From positions 1-37,439 of the IMG/VR virus record IMGVR_UViG_3300032304_000278: a DNA stretch of 37,439 bases. The stretch is one strand, 5' to 3'. The translations under genes and the position numbers were made by a program. Below the pieces are notes generated by a model. That model was not told the DNA's origin. It saw only the letters and a list, made by a program, of their open reading frames with translations, and did no database searches. Shown in pieces: positions 1 through 37,439 of this stretch; the stretch's first letter is position 1; every line of letters begins with the position of its first letter. Source of the DNA: a virus.

Positions 1-123
1 CGCTCAGTAGTGGTTTGAGGTTCAGGCAATCCAAGTGCTGTCAGGCTACGCTGTACGAGTTCTGAAGGGTACCCAACATCCATCCCTGCGGCTCTCATGC
101 CACCAGCAAGCAAGTCGGCAGCA
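1..123. repeat. Terminal direct repeat, left copy
   Basis: These bases are identical to the last 123 bases of the window. The overlap lies inside one open reading frame that continues in frame across the joint, so the contig closes as a circle of about 37,316 bp. It is either an assembly overlap of a circularly permuted genome or a real short terminal redundancy; the sequence alone does not decide. Confidence 0.95.
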
Positions 124-386
124 GGCACTGCCAAGGAGCCAGCCAAAGCACCCAATGGGACGGTAATTGGAGCAGCAGGCCCACCAAGCATCCCAATACC
201 AGCACCCAATGCAGCACCGGCAGCAGGTGGAACCATACCGCGAGTAACCATGCCAGCGGCACGTCCAGCAGTTAGTTCAGGCGGGCCTTCTGCAACAGGG
301 GCTTGCTCTTGCTGCATGAGTTTCAAATTAGCATCAGCAATCGCCAATGCTCTTTGCTTCTCAAGTTCTGTCATCGCGTCTGCCAT
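1..386 (-). CDS. Internal virion (ejection) protein, N-terminal part (rest at right end)
   Basis: The ATG at 386 begins MADAMTELEKQRALAIADAN and the frame runs off the left edge, continuing in frame in the minus-strand gene ending at 36149; joined, it is 517 aa. It starts with a charged helix, followed by Gly/Ala-rich stretches (GMVPPAAGAALGAGIGMLGG) that look like glycine-zipper, membrane-active segments. The start overlaps the stop of the upstream 428-aa gene by 16 bases, so the two are probably translationally coupled. Its place as the last of four Ala/Gly/Gln-rich proteins between tail hub and tail fibre suggests a podovirus ejection protein. Function is inferred from position and composition; no catalytic motif is seen. 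Confidence 0.8.
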   Translation of the reverse strand, partial: MADAMTELEKQRALAIADANLKLMQQEQAPVAEGPPELTAGRAAGMVTRGMVPPAAGAALGAGIGMLGGPAAPITVPLGALAGSLAVPAADLLAGGMRAAGMDVGYPSELVQRSLTALGLPEPQTTTE

Positions 387-1657
387 AGTTTCCTCTGCTC
401 TGGAGTCATGACATTCCATTGTTGCTGAGTAACACCTTTAGGTGCTGTTCCAGCAGGAACTTGTACTTCAGGAAGTTCAACCGGAGAATATCCAACAGTA
501 GAAACAATTTCTGGGTCAAGTTTTTGCAAACGCTTATTCCAATTAATAGCAATAGCACGAGAAACACGTTCTTCAATATCCAACTGTCTACGCAGTGCTT
601 GTTCGTTGAATTGAATTCCACCCATTTTTGCTTTTTGCAAGAATTCACGGTCAGCATTAGAGAAACCCTGACCAGAACCAAGACCAGAAGACTTGATTGC
701 ATCAAGCATTGATTGTGCGCGGTTTGCAAACAGTCTCTGAGTATTTGCAACAGTTTCTGTATTGTCTTTACCGCCGGTACCAAGCAGTTGACCCAAACGA
801 GCAAGGTCAAGCCTTGCATCAGCACCAATACCAGTAATTACATTCCCACTATCAAGAATTTTTCTAGTTTCTTGAATTGTTTGAAGTGTATTAGGAACGC
901 CTTGAGCAGATTCATAAAGTGCGCTAATCTTTTGGCCTTCAGCAGCGGCAATGGATTCGCCCAACTTGCTTCCAGTTTTAACTCCAACATTTACAATAGC
1001 CGAAGGAGGTCGCTCAAGATTTCGACGACGTGCTTCAGCATCAAGTTGTTGACGTTGCTGTGCTGTCAAATTGCTAACAACACTGGTTCCAAACATTGAA
1101 AGAGCAAGATTTCCATAAGCACCAGCAAATCTTTCTGGTTCTGGTGGCTTAGTTTTGTCAATAAACTCCAAATCTTGGAAATTTCCAGATTGTGCAAATT
1201 TCGCCAAAGATGCTGGAGTTACATCACTTGGGTTGACATTACCGATAAGTTTTTCTGGCTTTGAAGGCGTGTACATTTTTTCAAGTACACTTGGCGCAGC
1301 AGATGGGAAAGCCCGTAGGACTTGACCCAATTCAGGATTGGACGCAGCAAAATCGGTGATTGCCTGTTCTTGTGCCTTACGCTGTTGCTCTTGACGTTGC
1401 ATCTCAGCAATCTTCTGCTGCGTCATGTAGCCCTCTAGTGCATTGGAGTACACGTTCTGAGAGCCTTGAAAGCCAGCAGAGAGTGCTTGTCCAAGAATAG
1501 GAGCAATACCTTGAGTACGGTACAGAGGAGCAGCAGTAAGACCGCCAATCAGCGCACCGACTAGACCAGTACCGATAGATTGCTTACGCAGACGTTCAGC
1601 CTCTTGCTCTCCAAGAAGCCCAGTAATCATCGGAGGAGGTGCAAAGAATCCGTCCAT
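371..1657 (-). CDS. Putative internal virion / DNA ejection protein, 428 aa
   Basis: Starts MDGFFAPPPMITGLLGEQEA. An N-terminal segment with a hydrophobic Gly/Ala stretch (about residues 28-60, GLVGALIGGLTAAP) is followed by a Gln/Glu/Arg-rich helical region (about 75-100, QQKIAEMQRQEQQRKAQEQ). The middle and C-terminal parts are predicted helical and end in QQQWNVMTPEQRKLWQTR. The start lies four bases after the stop of the upstream gene, and the stop overlaps the next start. Composition and order match the podovirus ejection block (compare T7 gp14-16 or P22 gp7/gp16/gp20), but I recognise no specific family. Confidence 0.75.
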   Translation of the reverse strand: MDGFFAPPPMITGLLGEQEAERLRKQSIGTGLVGALIGGLTAAPLYRTQGIAPILGQALSAGFQGSQNVYSNALEGYMTQQKIAEMQRQEQQRKAQEQAITDFAASNPELGQVLRAFPSAAPSVLEKMYTPSKPEKLIGNVNPSDVTPASLAKFAQSGNFQDLEFIDKTKPPEPERFAGAYGNLALSMFGTSVVSNLTAQQRQQLDAEARRRNLERPPSAIVNVGVKTGSKLGESIAAAEGQKISALYESAQGVPNTLQTIQETRKILDSGNVITGIGADARLDLARLGQLLGTGGKDNTETVANTQRLFANRAQSMLDAIKSSGLGSGQGFSNADREFLQKAKMGGIQFNEQALRRQLDIEERVSRAIAINWNKRLQKLDPEIVSTVGYSPVELPEVQVPAGTAPKGVTQQQWNVMTPEQRKLWQTR

Positions 1658-1661
1658 AGTG

Positions 1662-2276
1662 TCACCCGAAATAATCGCCTAGGATGCCTTCAGGTGGCTT
1701 CCTACGCATTGAACTAACAAGATTTTGAACGGCAGCAACATCAGGCGCACGACCTTGTGTGATGCCACCAGCAGGTGCTTGCACAGTAGGACGAGGCTGC
1801 ATTGCAGATTGCAGGCCAAGTCCAGCAAGGTCACGACCAGACGGCATATATTCACGCAGATTGTCCAAAATGCTTGGATTCTGTCCAACAATTTCTGCTG
1901 CGTTTGCAGGCAATTTGAAACCGCCACCCATTGCAGCAGCAGTAGCATTCATTGGTTGTGCCGTAGACAAAATTGCATCGTCAACCAAAGATGCAGGCGT
2001 AACAGCAGAAATACCCAAGTCAAGCGGAGCCTTGAATCCGATTGGGGCAACATTGGCAATTGGTTGGCTTAAGAGGCTTCCGGGAGCAGATGCCGCAGCA
2101 CCAGTGACCTTCAGACCAGCACCAACGCCTTTTGCGCCACCGAACAATCCACCAGCACCACCAAGACCGCCAGTAGCACCACCAAGAAGCGCACCCTTCA
2201 GAGGGTCACCACCGAATACAGCAGAGGTTCCGGCACCTACAGCAGCACCGATTAGGATTGGTTCTAGCCCACTCAT
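1662..2276 (-). CDS. Gly/Ala-rich internal virion protein, 204 aa
   Basis: Starts MSGLEPILIGAAVGAGTSAV. The first 60 residues are a series of glycine-zipper segments (LLGGATGGLGGAGGLFGGAK) typical of phage proteins that cross or perturb a membrane during genome ejection; the rest is Ala/Pro-rich and ends in GILGDYFG. Its ATG overlaps the upstream stop as ATGA, so translation is coupled. The second of the four consecutive ejection-type proteins; role inferred from composition and neighbours. Confidence 0.75.
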   Translation of the reverse strand: MSGLEPILIGAAVGAGTSAVFGGDPLKGALLGGATGGLGGAGGLFGGAKGVGAGLKVTGAAASAPGSLLSQPIANVAPIGFKAPLDLGISAVTPASLVDDAILSTAQPMNATAAAMGGGFKLPANAAEIVGQNPSILDNLREYMPSGRDLAGLGLQSAMQPRPTVQAPAGGITQGRAPDVAAVQNLVSSMRRKPPEGILGDYFG

Positions 2277-3331
2277 ACGACCTCCAGTCGGTGCGTCTTC
2301 AGCATCCCTACAGCGAAGCAGAACGGCTCAAGGATTCCGCGATAAACAGAACCAAGCAAATCAAAACGGCCACGCTTGCGCTTCCAAATATCAGCAGTAC
2401 GATGCCGTGCAATATGTTCTGCAATCTTGCGTGTGATTTTCTTTCCAAGAGTCAATTCTCCGTTGTATGCGTATTCAACAACAGGCAGGAAGATAGCGTG
2501 ATAACCAACTTGGAAGGCAGGATGCAGATTCTTGGAATGCTCAAGCCAAATCTTTTGACGGAACGAACCGAATCCATAAGCCTTGCACATTGCCGTACAG
2601 ACAATCTTGCCACCAGAGGTGCTTTGCGTAACAGAGCCTTGAGGCGCACCGTAGACGCTTGAAAGAAATGTTTGAAGTTTTGCATAAGGCTTATTCTGCT
2701 CAAACTCAAAGCGAGCCATTTCGTCTTCAAGTGCGCGTTGCTGATAGGACTCACCAAGTTGACCTGCCTTGAGCAGTTGGTTGATATCCATGTAGTCAGC
2801 AGCGGCCATTTGAGGCGCACGAGTAGCAGCGGCTTCTTGCAATGCACGTTCAGTAGCGTAGTTCTCGTAAGCCAACTGACCTGCTTTACCAGACAAAGCG
2901 TTAGCCAGAGCAGTAGCAGCACGGTCTTCTTGACGGGCCATTGCTTCGGAACCATAACGGCCAGCCTGAGAAGCACGAGACCCCAGTCCAGTCATTGCGT
3001 CATAGTATTGCTGTGTAGCGACTTGTGCAGCAGGGGCTAGTGCTGCTTGGAAGTACGGGTTCGTACCAAGCATCTGACCACCAATCACGCCTTGCTGCTG
3101 TTGTTGTGCCGCGCCAAGGAGAGGGCTACCCTGTAGAGCGCGATTCGTAGCAGATTGAATGGCACCAGTTGTCGCTTCCGAAGGACCAACAAAAGTTTGT
3201 CCGGGGAAGAACGAAGGAGTCTCAGATTGGTAGAGACGCTGCGCCTCATTCAACCCATACTTTACAAAAGGCCGAAGAAACGGGTCAATCTGTTGCCTAG
3301 TTGTACTACTTTGTCCGCCGCCGCCACCCAT
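2273..3331 (-). CDS. Internal virion protein with conserved Cys-containing C-terminal domain, 352 aa
   Basis: I chose the ATG at 3331 (MGGGGGQSSTTRQQIDPFLR), one base after the upstream stop and preceded by GAGGTG, rather than a GTG at 3343. Residues 1-230 are Gln/Ala-rich and helical, like podovirus proteins that sit between tail and core. The last 100 residues are a different, basic and aromatic domain beginning KIVCTAMCKAYGFGSFRQK, with GYHAIFLPVV and KITRKIAEHI; similar tails occur at the ends of other phage virion proteins. The composite looks like an ejection or tail-core protein fused to a small folded domain of unknown role. Confidence 0.75.
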   Translation of the reverse strand: MGGGGGQSSTTRQQIDPFLRPFVKYGLNEAQRLYQSETPSFFPGQTFVGPSEATTGAIQSATNRALQGSPLLGAAQQQQQGVIGGQMLGTNPYFQAALAPAAQVATQQYYDAMTGLGSRASQAGRYGSEAMARQEDRAATALANALSGKAGQLAYENYATERALQEAAATRAPQMAAADYMDINQLLKAGQLGESYQQRALEDEMARFEFEQNKPYAKLQTFLSSVYGAPQGSVTQSTSGGKIVCTAMCKAYGFGSFRQKIWLEHSKNLHPAFQVGYHAIFLPVVEYAYNGELTLGKKITRKIAEHIARHRTADIWKRKRGRFDLLGSVYRGILEPFCFAVGMLKTHRLEVV

Positions 3332-3332
3332 A

Positions 3333-3731
3333 TCACACCTCACATATCCAAGTGCGTTCAGAGAATCCTAGTTCCCTAGCACGTTTAGACCATCCCTTCC
3401 TGAATGATGAGAAGGTTACGGTCTGACAACCACCATTTCTGGCGATACCCTTTATATGCTCTAAACCTTCTTGAAGATGCTGAAGGTTGGGCTTTTCTAG
3501 ATATGCAACCCAGACATGGATGTTTGTTTGATTCGGTTGAATAACAAAAAATCCAATGGGTCGATTATATTCTAGTGCCACCCAAAGCATTGAACGATTT
3601 TCATAACAATCGCAGTACAAATCTTCTGGAATCCAAGATTCCGGAGTTTTCTCTAAAACCTTATCTAAGCCTTTACGAACCCAAGGCCACCACTGACGCA
3701 ATTCATCTTTTGGCAGGTACCTTACGTCCAT
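3333..3731 (-). CDS. GNAT-like acetyltransferase-fold protein, 132 aa (T7 gp13-like position)
   Basis: Starts MDVRYLPKDELRQWWPWVRK. The pattern fits a small GNAT fold: a mixed N-terminal region, a central strand pair around ALEYNRPIGFFVIQP, a strand IHVWVAYLEKP, a helix LQEGLEHIKGIARNGGCQ and a C-terminal half TFSSFRKGWSKRARELGF. The usual acetyl-CoA loop (Q/RxxGxG/A) is not obvious, so it may be inactive. In T7-like and related podoviruses a small GNAT-like protein precedes the ejection proteins, as here. Coupled to its neighbours (TAAATG upstream, TGATATG downstream). Confidence 0.65.
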   Translation of the reverse strand: MDVRYLPKDELRQWWPWVRKGLDKVLEKTPESWIPEDLYCDCYENRSMLWVALEYNRPIGFFVIQPNQTNIHVWVAYLEKPNLQHLQEGLEHIKGIARNGGCQTVTFSSFRKGWSKRARELGFSERTWICEV

Positions 3732-4517
3732 TTATCCAATCACCACATAAGAATATGTTTTATCGGCGGTACTGTTAGCCCAGTGGTTCAATATTGCGCT
3801 TCCCTGTTGTAAGTCGCTTGCGTAAACATTAGTTGTGGCTGAAGGTGCAACGTATTGCATTGTTGCAATAACAGACGCAGTGCTAGGTCTAGTAGGACTA
3901 GTGGCAGTCGGATAAAACTGAAGGCTTATTGAGGTATTAGTTGCTGACCACATGATTTCGATATAGTCATTAGCAGCGCATTCAACAAAGTAATTCCAAC
4001 TTGCAATAATCGTTCCATTAACACCGCCATGCTTATTGGGGACAGAAACAAAACCAGTTGAACCGGGGATGTTAGTTCCATTCTTGCGAAGCCAAACGCT
4101 TGCATCGTGAATCTGTGAATCGGTGTTTTCAAACTGACCAGACCACTGAAGGTTATACATGCCAGCGTTTCTAACATTCATTCTGGATGTGTCTGATACA
4201 TACACACCGTTTGTGAAATCGGTAGTAGTAAGTTTCATCGCATACGCAATCGTAGTCGATGTAACTGTCTGGTCTGTGTCATCTTGGAATGCGCCATACG
4301 GTGCATTGTCATCAATCGCTGCTGCTGACTTTGGAACCAAGATGATGACGCTGTCATAGCCAATGCGTTCGTCATAAAGCGCAGTGGTAGTGGCATTGCC
4401 CGTGTTTAGCGTAATTGTGCCGACATTGTTTGTTTTACCATCCATGATTCCACGGATGATTTCCTGAGTCGTTCTGACATCAGTAGAACCCGGTTGAACA
4501 GTGCGAAACGTAGTCAT
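3732..4517 (-). CDS. Virion-associated beta-rich protein (fibre or decoration), 261 aa
   Basis: Starts MTTFRTVQPGSTDVRTTQEI. It is rich in Thr, Asn and Ser, with few charged residues and alternating hydrophobic positions; the middle (MYNLQWSGQFENTDSQIHDA, NGTIIASWNYFVECAANDYI, YIEIMWSATNTSISLQFYP) resembles a jelly-roll of C1q/TNF type as used in fibre tips and decoration domains. Its ATG overlaps the stop of the tail hub gene as ATGA. Location between tail hub and ejection genes suggests a tail appendage. No exact family assigned. Confidence 0.7.
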   Translation of the reverse strand: MTTFRTVQPGSTDVRTTQEIIRGIMDGKTNNVGTITLNTGNATTTALYDERIGYDSVIILVPKSAAAIDDNAPYGAFQDDTDQTVTSTTIAYAMKLTTTDFTNGVYVSDTSRMNVRNAGMYNLQWSGQFENTDSQIHDASVWLRKNGTNIPGSTGFVSVPNKHGGVNGTIIASWNYFVECAANDYIEIMWSATNTSISLQFYPTATSPTRPSTASVIATMQYVAPSATTNVYASDLQQGSAILNHWANSTADKTYSYVVIG

Positions 4518-5935
4518 CGTGTACCTTGCTCTGCAAGTTCAACATCTACTCCGACAGCAGTAACCCAGTTCCCAGATGGGATGACCTTGATTCTGTGGTA
4601 CTTGCCAGCAGAACGCAAAGACACTCTGTTTTCAGAGTCTGCTGCAACGGCAGTATTGAAAGAAACGTCAGCATTCAAGAGTTTGCGACTAGCGACTGAT
4701 ACTGATGCACTACCACCGTCAATGATGGGCCTAGCAAGCGTTACAACGCTGTTCAGGCCATCCATCTGAATGTCTCCGGTCACAAGATTGCCTGTCAAAG
4801 TAGTGCCTTCAAGACTGACTACGTTGGAACCAAACGTGCCTGCAACAAAGAACTTGCCGCCAGCCCATTGACGAGCATCAAAACTCACTTCGATAGAGTC
4901 AACAGTGCCGTAGTTATCAAGTTGCTCAAGAGTAACGCCAGCGGTCAATGCACCGCCAATGCTTGTGATAGCGATGTTGCTGTAACTCCAACGCTGAAGT
5001 TCCCATTGGAACATCAGTTGGTAGTAACCATTGAATACGTTCTTAAAGTTCCAGATAACAAGTTTCCGTTCAGGGTCAACCTGAGAACTCATGTTGTCTA
5101 TTTCTTGAATGTCAACATTGTCAAAGAACCATCTGTCAACCTTTTCAGCACCGATTGGCGTGACGGTTTGACCATCGCACATATAGAAACCGTTGTCTCC
5201 CAAGAAGAACGAGACTTGCTTGTACTGTGCAATAGACCCGTTTGCAGCGCATCCAACGCCACGAGAGATATTGTCAAACTGGAAGAACAAAGGACTTCCG
5301 ACATAACTCATTCTGTGAATTGAGTTTTGCAGAAACACAAGACCAAACTCGCCACCAGTTAGACCGACGATATCACCACCATCGGGAATGTCCTGCGAGT
5401 CTGCTTGACTAGCGGCACCAGATGTCCAATCAGTTTCATCATTGATGTCACTCCACTGAACTCGATTCGGATTGTTCGACTGATACCCACTGACAACGAA
5501 GTCGCGCACAATGGTGACAAACCTCGCTACAGGAGCAGCAGCGGATAGGTCTGCCCATACAGTAGATGTTCCAATCGTCCACGCCTGCAACTTCTCTGCA
5601 TTGTTGGCGGAAATAAGCACGTTGCCAAATTGGACTACATCTGTAGGTGCGTTTGCGTATCCACCCGCTTTGGATACATCACTAAAATTTAGCGTTGCTG
5701 CATCGAACTTATAAATCTTCGACGCACTCGCCGCAAACAGTTGTGAAGTACCAGAAGCCTTCCCGCCAAACACGGTAAGCAAAGTCTCTGATGCTGCGTT
5801 ACCAAACGTAGCCTTATTGGGGAAAGATGCGTAGCCAGTACCTACTGGATATACGTTCATCGCATCTGTCATGTTTCCAGCAACACCCGGACGGTCAGGG
5901 GTCCATTCGCCAAAAGTTAGCCTTGTCGTAGCCAT
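4514..5935 (-). CDS. Tail hub / DNA stabilisation protein, P22 gp10-like, 473 aa
   Basis: Starts MATTRLTFGEWTPDRPGVAG. It has the general features of the P22 gp10 family: a short N-terminal arm describing parameters (DAMNVYPVGTGYASFPN), then a long beta-propeller-like region with repeated strand pairs (FGNVLISANNAEKLQAW, PNRVQWSDINDETDWTSG, GGDIVGLTGGEFGLVFLQN, GDNGFYMCDGQTVTPIGAEKVDRWFF, PERKLVIWNFKN) and a separate C-terminal beta domain. In P22 gp10 joins the portal/gp4 ring to the tailspike region and closes the DNA exit. The C-terminal about 120 residues could carry a receptor or fibre contact. Family assignment is by motif memory. Confidence 0.8.
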   Translation of the reverse strand: MATTRLTFGEWTPDRPGVAGNMTDAMNVYPVGTGYASFPNKATFGNAASETLLTVFGGKASGTSQLFAASASKIYKFDAATLNFSDVSKAGGYANAPTDVVQFGNVLISANNAEKLQAWTIGTSTVWADLSAAAPVARFVTIVRDFVVSGYQSNNPNRVQWSDINDETDWTSGAASQADSQDIPDGGDIVGLTGGEFGLVFLQNSIHRMSYVGSPLFFQFDNISRGVGCAANGSIAQYKQVSFFLGDNGFYMCDGQTVTPIGAEKVDRWFFDNVDIQEIDNMSSQVDPERKLVIWNFKNVFNGYYQLMFQWELQRWSYSNIAITSIGGALTAGVTLEQLDNYGTVDSIEVSFDARQWAGGKFFVAGTFGSNVVSLEGTTLTGNLVTGDIQMDGLNSVVTLARPIIDGGSASVSVASRKLLNADVSFNTAVAADSENRVSLRSAGKYHRIKVIPSGNWVTAVGVDVELAEQGTR

Positions 5936-8900
5936 GTATTTTCACCTGATTGAACTTCTGTCCAGACGTTAGTGCCGATATTTACATCATCCCAAGTGTT
6001 CTGTTCTTCTTGAACGGTAGACCACTCATCACCCATTATTCTTCCATTTGGAAGAAGTGTTGCAAATCCAGAAATTGCAGATTCTGCTGAGAATCTAACA
6101 TTCGCAAAAGGAACGACTGTAGCAACAGATTGAATTACAACATCACCAGATGCTGTGTATTGCGCTTGTGCGGTGGCAGTTGCCACACCATTGATGTTTG
6201 CAAAACCAATTCTTTCAACAAGACCGGCAGAGGAAACAGTCGAATTACCGAATATTGATGATTGTGCAGAAAATACTTTGCTTCCAAGTGCAGAAACAAT
6301 GGCATTTGCAGATATTGCAGATTCACCTTTGTAAGTAATTACACCGTTTGCCGAAACTGTTGCATTTGCAGATATTGATGCCGCCCCTAAAACTATACCG
6401 ACTAAAACTCCATTTGCTGTTACTACTGCAAAAGACGAAATTAAAGATGACCCATTGAAGGTCAAAAATCCAGATGCAGATAAAACTGCATTAGCAGATA
6501 CTGAAGATGCTGCGGAGTAATTTACTATCCCAGCAGACGATACAGTTGCAGTTGTAGAAATCGCGGATGCGCCCTCAATAATGCCACTACCAGAAGGCGT
6601 ATAGACAATGATGATTACGCCTTGGGAACCAGAAGTGCCAGCACGAGTTGTTCCCGCAGTGCTTACACCAGCACCACCACCGCCACCGCCATATAGTCCA
6701 GCGCCAATGTTTGAGAAGTCAGCATCGTCTTCGCCACCACCACCACCACCAGAACCAATGCCAAAAATATCAATACCATTGCCGCCTGCACTTGCTGCGC
6801 TTACAGAACCACCACCACCACCACCCACTACGCCACTCGTATTTGAGGCGCCACCACCAACACCGGCTGAATTGTTGCCGCCAGTACCACCAGTTGCCGA
6901 GGAAGCGTTGCCACCAGAAGTGCCACCACCGTTGCCACCACCACCACCACCGGCAATGTTCGCAGCAGTAGTAGAACCAAATCCATTTCCACCATTACCA
7001 CCGACACCATTCGGGCCAGCAGCACCACCTCCACCACCACCTGCATTACCAGTTGACGCGATAGTGGACGTTGAGCCTGCACCACCGTTACCACCGTTGT
7101 AAGTGGTTCCAGTACCTCCCGAACCACCGGTGGATGTTGGAGTGGTTGTAGCCGACCCACCACCGCCGCCACCAGCGGTTGCTGCGCCTGAATTCCATGA
7201 AGTCGTACCACCAGCAGTACCATCTGCACCAACAGCACCATTTGCACCAGCAGTACCCGCTTGATATGTGATTGAACCACTTATAGTTTGGTTTGTTAAG
7301 CGAGTAAATCCGCCACCGCCACCGCCACCGCCACCAGCGCGATTGTTACCAGAAGAACGCCCACCCGCACCACCACCTCCACCACCAATCAGATTTATTG
7401 AATTGGATGAGTTGTTCCAATCCGCTGGAACGGTCCACGAGGTAGAGGATGTTGAGGTAAGAACAACAATGGCATTATCAGCACGTTGCGTAGTGAACAG
7501 TGCATAGCCGCTATTAGGTGCTGTCGTATTTATGACAGAGTTAGCACCGATATACCAAGTATCCGAAATTGGGCTACCAATAGCGTCACGGACGTTCAAA
7601 TAATCAATGCCCGTAAGGAATCCGCCGCCAGCCTTTGCGAGCGTGTATGGAGTGCCAGCAGTAGCACTATTAAGTGTTACTACGTTTCCAGCCGTTCCTT
7701 TAACAGACCAAGTGGTAACTGTTGTGGTAGTGCCCGCAGTAAATGTGATTGTGTGTGCAACAGTCTTGGTGCTGTCGATTTCACTGAATGTATTGCTACC
7801 GGTAATAGTCAGCGTTGACGTACCAGTAGCATCGCCAATAGTTAGTTTGTTATAAGTGAGGCCACCACCAGCAAATGTTCTTGCAGATGTTGTTGTGTTG
7901 CTAATAACGATATTTGCTGTGTCTTTGTTGAACGTAAGATTTGTGGTAGTTGCAAAATTCCAAACAGTGCCAGTGCCACTCAATGTCCAAATACCAGAAC
8001 CCATTGTGAGCGTTCTGGTATTACTGTTGCTAGAAGCAAATAAACCAGTTGTAATATTATTATTACTTGCGTTAAACGTACCTCTAGTAAGCGTTAGTGT
8101 TCTTGCTGAATCAAGAACAAGCGCATCGCCAAGTTGGACTGTGGACAACGCATCAATTGTTATTGGGCAACTAAAAGTTTTTCCACTTGATGTTATGGTT
8201 GCTGTACTTCTATTTGAGAACGTGAGTGTGTTTGTTCCAGATAAAGTCACACCAGAACCAATAGTCCAACTACCGTAAGTAGTTGCGGTGGCACCAAAAC
8301 TAAATGTCATTGCGCTAGTGCGCGCAGACATATCAACAGACGGAATGTTGAAGTTTTGAAATGTTACTGTTCCGGCAGCACCATCGTTTGTAAAGGTTGC
8401 CGTGTCTTGTGCTAGCGGAAAGTTGTCAATATTCGGCGTTCCGTTACTTGACGTTGCCCATGCCGTAGCGGACCAATTTTGTGAACCCGCGAGGTTCCAG
8501 TAAACAGTCTTGGCCGCAGGGAACGTAATCCCAGAGTTTCCACCGCAATCACCAGCGCGAGTCGGAGAAGACCCAGCAGCAGTGCCTGCAATCGTGATGT
8601 CGCGGAAGTCGCAGTCCGTGGCAGATAGACTGTTAACTGTTAGTGTGCGAGAGGTTCCAAGTGTGTCAGACCGAACAAAAATACGACGAACAGCGGTTGC
8701 ACCGGCTACCGTAAGAGTTCCATTGATTGTTTGATTTCCGGCAAAAGTAACTTGCCTAATACCGGATGTTGGCGCAGTAATATTAAGATTGTTAAATACG
8801 TTTGATGAAGATATGGCTACAGTATTGCCGCTGGTGCCAGTAAAAGAAACATCATTGTATGTATTAGCACCCGATATATTTGCGGTTGATGATGTATTTG

Positions 8901-9597
8901 CTGTAAAATTAACGTTGTAAAAAGTTCTTCCGCTACCGGGGTTAAAACTTCCGCTGTTCATAGTGCCAGTACAATTTATAGTTGATGTGCCAGCATTTAA
9001 CGTAAGGTCTGTTGATGCGGAAAAATCAATTGGCGAAAACCCTGAAGTTAAATTTATCGTGGAACTTCCTAAATTTATTGTTTTTGCACTACTACCGGAA
9101 GAACCCAAACCACCAAGGTTAATTGTTTGGTTATTTGTGTTTAATGTACCAGCGTTAACGTTTATACCATTGTTAGAGTTACCCATCGTGAGGGTGTCTT
9201 GCAGAGTCCATTCACCCCCAACGCCATTAAAGGTTGAGTTGCTACTACTTAAATTTTTTCCTGCTGCCGTTATTGTGTTGCCAGTTGTAGTAGCAGAAAA
9301 AGTAATTCCTCCGCCATATGTATGAGTCATGCCACTAACTAACGTAACGCTACCGGCAATAGTAATCCCAGCAGACCCAGTTAAAGTTCCAGTAAACCCA
9401 GTACATATTAATGAGCGGCATCCAGTATTGCCTGTTGAGATTGTTACAACAGCCGCGCCGGAGTTAGCGTCAAAAAATACATCGTCGGCAGTAGTTGGGA
9501 CAGAAGCGCCGCCGCCGCCACCAGACGTAGCAGACCACTTGGTACCAGCAGTACCATCCCAAGACGCAGTGCCACCAACCCAATAGCGATTAGCCAT
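5917..9597 (-). CDS. Large glycine-rich tail fibre-like protein, 1226 aa
   Basis: Starts MANRYWVGGTASWDGTAGTK, an N-terminal module (WSATSGGGGGASVP, TTADDVFFDANSG) common in large phage surface proteins. Residues about 60-700 are a beta-helix-like run of short Thr/Ser/Asn/Gly strands. About residues 770-970 are a glycine-rich domain with many GGGGG runs. About 980-1190 hold degenerate repeats near 28 residues long (SAISANAIVSA, ASISANATVSA). The C-terminus has three Trp-containing repeats (WSTVQEEQNTW, WDDVNIGTNVW, WTEVQSGENTW). Almost no Lys or Arg in the central part. Best read as an adhesin or receptor-binding fibre of the virion. Its start overlaps the upstream stop as TAATG. Confidence 0.8.
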   Translation of the reverse strand: MANRYWVGGTASWDGTAGTKWSATSGGGGGASVPTTADDVFFDANSGAAVVTISTGNTGCRSLICTGFTGTLTGSAGITIAGSVTLVSGMTHTYGGGITFSATTTGNTITAAGKNLSSSNSTFNGVGGEWTLQDTLTMGNSNNGINVNAGTLNTNNQTINLGGLGSSGSSAKTINLGSSTINLTSGFSPIDFSASTDLTLNAGTSTINCTGTMNSGSFNPGSGRTFYNVNFTANTSSTANISGANTYNDVSFTGTSGNTVAISSSNVFNNLNITAPTSGIRQVTFAGNQTINGTLTVAGATAVRRIFVRSDTLGTSRTLTVNSLSATDCDFRDITIAGTAAGSSPTRAGDCGGNSGITFPAAKTVYWNLAGSQNWSATAWATSSNGTPNIDNFPLAQDTATFTNDGAAGTVTFQNFNIPSVDMSARTSAMTFSFGATATTYGSWTIGSGVTLSGTNTLTFSNRSTATITSSGKTFSCPITIDALSTVQLGDALVLDSARTLTLTRGTFNASNNNITTGLFASSNSNTRTLTMGSGIWTLSGTGTVWNFATTTNLTFNKDTANIVISNTTTSARTFAGGGLTYNKLTIGDATGTSTLTITGSNTFSEIDSTKTVAHTITFTAGTTTTVTTWSVKGTAGNVVTLNSATAGTPYTLAKAGGGFLTGIDYLNVRDAIGSPISDTWYIGANSVINTTAPNSGYALFTTQRADNAIVVLTSTSSTSWTVPADWNNSSNSINLIGGGGGGAGGRSSGNNRAGGGGGGGGGFTRLTNQTISGSITYQAGTAGANGAVGADGTAGGTTSWNSGAATAGGGGGGSATTTPTSTGGSGGTGTTYNGGNGGAGSTSTIASTGNAGGGGGGAAGPNGVGGNGGNGFGSTTAANIAGGGGGGNGGGTSGGNASSATGGTGGNNSAGVGGGASNTSGVVGGGGGGSVSAASAGGNGIDIFGIGSGGGGGGEDDADFSNIGAGLYGGGGGGAGVSTAGTTRAGTSGSQGVIIIVYTPSGSGIIEGASAISTTATVSSAGIVNYSAASSVSANAVLSASGFLTFNGSSLISSFAVVTANGVLVGIVLGAASISANATVSANGVITYKGESAISANAIVSALGSKVFSAQSSIFGNSTVSSAGLVERIGFANINGVATATAQAQYTASGDVVIQSVATVVPFANVRFSAESAISGFATLLPNGRIMGDEWSTVQEEQNTWDDVNIGTNVWTEVQSGENTWLRQG

Positions 9598-9791
9598 TAA
9601 GCCCCCGGATTAGCCATATATTCGCGCCACTTGGCGTATTGCTCTTGCTGGCGGCGTTCAATTTCTTCAGGCTTGAGCGCATCCCATTCTTCTTGAGTCA
9701 TTTCCCAAGTGTCCATGTAGACATACTCGTTATCACGCACAGTCCAAGCAAATCTGACTAGCGGATTCGGGTCAGAATTGATGATTTCCAT
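9597..9791 (-). CDS. Small virion-region protein, 64 aa
   Basis: The ATG at 9791 (MEIINSDPNPLVRFAWTVRD) follows the upstream stop directly. It is acidic with aromatic residues in the first half (ENDEYVYMDTWEMTQEEW-like segment) and a charged helix at the end (EERIRRQQEQYAKW region). Very similar small proteins sit next to glycine-rich fibre genes in other phages and may act in fibre assembly or as a chaperone; this is inference. The stop TAA overlaps the ATG of the 1226-aa gene. Confidence 0.7.
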   Translation of the reverse strand: MEIINSDPNPLVRFAWTVRDNEYVYMDTWEMTQEEWDALKPEEIERRQQEQYAKWREYMANPGA

Positions 9792-9792
9792 G

Positions 9793-10179
9793 TTAGGCAA
9801 GTGTCACAGAAAGGTTGCCAGAGGAAATCTTGAAAATATCGCCGCTACCAACAGTCTTGGAGGTCGTGAGAGAGGCGTGGTAGAGCAGATTGCCAGCAGT
9901 AGTAGCATCGCGTACACCAACGTGCGTCACAGTGCCCCACGAGCCTGTAGCAGTCGGGAAGGTAACGTCTGCATTGTTGGTAGCAACGCCATTGCTGGGC
10001 GCGCCAAAAGTGACAGAGGTACGAGCATAAGAACCACCAGAGATTTCAGTACCGGTGTCTGCATCAGTAGGGTCACTGGTATACAAGGCCACATAAACAG
10101 TGGTAGGACTCGTATACGAAGTGTTGCGGAGAGTAGCGTTAATCAACGCATTCTCAAGATAGTTTGAAAAGTTAGCCAT
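9793..10179 (-). CDS. Beta-rich virion protein (tail fibre or decoration family), 128 aa
   Basis: Starts MANFSNYLENALINATLRNT and continues with TVYVALYTSDPTDADTGTEI and VGVRDATTAGNLLYHASLT. This pattern (short helix, then 'xYVALYTSDPT' and 'thxGxxDAxxxGNLLyhg') is common among small phage structural proteins encoded next to tail fibre genes. The protein is probably a single beta-sandwich. It is cotranscribed with the connector gene upstream and the small 64-aa gene downstream. The exact virion location is unknown. Confidence 0.75.
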   Translation of the reverse strand: MANFSNYLENALINATLRNTSYTSPTTVYVALYTSDPTDADTGTEISGGSYARTSVTFGAPSNGVATNNADVTFPTATGSWGTVTHVGVRDATTAGNLLYHASLTTSKTVGSGDIFKISSGNLSVTLA

Positions 10180-10181
10180 GA

Positions 10182-10802
10182 TTACCTCGTAGCAAGAGAA
10201 ATTGCGATTGGCGAGGCCGAGTATTCACCTGCATCATCGCTGGTTGTAATAGAGTTAATCGCCCGGTCATAAAGTGATGCCCAAGTTTGAAGTCGAGCAT
10301 CATTCATGAGATACGGTTCTGCTTCTGCAAGGCTTGCGTAAAGCAGTGCGTCAACACAGTTAGCAAGGAACATATTGCTTGAATTGCTATCGCTAAGGTA
10401 CGGAGGAGCAGCGTAGTAGAGCATCCTTGCCGTATATGCCGAGTCAGGGATAGGCGCAAACTGGAACTCGCTTGCAAGAATCGTATAAAACACCGGAATG
10501 CCTGATTCAGCAGTGCGAGCATTGCGAAAGAACGCAGACGGACTCTGATAAGTCACTGTAGAAACAGGACTACCATCAAAGTGAATGTCCCTAAGTTGAA
10601 GGAAATCACTCGGCAGAGATACGGTTGAATCTCCAGCAGTGGTAGTTGTAGTCACAACCTTCAACATCTGGCGAATACGCAGTTCCCTACGCAGTCGGTC
10701 TTCAGCAAGACGGATGAAGTCAGGAATCTGACTCGTCAGGTCACTTCTTGCTAGATAGTTTGCGACTGTCGTTTTTAGGTCGCTGTAGTTTGTTAGGGCC
10801 AT
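10182..10802 (-). CDS. Head-tail adaptor (P22 gp4-like position), 206 aa
   Basis: Starts MALTNYSDLKTTVANYLARS. N-terminal helices with SQIPDFIRLAEDRLRRELRI are followed by a beta part (TVSLPSDFLQLRDIHFDG, YQSPSAFF, YTILASEFQFAPIPDSAYT), then a helical end. This 'IPxFIxLAExRLxRxLR ... LPxDFLxLRxI' signature is widespread in phage proteins encoded between capsid and tail genes and thought to form the connector ring below the portal. Its start overlaps the C-terminal coding part of the upstream glycosyltransferase by 62 bases. Confidence 0.8.
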   Translation of the reverse strand: MALTNYSDLKTTVANYLARSDLTSQIPDFIRLAEDRLRRELRIRQMLKVVTTTTTAGDSTVSLPSDFLQLRDIHFDGSPVSTVTYQSPSAFFRNARTAESGIPVFYTILASEFQFAPIPDSAYTARMLYYAAPPYLSDSNSSNMFLANCVDALLYASLAEAEPYLMNDARLQTWASLYDRAINSITTSDDAGEYSASPIAISLATR

Positions 10803-11472
10803 CTGTAAGTTCCTTCAACTTGGCATCGTCAATATCATCCCAGCCATATTCATAGATACCAATATGCTTAATATGTTTCGATAGGCTATGGTCTACATAT
10901 ACAGGGATGCCATTATCTGCTGCTCTTGCACAAAAATGCACATCTTCACCGATAATACCCCATCGGCCCCAACCTACATCAAACCAAGGGCGAGGAATTT
11001 TCTCAAACGCTTGTTTGCGAATCATAACCACACCAAAACCGACTGCGGTTACTTGTTCAATACCTTCCTTACCGCGTGAATCTACCTTTACCCACCTGTG
11101 GTCAGGTTCGTTTTCTTTGTTGCCTTGAACCATCTCAAGATTCAAAGCGCAGGGCAGGACAGGTTGCCTACGACTAGTGGCATTAACGCCAACAATATCT
11201 TCCTCACGACTCAAGAGAATCTGAATCAGGTCTCTTGGGAAGCGCATATCGCTGTCAATGAATAGGACTGCATCAGCCCCCTCAGATAGCGCAATCTCTA
11301 CCAGTTTCTCTCGTTGGTCGAAGATAAGGGTTCCGGGCATCGTGTACATCTGTAGGCCACCAGAACCGTCCTTACAACGTGTCAGAACGTCATAAGCAAT
11401 CATCTTTGCGAAGTCAAATGCGAATGCAGTATGAACTTCGTCTCTGCAAGGTACGCAAACAGCAACTTTCAT
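10741..11472 (-). CDS. Glycosyltransferase, GT-A fold (GT2-like), 243 aa
   Basis: Starts MKVAVCVPCRDEVHTAFAFD. The nucleotide-sugar site is visible: a first strand VAVCVPCRDEV, the metal-binding DxD in AVLFIDSDMRFP (near residue 75), and a later acidic motif GEDVHFCARAADNGIPVYVD typical of GT-A enzymes. Its place inside the capsid operon, between a capsid-linked small gene and the connector, suggests modification of a virion protein or of host surface sugar late in infection. The C-terminus is a Lys-rich tail that overlaps the next gene. The acceptor cannot be read from sequence. Confidence 0.8.
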   Translation of the reverse strand: MKVAVCVPCRDEVHTAFAFDFAKMIAYDVLTRCKDGSGGLQMYTMPGTLIFDQREKLVEIALSEGADAVLFIDSDMRFPRDLIQILLSREEDIVGVNATSRRQPVLPCALNLEMVQGNKENEPDHRWVKVDSRGKEGIEQVTAVGFGVVMIRKQAFEKIPRPWFDVGWGRWGIIGEDVHFCARAADNGIPVYVDHSLSKHIKHIGIYEYGWDDIDDAKLKELTDGPNKLQRPKNDSRKLSSKK

Positions 11473-11786
11473 AGTTGTCCCCTATAGGTTTTGCAGGCTT
11501 GCCCAATTTCAGTTCCATTGAGCCATTTTGCGAATTCAGTCTCATCGACAATCGCAAATCCATTCATGACGCCTTTTTTGTTAAGGTCGTCAATAACCGT
11601 AAAGGGTATTCGTGCTACATGGTGCATATCATTGACAAACCCAGTTCTCTGTTTGTCAAATTCAAGTTGTTGTTTATTGACTGCAAGAATATCGTCAATA
11701 TTCTGAGTCGTCTCAATAACGTATCCGTCGTCAACGTCATGGAATACTTGTTCGCGGATACCATCATTACGGATTACTTTTGCCAT
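11469..11786 (-). CDS. Conserved small protein downstream of major capsid gene, 105 aa
   Basis: Starts MAKVIRNDGIREQVFHDVDD, with YVIETTQNIDDILAVNKQQL in the centre and ARIPFTVIDDLNKKGVMNGF later. It has no signal peptide or membrane segment. Its gene follows a strong terminator hairpin behind the capsid gene, so expression should be lower than that of the capsid protein. I have a sense of similar proteins beside phage capsid genes but know no function. The stop overlaps the ATG of the glycosyltransferase as ATGA. Confidence 0.75.
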   Translation of the reverse strand: MAKVIRNDGIREQVFHDVDDGYVIETTQNIDDILAVNKQQLEFDKQRTGFVNDMHHVARIPFTVIDDLNKKGVMNGFAIVDETEFAKWLNGTEIGQACKTYRGQL

Positions 11787-11795
11787 TTCATCCTC

Positions 11796-11829
11796 AAAAA
11801 AATAGGGAGAGGAGTTTCCCCCTCCCCCT
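11796..11829 (-). terminator. Intrinsic terminator/attenuator behind major capsid gene
   Basis: On the minus strand an 11-bp G/A-rich stem (two G-U pairs, loop of four bases) is followed by seven T. It lies between the capsid stop and the start of the next gene, a usual place for a partial terminator that keeps capsid mRNA in excess. Confidence 0.85.
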
Positions 11830-11840
11830 AATTCTACTAC

Positions 11841-12788
11841 TTACAGTGCCATATTAAGGTCAGCAATGATGCCGTGAGCGGCTTCATTCTTAACCTCAAG
11901 GGTCACTTCGACCAGAATCTGGGTCTTGTCAGCGTCACCAGCCTTCGCCAGTTCGTTCGTTTGGAACGGACGGAGATAAGCCAGAGCAGCATACTCAGGG
12001 TCAAGAACCAGAGCATCACGAGCGCGCATAAAACGATTCGGAACAACGCTCATACTACCGAAATCTGACATATAAACATCAGCCGCGCCAATAATGGTCG
12101 TCGGAGTATTTGCCGGAGCCATAAAGCGTTGTTCAGCGATACCAGCAAACGACGAGACCTTTTGCTTACCAGTCGGGCCAACCATCAGCACCTTGGGATT
12201 GCCACCCGAGGTATAGATAGCAGCAACTTCATCCTTCAGGAGTTGCTCAGTGAAGGTGCGCTGAGTACCATCGGTACGGGTCGAGACACCAATGGTGGTC
12301 GGGTCAGCACCGCCCGAGCCAACGCTGGTATTGGTCTTCAGCCACGAGAGCAGCGAACCCATCTTGCGAGCAGTGCTGTTCGACGTACCAGCCGAGCGAC
12401 CTTGGTTGCTCAGAAGGATGGTCTCAAGGTCACGCTTGATTTCAGCCGAAGCCTTAGCGAGTTGGTAAGCCTTTTCCGACTTGCGACCAGCCTTGTTAAC
12501 CGTATCCAGAGTGCCCGAGACCTTGATGGTCTTTTGCAGAATCTGGGTGTAGTTACCGAGACGAACCGTGGGCGACAGAGTAGCGTCCGAAGCGTCAGCA
12601 CCTTCAACGGCAGCGTTGTTGGTGGTGGCAGCAGCGAGGCTATCGGTCTGCCATTCGTGATACACGGCAGTAGCCTTGGTCTTGCCAATCGACGACATGA
12701 ACGGGGTTTCAGTCGGGCTGATGTTATAGATGACATCGGTCAGGTCTTCACGTTGGCCGATAGCGTCATGGGCGTTATAGATAGCCAT
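11841..12788 (-). CDS. Major capsid protein, SU10/DUF5309-like HK97 fold, 315 aa
   Basis: Starts MAIYNAHDAIGQREDLTDVI; the segment ISPTETPFMSSIGKTKATAV with EWQTDSL is characteristic of the DUF5309/SU10-type capsid family. The rest follows the expected pattern (RLGNYTQILQKTIKVSGT, FMAPANTPTTIIGAADVYMSDFGSM, RDALVLDPEYAALAYLRPF). Length fits the family. The position directly after a coiled-coil scaffold and the terminator just downstream both support it. GC-rich optimal-looking codons stand out from neighbours, as expected of the most highly expressed gene. Confidence 0.9.
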   Translation of the reverse strand: MAIYNAHDAIGQREDLTDVIYNISPTETPFMSSIGKTKATAVYHEWQTDSLAAATTNNAAVEGADASDATLSPTVRLGNYTQILQKTIKVSGTLDTVNKAGRKSEKAYQLAKASAEIKRDLETILLSNQGRSAGTSNSTARKMGSLLSWLKTNTSVGSGGADPTTIGVSTRTDGTQRTFTEQLLKDEVAAIYTSGGNPKVLMVGPTGKQKVSSFAGIAEQRFMAPANTPTTIIGAADVYMSDFGSMSVVPNRFMRARDALVLDPEYAALAYLRPFQTNELAKAGDADKTQILVEVTLEVKNEAAHGIIADLNMAL

Positions 12789-12799
12789 GATTATTTCCT

Positions 12800-13747
12800 T
12801 TACAAGAATCGTTCAAAAATAGCGGCAGCATCTGCAACTCGTCCAGAACTGCGGAGACGCGCCTTTTCCTTTTTAAGTGCATCTGCTTCGGAAGACTTAG
12901 CCTTTGCAACGCCGGGCTTCAGCATCTTCGGAGCCTCATTTACCTTCTTGGTAATCTGCGGCTTCGACTGCATCAACTTATCGTATTGCATTGCTTTATA
13001 AAGCACTTGCACATGTCGAGAATCATACACTTGAGAGAGTTCTTCGTCTGAATATCCGATACTGGTTGCGAATTTACGCAAATCAGAGCGAATAGACTGC
13101 CCCTTTTCAGGGTCGGAGAATTCCGGCAATGTCTGGGAAAGTTTTGCCATCTCAGTCTGGACAAACCGTTGCAGATTCTGCTGATACTCCGCTTGTTGCT
13201 GTTGGGCAAGGCGTTGTTGTTCAGCACGGACTGCGTACAGTTGTTTCTCTTTCTGAGACAGTTCAGCAACCTTCACGGCATAGCCGATAGGGTCAGTTTC
13301 TTTCAGGCTCTCCAAGTCATCCTCAGATTGCTGTTGAGCCAAGAATTGCTCAATCGCTTGCAATCGTTGGGCGTATGCGTCCCTCAGTTGTCTCGACTCC
13401 TCAATCGCACTACGTTCAGCCTCAATAGCCTTACGTTGTTCAGCGATTTCCTGAGTCTTCTTGGTGTAATCAGCACCGAGTTGGTAGGACTTAACTAGGT
13501 CGTCAAGGGTCACATCCTTTTCTTCTCCCGCAGCCTTAATGCGGTAGACAGGTTGTTCCTCTACTTCCTCGTCGCCTTCAACTTCAGCGGATTCTTCATC
13601 CTCTTGGGCCTCAATTTCTTCGGATTCGACGGGTTCAACTTGCTCTTCCGAGGGTTCACCACCGTCCATCAACGAAAGAAACTGGCTTGCAGCATCGTTC
13701 ACCGTTAGTTCGCCACTTCCCGATTCGGGAGTCATGGTGTTTTCCAT
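12800..13747 (-). CDS. Capsid scaffold protein, 315 aa
   Basis: Starts MENTMTPESGSGELTVNDAA. Residues about 30-70 are extremely acidic (EEQVEPVESEEIEAQEDEE), followed by a Lys-rich linker and a long Gln/Glu/Arg coiled coil (about 95-215, QKEKQLYAVRAEQQRLAQQ). The C-terminus is basic (KKEKARLRSSGRVADAA), the usual capsid-binding helix of scaffolds. The acidic start, coiled coil and basic end, together with a place directly before the major capsid gene, are the standard features. No protease is encoded nearby, so the scaffold probably exits or stays intact. Confidence 0.88.
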   Translation of the reverse strand: MENTMTPESGSGELTVNDAASQFLSLMDGGEPSEEQVEPVESEEIEAQEDEESAEVEGDEEVEEQPVYRIKAAGEEKDVTLDDLVKSYQLGADYTKKTQEIAEQRKAIEAERSAIEESRQLRDAYAQRLQAIEQFLAQQQSEDDLESLKETDPIGYAVKVAELSQKEKQLYAVRAEQQRLAQQQQAEYQQNLQRFVQTEMAKLSQTLPEFSDPEKGQSIRSDLRKFATSIGYSDEELSQVYDSRHVQVLYKAMQYDKLMQSKPQITKKVNEAPKMLKPGVAKAKSSEADALKKEKARLRSSGRVADAAAIFERFL

Positions 13748-13797
13748 CTGTCTTCCTTATTTTCCAGATACGTCTGGAGGCGTTCCCTAGCGAAATG

Positions 13798-14028
13798 CTA
13801 GAAAATCTTGAGTCTCTTACGCTCAATCTCATTTTGATGCGCTAAAGACTCAATTTGTGCTTTGAATTCACGAATTACAACAAGTTTCGAATACGCAGCA
13901 TTTCGAGAATCAAAATCAAATTCGTCAGAATTAGCCCAACGATTGATTTCTCTAGTCTCCATGTCAGCAATAATCTCCCTGAACATCGGGTCCAGCAGCA
14001 GATTCTTTGCCCAATCACATTTGTTCAT
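13798..14028 (-). CDS. Hypothetical helical protein, 76 aa
   Basis: Starts MNKCDWAKNLLLDPMFREII; highly charged and predicted all helical (IRSEFKAQIESLAHQNEI-like end). Its ATG overlaps the upstream stop as ATGA. It lies between portal and scaffold genes, so it may assist head assembly, but no family is recognised. The 50 bases after its stop before the scaffold gene hold only a short AT-rich spacer and the scaffold ribosome-binding site. Confidence 0.7.
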   Translation of the reverse strand: MNKCDWAKNLLLDPMFREIIADMETREINRWANSDEFDFDSRNAAYSKLVVIREFKAQIESLAHQNEIERKRLKIF

Positions 14029-14468
14029 TTTGTCGGTCCTGACATAAACCTAGCAGCACCAGAATCGGATGATTTCCCAGCATTTGAAAAGTCAATGCCT
14101 CCAAACAATTGGTTCAAGATTCCAACTGGAGGCGCATAGGTTCTTTCTTGTTCAGAAAATCTACCGATTGGGGAAAAGAATCCATTTGTAACGCCTTCAG
14201 CAGTGCCGGTAAATGGGTTGAACCTGTATCCGCCATAGTTAATTACGTTTTCTGGTTCCTGATTCTGCCCAAATGCACCGGGGAAATTACCCAAAATTCC
14301 AAACAACTGAGCAGGAAAGGCGTTTTGTCTGGCAGCAGTACCGGTTTGATAGAACTGACCAGTGCTAGGTTTGTAATACATATTTGACATAGGGTCATAT
14401 TCCAAACCGGCACCAGACCTTGCTTGCTCAAGCGACATTTTTGGTTGCTGCACCAGTTGTCCGCCCAT
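14025..14468 (-). CDS. Hypothetical virion-region protein, 147 aa
   Basis: Starts MGGQLVQQPKMSLEQARSGA. It is Gly/Asn/Phe/Tyr-rich with low charge, containing YDPMSNMYYKPSTGQFYQTG and YGGYRFNPFTGTAEGVTNGF, two segments that look like internal repeats of an 'xY(N/K)P-x-T-G' motif. Such low-complexity aromatic proteins are often minor structural components. It begins just after the portal stop (TAATCATG). No function assigned. Confidence 0.7.
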   Translation of the reverse strand: MGGQLVQQPKMSLEQARSGAGLEYDPMSNMYYKPSTGQFYQTGTAARQNAFPAQLFGILGNFPGAFGQNQEPENVINYGGYRFNPFTGTAEGVTNGFFSPIGRFSEQERTYAPPVGILNQLFGGIDFSNAGKSSDSGAARFMSGPTK

Positions 14469-14470
14469 GA

Positions 14471-16633
14471 TTACACCTTAATCAGTGAGTTAATCGTATC
14501 AATTGCTTTGAGAATTGTGTCGGATTGTGCCACATCGGCATTTCCATTGGCTACAGCGGCTTCCAATTCCAATTTAATCTGCTTCAACGCTAGTTCTGCT
14601 TCCTTAATACGGATGGCAGCAGCATCATTCTGTGCCTTCATCGTCATTTCTGCCGATTTACGAGCGATTTCAAGTTGCATCTGCTCACGGTCAAGTTGAA
14701 TACGAGCAGCATCAGACGCAGCGCGGAGTTCATTCTTCTCACGTTCAACCTGTGCAAGCATTTGTGCTGCTTGAGTATTGGGGTCAGGTTGCTGTTGAGA
14801 GGCTTGTTGTTCAAGCATTGCATCAGTTTCAGGAGTGACAGGCTTAAAGTAACCGTCTACGTCCTTAATACCAGCGGCTTCAACCATCTTTGCCAATGTA
14901 TTCCGGTATTGAGATACAGAGACAAGCGGGTTGGCAGGACCGAATCCCTTGAGGATTTCCTCTTGCTTGGCAAGCACCATTTGCAGCATGGCAAGTTGTT
15001 CATTCCGATTGCCATTACCAAGACCGACGTTAATGGTTACGTCATAACTGCTTTTCCAAGTGCGCGGGTCAAAAGGTACATATTTGCCCCTGAGACGCAG
15101 AATACGAGGTTTTTCCGAATACTTGGTGGCTAGGTATAGGATGCCCTTGAAAAGACTCTTAACGCCCGTCTCAGCGAATGTACGGGCTACTAGTTCCAGT
15201 TTGCCTTGTGCCTGCGAAGTCATAGCAGCTACAGCAGTAGCAGTGACGTTTTGCAGGATGTCAGGATTAAGCCCCTGCTGCGCGTCAGAGACGCCTGTAC
15301 GCTTTGCTTGCACTCCGTCGATGTACTCCATCATCGGGAATGTCTGAGCCGCTACAGACTGCACAGAGAGCGCAGAGACGGCATTCGGATTCTTTACCCG
15401 TACTACACCACCCGGAGTAGTCGTCAGCAGGTCGTCAAGATTCACCTGACCATCGACTGCAATCATCCGATTGTTGTTCGTCAGGTAAAGGTTATCCAAC
15501 ATCTGACGAGTCAGAGTGGTCTTAATCAGTTGCAGGTCAGTAGCGCGGTCAGCAAGAGATTGACCATAGAACTTATGCGAGATAGGCAACGGGCAAATGG
15601 AGTGGAACGGGATAAAGTCACATTCCTCTTTACTGAGAATCTCATTACCGGCATAAAAAATCTTATAACGATGAGTCAGACCTACTTCTTCATCGTCCAT
15701 TTCAAAATCATCCATCTCGGAATCGTCCATTTCGGAGTCATCCATTTCGGAATCATCTTCCTCAGTGTATTTCTCACCAGTAACGATATAGCACTCAAAG
15801 ACCTCGACTTCCTGCATATCAAAGTCTAGCGATTGCATATCGTGAGGTTGTTCACCCTCAGAGAATCGGGCTACACGCTCTGGCGTAAAAGAAAGACTGT
15901 CGTTGGCAGGTAGTGAAGCCACCACGTCTTTGTCGAAGCCCATAGCCACCAGTTCGCCACGAGTAACCAAACGACGGTGAGCCACGAACGGACTGTCTTG
16001 GATATTCCGAGCACGTTTCGAGATAAGGAATTCTTCAGGCGGTACATTCTCGATTTTCACCGTTCCAGTTTCATTCCGTTTCTCTACCTGCACAGTGTGC
16101 ATACGCATGACCATACCCATCTGGTCAATCATTTCCTGAGTGTCTTGGGCAACAATCTCAAACTTACTATCAGACAAAAGCATAACCAGTTCATCATCGG
16201 TTAAATTCTGATAAGTCTCTTTATTAATATCGACCTTGGTATCCCAATAGGTTTTAACGATACCCACTTTTTGAAGTAGAGCATCGAAAAACCAATTACG
16301 CATAATCAGGAAGCCTTCGTTATCCCGATTCAGTACCCAGTTGCAATAGTCAGTTGCTTGATTAGCGGCTTCCTCATCACCCGGTGATACCGGTTCAAAT
16401 CGCACAACCTCGTCACCAGAGAACACACGCATGAGTTGAGGTAGGGCACCATCAATTACCTCAGCGACTTCACCAGTGACAATCTGAGAGCGTCCCTCGA
16501 CCTCATTCCCGTATGGGTCACGCAGATACGCAGAGAGAGCCTGACGACGTTGTTCCGTAGTCTCAGACTCCAGATAACCGACTGCGCCATCAATCTCAGA
16601 CTCGATTAGCGACTTCAGCGAATATGTATCCAT
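14471..16633 (-). CDS. Portal protein, P22-like, 720 aa
   Basis: I chose the ATG at 16633, which overlaps the terminase stop as TAATG; an upstream in-frame ATG at 16645 is also possible. Starts MDTYSLKSLIESEIDGAVGY. Early motifs YGNEVEGRSQIVTGEVAEVI and LMRVFSGDEVVRFEPVSPGD are typical of the P22/SU10 portal family, as is the later region TDLQLIKTTLTRQMLDNLYL. The C-terminus has a long Gln/Ala/Glu coiled coil (barrel-like). An acidic tandem repeat (DSEMD units) is inserted near residues 295-320. It forms the twelve-subunit channel through which terminase loads DNA. Confidence 0.9.
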   Translation of the reverse strand: MDTYSLKSLIESEIDGAVGYLESETTEQRRQALSAYLRDPYGNEVEGRSQIVTGEVAEVIDGALPQLMRVFSGDEVVRFEPVSPGDEEAANQATDYCNWVLNRDNEGFLIMRNWFFDALLQKVGIVKTYWDTKVDINKETYQNLTDDELVMLLSDSKFEIVAQDTQEMIDQMGMVMRMHTVQVEKRNETGTVKIENVPPEEFLISKRARNIQDSPFVAHRRLVTRGELVAMGFDKDVVASLPANDSLSFTPERVARFSEGEQPHDMQSLDFDMQEVEVFECYIVTGEKYTEEDDSEMDDSEMDDSEMDDFEMDDEEVGLTHRYKIFYAGNEILSKEECDFIPFHSICPLPISHKFYGQSLADRATDLQLIKTTLTRQMLDNLYLTNNNRMIAVDGQVNLDDLLTTTPGGVVRVKNPNAVSALSVQSVAAQTFPMMEYIDGVQAKRTGVSDAQQGLNPDILQNVTATAVAAMTSQAQGKLELVARTFAETGVKSLFKGILYLATKYSEKPRILRLRGKYVPFDPRTWKSSYDVTINVGLGNGNRNEQLAMLQMVLAKQEEILKGFGPANPLVSVSQYRNTLAKMVEAAGIKDVDGYFKPVTPETDAMLEQQASQQQPDPNTQAAQMLAQVEREKNELRAASDAARIQLDREQMQLEIARKSAEMTMKAQNDAAAIRIKEAELALKQIKLELEAAVANGNADVAQSDTILKAIDTINSLIKV
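15693..15752 (-). repeat. 15-bp tandem repeat inside portal gene (four units)
   Basis: Four successive 15-base units (on the plus strand variants of TCGTCCATTTCGGAA) encode repeated acidic five-residue blocks of type DSEMD on the minus strand. A degenerate fifth unit follows. This looks like a small in-frame expansion by replication slippage. Confidence 0.9.
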
Positions 16634-17898
16634 TAAACCACCCATGAGGAATTTATATTAAGAGGTTTATCCCAACTGGATGAACCTTCATTTAGACCGA
16701 TAGCAAGGTACCTGAACGCGTCAGCAGCGTGACTAGACCAGTCATGCAGCGGCCTATCATAAAACACAGCACGTTTTTCGTCATATTCTCGACGATAGTT
16801 TCTTAATGCGTCTAGTCCCTGCTTAGTCTTGTCAATCTCAAACCAGCAGCGAGGTAGTAACTGGCGGACTGCCTGTATCCCATCGGCTACAGATAATCTC
16901 GGAGCGACTGTTATCTCCAGTCCTGCCTCCATGAGAATCTCTTTGCGGGATTTACCAGTGCCCAGTTCACGGACCTCTACGTCATGCGGAAGTATCTGCG
17001 TAGCGTGTTGGTAGCCATTGTCCTGTAGCCATTCGAAGTAGTGGTCTAGACCGACTCCGTGGTTCTCATGGAAGTCGATTAGCCTGACCTCTTTAGAGGC
17101 GATTTGAGCCACCCAAATGGCCGTACTGTCACTCATACCTAAGTCCCACCCGCAGAACGTCTTGGCGAGGCTCTCATGAGGTATACGGCATATTCTCTCG
17201 TCAGTTTCTAACTGGTTAATCAACGCACCGTAGTAAGCGCCCTCGACTGCAGCATGGAACGAGCATTCGAACTCCTGCTGGTACTTATCGGTACCCATTT
17301 CTTTCTCTGCGGATGCCAGTTCGGCACTATCGAGAATCCCAGTCTCGCTAGCCTTGAATTCCAGTAGCGACCAATCTGGGGACGTTTCCGCCCTATCTCT
17401 AAAATCTGCGAAATGGTTGCGCCCCTTCGGAGTGCCGAGGAATAGCGCGAACCCTTTCCTATCCGCAAGTGCGGGGCGAATAATCTCGTTCCAGATTTTC
17501 GGGTCTTGGTCCGCAATCTCATCAATCACCACTCCGTCAAAGTATTGACCACGCAGACTGTCAGGATTATCTGAGCCATATAACTGGATGCGCCTGCCGT
17601 AGAACTCCGACTTGAGTTCAGACACGTTTAGCTTGGCATCCAGAGGGCGTGTAAATCGCTCCAGATAATCCCAAGCGATTCTCTTAGCCTGACCATAGGT
17701 AGGGGCTATGTAAGCGTATCTAGGACTCTCCTGTCCATTCTTGAGAGCCGAGTGGATTAATTGATTGATTGCTGCAACAGTCTTGCCCATACGTCTATGT
17801 GCAACGACTACAGTAAAACGATTAGCAGCAACCGCTTTGTGGATAGCCCTTTGAGGTTCTCTGGGACGATACCCAGTATCAATAACCTTTTCAGTCAT
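16633..17898 (-). CDS. Terminase large subunit, 421 aa
   Basis: I used the ATG at 17898 (MTEKVIDTGYRPREPQRAIH); a GTG at 17907 with a better spaced AAGG is an alternative. The packaging motor ATPase shows a Walker A-like HRRMGKT (near residue 37) and Walker B VVIDEIAD (near 125) followed by the coupling motif LFLGTPKG. The nuclease domain has GWDLGMSDSTAIW with its metal-binding Asp, then HDVEVRELGTGKS, and the last catalytic Asp in HDWSSHAADAFRYL. It cuts and drives DNA into the prohead through the portal encoded just downstream. Its start overlaps the small subunit stop by eight bases. Confidence 0.93.
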   Translation of the reverse strand: MTEKVIDTGYRPREPQRAIHKAVAANRFTVVVAHRRMGKTVAAINQLIHSALKNGQESPRYAYIAPTYGQAKRIAWDYLERFTRPLDAKLNVSELKSEFYGRRIQLYGSDNPDSLRGQYFDGVVIDEIADQDPKIWNEIIRPALADRKGFALFLGTPKGRNHFADFRDRAETSPDWSLLEFKASETGILDSAELASAEKEMGTDKYQQEFECSFHAAVEGAYYGALINQLETDERICRIPHESLAKTFCGWDLGMSDSTAIWVAQIASKEVRLIDFHENHGVGLDHYFEWLQDNGYQHATQILPHDVEVRELGTGKSRKEILMEAGLEITVAPRLSVADGIQAVRQLLPRCWFEIDKTKQGLDALRNYRREYDEKRAVFYDRPLHDWSSHAADAFRYLAIGLNEGSSSWDKPLNINSSWVV

Positions 17899-18154
17899 CG
17901 ACTCCACTCACTACCTTGATAGAAAGAGGACCGCCACCATCACCAGTTACTTCGGTGCGAGCCAGTTTCGGTATGTGATACTCGATAGCCCGCAGATAGA
18001 TATCACAGGCACGCTCAGGACTCTTGTCGGCCACTTGGCTAATCCACGAGACAAAGTTCTCTGCGTTATCCTCAGCCATGCGAGCGATAGCCTCTCTGAC
18101 AGCAGCAGTAGCCTTATTCACAGAGCCAGCAGGACGACCGGGACTCTTGGGCAT
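17891..18154 (-). CDS. Terminase small subunit, 87 aa
   Basis: I chose the ATG at 18154 (MPKSPGRPAGSVNKATAAVR) since AAGGA lies five bases upstream; an in-frame ATG at 18193 without a clear ribosome site would add 13 residues. The 'GRPAGSxNKATA' start, a helical centre (EAIARMAEDNAENFVSWISQ) and AIEYHIPKLARTEV are typical of small terminases in podoviruses. It recognises DNA for packaging and hands it to the large subunit encoded next. A Fur-box-like palindrome sits just upstream of this start. Confidence 0.85.
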   Translation of the reverse strand: MPKSPGRPAGSVNKATAAVREAIARMAEDNAENFVSWISQVADKSPERACDIYLRAIEYHIPKLARTEVTGDGGGPLSIKVVSGVDD

Positions 18155-18173
18155 TTCGTTCCTTTGTTTATTC

Positions 18174-18188
18174 TGAGAATCATTCTCA
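18174..18188. repeat. Fur-box-like 7-1-7 palindrome, copy 1
   Basis: TGAGAATCATTCTCA is a perfect 7-1-7 inverted repeat upstream of the likely terminase small subunit start. It resembles the half of a proteobacterial Fur box (14 of 19 positions by my count). Near-identical palindromes occur at 20561 and 32784. Confidence 0.6.
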
Positions 18189-18213
18189 TTCATGATTGCA
18201 CCATAAGGAAGTG

Positions 18214-18242
18214 TTGAGACAACTATAAGAAAGTCTGATAGC
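18214..18242 (+). promoter_or_regulatory. Possible promoter of the small plus-strand operon
   Basis: TTGAGA and GATAGC are 17 bases apart, about 65 bases before the first small gene. The -10 is weak. It overlaps the 22-nt motif shared with 19195-19216. Confidence 0.4.
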
Positions 18243-18244
18243 AC
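18223..18244 (+). promoter_or_regulatory. Repeated 22-nt regulatory motif, copy 1
   Basis: From the C of CTATAAG to the end of TCTGATAGCAC this stretch matches 19195-19216 at 20 of 22 positions. Both copies lie upstream of a plus-strand small-gene operon, in the same orientation and outside any gene. Confidence 0.7.
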
Positions 18245-18307
18245 ACAGACAAAAAAGTATGGGACTATCTCTCTACGCACTCAGCGTTCACTACATAGGA
18301 GACATTC

Positions 18308-18502
18308 ATGACTACCCTGACCAACCAAGAACTTAATGCTGCTGCTCGTCAACTGGTTACCGGCAAGTTTGGTGATGTTGGCTACGGTATCGGTGTTGCT
18401 TTCCTCTCTGGTAATGATGAGGAGCGAGCCAAACTGTTTGCTATTCGTCCTGACTTGTTCGAATTTGCCCATGCTCGCGCTGTTTGGGAACTCTGCAACT
18501 AA
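18308..18502 (+). CDS. Small hypothetical protein, 64 aa
   Basis: Starts MTTLTNQELNAAARQLVTGK, preceded by GGAG. A soluble, mostly helical small protein with GDVGYGIGVAFLSGNDEERA and FEFAHARAVWELCN. First of four tiny genes linked by near-identical hairpin spacers. No family recognised. The plus-strand location inside a late minus-strand half suggests separate early or host-takeover expression. Confidence 0.75.
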   Translation: MTTLTNQELNAAARQLVTGKFGDVGYGIGVAFLSGNDEERAKLFAIRPDLFEFAHARAVWELCN

Positions 18503-18510
18503 TCACTCAC

Positions 18511-18526
18511 GGGGGCGAAAGCCCCC
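18511..18526 (+). repeat. Intercistronic hairpin cassette 1
   Basis: A 6-bp GGGGGC/GCCCCC stem with a GAAA loop, eight bases after a stop (TAATCACTC) and followed by ACTAAAGGAG, the ribosome site of the next gene. There is no T-tract, so it is not a simple terminator. Confidence 0.85.
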
Positions 18527-18542
18527 ACTAAAGGAGACTCTA

Positions 18543-18737
18543 ATGTTCGCTCACCAGGTAATCATCCTAGCACGCAAGCATTTGACTAACGATGCCTCTG
18601 CTCGCCTGTGCCTATCTGATGCTAATCGTATCGTTGAGGAGTGCGGCGACCTTAATGCTGCTAAAAAGCGCGCCCTCGATTCTCTTGCTTACTCTGTAGG
18701 CGTCTTTCATCCCGACTACATTCGGGCTTCTAAGTAA
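18543..18737 (+). CDS. Small hypothetical protein, 64 aa
   Basis: Starts MFAHQVIILARKHLTNDASA after an AAGGAG site. A soluble helical protein with RLCLSDANRIVEECGDLNAA and a Lys/Arg-containing middle. Flanked on both sides by the repeated hairpin spacer. Function unknown. Confidence 0.75.
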   Translation: MFAHQVIILARKHLTNDASARLCLSDANRIVEECGDLNAAKKRALDSLAYSVGVFHPDYIRASK

Positions 18738-18745
18738 TCACTCTA

Positions 18746-18759
18746 GGGGCTTCGGCCCC
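18746..18759 (+). repeat. Intercistronic hairpin cassette 2
   Basis: GGGGC-TTCG-GCCCC hairpin, preceded by TAATCACTCTA and followed by ACTAAAGGA, the same context as cassette 1. UUCG loops closed by C-G are unusually stable. No T-tract follows. Confidence 0.85.
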
Positions 18760-18776
18760 CACTAAAGGAAAACATC

Positions 18777-18959
18777 ATGCAAACAGCAACTAATCAAATG
18801 TGCAATGACCTTTGCAAGTCTATCGAAAAAACATTAAATATTATTCGCAATGATACTAGCAAAGTTTGTGGTGAATCCGAAAGCAATGCTAGTGCGCTTG
18901 TTGAGATTTATTGGCAACTGCAAGATATGCAATCGAGAATTGCAAAACTATCTAACTAA
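18777..18959 (+). CDS. Small hypothetical protein, 60 aa
   Basis: Starts MQTATNQMCNDLCKSIEKTL. Predicted to be two helices (IIRNDTSKVCG; ALVEIYWQLQDMQSRIAKLS) with three cysteines in the first half. Preceded by AAAGGAA. More AT-rich than the genes on either side. Function unknown. Confidence 0.75.
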   Translation: MQTATNQMCNDLCKSIEKTLNIIRNDTSKVCGESESNASALVEIYWQLQDMQSRIAKLSN

Positions 18960-18966
18960 TCACTCT

Positions 18967-18982
18967 AGGGGCTTCGGCCCCT
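18967..18982 (+). repeat. Intercistronic hairpin cassette 3
   Basis: AGGGGC-TTCG-GCCCCT hairpin directly after TAATCACTCT, followed by GTATAGGAG leading to the next start. Same layout as cassettes 1 and 2. Confidence 0.85.
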
Positions 18983-18999
18983 GTATAGGAGATTTACAA

Positions 19000-19182
19000 A
19001 TGCAACACTATCAAATTGTTAAAGATACTCTCGACGGTGACGGATACGAACTCATTACCGCACTCGGATACGCTTTAGATGATGGTCGGCATGTCGCTTA
19101 CGCAGATACTAAGTCTGAACTGGATAGCCTTGCCAGAGATATTCAACCTTGCGATTGTTGGCGATGCAGGAGTCTTGGATAA
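19000..19182 (+). CDS. Small hypothetical protein, 60 aa
   Basis: Starts MQHYQIVKDTLDGDGYELIT; mixed fold with a CDCWRC segment near the end (IQPCDCWRCRSLG), which could bind a metal. Preceded by TAGGAG. Last gene of the hairpin-linked group. Function unknown. Confidence 0.75.
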   Translation: MQHYQIVKDTLDGDGYELITALGYALDDGRHVAYADTKSELDSLARDIQPCDCWRCRSLG

Positions 19183-19194
19183 ACCTTATAGTAC

Positions 19195-19216
19195 CTATAA
19201 AAAACTCTGATAGCAC
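19195..19216 (+). promoter_or_regulatory. Repeated 22-nt regulatory motif, copy 2
   Basis: Matches 18223-18244 at 20 of 22 positions, about 70 bases upstream of the next small operon. An AT-rich TATAAA lies within it with a possible TTGGAT 15 bases upstream, so it may include a promoter. Confidence 0.65.
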
Positions 19217-19286
19217 TAGACCGAAATTTGTGTTCTCGTACTTACACGGATAGCGATTGACTATCTACTACACGGAGATACTAGAA

Positions 19287-19568
19287 ATGACTACTTATAA
19301 CGGCTGGACCAACTACGCAACTTGGCGCGTTAACCTTGAAGTGTTCGACGGACTTTACCTGACCGATTTTACCGACGAGGATGCAGAAGACATTAACACT
19401 TACAACCTCAGCAAAGACCTGAAATCGTATGCAGAAGAAATGGTGCTAGCGAACATTAGCACGAGCATCTACGAAAGAAATATTGCCTGTGATTTTGCCC
19501 TCGCTTTCCTCTCGGATGTTAACTGGGACGAAATCGCCGAACATCTTGTCGAGGCAGTCGAAGCATGA
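19287..19568 (+). CDS. Conserved 'NGWTNYATW' phage protein, 93 aa
   Basis: I chose the ATG at 19287 (MTTYNGWTNYATWRVNLEVF). The opening motif NGWTNYATWxVNLE is well known in small proteins of phages and mobile elements, usually of unknown function. The rest is acidic and helical (DLKSYAEEMVLANISTSIYE, DVNWDEIAEHLVEAVEA). Its stop overlaps the start of the next membrane protein as ATGA, so the two are made together. Acidic composition could suit a DNA mimic, which is only a guess. Confidence 0.8.
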   Translation: MTTYNGWTNYATWRVNLEVFDGLYLTDFTDEDAEDINTYNLSKDLKSYAEEMVLANISTSIYERNIACDFALAFLSDVNWDEIAEHLVEAVEA

Positions 19569-19735
19569 ACCGCTACGACATCACCACAAACTGGAGCCGT
19601 TCGTTTTATGAACGTCACCCGGCAGTCTGCGAATTCCTGTCAATGCTTTTCATGCTAGTTGCATTCACCGGGATTCTATTCCTAGCAGTCTCTCAGTTAG
19701 ACCCGTACTGTATGTACGAGCAGTGCGTGTTCTGA
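19565..19735 (+). CDS. Small single-pass membrane protein, 56 aa
   Basis: Starts MNRYDITTNWSRSFYERHPA, overlapping the upstream stop (ATGA). A transmembrane helix is clear at residues about 24-43 (FLSMLFMLVAFTGILFLAVS), followed by a short tail with two Cys (YCMYEQCVF). Ends just before a strong terminator. Possible membrane effector such as a superinfection exclusion or host-inhibition peptide; no family recognised. Confidence 0.75.
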   Translation: MNRYDITTNWSRSFYERHPAVCEFLSMLFMLVAFTGILFLAVSQLDPYCMYEQCVF

Positions 19736-19740
19736 CCTCA

Positions 19741-19767
19741 CTAGCCCTTCGGGGCTAGTTTGCTTTT
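19741..19767 (+). terminator. Intrinsic terminator of plus-strand small-gene operon
   Basis: CTAGCCC-TTCG-GGGCTAG perfect 7-bp stem followed by TTTGCTTTT. It overlaps the stop codon of the convergent minus-strand gene. On the minus strand no T-tract follows, so it should stop plus-strand transcripts only. Confidence 0.9.
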
Positions 19768-19922
19768 GGTCCCATGAGACTAGCGTTCAGGTCGCCATCC
19801 TCATCTACCCAGATACCAAAAACTTTTTCATCATCTAGTTCAATGTAAATATCACCATCATCTACTTCGATTCCTTCGATGGTGCGTCCTAGCAGACTCT
19901 CAAAGATTTCTTCCGGTGTCAT
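19755..19922 (-). CDS. Small acidic protein, 55 aa
   Basis: Starts MTPEEIFESLLGRTIEGIEV and overlaps the upstream methyltransferase stop as ATGA. It is strongly acidic, with strand pairs like VDDGDIYIELDDEKVFGIWV. Conserved-looking but of unknown function. It is the last gene of the leftward block before the convergent terminator. Confidence 0.7.
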   Translation of the reverse strand: MTPEEIFESLLGRTIEGIEVDDGDIYIELDDEKVFGIWVDEDGDLNASLMGPKAN

Positions 19923-20452
19923 CTACGCCTCATCTTCACGAACATCTTATCGACTGCCGTAGGAGTTCTCAGGATGCTTTCCATATCACCCTTGAGAGTC
20001 TCACCGTAGGCCGACTTCTTGAACTCGATACTCAGCAGGTCGAACCGGTCAGAATCTTTCCATCCGAAGTACCACGCCCAGTCAGCATAGTATATCCAAG
20101 ACATTTCATTAAATCGTCTTACATGAGTCGGGTCTTGGTCAGCCCCTAGACTCAGCCAGTATGGAACGCCGATTTCCATCACACCGCCGGACTCTAGAAG
20201 GTCGCGGCAGTTTTCCATAGCCTTAACTAAATCTTGAATATGCTCTAGGCAATCGTGCGTGACGATTCTCTTAAACATACCCTTGCGAATCTCGACAGGC
20301 CCGAACCGTTTAGTCTCGACTGTCTCGCCGAACTTTACTTTGGTTATATCGCACAACCAGTCTGGATTTACTCGTTCCAGAATATCTGCGTTGAAAAACT
20401 CCGGCACAAAATGCCGACCGGAACCTAAGTGCAGCGTATCAGGCAATGCCAT
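19919..20452 (-). CDS. SAM-dependent methyltransferase, 177 aa
   Basis: Starts MALPDTLHLGSGRHFVPEFF. The SAM-binding loop HLGSGRHF and the following acidic FFNADIL, then VTHDCLEHIQDLVKAMENCR and ESGGVMEIGVPYW, are those of Rossmann-fold class I (type 11-like) methyltransferases. It is encoded with glycosyltransferases and an acetyltransferase, so the target is likely a sugar, although a protein or small molecule cannot be excluded. Overlaps its upstream neighbour by 14 bases. Confidence 0.8.
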   Translation of the reverse strand: MALPDTLHLGSGRHFVPEFFNADILERVNPDWLCDITKVKFGETVETKRFGPVEIRKGMFKRIVTHDCLEHIQDLVKAMENCRDLLESGGVMEIGVPYWLSLGADQDPTHVRRFNEMSWIYYADWAWYFGWKDSDRFDLLSIEFKKSAYGETLKGDMESILRTPTAVDKMFVKMRRR

Positions 20453-21197
20453 CTAGAAATTTCCTTACGTCTTTGATAACTCGTTCGTCGGAATAAGTCT
20501 GCTTAACCTGTTTTCTACATTCCTCCCAAACTGGTGAGCCGAACTCCTGCCTCATCTGCTTGAGAATGATTCTCGCTTCGTCTACGTTGTTTGCCGTATA
20601 CCGATAGTCTTTTAAGTAAATCGGTACGTCATTATCCATGCTCGCCAGTACCGGTACACCACACACAGCAGCAGTCCACACTTTCAGTGGAGGCTTCAAT
20701 GCCTCTCCGGAGCCACTACGCAGCGTGTAGTGCGCTGAAAACTCACTCAGCACCTCTACCCCTTCGGCATAGCAGGAAACGCATCTCACGCCTTCTGGCG
20801 CGTCCGTATTGTGTAGCGTCCCGTAGTAGCCGACCTCGAACTGGTCAATAGCCTTTAGGTCTCGCGGGATTCTCAGGTCTACCAGATGCGTCACATAGTG
20901 CCCATCCTGCTGACTGTGAACGCTCCACCTTGCATCAACCTTGACTGGGCACTTCCCGTCTATCGGGTCGGCCACTACAAGGTTATTGTCTCTGAGAGTT
21001 TTTAGTTGTTGCTGACTGATTGCTGATAGCCAGAACTTATGGAGTATCACCACCGAATCCTTTACGTCCAGACTCGTTTGATAATGAAACTCATGCTCTG
21101 GAATGTGAGCCTTGCAGAACTCTGCCATCTGCCGTGACCTGAGAATGGTAGAACCTGCGTGTTGCCAATCTGGATGGGCTACGAATACAACGCGCAT
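20439..21197 (-). CDS. Glycosyltransferase, GT-B-like, 252 aa
   Basis: Starts MRVVFVAHPDWQHAGSTILR. The N-terminal Rossmann half lacks a DxD motif. The C-terminal part has the donor-site pattern of GT-B enzymes (SGSGEALKPPLKVWTAAVCG then VPVLASMDNDVP). At 252 aa it is short for GT-B families of 350-400 aa. Belongs to a five-gene sugar-modification set. A Fur-box-like palindrome lies within the gene at 20561. Confidence 0.7.
   Translation of the reverse strand: MRVVFVAHPDWQHAGSTILRSRQMAEFCKAHIPEHEFHYQTSLDVKDSVVILHKFWLSAISQQQLKTLRDNNLVVADPIDGKCPVKVDARWSVHSQQDGHYVTHLVDLRIPRDLKAIDQFEVGYYGTLHNTDAPEGVRCVSCYAEGVEVLSEFSAHYTLRSGSGEALKPPLKVWTAAVCGVPVLASMDNDVPIYLKDYRYTANNVDEARIILKQMRQEFGSPVWEECRKQVKQTYSDERVIKDVRKFLDGIA
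20561..20575. repeat. Fur-box-like palindrome, copy 2
   Basis: TGAGAATGATTCTCG inside the GT-B-like gene. The 18-base stretch TTGAGAATGATTCTCGCT is identical to one at 32783-32800, though here it is read in another frame and on the other coding strand. Confidence 0.55.
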
Positions 21198-21685
21198 ATC
21201 AGTTCATCAATGTCATCAGAACAGAGAAGCGGGATTAATTCTTGTATCCGGTTATCGTCTAACTCCCACCACGGTTTTGCAAGTAGCGCATCAATTTGTT
21301 CGTCTGTAAATCTTTTTTTGACAATCCTTGCCGGGTTTCCTGCCGCGATGGAATAGGCGGGAATGTCTTTCGTGACAACTGCTCTCGCCGAAACAATAGA
21401 ACCATCTCCAATCTTCACCCCCGACATAATTGTACAACCAGAACCTAGCCAGACATCATTGCCTATAATTACATCACCCTTTGTCGATGGGTGACCTTTG
21501 CCGTGGTAATCCCACGGTCCGATATGCCCGAACGGGTAGGTAGTTACCCAGTCAGTTCGATGATTCCCACCGAGGAATATCGTCACGTTATCCGCAATCG
21601 AGCAGAAGGAGCCAATGTGCAATTGGGCACCCTCTCCCCATGAGCGAACCTTGATGTTCTCTAGTCCGTATGTGTGACGGGCCAT
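21179..21685 (-). CDS. CatB-type O-acetyltransferase, left-handed beta-helix, 168 aa
   Basis: I chose the ATG at 21685 (MARHTYGLENIKVRSWGEGA), the usual start for the family; an ATG at 21736 would add 17 residues deeper in the upstream gene. The hexapeptide pattern is clear: LHIGSFCSIADNVTIFLGGN, VIIGNDVWLGSGCTIMSGVK, IGDGSIVSARAVVTKDIPAY. The motif GGNHRTDWVTTYPFG contains the catalytic His of xenobiotic/sugar O-acetyltransferases. It presumably acetylates the sugar built by the neighbouring glycosyltransferases. Confidence 0.88.
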   Translation of the reverse strand: MARHTYGLENIKVRSWGEGAQLHIGSFCSIADNVTIFLGGNHRTDWVTTYPFGHIGPWDYHGKGHPSTKGDVIIGNDVWLGSGCTIMSGVKIGDGSIVSARAVVTKDIPAYSIAAGNPARIVKKRFTDEQIDALLAKPWWELDDNRIQELIPLLCSDDIDELICALYS

Positions 21686-22497
21686 TCCAATAATCTCGCA
21701 ATCTCGAAAGGCGAAGTGTGCATTATGTCTGGGCATTTGTCGTAAGTCGGCAAACCATCTTCAAGCACTATACCCGGATATAACTCATCCAGATATTTCA
21801 AACTTCTGACGTATCTAGCGCGCTCGGTCAACCCGTGGCTAATCGCGTGAGGGTGGTAGATATCATCGTTCCAGTATCTAGCACTCAGCCCGACCTTCAT
21901 ACCGCAGGCTAGAGCATACAGAACGTGACTGCCCATCCTGTCCGTAATCATATATGAGTATTCGGAAAATAACTTCCGCATACGATAGAAACTTGTAACT
22001 TCCCAGACTCCTGCACCAATCTCTACTGGCACCGTGTAATTGCCTGCCAGTTTCCTGTCGTTCCATGCCAGTAGAACGGTAACGTCATTATCCCTCGTGA
22101 ATGCCTCTACACGCTCGTGTACTGCCTTTGAGAAATCACACCACGGATTGCTATGCGCCGGAGCATACAGCGTCCTGCCATTGCGCTTAAAGTCTCCACG
22201 CGGTTCTGAGTTCAGGAAGTTCAGGAACGGTATCCCTACGGCGTGTGCAGGAATAATTTTTCCTACCACTTCTGCCGTGTGTTCATCCTGAGTTAATTCC
22301 TTCTGAAAACTCTTGATATTAGGGTCAAGAGCAAACGGAATATCTCTGTCCTCAATGGGCCACCAAAGCCACATATGTTGGAATCGAATCCTATTTTGCG
22401 GAACAATTGTAAGCCCTATATGGTTCGCTAACCACTTACCGTATCCGTAGTATTCGACTTCGTTGCAAGTAGGTATTTCCTTCTCTCGCATTCCCAT
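21661..22497 (-). CDS. Putative glycan-modifying protein (glycosyltransferase-like), 278 aa
   Basis: Starts MGMREKEIPTCNEVEYYGYG. No DxD motif is plain. Sections such as TLYAPAHSNPWCDFSKAVHE, VTVLLAWNDRK and SYMITDRMGSHVLYALACGM with the closing helix match the C-terminal half of GT-B-like or CDP-glycerol-type transferases, where a Ser/His/Asp-rich loop binds the donor. The gene is sandwiched between a GT8-like enzyme and a CatB acetyltransferase and overlaps both. Assignment is tentative. Confidence 0.6.
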   Translation of the reverse strand: MGMREKEIPTCNEVEYYGYGKWLANHIGLTIVPQNRIRFQHMWLWWPIEDRDIPFALDPNIKSFQKELTQDEHTAEVVGKIIPAHAVGIPFLNFLNSEPRGDFKRNGRTLYAPAHSNPWCDFSKAVHERVEAFTRDNDVTVLLAWNDRKLAGNYTVPVEIGAGVWEVTSFYRMRKLFSEYSYMITDRMGSHVLYALACGMKVGLSARYWNDDIYHPHAISHGLTERARYVRSLKYLDELYPGIVLEDGLPTYDKCPDIMHTSPFEIARLLEWPVTHTD

Positions 22498-23120
22498 TCA
22501 TCCGCAAAGTCGCAATCTATACCGAACCACGGCCCACCTAGAGTGTAGTGCAAAGCGTGTATATCTGGATAATTCCTCGGATATATTCCGACAAGGTAGT
22601 TCCACTTCACCGACAGGCTACCAATGTCTGCATCATTTAGCCATTGGAATCTGTGCAAATATTCCGGTGTCGCATTGTTTACGACTTCTGGAGTTAACGC
22701 CTTAACCTTCGGGTGGTCACAGTTGAACACCATGAAACTCGACCAATTCTTACGCGGATATGCGTCCTGTCTGCATCCGTCCATCTTGACGGACTCTTTT
22801 GGCGTGTAATCGTGCTTGACTACTGATACGGCTTTCTCTGGATTTATCTCATCAAGAACTTTATTGATGTCTGTCAGGAACAGGAAATCACAGTCGCAGA
22901 ATACTGCGTATCCAGAATCGGCTAGAGTCGGAACAAGGAAGCGAGTGAGTGAAAACTCAGTCGAAGCCAGAGAATCAATCCCGCGCCAATAAAGCCCAGA
23001 ATCTCTAAGGTTGCTTTGAACCAAGCAATCCAAATCGACATTGCCGCGAGACAATATTGAGTGACGGCAGACCTCGTAGGCTTCGTGTTCTCTGCTGTCA
23101 TAACCAATATAGACCTTCAC
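22428..23120 (-). CDS. Glycosyltransferase, GT8-like (GT-A fold), 230 aa
   Basis: Starts MKVYIGYDSREHEAYEVCRH, a signature of phage and bacterial GT8-like enzymes. The metal-binding DxD is in AVFCDCDFLFLTDI (near residue 72). Later motifs KNWSSFMVFNCDHPKVKAL and WNYLVGIYPRNYPDIHALHYT end with HYTLGGPW, the typical final His motif for the donor phosphate. Retaining transferase activity on a surface sugar is expected. ATG overlaps the upstream stop as ATGA. Confidence 0.85.
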   Translation of the reverse strand: MKVYIGYDSREHEAYEVCRHSILSRGNVDLDCLVQSNLRDSGLYWRGIDSLASTEFSLTRFLVPTLADSGYAVFCDCDFLFLTDINKVLDEINPEKAVSVVKHDYTPKESVKMDGCRQDAYPRKNWSSFMVFNCDHPKVKALTPEVVNNATPEYLHRFQWLNDADIGSLSVKWNYLVGIYPRNYPDIHALHYTLGGPWFGIDCDFADEWECERRKYLLATKSNTTDTVSG

Positions 23121-23419
23121 TTTTTCTTGTTTCGTGCGCTGATTGCTGCGGCTTTCTTCTTTGCATCTGCCTTGCTAGATGCGCCCCATGCTTGCAGGGA
23201 TAATAGCAGACGAGTAGGGGAACCGTCCGGCTTACGCTCTGGCCCTGCCATGCCACCCATACGGGCTAAAAAACTTGCGCGGCGAGGATTGTCGCCAGAC
23301 TTAACCGGAGCCTTTAGGTCTGAACCCGGATTAGCAGATTCGTAAGACTTACGACCTTTTTCATTCAGGCCACCAGACTTTGCCTTGCCTTCTTTGCGTG
23401 TCCATGCGGGGCTTTTCAT
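23117..23419 (-). CDS. Basic Ser/Gly/Lys-rich small protein, 100 aa
   Basis: I chose the ATG at 23419 (MKSPAWTRKEGKAKSGGLNE). The pattern 'PAWTRKEGKxxxGGLNxKGRxSY ... PGSDLKAPV' recurs in phage genomes, usually beside terminase or packaging genes. The centre has FLARMGGMAGP and the end is a Lys/Ala helix. About a quarter of residues are Lys or Arg, so it likely binds nucleic acid. Function unknown. Confidence 0.8.
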   Translation of the reverse strand: MKSPAWTRKEGKAKSGGLNEKGRKSYESANPGSDLKAPVKSGDNPRRASFLARMGGMAGPERKPDGSPTRLLLSLQAWGASSKADAKKKAAAISARNKKK

Positions 23420-23421
23420 AT

Positions 23422-23769
23422 TTAATCCAATAATCCGACAGGCATACGAATATCTCGCGGAGTAGCAAAGGTATTCATTCCTTGCTTGCGACGAGAGTCT
23501 GCCCACATACGAGCCTTGTTATAGATTTCTTCAGTAGGACGCTTACCAGACAGAAGATGATTCACTTCTTTTTTAGTTAAAGTCGGAACTATAAGCGGGT
23601 ACGAGCCAGAACTATCTTCTGTTGATATTTCAGTAGCAACACCATCGGCGGCAGGCAACATACCCATATAGCCCATACCCTTCGGAGTTCCAGTGTCATA
23701 CCGAAGTCCCATAGGAGCAACACCGCCTTGCAGCATAGCCAGCAAATTAGCGAGTGTTATTCCATTCAT
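23422..23769 (-). CDS. Conserved small phage protein, 115 aa
   Basis: I chose the ATG at 23769 (MNGITLANLLAMLQGGVAPM), which overlaps the stop of the upstream gene as ATGA. Contains SGSYPLIVPTLTKKEVNHLL and IYNKARMWADSRRKQGMNTF, a pattern (TLTxxExxxLL...A..HA..R) that I associate with a widespread phage domain of unknown function. Possibly a virion or packaging accessory. Confidence 0.75.
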   Translation of the reverse strand: MNGITLANLLAMLQGGVAPMGLRYDTGTPKGMGYMGMLPAADGVATEISTEDSSGSYPLIVPTLTKKEVNHLLSGKRPTEEIYNKARMWADSRRKQGMNTFATPRDIRMPVGLLD

Positions 23770-23924
23770 AGTTTTTCTACCTGTACCCAATGGCAACGAT
23801 AGTCGCCTTCTTTTTGAGTCTGATACCACATTTGTAGACTCTGGCAATCCTCTAGCGTTTCAACAGTCTTTAGTAAAACTAGATGCCCATTTGTCAGCAG
23901 GAAGAGGTTGAACCAGATAATCAC
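23766..23924 (-). CDS. Very small conserved-looking protein, 52 aa
   Basis: Begins with GTG at 23924 (VIIWFNLFLLTNGHLVLLKT), overlapping the upstream stop (GTGA), and ends in ATGA with the next gene. The N-terminal 18 residues are hydrophobic and could be a membrane anchor or signal. The remainder holds paired Cys (LEDCQSL, YRCHWVQVEKL). Function unknown. Supported mostly by tight coupling in a run of six similar junctions. Confidence 0.65.
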   Translation of the reverse strand: MIIWFNLFLLTNGHLVLLKTVETLEDCQSLQMWYQTQKEGDYRCHWVQVEKL

Positions 23925-24064
23925 TTCTTGGCCGTTTTCGCAGCGGCTTTAAATTGTTTTGCCGTAGGTGCGCCTTTGGTTCCCGGCTTACGCATCTTCT
24001 CGCCTGAACCTTCAGCGATACGCTTGCGTTTAGCGTTGATATTTGCGTAGAGACCGGGCTTCAT
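23921..24064 (-). CDS. Conserved basic phage peptide ('MKPGLYANINAKRKRI'), 47 aa
   Basis: Starts MKPGLYANINAKRKRIAEGS and continues GEKMRKPGTKGAPTAKQFKA. This peptide is seen almost unchanged in many proteobacterial phages and has no known function. About 30 percent Lys/Arg, so a nucleic acid or virion-interior role is plausible. Overlaps both neighbours by four bases. Confidence 0.85.
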   Translation of the reverse strand: MKPGLYANINAKRKRIAEGSGEKMRKPGTKGAPTAKQFKAAAKTAKK

Positions 24065-24219
24065 TTCTTCTTGCCCTTCTTAGCCATGCCTGCTTCGGAC
24101 ATAGCGATTGCCACGGCCTGCTTACGCGACTTCACGACAGGGCCACCCTTTCCAGAGTGCAGTTCGCCCTTCTTGTACTCGCGCATAACCTTGCCAACCT
24201 TCTTCTCTGCCTTGTTCAT
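24061..24219 (-). CDS. Conserved basic small protein, 52 aa
   Basis: I chose the ATG at 24219 (MNKAEKKVGKVMREYKKGEL), overlapping the upstream stop. The pattern 'KVMxExKxGxLHSG...VxxxxQAxAIAxSEA' belongs to a small family found in many phages and bacteria (DUF6496-like by memory). Strongly basic with a Lys tail. Probably binds DNA or RNA. Function not known. Confidence 0.8.
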   Translation of the reverse strand: MNKAEKKVGKVMREYKKGELHSGKGGPVVKSRKQAVAIAMSEAGMAKKGKKK

Positions 24220-24344
24220 TTCTTCTTCTCCATGCCCTTCCAAGTCTTCTTGGCAGTCTTCACGCCCTTCTTGGCAGCGGCTTTCTTAGCGGCTTCCATG
24301 CCAGCAGCAGTATATGGATATTTCTTGTTTCCGACCATCGGCAT
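24216..24344 (-). CDS. Tiny Lys/Ala-rich protein, 42 aa
   Basis: Starts MPMVGNKKYPYTAAGMEAAK. The sequence 'KKYPYTxxGxxxAKKAA' recurs in phage small proteins, and the remainder is histone H1-like (AAAKKGVKTAKKTWKG). It is the first gene of the leftward late block. Its GGAG ribosome site directly follows the T-tract of a strong terminator, so its expression should depend on antitermination. Confidence 0.8.
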   Translation of the reverse strand: MPMVGNKKYPYTAAGMEAAKKAAAKKGVKTAKKTWKGMEKKK

Positions 24345-24354
24345 GATTGACTCC

Positions 24355-24378
24355 AAAAAAATACCCGCCGAAGCGGGT
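24355..24378 (-). terminator. Intrinsic terminator abutting the first late ribosome site
   Basis: On the minus strand ACCCGC-TTCG-GCGGGT is followed by ATTTTTTT and then immediately GGAG, which serves the ATG at 24344. A terminator in this place makes sense only if it is conditional. Confidence 0.9.
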
Positions 24379-24409
24379 TAAGGCACTACACGGAGAGCGA
24401 GCGAACCAC

Positions 24410-24431
24410 AACTATTTGTCTGTCAATAGTT
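24410..24431. promoter_or_regulatory. AT-rich inverted repeat (operator-like)
   Basis: AACTATT and AATAGTT arms separated by eight bases, just upstream of the late terminator. The minus strand shows TTGACA here but no matching -10. Confidence 0.45.
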
Positions 24432-24450
24432 ATAGTTCTTGTGAACAATT

Positions 24451-24481
24451 TATCACCTGATACAAAGTTAATCAAGTGATA
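24451..24481. promoter_or_regulatory. 11-bp inverted repeat in AT-rich stretch (operator or hairpin)
   Basis: Arms TATCACCTGAT and ATCAAGTGATA pair over 11 positions (one G-T) around a nine-base loop, adjacent to a run of alternating AT. Either a protein-binding site or a hairpin in the late leader RNA. Confidence 0.5.
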
Positions 24482-24499
24482 TATATATTTATATACTTC

Positions 24500-24692
24500 C
24501 CGATTTGGTGGACACACCTAGACCATCCTAGGTGTACCTTCAGAAGTTTCCCGACTCGGAGCCACTTCACCCGACAGCCTTTTCGTCCTAGCGGTGCTAT
24601 CTTCGACGCCGCTATCCGTATCTCAGGACTATCCCACAGTACGGTTATCCTCTAGCCCCTGTCGTTACCCGACGAACTAGACGGTCTGTGCC
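24500..24692 (-). ncRNA. Candidate structured leader RNA between two late terminators
   Basis: On the minus strand this gene-free stretch is a chain of stems: CACAG (24690) with CTGTG (24635) enclosing TCTAG/CTAGA and a GTCG/CGAC hairpin; GTCCT+AGCGG (24629-24609) pairing with CCGCT+AGGAC (24594-24585) with a bulge; GAAGT/ACTTC (24568, 24543); and an 8-bp ACACCTAG/CTAGGTGT hairpin (24535-24514). No open reading frame is apparent on either strand. I infer an RNA element of the late leader that could control the downstream terminator. Pairing was done by eye. Confidence 0.5.
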
Positions 24693-24796
24693 AAAAGAAA
24701 AACCCCATTCAGATAGAGGCTTGGCCCTTGGCTTGGGCAATCCTTGACACCCGCTGATTGGCGTCTTAGACCACACAAGCCCCTATCTCAATGAGG
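24693..24796 (-). terminator. tR'-like terminator with branched stem
   Basis: Outer arms of 21 bases pair at 20 positions and are followed by T5-C-T4 on the minus strand. The apical part contains GACGCC/GGTGTC and GCCC/GGGC hairpins, making a three-way junction, which is more elaborate than an ordinary terminator. Confidence 0.7.
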
Positions 24797-24834
24797 TTCT
24801 TGCTATCAGCGAATGTCTGACTGCCACATCAGAC
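24693..24834 (-). ncRNA. Short late-leader RNA ending in a strong terminator (lambda 6S-like)
   Basis: From a predicted start near 24834 the RNA forms a 7-bp hairpin (TGTCTGA/TCAGACA), then a 21-position stem (24796-24776 with 24723-24703, one mismatch, two G-U) enclosing two smaller hairpins, and ends in TTTTTCTTTT. About 140 nt in all. The arrangement matches the short RNA made from lambda pR' that ends at tR' when Q is absent. Confidence 0.6.
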
Positions 24835-24840
24835 ACCACC

Positions 24841-24869
24841 AAGATAGTCCATCTTTGTCCACTTGTCAA
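24841..24869 (-). promoter_or_regulatory. Late promoter candidate (pR'-like)
   Basis: Minus strand: perfect TTGACA (24869-24864), 17-base spacer, TATCTT (24846-24841). The best sigma70-like promoter seen in the window. It lies about 340 bases downstream of the Q-like gene and reads into the late leader. Confidence 0.75.
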
Positions 24870-24871
24870 CT

Positions 24872-24887
24872 ATAAGCAAATGCTTAT
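24872..24887. promoter_or_regulatory. 16-bp palindrome between divergent promoters
   Basis: ATAAGCA-AA-TGCTTAT is a perfect inverted repeat placed directly upstream of the -35 of the leftward promoter and about 20 bases upstream of the -35 of the rightward promoter, a natural place for an operator or for Q-type loading. Confidence 0.6.
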
Positions 24888-24908
24888 GGGTAGCATCAGA
24901 AGAACAAA

Positions 24909-24936
24909 TTGCACAGATGCGAAAAGTCAGGATAAT
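24909..24936 (+). promoter_or_regulatory. Rightward promoter for the BoxA-bearing leader
   Basis: TTGCAC, 16-base spacer, GATAAT. Predicted start near 24943, which places a BoxA within the first 20 nt of the RNA. Confidence 0.65.
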
Positions 24937-24950
24937 AGACCTTGCAGCAC

Positions 24951-24962
24951 TGCTCTTTAACA
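24951..24962 (+). promoter_or_regulatory. BoxA antitermination element (rrn type)
   Basis: TGCTCTTTAACA is identical to the BoxA of proteobacterial rRNA operons, where NusB-NusE load onto the RNA. It lies in the leader of the 66-aa gene, between a promoter and the ribosome site. Confidence 0.7.
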
Positions 24963-24988
24963 CAATCAGATGAACCAAGGAGAGTTAG

Positions 24989-25189
24989 ATGACGCAAGAC
25001 GAAAAAGAGCAAGCCATCGTTGACCTGTTGGCTTCACGCACGCTGGAAAGAATGCGGAAGTATGACCAAGATGCTGTACTGGATGCCGCTACGCGTCGCA
25101 GTCTTGGGGCAAGTGCGGCGGTTATGATTGCGGCGCAAGAACACAATCAAGACTTTTTAAATAAACTGGCATTAATTCTAAAATCTTGA
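24989..25189 (+). CDS. Small helical protein with BoxA leader, 66 aa
   Basis: Starts MTQDEKEQAIVDLLASRTLE after a well-spaced AAGGAG. Predicted mostly helical (RMRKYDQDAVLDAATRRSLG, AAVMIAAQEHNQDFLNKLAL), roughly neutral, no membrane segment. It is alone on the plus strand between the late promoter and the convergent Q-like gene and has its own terminator. It is not Arg-rich at the start, so it does not look like lambda N. Possibly a regulator of the adjoining late switch; this is inference. Confidence 0.75.
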   Translation: MTQDEKEQAIVDLLASRTLERMRKYDQDAVLDAATRRSLGASAAVMIAAQEHNQDFLNKLALILKS

Positions 25190-25193
25190 CACA

Positions 25194-25218
25194 AAGGGGC
25201 TTCGGCCCCTTATTTTTT
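25194..25218 (+). terminator. Intrinsic terminator after the 66-aa gene
   Basis: AAGGGGC-TTCG-GCCCCTT followed by ATTTTTT. It overlaps the stop codon of the convergent Q-like gene. The stem core equals that of the hairpins at 18746 and 18967, but here a T-tract follows. Confidence 0.9.
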
Positions 25219-25743
25219 GACCTTCTTTGCAAGTCTTTCTGCGTAGTCCATGAAAGATTCGTTCAGGACTTCTAGACAATCGGCAAACTCCTCGCGGAAT
25301 CGGCTATTATCTAGTTCATCCAGACCAACATCATGTGAGTTTGGAGGGGCTTCTTTGCCCGAACCCTTGCACCTAGTGCAACACTTCTCGCTTAGAACCT
25401 GCTCGTTCGATTCTAACTTTTCGAACTTGACACCTTTGCAGGCACGGCAAACATCCGTTAGCCAGTAGCACAGAGCAGACTCCGCAATCTGGTGCAGGAC
25501 TCGCTTAGATAGGTTGGAACGCTCTTGACGCTTCTTGCCTACGAACTTCGTCATGAGTTCGCGGAGCAGTTCTTTGGTCTTTGAATGGTCCTGAGCATAC
25601 TTAGACCAGAAGGCCAGTGCGCCAAGACCCTTCTTACGGGCTACAAGCCCGCTAGACGCGATTAAATCAGCGTCGAAGTGTAGGTCATCACACTTGAGAT
25701 TAGAACTCGTTGTGGCGCGTGTCATGCGTTCAATCACTCCCAT
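25210..25743 (-). CDS. Q-like late antiterminator, 177 aa
   Basis: Starts MGVIERMTRATTSSNLKCDD. A helical N-terminal half rich in Lys/Arg (TKFVGKKRQERSNLSKRVLH) is followed by a zinc-ribbon-like segment with CRACKG (near residue 100) and CTRCKGSG (about 20 residues later), as in antitermination protein Q families of lambdoid phages. It is the last gene of the leftward early operon, and the late promoter-leader lies directly downstream, exactly the lambda arrangement. In lambda Q loads onto RNA polymerase paused near pR' and lets it pass tR'. The family is assigned from zinc motif and position. Confidence 0.7.
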   Translation of the reverse strand: MGVIERMTRATTSSNLKCDDLHFDADLIASSGLVARKKGLGALAFWSKYAQDHSKTKELLRELMTKFVGKKRQERSNLSKRVLHQIAESALCYWLTDVCRACKGVKFEKLESNEQVLSEKCCTRCKGSGKEAPPNSHDVGLDELDNSRFREEFADCLEVLNESFMDYAERLAKKVKK

Positions 25744-26131
25744 TGCAGACCTCTCTTGCTACTGCCGCCCATCCTTCCATCGAGGTCTCTACCGTGTAGG
25801 AATAGTCCTTCCACCAATCGGCCTCTTGCATACATAAATGAATAGATAATGGATACACGCAACGCCACTCACCACGTTGTCTTTTATAGACAAGCAAAGG
25901 AATTGCGCCTTTTGATTGATTGCAAGTTTGCTGCCACCATGAATAGATATCTCCCATAGTGGCCTTGGAGTGGTCTTTGACCTCGACTGCCCATCCGGGT
26001 ATGCCGACTAGGTCTGTATCACCGTGGTCGTTCCTGACCCTGCGTTGAGCATTCCATCCGGTAAGTTCAAAGATGATGTTTGCAACTGCGCGTTCTCCGC
26101 GTTTGCCTTTCTCACGTTGGAACTTACTCAC
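25730..26131 (-). CDS. Hjc-like PD-(D/E)xK nuclease (Holliday junction resolvase candidate), 133 aa
   Basis: Begins with GTG at 26131 (M/VSKFQREKGKRGERAVANII). Hjc/VRR-like features are clear: KGKRGERAVANIIFELTGW with the first acidic residue, RNDHGDTDLVGIPGW with the second Asp, and AVEVKDHSK with the ExK. This size and motif set fit phage enzymes that cut branched DNA, useful for processing recombination and replication junctions before packaging. It lies among other recombination genes. Overlaps both neighbours. Confidence 0.8.
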   Translation of the reverse strand: MSKFQREKGKRGERAVANIIFELTGWNAQRRVRNDHGDTDLVGIPGWAVEVKDHSKATMGDIYSWWQQTCNQSKGAIPLLVYKRQRGEWRCVYPLSIHLCMQEADWWKDYSYTVETSMEGWAAVAREVCNGSD

Positions 26132-26330
26132 CTTCCATCTCCAGCAGCAGGTCGATGTAGTGCTTGGCTTTTAGCAAGTCTTGTTTCCCGCCCTTCTCTC
26201 GCCAACGCACCAGATACTTGATTGCGTTGCCCTCGCAGAATCCGATTCCATTCTTGTGAATAAACTCAATCGGTTCAATTACAAACTTTTTATAGTGTGT
26301 GCCACCAATCTGTGTATCTAGCGCAGACAT
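26124..26330 (-). CDS. DUF3310 protein, 68 aa
   Basis: Starts MSALDTQIGGTHYKKFVIEP. The family signature is complete: GGTHYK, IEPIEFIHKNGIGFCEGNAI, KYLVRWREKGGKQDLLKAKH and YIDLLLE. Proteins of this family are encoded by many phages and are thought to be linked to nucleotide metabolism, but activity is not settled. The start overlaps the upstream nuclease stop. Confidence 0.9.
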   Translation of the reverse strand: MSALDTQIGGTHYKKFVIEPIEFIHKNGIGFCEGNAIKYLVRWREKGGKQDLLKAKHYIDLLLEMEGE

Positions 26331-26599
26331 TCGGTTACTTTCTCCAAAAGTTCTAGTTCAGTGATGCCATAATACTTTTCGAAGGCTTTTCTACCCATAC
26401 CGTGCAGTCCTGAGTTGCCACGATGATGCTCAGGACAAAGACCAATAACGTCGAAATGGCTAGCCCTACGGCCAGCACCAGTGCCAGTACGGGGGTGGTG
26501 AAGTTCACAAGGAGTCTCTCCTAGACCTAGATGTTTGCAGAGGATACATCCAATCTCTGCCACGCGGTTCATATGTTGCTTCTCTACTTTGTTAGCCAT
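26318..26599 (-). CDS. Ref-type HNH nuclease, 93 aa
   Basis: I chose the ATG at 26599 (MANKVEKQHMNRVAEIGCIL). Zinc and HNH motifs are visible: CILCKHLG, CELHHPRTGTGAG, then SHFDVIGLCPEHHRGNSGLH and GRKAFEKYYG. This order belongs to the P1 Ref (recombination enhancement function) family, RecA-dependent nucleases that cut in displacement loops. At 93 aa it carries only the C-terminal catalytic core of P1 Ref. Together with NinB, SSAP and YqaJ it points to heavy use of recombination. Confidence 0.85.
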   Translation of the reverse strand: MANKVEKQHMNRVAEIGCILCKHLGLGETPCELHHPRTGTGAGRRASHFDVIGLCPEHHRGNSGLHGMGRKAFEKYYGITELELLEKVTECLR

Positions 26600-26876
26600 A
26601 GATTGACTCGAAACTGTCTCCACGAGAATAAAGTCTTGGCAGATGCCTGCCGTTGTCTATCACATTGATTCCATCGTAACTACACAAGTCCTTGATGTTC
26701 TTTGTGAGTGTGCTTTGATTGATGCCAGTCTTTTCAGCAAGTTTAGCAATCGTCAGCGGCTCGTCAGTGAGTGCATCAAGTATGGCCCTTTGTGTTGGGT
26801 TCCATCTGTTTTTTGCTGCGGCTATTTGTTCTGCATAAATCCTACGGTATTCCAGCAGTTGTTCCACGACCCTCAT
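26592..26876 (-). CDS. Winged-helix DNA-binding protein, 94 aa
   Basis: Starts MRVVEQLLEYRRIYAEQIAA. The central region NPTQRAILDALTDEPLTIAK followed by LAEKTGINQSTLTKNIKDLC is a MarR/ArsR-like helix-turn-helix, and NGRHLPRLYSRGD forms the wing. The ATG overlaps the NinB stop. Could regulate the leftward early operon or act as a replication accessory; no direct evidence for either. Confidence 0.75.
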   Translation of the reverse strand: MRVVEQLLEYRRIYAEQIAAAKNRWNPTQRAILDALTDEPLTIAKLAEKTGINQSTLTKNIKDLCSYDGINVIDNGRHLPRLYSRGDSFESIYG

Positions 26877-27262
26877 GGTAGTTCCTGAAAAATCACTCCT
26901 TGGTCAACTGCCCACGCTTCGATTGAAGTCATGTAGTCGGCGAATTCCTTGACTGTTAGTTCTGTGCTGCTTTTGCCTACGTTGATGATTTCGCCATCTG
27001 GGAGTTTAACCTCTTTGACCCCGATGAATCTACGTTTGCACCATTCGTGCCACGCTTCAACATCACTTATATTTAGTTGCTCTGATATTTCGTGCAGCAC
27101 TGCCCAGTACCGGCGGTTTTGCTGATTCCTGCGCTTCTCCTGTTCCTTCTGTAGTGTCAGGATAAAGCAGTCTCCAGTTAGTGCCTGACTCGCGGCTGAA
27201 AATGCCGCTCTCAAGTGGTCCATCGAATGCACGACAAACCTTAGTTCCCCGTTCAATTCCAT
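26873..27262 (-). CDS. ninB: NinB-family recombination protein, 129 aa
   Basis: I chose the ATG at 27262 (MELNGELRFVVHSMDHLRAA). Typical NinB motifs are present: KEQEKRRNQQNRRYWAVLHE then ISEQLNISDVEAWHEWCKRR, plus STELTVKEFADYMTSIEAWA. Lambda NinB (Orf) binds single-stranded DNA and SSB and can replace RecFOR functions in RecA loading. It fits with the phage's SSAP, exonuclease and SSB. Its N-terminal codons overlap a second possible reading frame (27063-27338). Confidence 0.85.
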   Translation of the reverse strand: MELNGELRFVVHSMDHLRAAFSAASQALTGDCFILTLQKEQEKRRNQQNRRYWAVLHEISEQLNISDVEAWHEWCKRRFIGVKEVKLPDGEIINVGKSSTELTVKEFADYMTSIEAWAVDQGVIFQELP

Positions 27263-27338
27263 TCTCCTGTGCATACCTTACGCGTACAGTTCCGAAAATT
27301 TCTTTGAGTTCATCGACAAACTTTGCGATTGTTGGCAT
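27063..27338 (-). CDS. Possible overlapping small gene, up to 91 aa
   Basis: From the ATG at 27338 (MPTIAKFVDELKEIFGTVRV) the first 40 residues read like a genuine small alpha/beta protein (YAQENGIERGTKVCRAFDGP). It would bridge helicase and NinB, but it overlaps the end of the helicase by 61 bases and NinB by 200. The last part (NWRLLYPDTTEGTGEAQESA onward) looks like NinB shadow. Either a true overlapping gene, or only the first half once had meaning. Confidence 0.35.
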   Translation of the reverse strand: MPTIAKFVDELKEIFGTVRVRYAQENGIERGTKVCRAFDGPLESGIFSRESGTNWRLLYPDTTEGTGEAQESAKPPVLGSAARNIRATKYK

Positions 27339-28237
27339 TGCTTGTCGATTCTGTCTGTGTAATTCGCTCTCCATCGTTCTGTTTCTCCATAGAACAAACC
27401 TTTCTTGTCAAAGAATAGACCAACCCTACCCTCCCACTCTCCGTGGCGGTTCTTGTCCATGCACAACAGGGCATCTACACCATCATCTTCTTCGCCGCGA
27501 GCAATTCTTTGCTCCTTCTTCTTATTCCTGAAAACAGTGAAAAAATTATCAACTTGGTCAGCAATCGAGCCACTGCCTTTTGAGTCAAACTTACCCGGAA
27601 CCTGAGACTCGTCAGCAAGTTTGCGAATGTGGTGGATAAGATGGATATGAATATTGTGGTCACGGGCAATAGAACAAACTTCGTCCACTAACATTTTTTG
27701 ACCGTTGTAATCGTCCTCGTGGCGAATCACCTTCATGACCGAGTCTAAGAAAAAGTGAGTAACGCCCAAAACATCAGCGCAGTAACGTATGACCTTAAGC
27801 ACTTCTTTTGCATCACAAGTGCCTTGTTGGTCATAAATCCAAAGTTTACCGTCGAGGAACCTGTGGAATTGTTCGATGAACTGTTCCGTTGGGTTTGCAA
27901 ATCCCAATGCCTGCCTAGTCATGCGCTTTAGCGTTGCAACTGGCTTCATCTCAAACGAGGCTATGCAGACCTTATGGTTTTGGAAAAGCAAGTCGAGGGC
28001 TACCTGAGACGTAACCATACTCTTGCCGTGGCCGTTCACACCGCACCAGACACTTACACAAGACGGCAGCAGGCGAATGTTCTCGTGAGTCTTAGGCCAA
28101 GGCAATGTTGCTCCTTGTAGCATCTCTGGGTTAAGGAAAGCCTCCTTAACCTCATCCTCGAACAGACTAGCCTGCTTGACTGCCATCGCAGTCTTGGGTG
28201 GGACGTAACGGTTGATATCGTCTTGTGTGATGAGCAT
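27278..28237 (-). CDS. RecA-fold replicative helicase, DnaB/gp4-like C-terminal domain, 319 aa
   Basis: I chose the ATG at 28237 (MLITQDDINRYVPPKTAMAV), which has a perfectly spaced AAGGAG. Walker A is GVNGHGKS (near residue 65), motif IASFEMKPVATLKRMTRQAL follows as in DnaB/Twinkle, Walker B is THFFLDSVMKV, then the His/Gln loop IHIHLIHHIRK and the SGSIADQVDNFF-VFRNK motif with the arginine finger region. There is no Toprim or zinc primase domain, and the N-terminus is only 55 residues. It should unwind the fork as a hexamer, with primase and polymerase from the host. Confidence 0.88.
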   Translation of the reverse strand: MLITQDDINRYVPPKTAMAVKQASLFEDEVKEAFLNPEMLQGATLPWPKTHENIRLLPSCVSVWCGVNGHGKSMVTSQVALDLLFQNHKVCIASFEMKPVATLKRMTRQALGFANPTEQFIEQFHRFLDGKLWIYDQQGTCDAKEVLKVIRYCADVLGVTHFFLDSVMKVIRHEDDYNGQKMLVDEVCSIARDHNIHIHLIHHIRKLADESQVPGKFDSKGSGSIADQVDNFFTVFRNKKKEQRIARGEEDDGVDALLCMDKNRHGEWEGRVGLFFDKKGLFYGETERWRANYTDRIDKQCQQSQSLSMNSKKFSELYA

Positions 28238-28292
28238 GGGTTCTCCTTGTAGGAGGCTCAAGTGTGCCACAAAAAAATTTCTTGTCGAGGAG

Positions 28293-28320
28293 TTGACACG
28301 AAGAAAAAAAGCCGGATGAT
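28293..28320 (+). promoter_or_regulatory. Rightward early promoter candidate
   Basis: Perfect TTGACA, 16-base spacer, GATGAT (four of six consensus). It reads into the rightward early operon. The 116-base region between the divergent operons also has an A7 run that may serve as an UP-like element for the leftward side, where no clear -10 is visible. Confidence 0.55.
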
Positions 28321-28353
28321 GGAGTCCGCAGCACAACAACAACGGAGACGAAC

Positions 28354-28527
28354 ATGGAACTGCAAGACGTAGTACGCCACATGACCGAGCGCGCACAGAC
28401 CATTGAACGTGAGCGCAATCGCATCGCTGACTTCGTTCAGAAGTTGGAGGAGACTTACCTGCAACACAACAGGCAGGAGCCTGCCAGTGCTTGCCGTGTC
28501 ATTGCCGACCATCTGAGGGGTATGTAA
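28354..28527 (+). CDS. Small charged helical protein, 57 aa
   Basis: Starts MELQDVVRHMTERAQTIERE. Highly charged, probably one or two long helices (RERNRIADFVQKLEETYLQH), then RVIADHLRGM. First gene of the rightward early operon. Its stop overlaps the next ATG as TAATG. Function unknown; similar short coiled-coil proteins are frequent in early phage regions. Confidence 0.7.
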   Translation: MELQDVVRHMTERAQTIERERNRIADFVQKLEETYLQHNRQEPASACRVIADHLRGM

Positions 28528-28772
28528 TGGATTCCGCCAAGTTGGAACGCGATGCAGAACAAATCTATAAGGGCTACAACCGTGCAGAACTTTTCGCAGA
28601 ATTTTTGGAGTGGTATAGCGGCAAACTCGAAGCAGAATCGTCAATCTGCTCGGCAGTCAAGCAGTGCGACTATGAGGCAGTCGGTGGACTACTCTGTGCA
28701 GCGTTTGAGGACTATCTCTCAGAGTGTGCGGATTACGATGCAAGACGGATTCAGGACTGCTGGGGAGAATAA
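28527..28772 (+). CDS. Acidic helical hypothetical protein, 81 aa
   Basis: I chose the ATG at 28527, which overlaps the upstream stop (TAATG): MDSAKLERDAEQIYKGYNRA. Net acidic with ESSICSAVKQCDYEAVGGLL and DYLSECADYDARRIQDCWGE, with four Cys. No family recognised. Could be a host-interfering acidic protein of early genes. Confidence 0.75.
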   Translation: MDSAKLERDAEQIYKGYNRAELFAEFLEWYSGKLEAESSICSAVKQCDYEAVGGLLCAAFEDYLSECADYDARRIQDCWGE

Positions 28773-28941
28773 GTATGGAATCCCACTACGTTCAATCGTC
28801 TATCCGCCCCAGACTCTACTTGAAGGCGCACCGTATGACCCTCGCCCGTGGTCGGGATTGGCGCGACACCTTGAGGGTGTTCTCAACGAACTGCACGAGT
28901 TGGAGATGCAAACTTTGACACAAGGAGATTTTCGTGATTAA
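28738..28941 (+). CDS. Small hypothetical protein, 67 aa
   Basis: From the ATG at 28738, 35 bases inside the previous gene: MQDGFRTAGENKYGIPLRSI. The part YDPRPWSGLARHLEGVLNEL looks like a real folded segment. It ends overlapping the next GTG start. A competing frame starts at ATG 28775 and ends at 28918 (47 aa) but has a less protein-like composition. The true start is uncertain. Confidence 0.5.
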   Translation: MQDGFRTAGENKYGIPLRSIVYPPQTLLEGAPYDPRPWSGLARHLEGVLNELHELEMQTLTQGDFRD

Positions 28942-29083
28942 GTGGCTACTCGGTATCTGGATGCTGGCATCTGCCGGAATGGTGTACGCGGCTTGTTCGT
29001 ATCACACCTACTTCATCAACGGGCAGTTGGTCACCTGTACGACCTGCTGCGCTTACGGTAACTGCAACACAGTTTGCAACTAG
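28934..29083 (+). CDS. Secreted Cys-rich mini-protein, 49 aa
   Basis: GTG start with a well-placed AAGGAG: VIKWLLGIWMLASAGMVYAA. The first 20 residues form a signal peptide with a likely cut after VYA; the position of the following Cys also allows a lipobox reading. The mature part of about 30 residues contains seven Cys in CSYHTY, CTTCCAYGNC and TVC, suggesting a disulfide-knotted peptide of the periplasm or outer membrane. Related peptides with CTTCC motifs occur in other phages. Possibly a superinfection or envelope effector. Confidence 0.75.
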   Translation: MIKWLLGIWMLASAGMVYAACSYHTYFINGQLVTCTTCCAYGNCNTVCN

Positions 29084-29091
29084 GAGATATA

Positions 29092-29652
29092 GTGAAATAC
29101 GCAGACTTGAGGAAGATTGACGTATCCAAGTACGTCGAGAAGAAGAATGGGCTTACATACCTTTCATGGGCATGGGCAGTTGACCAGTTGCTCATGCAAG
29201 ACCCTACAGCGACTTGGGAATATGCCACTCCGCATATGTTTGGCAATACGATGATGGTCTTCTGTACTGTCAATGCTTTCGGAGTGTCTCGCACTGCACA
29301 GTTGCCAGTGATGAACCATCGAAATCAGGCAGTCGATAACCCTGACTCTTTCCAAGTCAATACGGCAATGCAGCGTTGCTTGGCAAAGGCTATCGCCCTC
29401 CACGGTCTCGGACTGTATATCTACAACGGAGAAGACCTGCCTCCATCTGAGGAGGATAACGCTACACTCACAGACGAGGACTGCGAGAAGATTGAGAAGT
29501 TGGCAGCAGAGGTCGGTTCGTCAGCAGAGAAAATCTGTGCCTTCTACAAGGTCGATTCTCTGAGCAAGATTCCTCGCCTGAAGTACGGCAGCATTGTTTC
29601 CACCCTCAACAAAAAGAGACTAAAGAATGAGGGTGTTCAATCTAGCGAATGA
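29092..29652 (+). CDS. Single-strand annealing protein, DUF1071 (Sak3-like), 186 aa
   Basis: GTG start at 29092 (VKYADLRKIDVSKYVEKKNG) preceded by AGGAG. The DUF1071 signature is complete: VEKKNGLTYLSWAWAVDQLL, PVMNHRNQAVDNPDSFQVNT, AMQRCLAKAIALHGLGLYIY, NGEDLPP. This family includes Sak3 of lactococcal phages, Rad52/Erf-like annealing proteins. It would anneal single strands prepared by the YqaJ exonuclease with SSB, both encoded in the same operon. The C-terminal third is a charged helical tail. Confidence 0.9.
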   Translation: MKYADLRKIDVSKYVEKKNGLTYLSWAWAVDQLLMQDPTATWEYATPHMFGNTMMVFCTVNAFGVSRTAQLPVMNHRNQAVDNPDSFQVNTAMQRCLAKAIALHGLGLYIYNGEDLPPSEEDNATLTDEDCEKIEKLAAEVGSSAEKICAFYKVDSLSKIPRLKYGSIVSTLNKKRLKNEGVQSSE

Positions 29653-29995
29653 TGATGACTGCTTGGGAGAAGTCAATCTGATTATGCTCCATAGGGAGTA
29701 TGACCAGACCAAACTTCAGCAACGCAAGGTTAAGACGCTGACAGGGATTTCTCTCAGGTGGTTTGCAGAGATACAGGCGCAGAAGTTCAAGCGCATTGGC
29801 AATGGGTCTGTCATAGAGTGGGAAAAGAATCTTTTAGCCGATTGGGTTACTGGCACCTTGTACACAACTGATGGTGACTGTTGCAGTAGTAACCAACTAA
29901 AGATTATTGAAACAGACGAAAAGCCATACTGCTCAATCAAAGATATGATTGAGAAATTTGAATACGGTAGAGGGGAAGAATATGAAATCGGTTGA
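29627..29995 (+). CDS. Hypothetical protein, 122 aa
   Basis: ATG inside the end of the annealing gene (26-base overlap): MRVFNLANDDDCLGEVNLIM. Mixed helices and strands with LTGISLRWFAEIQAQKFKRI and TLYTTDGDCCSSNQLKIIE. No conserved motif recognised. Position between annealing protein and DNA-binding proteins suggests a recombination or replication accessory. Confidence 0.75.
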   Translation: MRVFNLANDDDCLGEVNLIMLHREYDQTKLQQRKVKTLTGISLRWFAEIQAQKFKRIGNGSVIEWEKNLLADWVTGTLYTTDGDCCSSNQLKIIETDEKPYCSIKDMIEKFEYGRGEEYEIG

Positions 29996-30197
29996 AACTG
30001 ACTACGCAATGCTTCTTATCGTTATTGAAAAGAATCTCAAGAAGGTTCATGAGCATTGCTTGAAGAAGGAATGGAAGTCTGCTGGAGACAAGGTTCTTAT
30101 TGCGGATGCTTACTGCGCGTCTCTGCTTGAGTGGCTTGACAAGCAGGAAGAAGGCAACGAAGGAAAGTTTGAGGTGGTGAATGTCAAGGAAGTATGA
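29982..30197 (+). CDS. Small helical protein, 71 aa
   Basis: I chose the ATG at 29982 (MKSVETDYAMLLIVIEKNLK) with AGGGGAAG in front. Two to three helices, e.g. VHEHCLKKEWKSAGDKVLIA then SLLEWLDKQEEGNEG. Similar helical hairpin proteins occur in many phage early operons. Function unknown. Confidence 0.75.
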   Translation: MKSVETDYAMLLIVIEKNLKKVHEHCLKKEWKSAGDKVLIADAYCASLLEWLDKQEEGNEGKFEVVNVKEV

Positions 30198-30510
30198 GTG
30201 TTACGAAATTATCAACAAACTCAAAGACCGTGAGGCATATACAAAGTATGACATTGCCCACGAACTTGGCATCCATCAAAAGACTGCTCAGGTCCATCTC
30301 CGGCAACTGTGGACGCTTGAACTGATTTACATTTGCGGATGGGATAGAGAGGCAACGTCATTTATCCCTGCCTACAGATGGGGAAACAAGCCAGATGTCC
30401 AAAGACCAGAAGCAAGAAGTCCATCAGAAAGAAGCAAAGACTACCGCACACGGTTGTCACAACAGAAAGCCATTCAAAACGACTCTGGAAGTTCAGGACG
30501 GATGGTTTGA
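30181..30510 (+). CDS. Winged-helix DNA-binding protein, 109 aa
   Basis: Starts MSRKYECYEIINKLKDREAY preceded by GAGGTGG. Helix-turn-helix at residues about 20-45 (YDIAHELGIHQKTAQVHLRQ), then LWTLELIYICGWDR and PAYRWGNKPDVQRP, a pattern known in phage HTH proteins where the tail ends in 'YRxRL' (here SKDYRTRLSQQK). Probably a transcription regulator of early genes or a replication-origin binder. The final 40 residues are encoded in overlap with the next frame. Confidence 0.8.
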   Translation: MSRKYECYEIINKLKDREAYTKYDIAHELGIHQKTAQVHLRQLWTLELIYICGWDREATSFIPAYRWGNKPDVQRPEARSPSERSKDYRTRLSQQKAIQNDSGSSGRMV

Positions 30511-30616
30511 GGACGGACGCAGACGGATGAAGACAATTCCGTTCCGCATGGCAATGGACTGCCTTTACGACTTAAAGGCTACAGATAAGGGGTGTGAAGG
30601 ATGCAGATGGATATAG
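30395..30616 (+). CDS. Small Cys-containing protein, up to 73 aa (start uncertain)
   Basis: From ATG 30395: MSKDQKQEVHQKEAKTTAHG; shorter starts inside the frame are possible, for example ATG 30529 (MKTIPFRMAMDCLYDLKATD). The end DCLYDLKATDKGCEGCRW has three Cys that could form a metal site. The overlap of 116 bases with the HTH gene weakens the long start. Retained because the frame covers an otherwise empty stretch and its stop overlaps the next start. Confidence 0.5.
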   Translation: MSKDQKQEVHQKEAKTTAHGCHNRKPFKTTLEVQDGWFEDGRRRMKTIPFRMAMDCLYDLKATDKGCEGCRWI

Positions 30617-30819
30617 CAGAGATGGCGCGTCAATGTGACATTCACAGAATTGTTCCACTTAACCCAGCAGTCATTGCTGCACTTGAGCGATTCGCTTGTC
30701 TGGTAGGTGGAAAGGAAACCTGTCTAGCCATTCTTGAGCGCAGGGCAAAAGAAACTAATAGCCCACCTATGAAAAGTGCGTTATTGTCTGCGGCAGAGGA
30801 AATTCGTAATGAACAGTGA
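30607..30819 (+). CDS. Small helical protein, 70 aa
   Basis: I chose the second ATG (30607, MDIAEMARQCDIHRIVPLNP), six bases after GAAGG. Helical with AVIAALERFACLVGGKETCL and KSALLSAAEEIRNEQ. Closely similar small proteins ('...ALxRFAxLV...') are common in phage early operons. Function unknown. Confidence 0.7.
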   Translation: MDIAEMARQCDIHRIVPLNPAVIAALERFACLVGGKETCLAILERRAKETNSPPMKSALLSAAEEIRNEQ

Positions 30820-30982
30820 TGGCATCATCCGTATGGCGCATGAGTCTGGTATGTACTTTCATGATGGAGTGGCCGACCCGTGGACTGCAACTCCAGAAGA
30901 ACTCATCCGCTTTGCCGAACTGGTGGCAGACTACGAGAGGCAGCAGTTCGCTAGGTTAATCTCTCTTTTTTGGTCTAAATGA
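30809..30982 (+). CDS. Conserved small phage protein, 57 aa
   Basis: I chose ATG 30809 (MNSDGIIRMAHESGMYFHDG). The form 'IIRMAxExG ... W..TPEELxRFAxLVAxxERxxxA' is widespread among phage early proteins. Overlaps the upstream gene by 11 bases. No function known. Confidence 0.8.
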   Translation: MNSDGIIRMAHESGMYFHDGVADPWTATPEELIRFAELVADYERQQFARLISLFWSK

Positions 30983-30996
30983 CTTCGGAGAATTCA

Positions 30997-31110
30997 ATGA
31001 AGACATTTTTTTATGACTTGTGGCTTGCATTCGGAGTGCTAGGAATGGCTATCGGCCTAGCAGCACCCATTGCAATGCTGGTTTACTTGCTGTATGTGGT
31101 GTTGTCTTGA
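30997..31110 (+). CDS. Tiny membrane protein, 37 aa
   Basis: Starts MKTFFYDLWLAFGVLGMAIG. Nearly the whole protein is hydrophobic (LAAPIAMLVYLLYVVLS), enough for one or two membrane segments. Preceded by GGAG. Its stop overlaps the TTG start of the exonuclease gene. Possible membrane effector or anchor; function unknown. Confidence 0.65.
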   Translation: MKTFFYDLWLAFGVLGMAIGLAAPIAMLVYLLYVVLS

Positions 31111-31655
31111 TTGAAGTAGAACTTGTGCAGGGAAGTCAAGAATGGTTAGACTTCCGCAAAACTAAGCGCATGGCTTCGGAGACTCCTGTTATTATGGGGT
31201 TGTCTCCTTGGCAGAAGCCTAAAGATATCGTCAAGGCTAAGAGGGGCGAGAATGCGAAGACGAATTACGCGATGCGTCGAGGGCAAGACCTTGAGCCGGT
31301 GGCGCGTGACGTATATCAAGGAATCGTTGGTCTACTTCGCCCAGCAGTTTTCGTTAGTGGCGATTATGGTGCTTCTCTTGACGGTATCGACTTGTTCAAC
31401 GAGTTAATCGTAGAAATCAAGTGCCCCATGAAGGGAAAGACCTCAGACCTCTGGAAGCAAGCAGAGAATGGGGAAGTTCCAGACCACTACGCCATGCAAA
31501 TGCAGCATCAGATGATGGTTACAGGAATTCCTATAGCGCATCTCTGGGTGTTTGACGGCAAGGAAGGTATCGCAGTACCGCTTAACGCTGACGAACAGAA
31601 GTTCGTGAGCATTCGTTCCGCATGGGACATTTTCTGGAGTGAAAACTTTGAATAA
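31107..31655 (+). CDS. YqaJ-family exonuclease (lambda Exo-like), 182 aa
   Basis: Likely TTG start at 31107, overlapping the stop of the membrane peptide, since the family motif begins at once: VQGSQEWLDFRKTKRMASET. PD-(D/E)xK catalysis is evident: MRRGQDLEPVARDVY, GASLDGIDLF with the Asp, and LIVEIKCPMKGK with ExK, then YAMQMQHQMMVTGIPIAHLW. It should degrade the 5' strand of double-stranded ends to give 3' tails for the DUF1071 protein. Together they form a two-component recombinase, with SSB encoded next. Confidence 0.9.
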   Translation: MIEVELVQGSQEWLDFRKTKRMASETPVIMGLSPWQKPKDIVKAKRGENAKTNYAMRRGQDLEPVARDVYQGIVGLLRPAVFVSGDYGASLDGIDLFNELIVEIKCPMKGKTSDLWKQAENGEVPDHYAMQMQHQMMVTGIPIAHLWVFDGKEGIAVPLNADEQKFVSIRSAWDIFWSENFE

Positions 31656-32025
31656 AGCAATGATTCTCGGACGCTTGGGGCAAGACCCTGTTGTCAAGCA
31701 TTCGACGGATGGTAGTCAAGTGACTTCTTTCTCAATCGCTACCACAAATGTAGCAAACCGGAATGGCGAGAAGAAGGAATCGACTGAATGGCACAACTGT
31801 GTCGCATTCGGACGAACCGCTGAGATTGCCGGTCAGTATCTAAAGAAGGGTTCTCAGGCACTCGTAGAGGGTTCTCTGCGTACTTCCAAGTACAAGGACA
31901 AGGAAGGTAACGAGCGTCAATCGACTAATATCGTGGTAAACCAACTGACACTGTTGGGAAGCAAACCTGAAAAGCCGCCTTACGGCAGCACAAACAATCC
32001 CGAGTTGGAAGACGTGCCCTTCTGA
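31648..32025 (+). CDS. ssb: Single-stranded DNA-binding protein, 125 aa
   Basis: TTG at 31648 has GGAG eight bases upstream and gives the usual SSB opening (NKAMILGRLGQDPVVKHSTD); a GTG at 31639 is the alternative. OB-fold motifs: SQVTSFSIATTNVANRNGEK, ESTEWHNCVAFGRTAEIAGQ, YLKKGSQALVEGSLRTSKYK. The C-terminus ends in LEDVPF, the acidic tip by which SSB recruits host replication and recombination proteins. The linker is short, so this is a compact SSB. Confidence 0.93.
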   Translation: MNKAMILGRLGQDPVVKHSTDGSQVTSFSIATTNVANRNGEKKESTEWHNCVAFGRTAEIAGQYLKKGSQALVEGSLRTSKYKDKEGNERQSTNIVVNQLTLLGSKPEKPPYGSTNNPELEDVPF

Positions 32026-32032
32026 GGTGAAC

Positions 32033-32410
32033 ATGAGCGTATTTGAAGACGTAAAGAACTTTATGACTGCCTGTGACCAAGGCAAGTCTGGCGAGATTGC
32101 TCAGTTGTATCTTGAACTCATCAATGAGGAAATGAATGAACTGAGCGAAGCAGTGGAGGGTGGTAACTCAGTTGCAGAACTTGACGCAATCTGTGACACC
32201 ATCTGGACGCTAATTGGGTATGCCCATGCAAAGGGCTATCCGGTTGAAACTGCTTGGGACGCAGTAGCACTCTCAAATCTTAGGAAAATCGACTTGAAGA
32301 CCGGCAAGGTCAATCGGAGAGCAGATGGAAAAGTTCTTAAGCCTGAGGGATGGAAACCTCCCGACATTGCCCGTATTTTGGACGATGCTGGATTTAACAA
32401 GGCTGCGTGA
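32033..32410 (+). CDS. MazG-like / phosphoribosyl-ATP pyrophosphatase-like nucleotide hydrolase, 125 aa
   Basis: I chose the ATG at 32033 (MSVFEDVKNFMTACDQGKSG) with GAGGTG upstream. All-alpha NTP-pyrophosphatase features: LINEEMNELSEAVEGGNSVA (ExxxE) and ELDAICDTIWTLIGYAHAKG (ExxD-type second metal helix), then AVALSNLRKIDLKTGKVNRR and KVLKPEGWKPPDIARIL, which is the common C-terminus of phage members. It may clean or adjust nucleotide pools. Confidence 0.85.
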   Translation: MSVFEDVKNFMTACDQGKSGEIAQLYLELINEEMNELSEAVEGGNSVAELDAICDTIWTLIGYAHAKGYPVETAWDAVALSNLRKIDLKTGKVNRRADGKVLKPEGWKPPDIARILDDAGFNKAA

Positions 32411-33093
32411 TGCAATCGCCTATCGTTATATGCAGCACAAACGGTAGGTGCGTTCCTGTACTCGCCGCTTCTATCAAGGCATATGCACAAGGTCATCCTG
32501 TGCTGTGGTCTCGTAGGAGTGGCGATGCAGACTTTGGCAATCAGACTCTATATCACCCTAACAGGGGTAAATCATTTGGCGAGTCATACAATGAAGCGAT
32601 ACAGGCAGCGTTTGATTCGTGGCCTTGTGAGACGCTCTACATTGCAAACGATGACGTAGTCCTAACCCCAACTACCATCCAAGATTTAGAGCGTGACCTA
32701 GAAGTTCTCAAGGGCTTACAGGTGGGTTTGCTAGGGTGTAGGTCTGACTTCGTAATGTGGCAACAGAATATCCGCTGCACTATTGAGAATGATTCTCGCT
32801 CAGGCCCGCAGTGGGCATCAGAATCATTAATCAAAGAAGTAGGTGTAATTGCACCAATCTTTGCAGCAATCACACGCAAAGGGTGGGACAGTGGGGTCCG
32901 TATTCCGCCAATCAACTGGTTCAGTGACGACGTCTGGTGTCATGACTTGTCCAAACTCGGATTCCGGCATTTTGTCAGCAGGGCATATGTTCATCACGCT
33001 GGCTCCCAAACGATAGGCAGAAACTTTAAGTGCCTCAATGATGAGGCACTAGAGTGGTTAAAGGTTCACCGGAAAGACCTAAACTTCAATTAG
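32410..33093 (+). CDS. Glycosyltransferase, GT2-like, 227 aa
   Basis: I chose the ATG at 32410, overlapping the upstream stop (TGATG). MQSPIVICSTNGRCVPVLAA is the usual first strand and loop of GT-A enzymes. ETLYIANDDVVLTPTTIQDL has the metal-binding NDD/DxV, and later PPINWFSDDVWCHDLSKLGF resembles the acidic acceptor-side motif. The gene ends the rightward early operon, so it is probably expressed earlier than the other sugar enzymes. A third Fur-box-like palindrome and a 9-bp hairpin lie inside it. Confidence 0.8.
   Translation: MQSPIVICSTNGRCVPVLAASIKAYAQGHPVLWSRRSGDADFGNQTLYHPNRGKSFGESYNEAIQAAFDSWPCETLYIANDDVVLTPTTIQDLERDLEVLKGLQVGLLGCRSDFVMWQQNIRCTIENDSRSGPQWASESLIKEVGVIAPIFAAITRKGWDSGVRIPPINWFSDDVWCHDLSKLGFRHFVSRAYVHHAGSQTIGRNFKCLNDEALEWLKVHRKDLNFN
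32784..32798. repeat. Fur-box-like palindrome, copy 3
   Basis: TGAGAATGATTCTCG within the GT2-like gene, identical in 18 bases to the site at 20560-20577 and in 12 of its 15 bases to the symmetrical site at 18174. Confidence 0.55.
33029..33050. repeat. Perfect 9-bp hairpin near convergent gene ends
   Basis: AGTGCCTCA-ATGA-TGAGGCACT lies in the last 70 bases of the rightward glycosyltransferase gene, where it meets the leftward phosphoesterase gene. No good T-tract on either side, so it may protect mRNA 3' ends or cause pausing rather than full termination. Confidence 0.6.
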
Positions 33094-34038
33094 TTCGCCA
33101 CGGAACTCAATTACTCCATCACACCACTTACGGGCTACTTCTGGCATCAGGAGTTGCCAGTCTACAAATGTAAGCACGATAAAGCCAGAGTGCCAGTTAG
33201 GTTGTTTGGCTTCCATGTAATTGTTGAACTGAGGGTCTAGGGCATCATCTGCCAGCATCCCAGTACGCACACCATAACGTAGTCCAGCGTAGCAGTCATA
33301 CGGGACGACCCCGATACGATGGTCATGACCAGTAATCATGGTCTTGCCTGACTTCACTACGTTATTCCAGTCTGCGTGTTCCCCGCCTGCTTCTCTATGA
33401 CGGACAACGATATCATCGTTAATATCTACACGCCAACAGGGAATCCATGCTGGGATATGGTCCTTCAAGTGGATTCCATTGATACCAGCATATTCCGGTG
33501 TCGCATTAGCAAGCCGACCTTCAAACCGTGCATCGTGATTGCCGCAAGGCCAGAAGAACCTAGCACTAGGAACTGCCTTACGAATCTCATCAAGCCTGTC
33601 TTGTACTGCTTCAAGTTCTTGCTTGACTGTGGGTTTATGTTCCCACCCCAAAGAAGGCCAGCGGGAGATACTGGCACCATCGAAGGCATCTCCATTGCAG
33701 ATGACACCTTTAACACTAGAACGATACTTCTTCAGCAGATGAACCATCCCCTTGTGGGCAGTCGATGGTTCTCCGGGCCAATAGTGTGCATCAGAGAAGA
33801 TGAACACCATTCCATTTGCTATTTCCCAATTAGCCACGCCACGAGATATATCAATGGTGCCCGTCCGCGTTGGACTGTTTTCATGTTCTGCGGTTAGAAC
33901 AATCTGGTGACGTTTCTCAATCGCCCTGCGCCTTGAGTGGATGTTTCTTATTCCAACACCAATCTCTCTACTTAACTTGGCAGCACTTTTATGCGTATTC
34001 CACGCGGCGATGAATTCTTCATCAGTAAGTCGTTGCAT
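33079..34038 (-). CDS. Calcineurin-like metallophosphoesterase with N-terminal HTH, 319 aa
   Basis: Starts MQRLTDEEFIAAWNTHKSAA. Residues 1-45 look like a helix-turn-helix (AAKLSREIGVGIRNIHSRRR). The catalytic domain has all five metal motifs in order: FIFSDAHYWPG (DxH), CNGDAFDGASI (GDxxD), CGNHDARFEGR (GNHD), HREAGGEHADW and TGHDHRIGV (GHxH). Phage enzymes of this type may be phosphodiesterases or nucleases of the Mre11/lambda phosphatase group. It ends the late transcript behind the lysis genes. Stop overlaps the convergent glycosyltransferase by 15 bases. Confidence 0.88.
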   Translation of the reverse strand: MQRLTDEEFIAAWNTHKSAAKLSREIGVGIRNIHSRRRAIEKRHQIVLTAEHENSPTRTGTIDISRGVANWEIANGMVFIFSDAHYWPGEPSTAHKGMVHLLKKYRSSVKGVICNGDAFDGASISRWPSLGWEHKPTVKQELEAVQDRLDEIRKAVPSARFFWPCGNHDARFEGRLANATPEYAGINGIHLKDHIPAWIPCWRVDINDDIVVRHREAGGEHADWNNVVKSGKTMITGHDHRIGVVPYDCYAGLRYGVRTGMLADDALDPQFNNYMEAKQPNWHSGFIVLTFVDWQLLMPEVARKWCDGVIEFRGELIEV

Positions 34039-34471
34039 ACAGTTGGGCCTCGTCTTTTCTACGATTTAGCAATCCACGCAAAACCTTACCACCGGCTTTT
34101 GACCATTTCAAGAACTCTTTGCTACAAGCATCAAATTCTCCACGGTTATGTTTCATTCGTAGTGTGCTACGTTGAAGACTTCCGAGACCTACATTGAAAG
34201 CAAAGGATACGAGAGCGTCAAACCTGCCTTGATTGAGATGATTAGGGCATAGCCTAAGTACACCTCTTTCAAAACGCTGAAGGTCAGCCTCAAGGATTGA
34301 ATCAATCTCATCTTTCGAGAGTTTCCTGTTCCACTCTGGAGGAAGCGTCTTCCCATCGCCGATAACGTGCCCGACTCCTACAGTCCAGAGTCCAGCAGGG
34401 CACTTGTATGGTTTGGAGCGTACACCTTCATGGTGCTTAATCATCTCCAAGCACTTGCGAGAAATTCTCAT
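34022..34471 (-). CDS. Endolysin, GH24 lysozyme (E-C-T type), 149 aa
   Basis: I chose the ATG at 34471, overlapping the holin stop as ATGA (MRISRKCLEMIKHHEGVRSK). The T4-lysozyme catalytic box is HHEGVRSKPYKCPAGLWTVG: Glu, eight residues, Cys in place of the usual Asp, five residues, Thr, as in P1 Lyz-like enzymes. Followed by VGHVIGDG and FDALVSFAFNVGLGSLQRST. There is no signal peptide or SAR segment, so it should need the holin to reach the wall. Confidence 0.92.
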   Translation of the reverse strand: MRISRKCLEMIKHHEGVRSKPYKCPAGLWTVGVGHVIGDGKTLPPEWNRKLSKDEIDSILEADLQRFERGVLRLCPNHLNQGRFDALVSFAFNVGLGSLQRSTLRMKHNRGEFDACSKEFLKWSKAGGKVLRGLLNRRKDEAQLYATTY

Positions 34472-34950
34472 TTCTTGAATGCTTGCGACCCAAACCAAAA
34501 CGCGATTATCGAGGCCCAGATTGCCTGAGTCTCATCGTCCCAAACCGCGTTCATCATTTCATTGAACGATGCGCCAGTAGTGTAGGCATACCAGATACCA
34601 GCAATGTCAACGATTACCAGAAGCGCAAATAGGCCGAACGTAATCGACGGGCGAACCATTGCGCGCATATTCGTAACCCATTGCGATGCGCCTTTGCCAA
34701 TCTCAATATCGTGCTGGTAAAGCGATTGACGTTCTTGGTAGTAACCTTGCGTCTGGACTTGGTCGAGTTTGATTTCCTCGACTTTTTGTTGAGCAATGTA
34801 CCCGCGTTCTGCAAGTTGGAGTTCACGCTCGGTTTGGATTCGTGAGAGTTCGAGTTCATGTTTCTTGTCCGATTTGTCTTGGAAAAAGTCAAGAACCTTG
34901 GGCAGACCAGAAGAGAAAAAGCCCAGAAGGGTAGATAGCAAGGTAAGCAT
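34468..34950 (-). CDS. Holin, three-transmembrane type, 160 aa
   Basis: I chose the ATG at 34950 (MLTLLSTLLGFFSSGLPKVL), overlapping the upstream stop (TGATG) with AAGGAG in front. An N-terminal amphipathic/hydrophobic helix is followed by a long charged coiled coil (DKKHELELSRIQTERELQLA) and two clear membrane helices near the end (PSITFGLFALLVIVDIAGIW; IWASIIAFWFGSQAF). The layout matches the 3TM holin family found in gene transfer agents and phages. Coupled with the lysozyme gene downstream. Confidence 0.8.
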   Translation of the reverse strand: MLTLLSTLLGFFSSGLPKVLDFFQDKSDKKHELELSRIQTERELQLAERGYIAQQKVEEIKLDQVQTQGYYQERQSLYQHDIEIGKGASQWVTNMRAMVRPSITFGLFALLVIVDIAGIWYAYTTGASFNEMMNAVWDDETQAIWASIIAFWFGSQAFKK

Positions 34951-35099
34951 CACTTCTCCTTGTTGAATAGTTCAAACAAGGTACGAACCTTGTCCTTCAG
35001 TTGTTCAATATCAGAATGAGACTTTGCAAGCCAAAATACCAAAGCAGTAAAACCTACAGCGATAGGCCAAAGTGTATTAACGACAGCAAGAGAGTCCAT
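34950..35099 (-). CDS. Small membrane protein of lysis cassette, 49 aa
   Basis: Starts MDSLAVVNTLWPIAVGFTAL. One N-terminal membrane helix (VNTLWPIAVGFTALVFWLAK) followed by a charged helix (SHSDIEQLKDKVRTLFELFN). Could be a second holin, antiholin or i-spanin-like partner. No overlapping o-spanin gene was found. Confidence 0.7.
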   Translation of the reverse strand: MDSLAVVNTLWPIAVGFTALVFWLAKSHSDIEQLKDKVRTLFELFNKEK

Positions 35100-35106
35100 A
35101 ATTTGC

Positions 35107-35268
35107 TCACTTTATGACCAGACCCAATAGAAGAATGATGATTGCGCCAGCAGAACCGATAAGGATGGTTTCAAGCCGCTTCAGGCGAGCGTTGATGCCT
35201 TCATATCTCTCTGCACAAACTGCTTCGTGTGTTGTGAGTTTTCCCTGCACTTCAGCGGCTGAGACCAT
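35107..35268 (-). CDS. XhlA-like membrane-anchored lysis accessory, 53 aa
   Basis: I chose the ATG at 35268 (MVSAAEVQGKLTTHEAVCAE), two bases past the tail fibre stop. A charged coiled coil (YEGINARLKRLETILI) is followed by a C-terminal membrane helix (GSAGAIIILLLGLVIK). This coiled coil plus tail anchor is the form of the XhlA/haemolysin-like family that works with holins. Assigned by topology and location. Confidence 0.75.
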   Translation of the reverse strand: MVSAAEVQGKLTTHEAVCAERYEGINARLKRLETILIGSAGAIIILLLGLVIK

Positions 35269-35270
35269 GA

Positions 35271-36146
35271 TTAGTACCCTATAGCAATCCAATAAATATA
35301 AGCCCCAGCATTCGCCGCGTTACCGCACCTCAGCCTAAACTGAGACTTACTTACAATGAATGCAGCGACAGCGTTATCAGTATAAGAATCGTTGTTATCA
35401 GTGCCAACCAACACAAAACAAGCATTTGGAAATTCAAGTGGGAAACTTTTATTGGTTGCTGTGTCTTCTGCGCGTCCCCACTGAATAATTAAACCACCGG
35501 GGAGTTTTTGATACCCGTCAGAAGTAATAGAACTTCCAAAATCAGTAAGGCTAGAAAGCGAAGTCCAAGACGGAGCAGAAGCAGTCCCGTTGCTTTTAAG
35601 CACTTGACCGCTAGTGCCAGTGCCACCACCAGCAGACAACAGAGTATTCAAAGTGACTGTATTCGACGTAGAAGTGCCGACAGTCAGACTGCCATTCAGG
35701 GTATGAGAATTCGTGGTTGAACTACCAACAGTCGCGTCACCTGTAACGGACAGAGTGGAACTCATTACAGTAGCACCAGAAAACGTCACTGCGCCAAGGC
35801 TAGTAGCACCAGCAGATAGAGTGCCAGCAACACTAAGATTAGAACTCAGTACAGCAACACCAGTACAAGTAAATGCACCACCTACGCTTGCATCGCCAGT
35901 TACGGTTAGGTCATCACCTACGGTAAGGTCAGCACTCAGGACTGCATTACCAGTAGCAGTAAACGCACCATTGACGCTCATATCCTGAGATACGGAACCG
36001 GACTGCCAATCCTTCAGTTGCGACATGAGTTCGCGGATTGCATTGTTGACGTTAGAGGGAGCCATTCCCTCTGCAATCGAGATGCCGTCAATGTCTGTGT
36101 TATTGGACGCGGTACTGCTGTATTCAGAAATCTTTGTCTTAGCCAT
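35271..36146 (-). CDS. Tail fibre with T7 gp53/gp17-like C-terminal domain, 291 aa
   Basis: Starts MAKTKISEYSSTASNNTDID, typical virion-attachment opening with GMAPSNVNNAIRELMSQLKD. Residues about 55-190 consist of a repeated 11-18-residue block (LSVTGDATVGS, LTVTGDASVGG, LSVAGTLSAGA), a beta-helical shaft. The C-terminus (KLPGGLIIQWGRAEDTATNK, FPNACFVLVGTDNN, QFRLRCGNAANAGAYIYWIA) is the gp53-like receptor-binding domain found at the tips of tail fibres. Probably the main host-range determinant together with the 1226-aa protein. Confidence 0.9.
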   Translation of the reverse strand: MAKTKISEYSSTASNNTDIDGISIAEGMAPSNVNNAIRELMSQLKDWQSGSVSQDMSVNGAFTATGNAVLSADLTVGDDLTVTGDASVGGAFTCTGVAVLSSNLSVAGTLSAGATSLGAVTFSGATVMSSTLSVTGDATVGSSTTNSHTLNGSLTVGTSTSNTVTLNTLLSAGGGTGTSGQVLKSNGTASAPSWTSLSSLTDFGSSITSDGYQKLPGGLIIQWGRAEDTATNKSFPLEFPNACFVLVGTDNNDSYTDNAVAAFIVSKSQFRLRCGNAANAGAYIYWIAIGY

Positions 36147-36148
36147 GT

Positions 36149-37439
36149 TTATTCACCGTAAGGGAAAAGAAGCCCCAACGGAGGGGCAGACAATGCACCG
36201 CGAGTTGCTCCAACCATCGGTCCAACCATAGGATTGACAGTAGGTTGACCAGCAATAGTCCTCATGGCATTTTCATAACGATTACGCAGCAATGCCTCAG
36301 ATGCGGCCTTAGCACCAGCACCAATGATAGGTACAGCGGCAGCAGCGGCAGGCCCAAGGCTTGAGCCAACCACATAAGTGCCAGCACCGAGACCGACAAT
36401 GCTTGACGGGCTTACCTTACCAACCCAGCGCAGCATATTGTTGATGGGTCCACCCTTGGCAACAGAACGAAGCATCTCTTGTTCACCCTTGGTGAAGTAA
36501 CGCATCTGCTTAGGGTTTTCGACAAGAGCGCGAGTCTTTTGACGGATGCCTTGTTCCACACCGGCTTGCGTGTAATTGACTTCACCCCGCAATTCTGCGC
36601 TAGTCAAAAGGTCTTCAAGAGTTTCAATCTTCTTTGCCTTGGCGTATCCAGCACGAGCGTTTTCTAGTGCCTTGATTGCGACACCGGGCTTTTTGGTAGA
36701 AGACAAATCGTTAATCGTAAGATTGTCGATATAGTCATCAAACAAGGCCAACGCTTCACCAGCAAACTTCCCACTTCTGCCGCCAGAGGCTTTTGCAGAA
36801 GCAAGGAATTGTCTGGTCAAGTCAAGTTCTTCCAGACTTTGTGGGGCATAGGCAGTATTTTGAAGTCTTCGAATAACTGCCATTGCTTCAGTATCGACTT
36901 GAGGGTCAATTACAACCTTGTTGCTGACTTTTTGAAGAATGTCCAAGCCTGCTTGATTAAGACTAGACGGTTTAATCATCGCACCTTGAGCAGCAGACTT
37001 ACGATAGAGTGCCGCAGCCTCTGACTTGAGTTTGTCGCTAGTAGGAACGGAACCCTTGGGGCCACCAAATGCCATGAACGGTGCGCCAACAGTTGCACCA
37101 GCAAGCATTCCAAGTAGAGGATTTTCAGTCGATTCTCCAACTACTTGTGCAGCAGCACCAGCAGGCGCAGCAGCAAGCATCTGACGACCCGGTTGCTGTG
37201 CCATAGTCTGTGCAATGTTGCGCCCAGTTTGGCTAGTTGCAGTGCGGGCAAGTTGGCTAACTGCACCTAGTTGACCACCAGCACCACCTACAGCACCACC
37301 ACCAGCGACCAAAGCGCGCTCAGTAGTGGTTTGAGGTTCAGGCAATCCAAGTGCTGTCAGGCTACGCTGTACGAGTTCTGAAGGGTACCCAACATCCATC
37401 CCTGCGGCTCTCATGCCACCAGCAAGCAAGTCGGCAGCA
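36149..37439 (-). CDS. Internal virion (ejection) protein, main part (N-terminus at left end)
   Basis: Continues the frame that begins at 386 on the left; joined length 517 aa. The visible part has Gly/Ala-rich segments (ALVAGGGAVGGAGGQLGAV, AAAPAGAAAQVVGESTENPL, LLGMLAGATVGAP), then a long helical region (EAAALYRKSAAQGAMIKPSS to ENARAGYAKAKKIETLEDLL) and a second hydrophobic stretch near the end (SPSSIVGLGAGTYVVGSSLG). This combination of membrane-active segments and long helices is typical of ejected core proteins. No transglycosylase motif seen. Confidence 0.8.
   Translation of the reverse strand, partial: AADLLAGGMRAAGMDVGYPSELVQRSLTALGLPEPQTTTERALVAGGGAVGGAGGQLGAVSQLARTATSQTGRNIAQTMAQQPGRQMLAAAPAGAAAQVVGESTENPLLGMLAGATVGAPFMAFGGPKGSVPTSDKLKSEAAALYRKSAAQGAMIKPSSLNQAGLDILQKVSNKVVIDPQVDTEAMAVIRRLQNTAYAPQSLEELDLTRQFLASAKASGGRSGKFAGEALALFDDYIDNLTINDLSSTKKPGVAIKALENARAGYAKAKKIETLEDLLTSAELRGEVNYTQAGVEQGIRQKTRALVENPKQMRYFTKGEQEMLRSVAKGGPINNMLRWVGKVSPSSIVGLGAGTYVVGSSLGPAAAAAVPIIGAGAKAASEALLRNRYENAMRTIAGQPTVNPMVGPMVGATRGALSAPPLGLLFPYGE
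37317..37439. repeat. Terminal direct repeat, right copy
   Basis: Identical to bases 1-123; see the left copy. Confidence 0.95.

Follow-up and report, generated by a model that had tools for sequence, protein, structure and literature searches.

RESULTS

The locus studied here lies in a viral record of IMG/VR (IMGVR_UViG_3300032304_000278), of which positions 1 to 37,439 are referred to below as the window. It raises the question of whether a gene for a Q-like protein, the promoter downstream of it, and the short terminated RNA that follows make up a late switch of the lambda type. The arrangement resembles lambda pR'-tR' and 6S RNA in that a promoter after Q is followed by a short RNA, a terminator, and late genes, and a sequence-only reading of the window had interpreted it in this way. 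The features discussed below are listed in Table 1.

TABLE 1 Features of the locus, in descending order of position
Feature	Position	Strand	Remarks
Winged-helix regulator gene	26876-26592	-	94 aa; HTH_20, E value 8e-9
Q-like antiterminator gene (putative)	25743-25210	-	177 aa; zinc-finger-like CxxC...CxxCxGxG (CRAC...CCTRCKGSG)
P1	24869-24841	-	TTGACA-17-TATCTT; sigma70-type; drives RNA1
RNA1	24834-24691	-	Conserved structured RNA of ~144 nt; ends in intrinsic terminator; 25 distinct homologues
RNA1 hairpin H1	24834-24815	-	GTCTGAT-GTGGCA-GTCAGAC; consensus fold; double changes in 2 pairs
S1	24811-24805	-	Hypervariable strand CGCTGAT, between H1 and stem A
Terminator stem A, 5' arm	24798-24776	-	RNA1 consensus fold
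S1'	24758-24752	-	ATCAGCG; loop of inner hairpin B, above the terminator stem
Terminator stem A, 3' arm	24723-24703	-	Followed by T5CT4 at 24702-24693
Betaproteobacteria-1 RNA, RF02932 (known family)	24683-24569	-	Rfam, 89.5 bits versus gathering threshold of 49.4
P2	24475-24447	-	TTGATT-17-TAAATT; aligned in 10 distinct loci, L004 included
Conserved P2 transcript start	24438-24403	-	GAACTATAACTAT...ATAGTTGTGGTTC (hairpin arms); near-invariant in 10 loci
Second intrinsic terminator	24378-24355	-	ACCCGCTTCGGCGGGT-A-T7; just before the first late gene

A putative Q-like antiterminator

The last leftward early gene had been read as Q-like from the CxxC...CxxCxGxG pattern of its product, and a profile search against antitermination Q families, proposed at the same time, agreed with this reading: the 177-aa protein matched PHROG_127 (“anti-termination protein Q-like”) with an E value of 7.8e-8, and the same family was matched by 7/7 long Q-like relatives. 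The Q-like profile was made from 11 sequences, namely, 7 long ones and 4 short ones (111 to 112 aa) that were aligned to them. When the whole Protein Data Bank was searched by profile, the top match was antitermination protein Q (7ubm), but with an E value of only 0.016, and 4mo1 ranked fourth in the same search (E value of 1.5). Neither Pfam nor NCBIfam gave a Q match for the 177-aa protein, tblastn found no match to it in 50,697 phage records, and the AlphaFold2 model was poor (pLDDT of 61) and gave no informative match in Foldseek. The match to Q is weak but consistent; we consider the protein likely, although not proven, to be Q-like, and its antitermination activity is putative.

At some loci (L016 to L023, L030, L101, and L102), the Q-like protein has only 111 to 112 aa and lacks the zinc-finger part, with the gene order unchanged. 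Between the Q-like gene and P1 lies a convergent 66-aa open reading frame (ORF) (24989 to 25189, plus strand), and a stem-loop terminator with T6 on the strand of that ORF (25194 to 25211) sits between it and the end of the Q-like gene.

P1 and a conserved structured RNA

Eight promoter-like sites were found between 19.5 and 37.4 kb, and P1, which scored 10/12, was joint best among them. The 486-nt leader downstream of P1 folds far better than shuffled sequences (z score of -7.4; 0/100 shuffles were as good). Both the promoter and the branched stem with T5CT4 that had been placed about 140 nt past it on the same strand were confirmed, and the stem ends in TTTTTCTTTT at about position 24693.

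A 17-nt seed from the branched stem retrieved 34 IMG/VR contigs, two of them by chance; L034, L041, and L103 were set aside as chance pattern matches. The RNA1 alignment comprises 25 distinct homologues of 132 to 157 nt, 23 of which were used to derive a consensus fold with 31 pairs in hairpin H1, terminator stem A, inner hairpin B, and hairpin C. Double changes were present in 9/31 pairs; since the search seed sits inside stem A, the conservation of part of that stem is not independent evidence. In 25/25 homologues, the -10 element of the best sigma70-type promoter ends 6 to 8 nt before RNA1, and the promoter scores upstream of RNA1 averaged 8.6/12 compared to 6.8/12 in shuffled sequences. 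This fixed distance, together with scores above those of shuffles, indicates that the promoter and RNA1 travel as a unit, and the recurrence of T5CT4 and P1 at fixed spacing in 25 distinct sequences argues that the arrangement did not arise by chance.

No Rfam family, including IsrK, C4-type RNAs, GOLLD, and ROOL, scored above its cutoff over RNA1. A nucleotide search of 50,697 phage records with the leader returned chance matches only, and the RNA1 pattern was not found in 84,980 bacterial and archaeal genomes. The H1 loop (TGGC) and the hairpin C loop (GCCA) are both nearly invariant and are complementary to one another, and they may also kiss; because the loops are invariant, this pairing is not amenable to a covariation test.

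RNA1 occurs away from Q

Using the Q-family profile to search upstream of RNA1, we found Q in one phage lineage only (the window, L001 to L007, L014, L016 to L023, L030, L101, and L102); L008, which is one base off the search pattern, also has both Q and RNA1. Q was not found at L013, L024, L026, L027, L028/L029/L038, L032, or L049, for which 1.6 to 10.7 kb of upstream sequence was seen. The RNA1 neighbors that were checked at loci without Q are DNA methylase, NinB, RusA, HNH, metallophosphoesterase, and primase/helicase genes. At L004, Q is present at 88% identity and P2 is kept, and RNA1 is absent. The presence of RNA1 and its promoter in other phages away from Q and close to early genes, and their absence from L004, indicate that they form a separate RNA cassette. 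The idea that RNA1 is simply the leader of Q was rejected on the grounds that RNA1 occurs away from Q.

A hypervariable strand pair that matches itself

S1 and S1' form a Watson-Crick helix with a mean length of 7.6 bp within a phage, versus 3.8 bp when the two strands are taken from different phages (22 distinct pairs), and 0/20000 permutations reached the observed sum. Differences between closely related sequences are concentrated in the regions that hold these strands. L016 and L017 have 7/41 differences in the S1 and hairpin B regions and 0/101 elsewhere; for L027 and L042, the S1/S1' regions contain 13/52 differences and the remainder contains 0/101. Two further comparisons gave 23/50 versus 1/96 (L020 and L102) and 25/51 versus 2/96 (L101 and L102).

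One explanation is that S1:S1' amounts to no more than a pseudoknot in cis or a folding intermediate, with sequence irrelevant, so that the strands undergo neutral compensatory drift. Any complementary S1/S1' pair does seem to be allowed, as this would require. However, many paired changes with none in ~100 other positions, as seen for L016/L017 and L027/L042, would be hard to obtain neutrally, and we regard drift as a rather unlikely explanation.

The same layout recurs beyond RNA1. In a second family, RNA1b (16 contigs), S1 is in a hairpin loop and S1' is in a hairpin inside the terminator, and 6/6 S1 forms make a perfect 10-bp match with their own S1'. The S1/S1' layout is shared by eight modules of differing sequence that precede RF02932 (two of them RNA1b), and across these modules, with S1 windows picked by eye, the pairing of each strand with its own partner beats every other of 40320 permutations. 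These sequence patterns suggest that RNA1 may be a self-recognizing RNA switch and not just the beginning of a late message of the lambda type.

A predicted folding switch

Folding was predicted with a thermodynamic model, which ignores pseudoknots and kinetics. In nascent RNA1, taken to as far as 12 nt past S1', the predicted probability of S1:S1' was 0.77 to 1.0 in 25/25 homologues, and shuffling of S1 gave a mean nascent pairing of 0.20. In full-length RNA1, the predicted probability was ≤0.11 and the terminator stem dominated. The same switch was predicted for 5/6 RNA1b sequences; the exception, L079, is truncated by the end of its contig, and its full fold retains S1:S1'. By this model, RNA1 has a terminator and an alternative pairing that forms before the terminator.

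Stem A is 20 to 26 bp long, and in 21/25 RNA1 sequences S1 lies 0 to 4 nt from the stem base, so S1 and S1' could hardly pair in cis once the stem is complete. On the same grounds, a constant S1:S1' intramolecular pseudoknot in finished RNA1 is disfavored. The linker between S1 and the stem is longer in the window (8 nt), L005, L006, and L008 and is about 9 nt in RNA1b; for these, cis pairing in the finished RNA is possible.

Another way to account for the pair is that copies of RNA1, as a stable phage RNA, kiss through S1:S1' and assemble into homo-oligomers, in the manner of phi29 pRNA or the GOLLD and ROOL cages; divergence would then keep assemblies separate when phages co-infect. The predicted finished fold leaves both S1 and S1' exposed, RNA1b shows 6-nt loop-loop complementarity, a cis contact would be hard to make across a stem of at least 20 bp, and kissing loops between molecules are known from phage RNAs (PMC12286853). 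However, oligomers would need neither the position of the terminator nor a nascent switch, and RNA1 has no Rfam match to GOLLD/ROOL-type families. We consider homo-oligomerization improbable.

RF02932 and alternative 3' modules

RF02932 immediately follows RNA1 in the window and, according to Rfam, at 11 further RNA1 loci. Conservation continues for ~70 nt past the end of the Rfam match (window positions 24568 to 24497, minus strand; GTGGCTCCGA...CTAGGTG.GTCCACCA) and is also seen at L013, L016, L024, L028, and L035, so that the actual length of this RNA is probably ~190 nt or more. At other loci (L005 to L008, L014, and L089 to L097; L026 and L031), two different conserved sequences, modules B and C, replace RF02932 after RNA1 or RNA1b; no Rfam family scored above its cutoff for these modules in L006, L026, or L031. 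RNA1b is followed by RF02932 or by the L005-type module. The variation of 3' modules behind both RNA1 and RNA1b indicates that 5' and 3' modules combine freely.

A nucleotide search with RF02932 gave chance matches only in the 50,697 phage records, and a pattern search of the 84,980 bacterial and archaeal genomes found it in Glaciimonas immobilis only. A covariance search of 394 genomes related to Glaciimonas immobilis revealed 16 with an RF02932 match, mostly without an S1-type module; among these matches, L118 seems by eye to have one. ORFs that look HNH-like by eye lie in or beside the RNA cassette at L001 (about 5933 to 6412), at L022 (after the RNA1 stem), and at L019 (about 2939 to 3436), as if homing endonucleases targeted the cassette.

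P2, the second terminator, and the candidate late switch

In most relatives, P2 reads TTGACT-17-TAATAT. Its initial transcribed region contains a -10-like element, AACTAT, twice, conserved in 10 loci; the lambda pause element is AACGAT. The second terminator had been placed just before the first late gene, and this was verified, with the ATG of that gene at 24342; a terminator directly precedes the late genes in 10/10 P2 loci of the long-Q lineage, L004 included. The P2 spacer (-35 to -10) is not conserved and shows no clear direct repeat (10 loci).

No -10-like element was recognized by eye in the initial transcribed region of P1 (GTCTGATGTGGC; GTCTGGGGTGGC in the L024 group). The P1 spacer contains TGGAC twice, 10 bp apart, in the window, CGGAC twice in L006, and GCAT three times in the short-Q (L016) group; no clear direct repeats were seen in the P1 spacer at most other RNA1 loci. 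For a Q switch, the initial transcribed region must contain a -10-like element, and a binding element must lie between -35 and -10 (PMC6606751). Judged by these sequence elements, P2 is likelier than P1, although not firmly so, to be the target of the Q-like protein and the late switch. P1 is a possible Q target as well, given that its spacer (-35 to -10) holds direct repeats in two sublineages. In the short-Q lineage, no terminator was seen after the P2-like promoter (5 loci) and P1 has repeats, which favors P1 as the promoter for Q there.

A switch at P1 would make P1 the equivalent of pR', RNA1 a leader like lambda 6S, and the RNA1 terminator the equivalent of tR'; with Q, polymerase would then pass both terminators and reach the late genes. 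The order of Q, promoter, terminator, and late genes fits this, and the repeats in the P1 spacer resemble the Q21 binding element (PMC6606751). However, RNA1 and its promoter occur without Q in at least 6 contexts, L004 has Q and P2 but no RNA1, the spacer repeats are missing from most other RNA1 loci, no -10-like element follows P1, and S1/S1' would be left unexplained. We find this assignment fairly unlikely. What stands of the original lambda-like proposal is the succession of a Q-like gene, promoter, short RNA, terminator, second terminator, and late genes; it loses ground in that the short RNA and P1 turn out to be a separable cassette and that the pause element is present after P2, not P1. 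The accompanying statement that no other late activator was visible is weakened by the winged-helix regulator gene (Table 1), whose product is a possible regulator of P2, the start of which carries an inverted repeat.

DISCUSSION

The locus is best explained, in our view, by two units: a self-specific RNA attenuator (P1-RNA1-RF02932) and a P2 late-switch unit, which is the likelier Q target. We hold this explanation with about as much doubt as belief, and the functional steps of the cassette and the late switch are what we infer from sequence comparison and folding models. Early on, S1:S1' would form in cis and delay the terminator, and polymerase would read into RF02932. As terminated copies of RNA1 accumulate, their trans pairing with S1 or S1' of nascent transcripts would bring termination back, and the attenuator would thus sense its own dose. 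Because the signal in this proposal is the S1/S1' sequence itself, phages sharing a cell would diverge in S1/S1' and thereby avoid cross-talk, in a manner akin to incompatible plasmids and hetero-immune phages. In the computed folds, the terminator beats S1:S1' once the 3' arm of its stem has been made; terminator stems have high stability, and a delay of the terminator by S1:S1' may not occur. The second unit would consist of P2 with a hairpin, a pause-like element, and a terminator beside the late genes and would be the target of the Q-like protein. A broader proposal, which we put forward only tentatively and consider somewhat doubtful, is that these RNAs represent a widespread phage RNA self/non-self system. 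At its core would be a terminator RNA close to the promoter, bearing a hypervariable self-complementary pair and occurring in at least two sequence families; such an RNA would control its own cassette through copy number and would exclude other phages, or ignore them, by strand identity.

Several known RNAs share parts of this design. RNA1 differs from lambda 6S in being separable from Q and in carrying a hypervariable self-complementary pair. Like RNA1, IsrK of Gifsy-1 has a promoter of its own immediately behind a Q-like gene (antQ). IsrK exists as a short terminated RNA and a read-through form, and the former acts in trans on the latter (PMC4825925). In the available part of that source, in contrast with what we propose for RNA1, no hypervariable strand pair is described and IsrK frees translation (PMC4825925). 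The Rfam isrK model scored 16.2 bits against the window, versus 50 required, and at a site other than RNA1.

In the C4 RNA of phages P1 and P7, the pairing sequence sets immunity. The CI RNA of P4, an immunity RNA, base-pairs with elements of its own leader and causes premature termination, as summarized in the same source as IsrK (PMC4825925). RNA1 is unlike both P4 CI and C4 in that it has both strands in one RNA with an intrinsic terminator, and it has no Rfam match.

Plasmid antisense RNAs, such as those of pT181 and the IncK RNAI, are copied from the opposite strand, whereas RNA1 has both partners on one strand. In pT181 attenuators, loop-loop pairing controls a terminator and the loop sequence sets specificity (PMC3753616); for IncK RNAI, a few loop changes make plasmids compatible (PMC10724649). 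GOLLD, ROOL, and phi29 pRNA are, like RNA1, phage noncoding RNAs with complementary loops, which are intermolecular in the known cases; RNA1 is shorter, is terminator ended, and is not homologous to them as judged by Rfam. A literature search for a self-pairing RNA of the RNA1 type found none, which is a weak negative.

The 120-nt Rfam model of RF02932 excludes RNA1. RNA1 extends this known family at its 5' end and gives the family a testable regulatory switch. Rarely does sequence by itself indicate selection for RNA identity among co-infecting phages, as S1/S1' does, and RNA incompatibility between phages thereby becomes testable. For this phage group, the late switch is to be sought at P2 as well as at P1.
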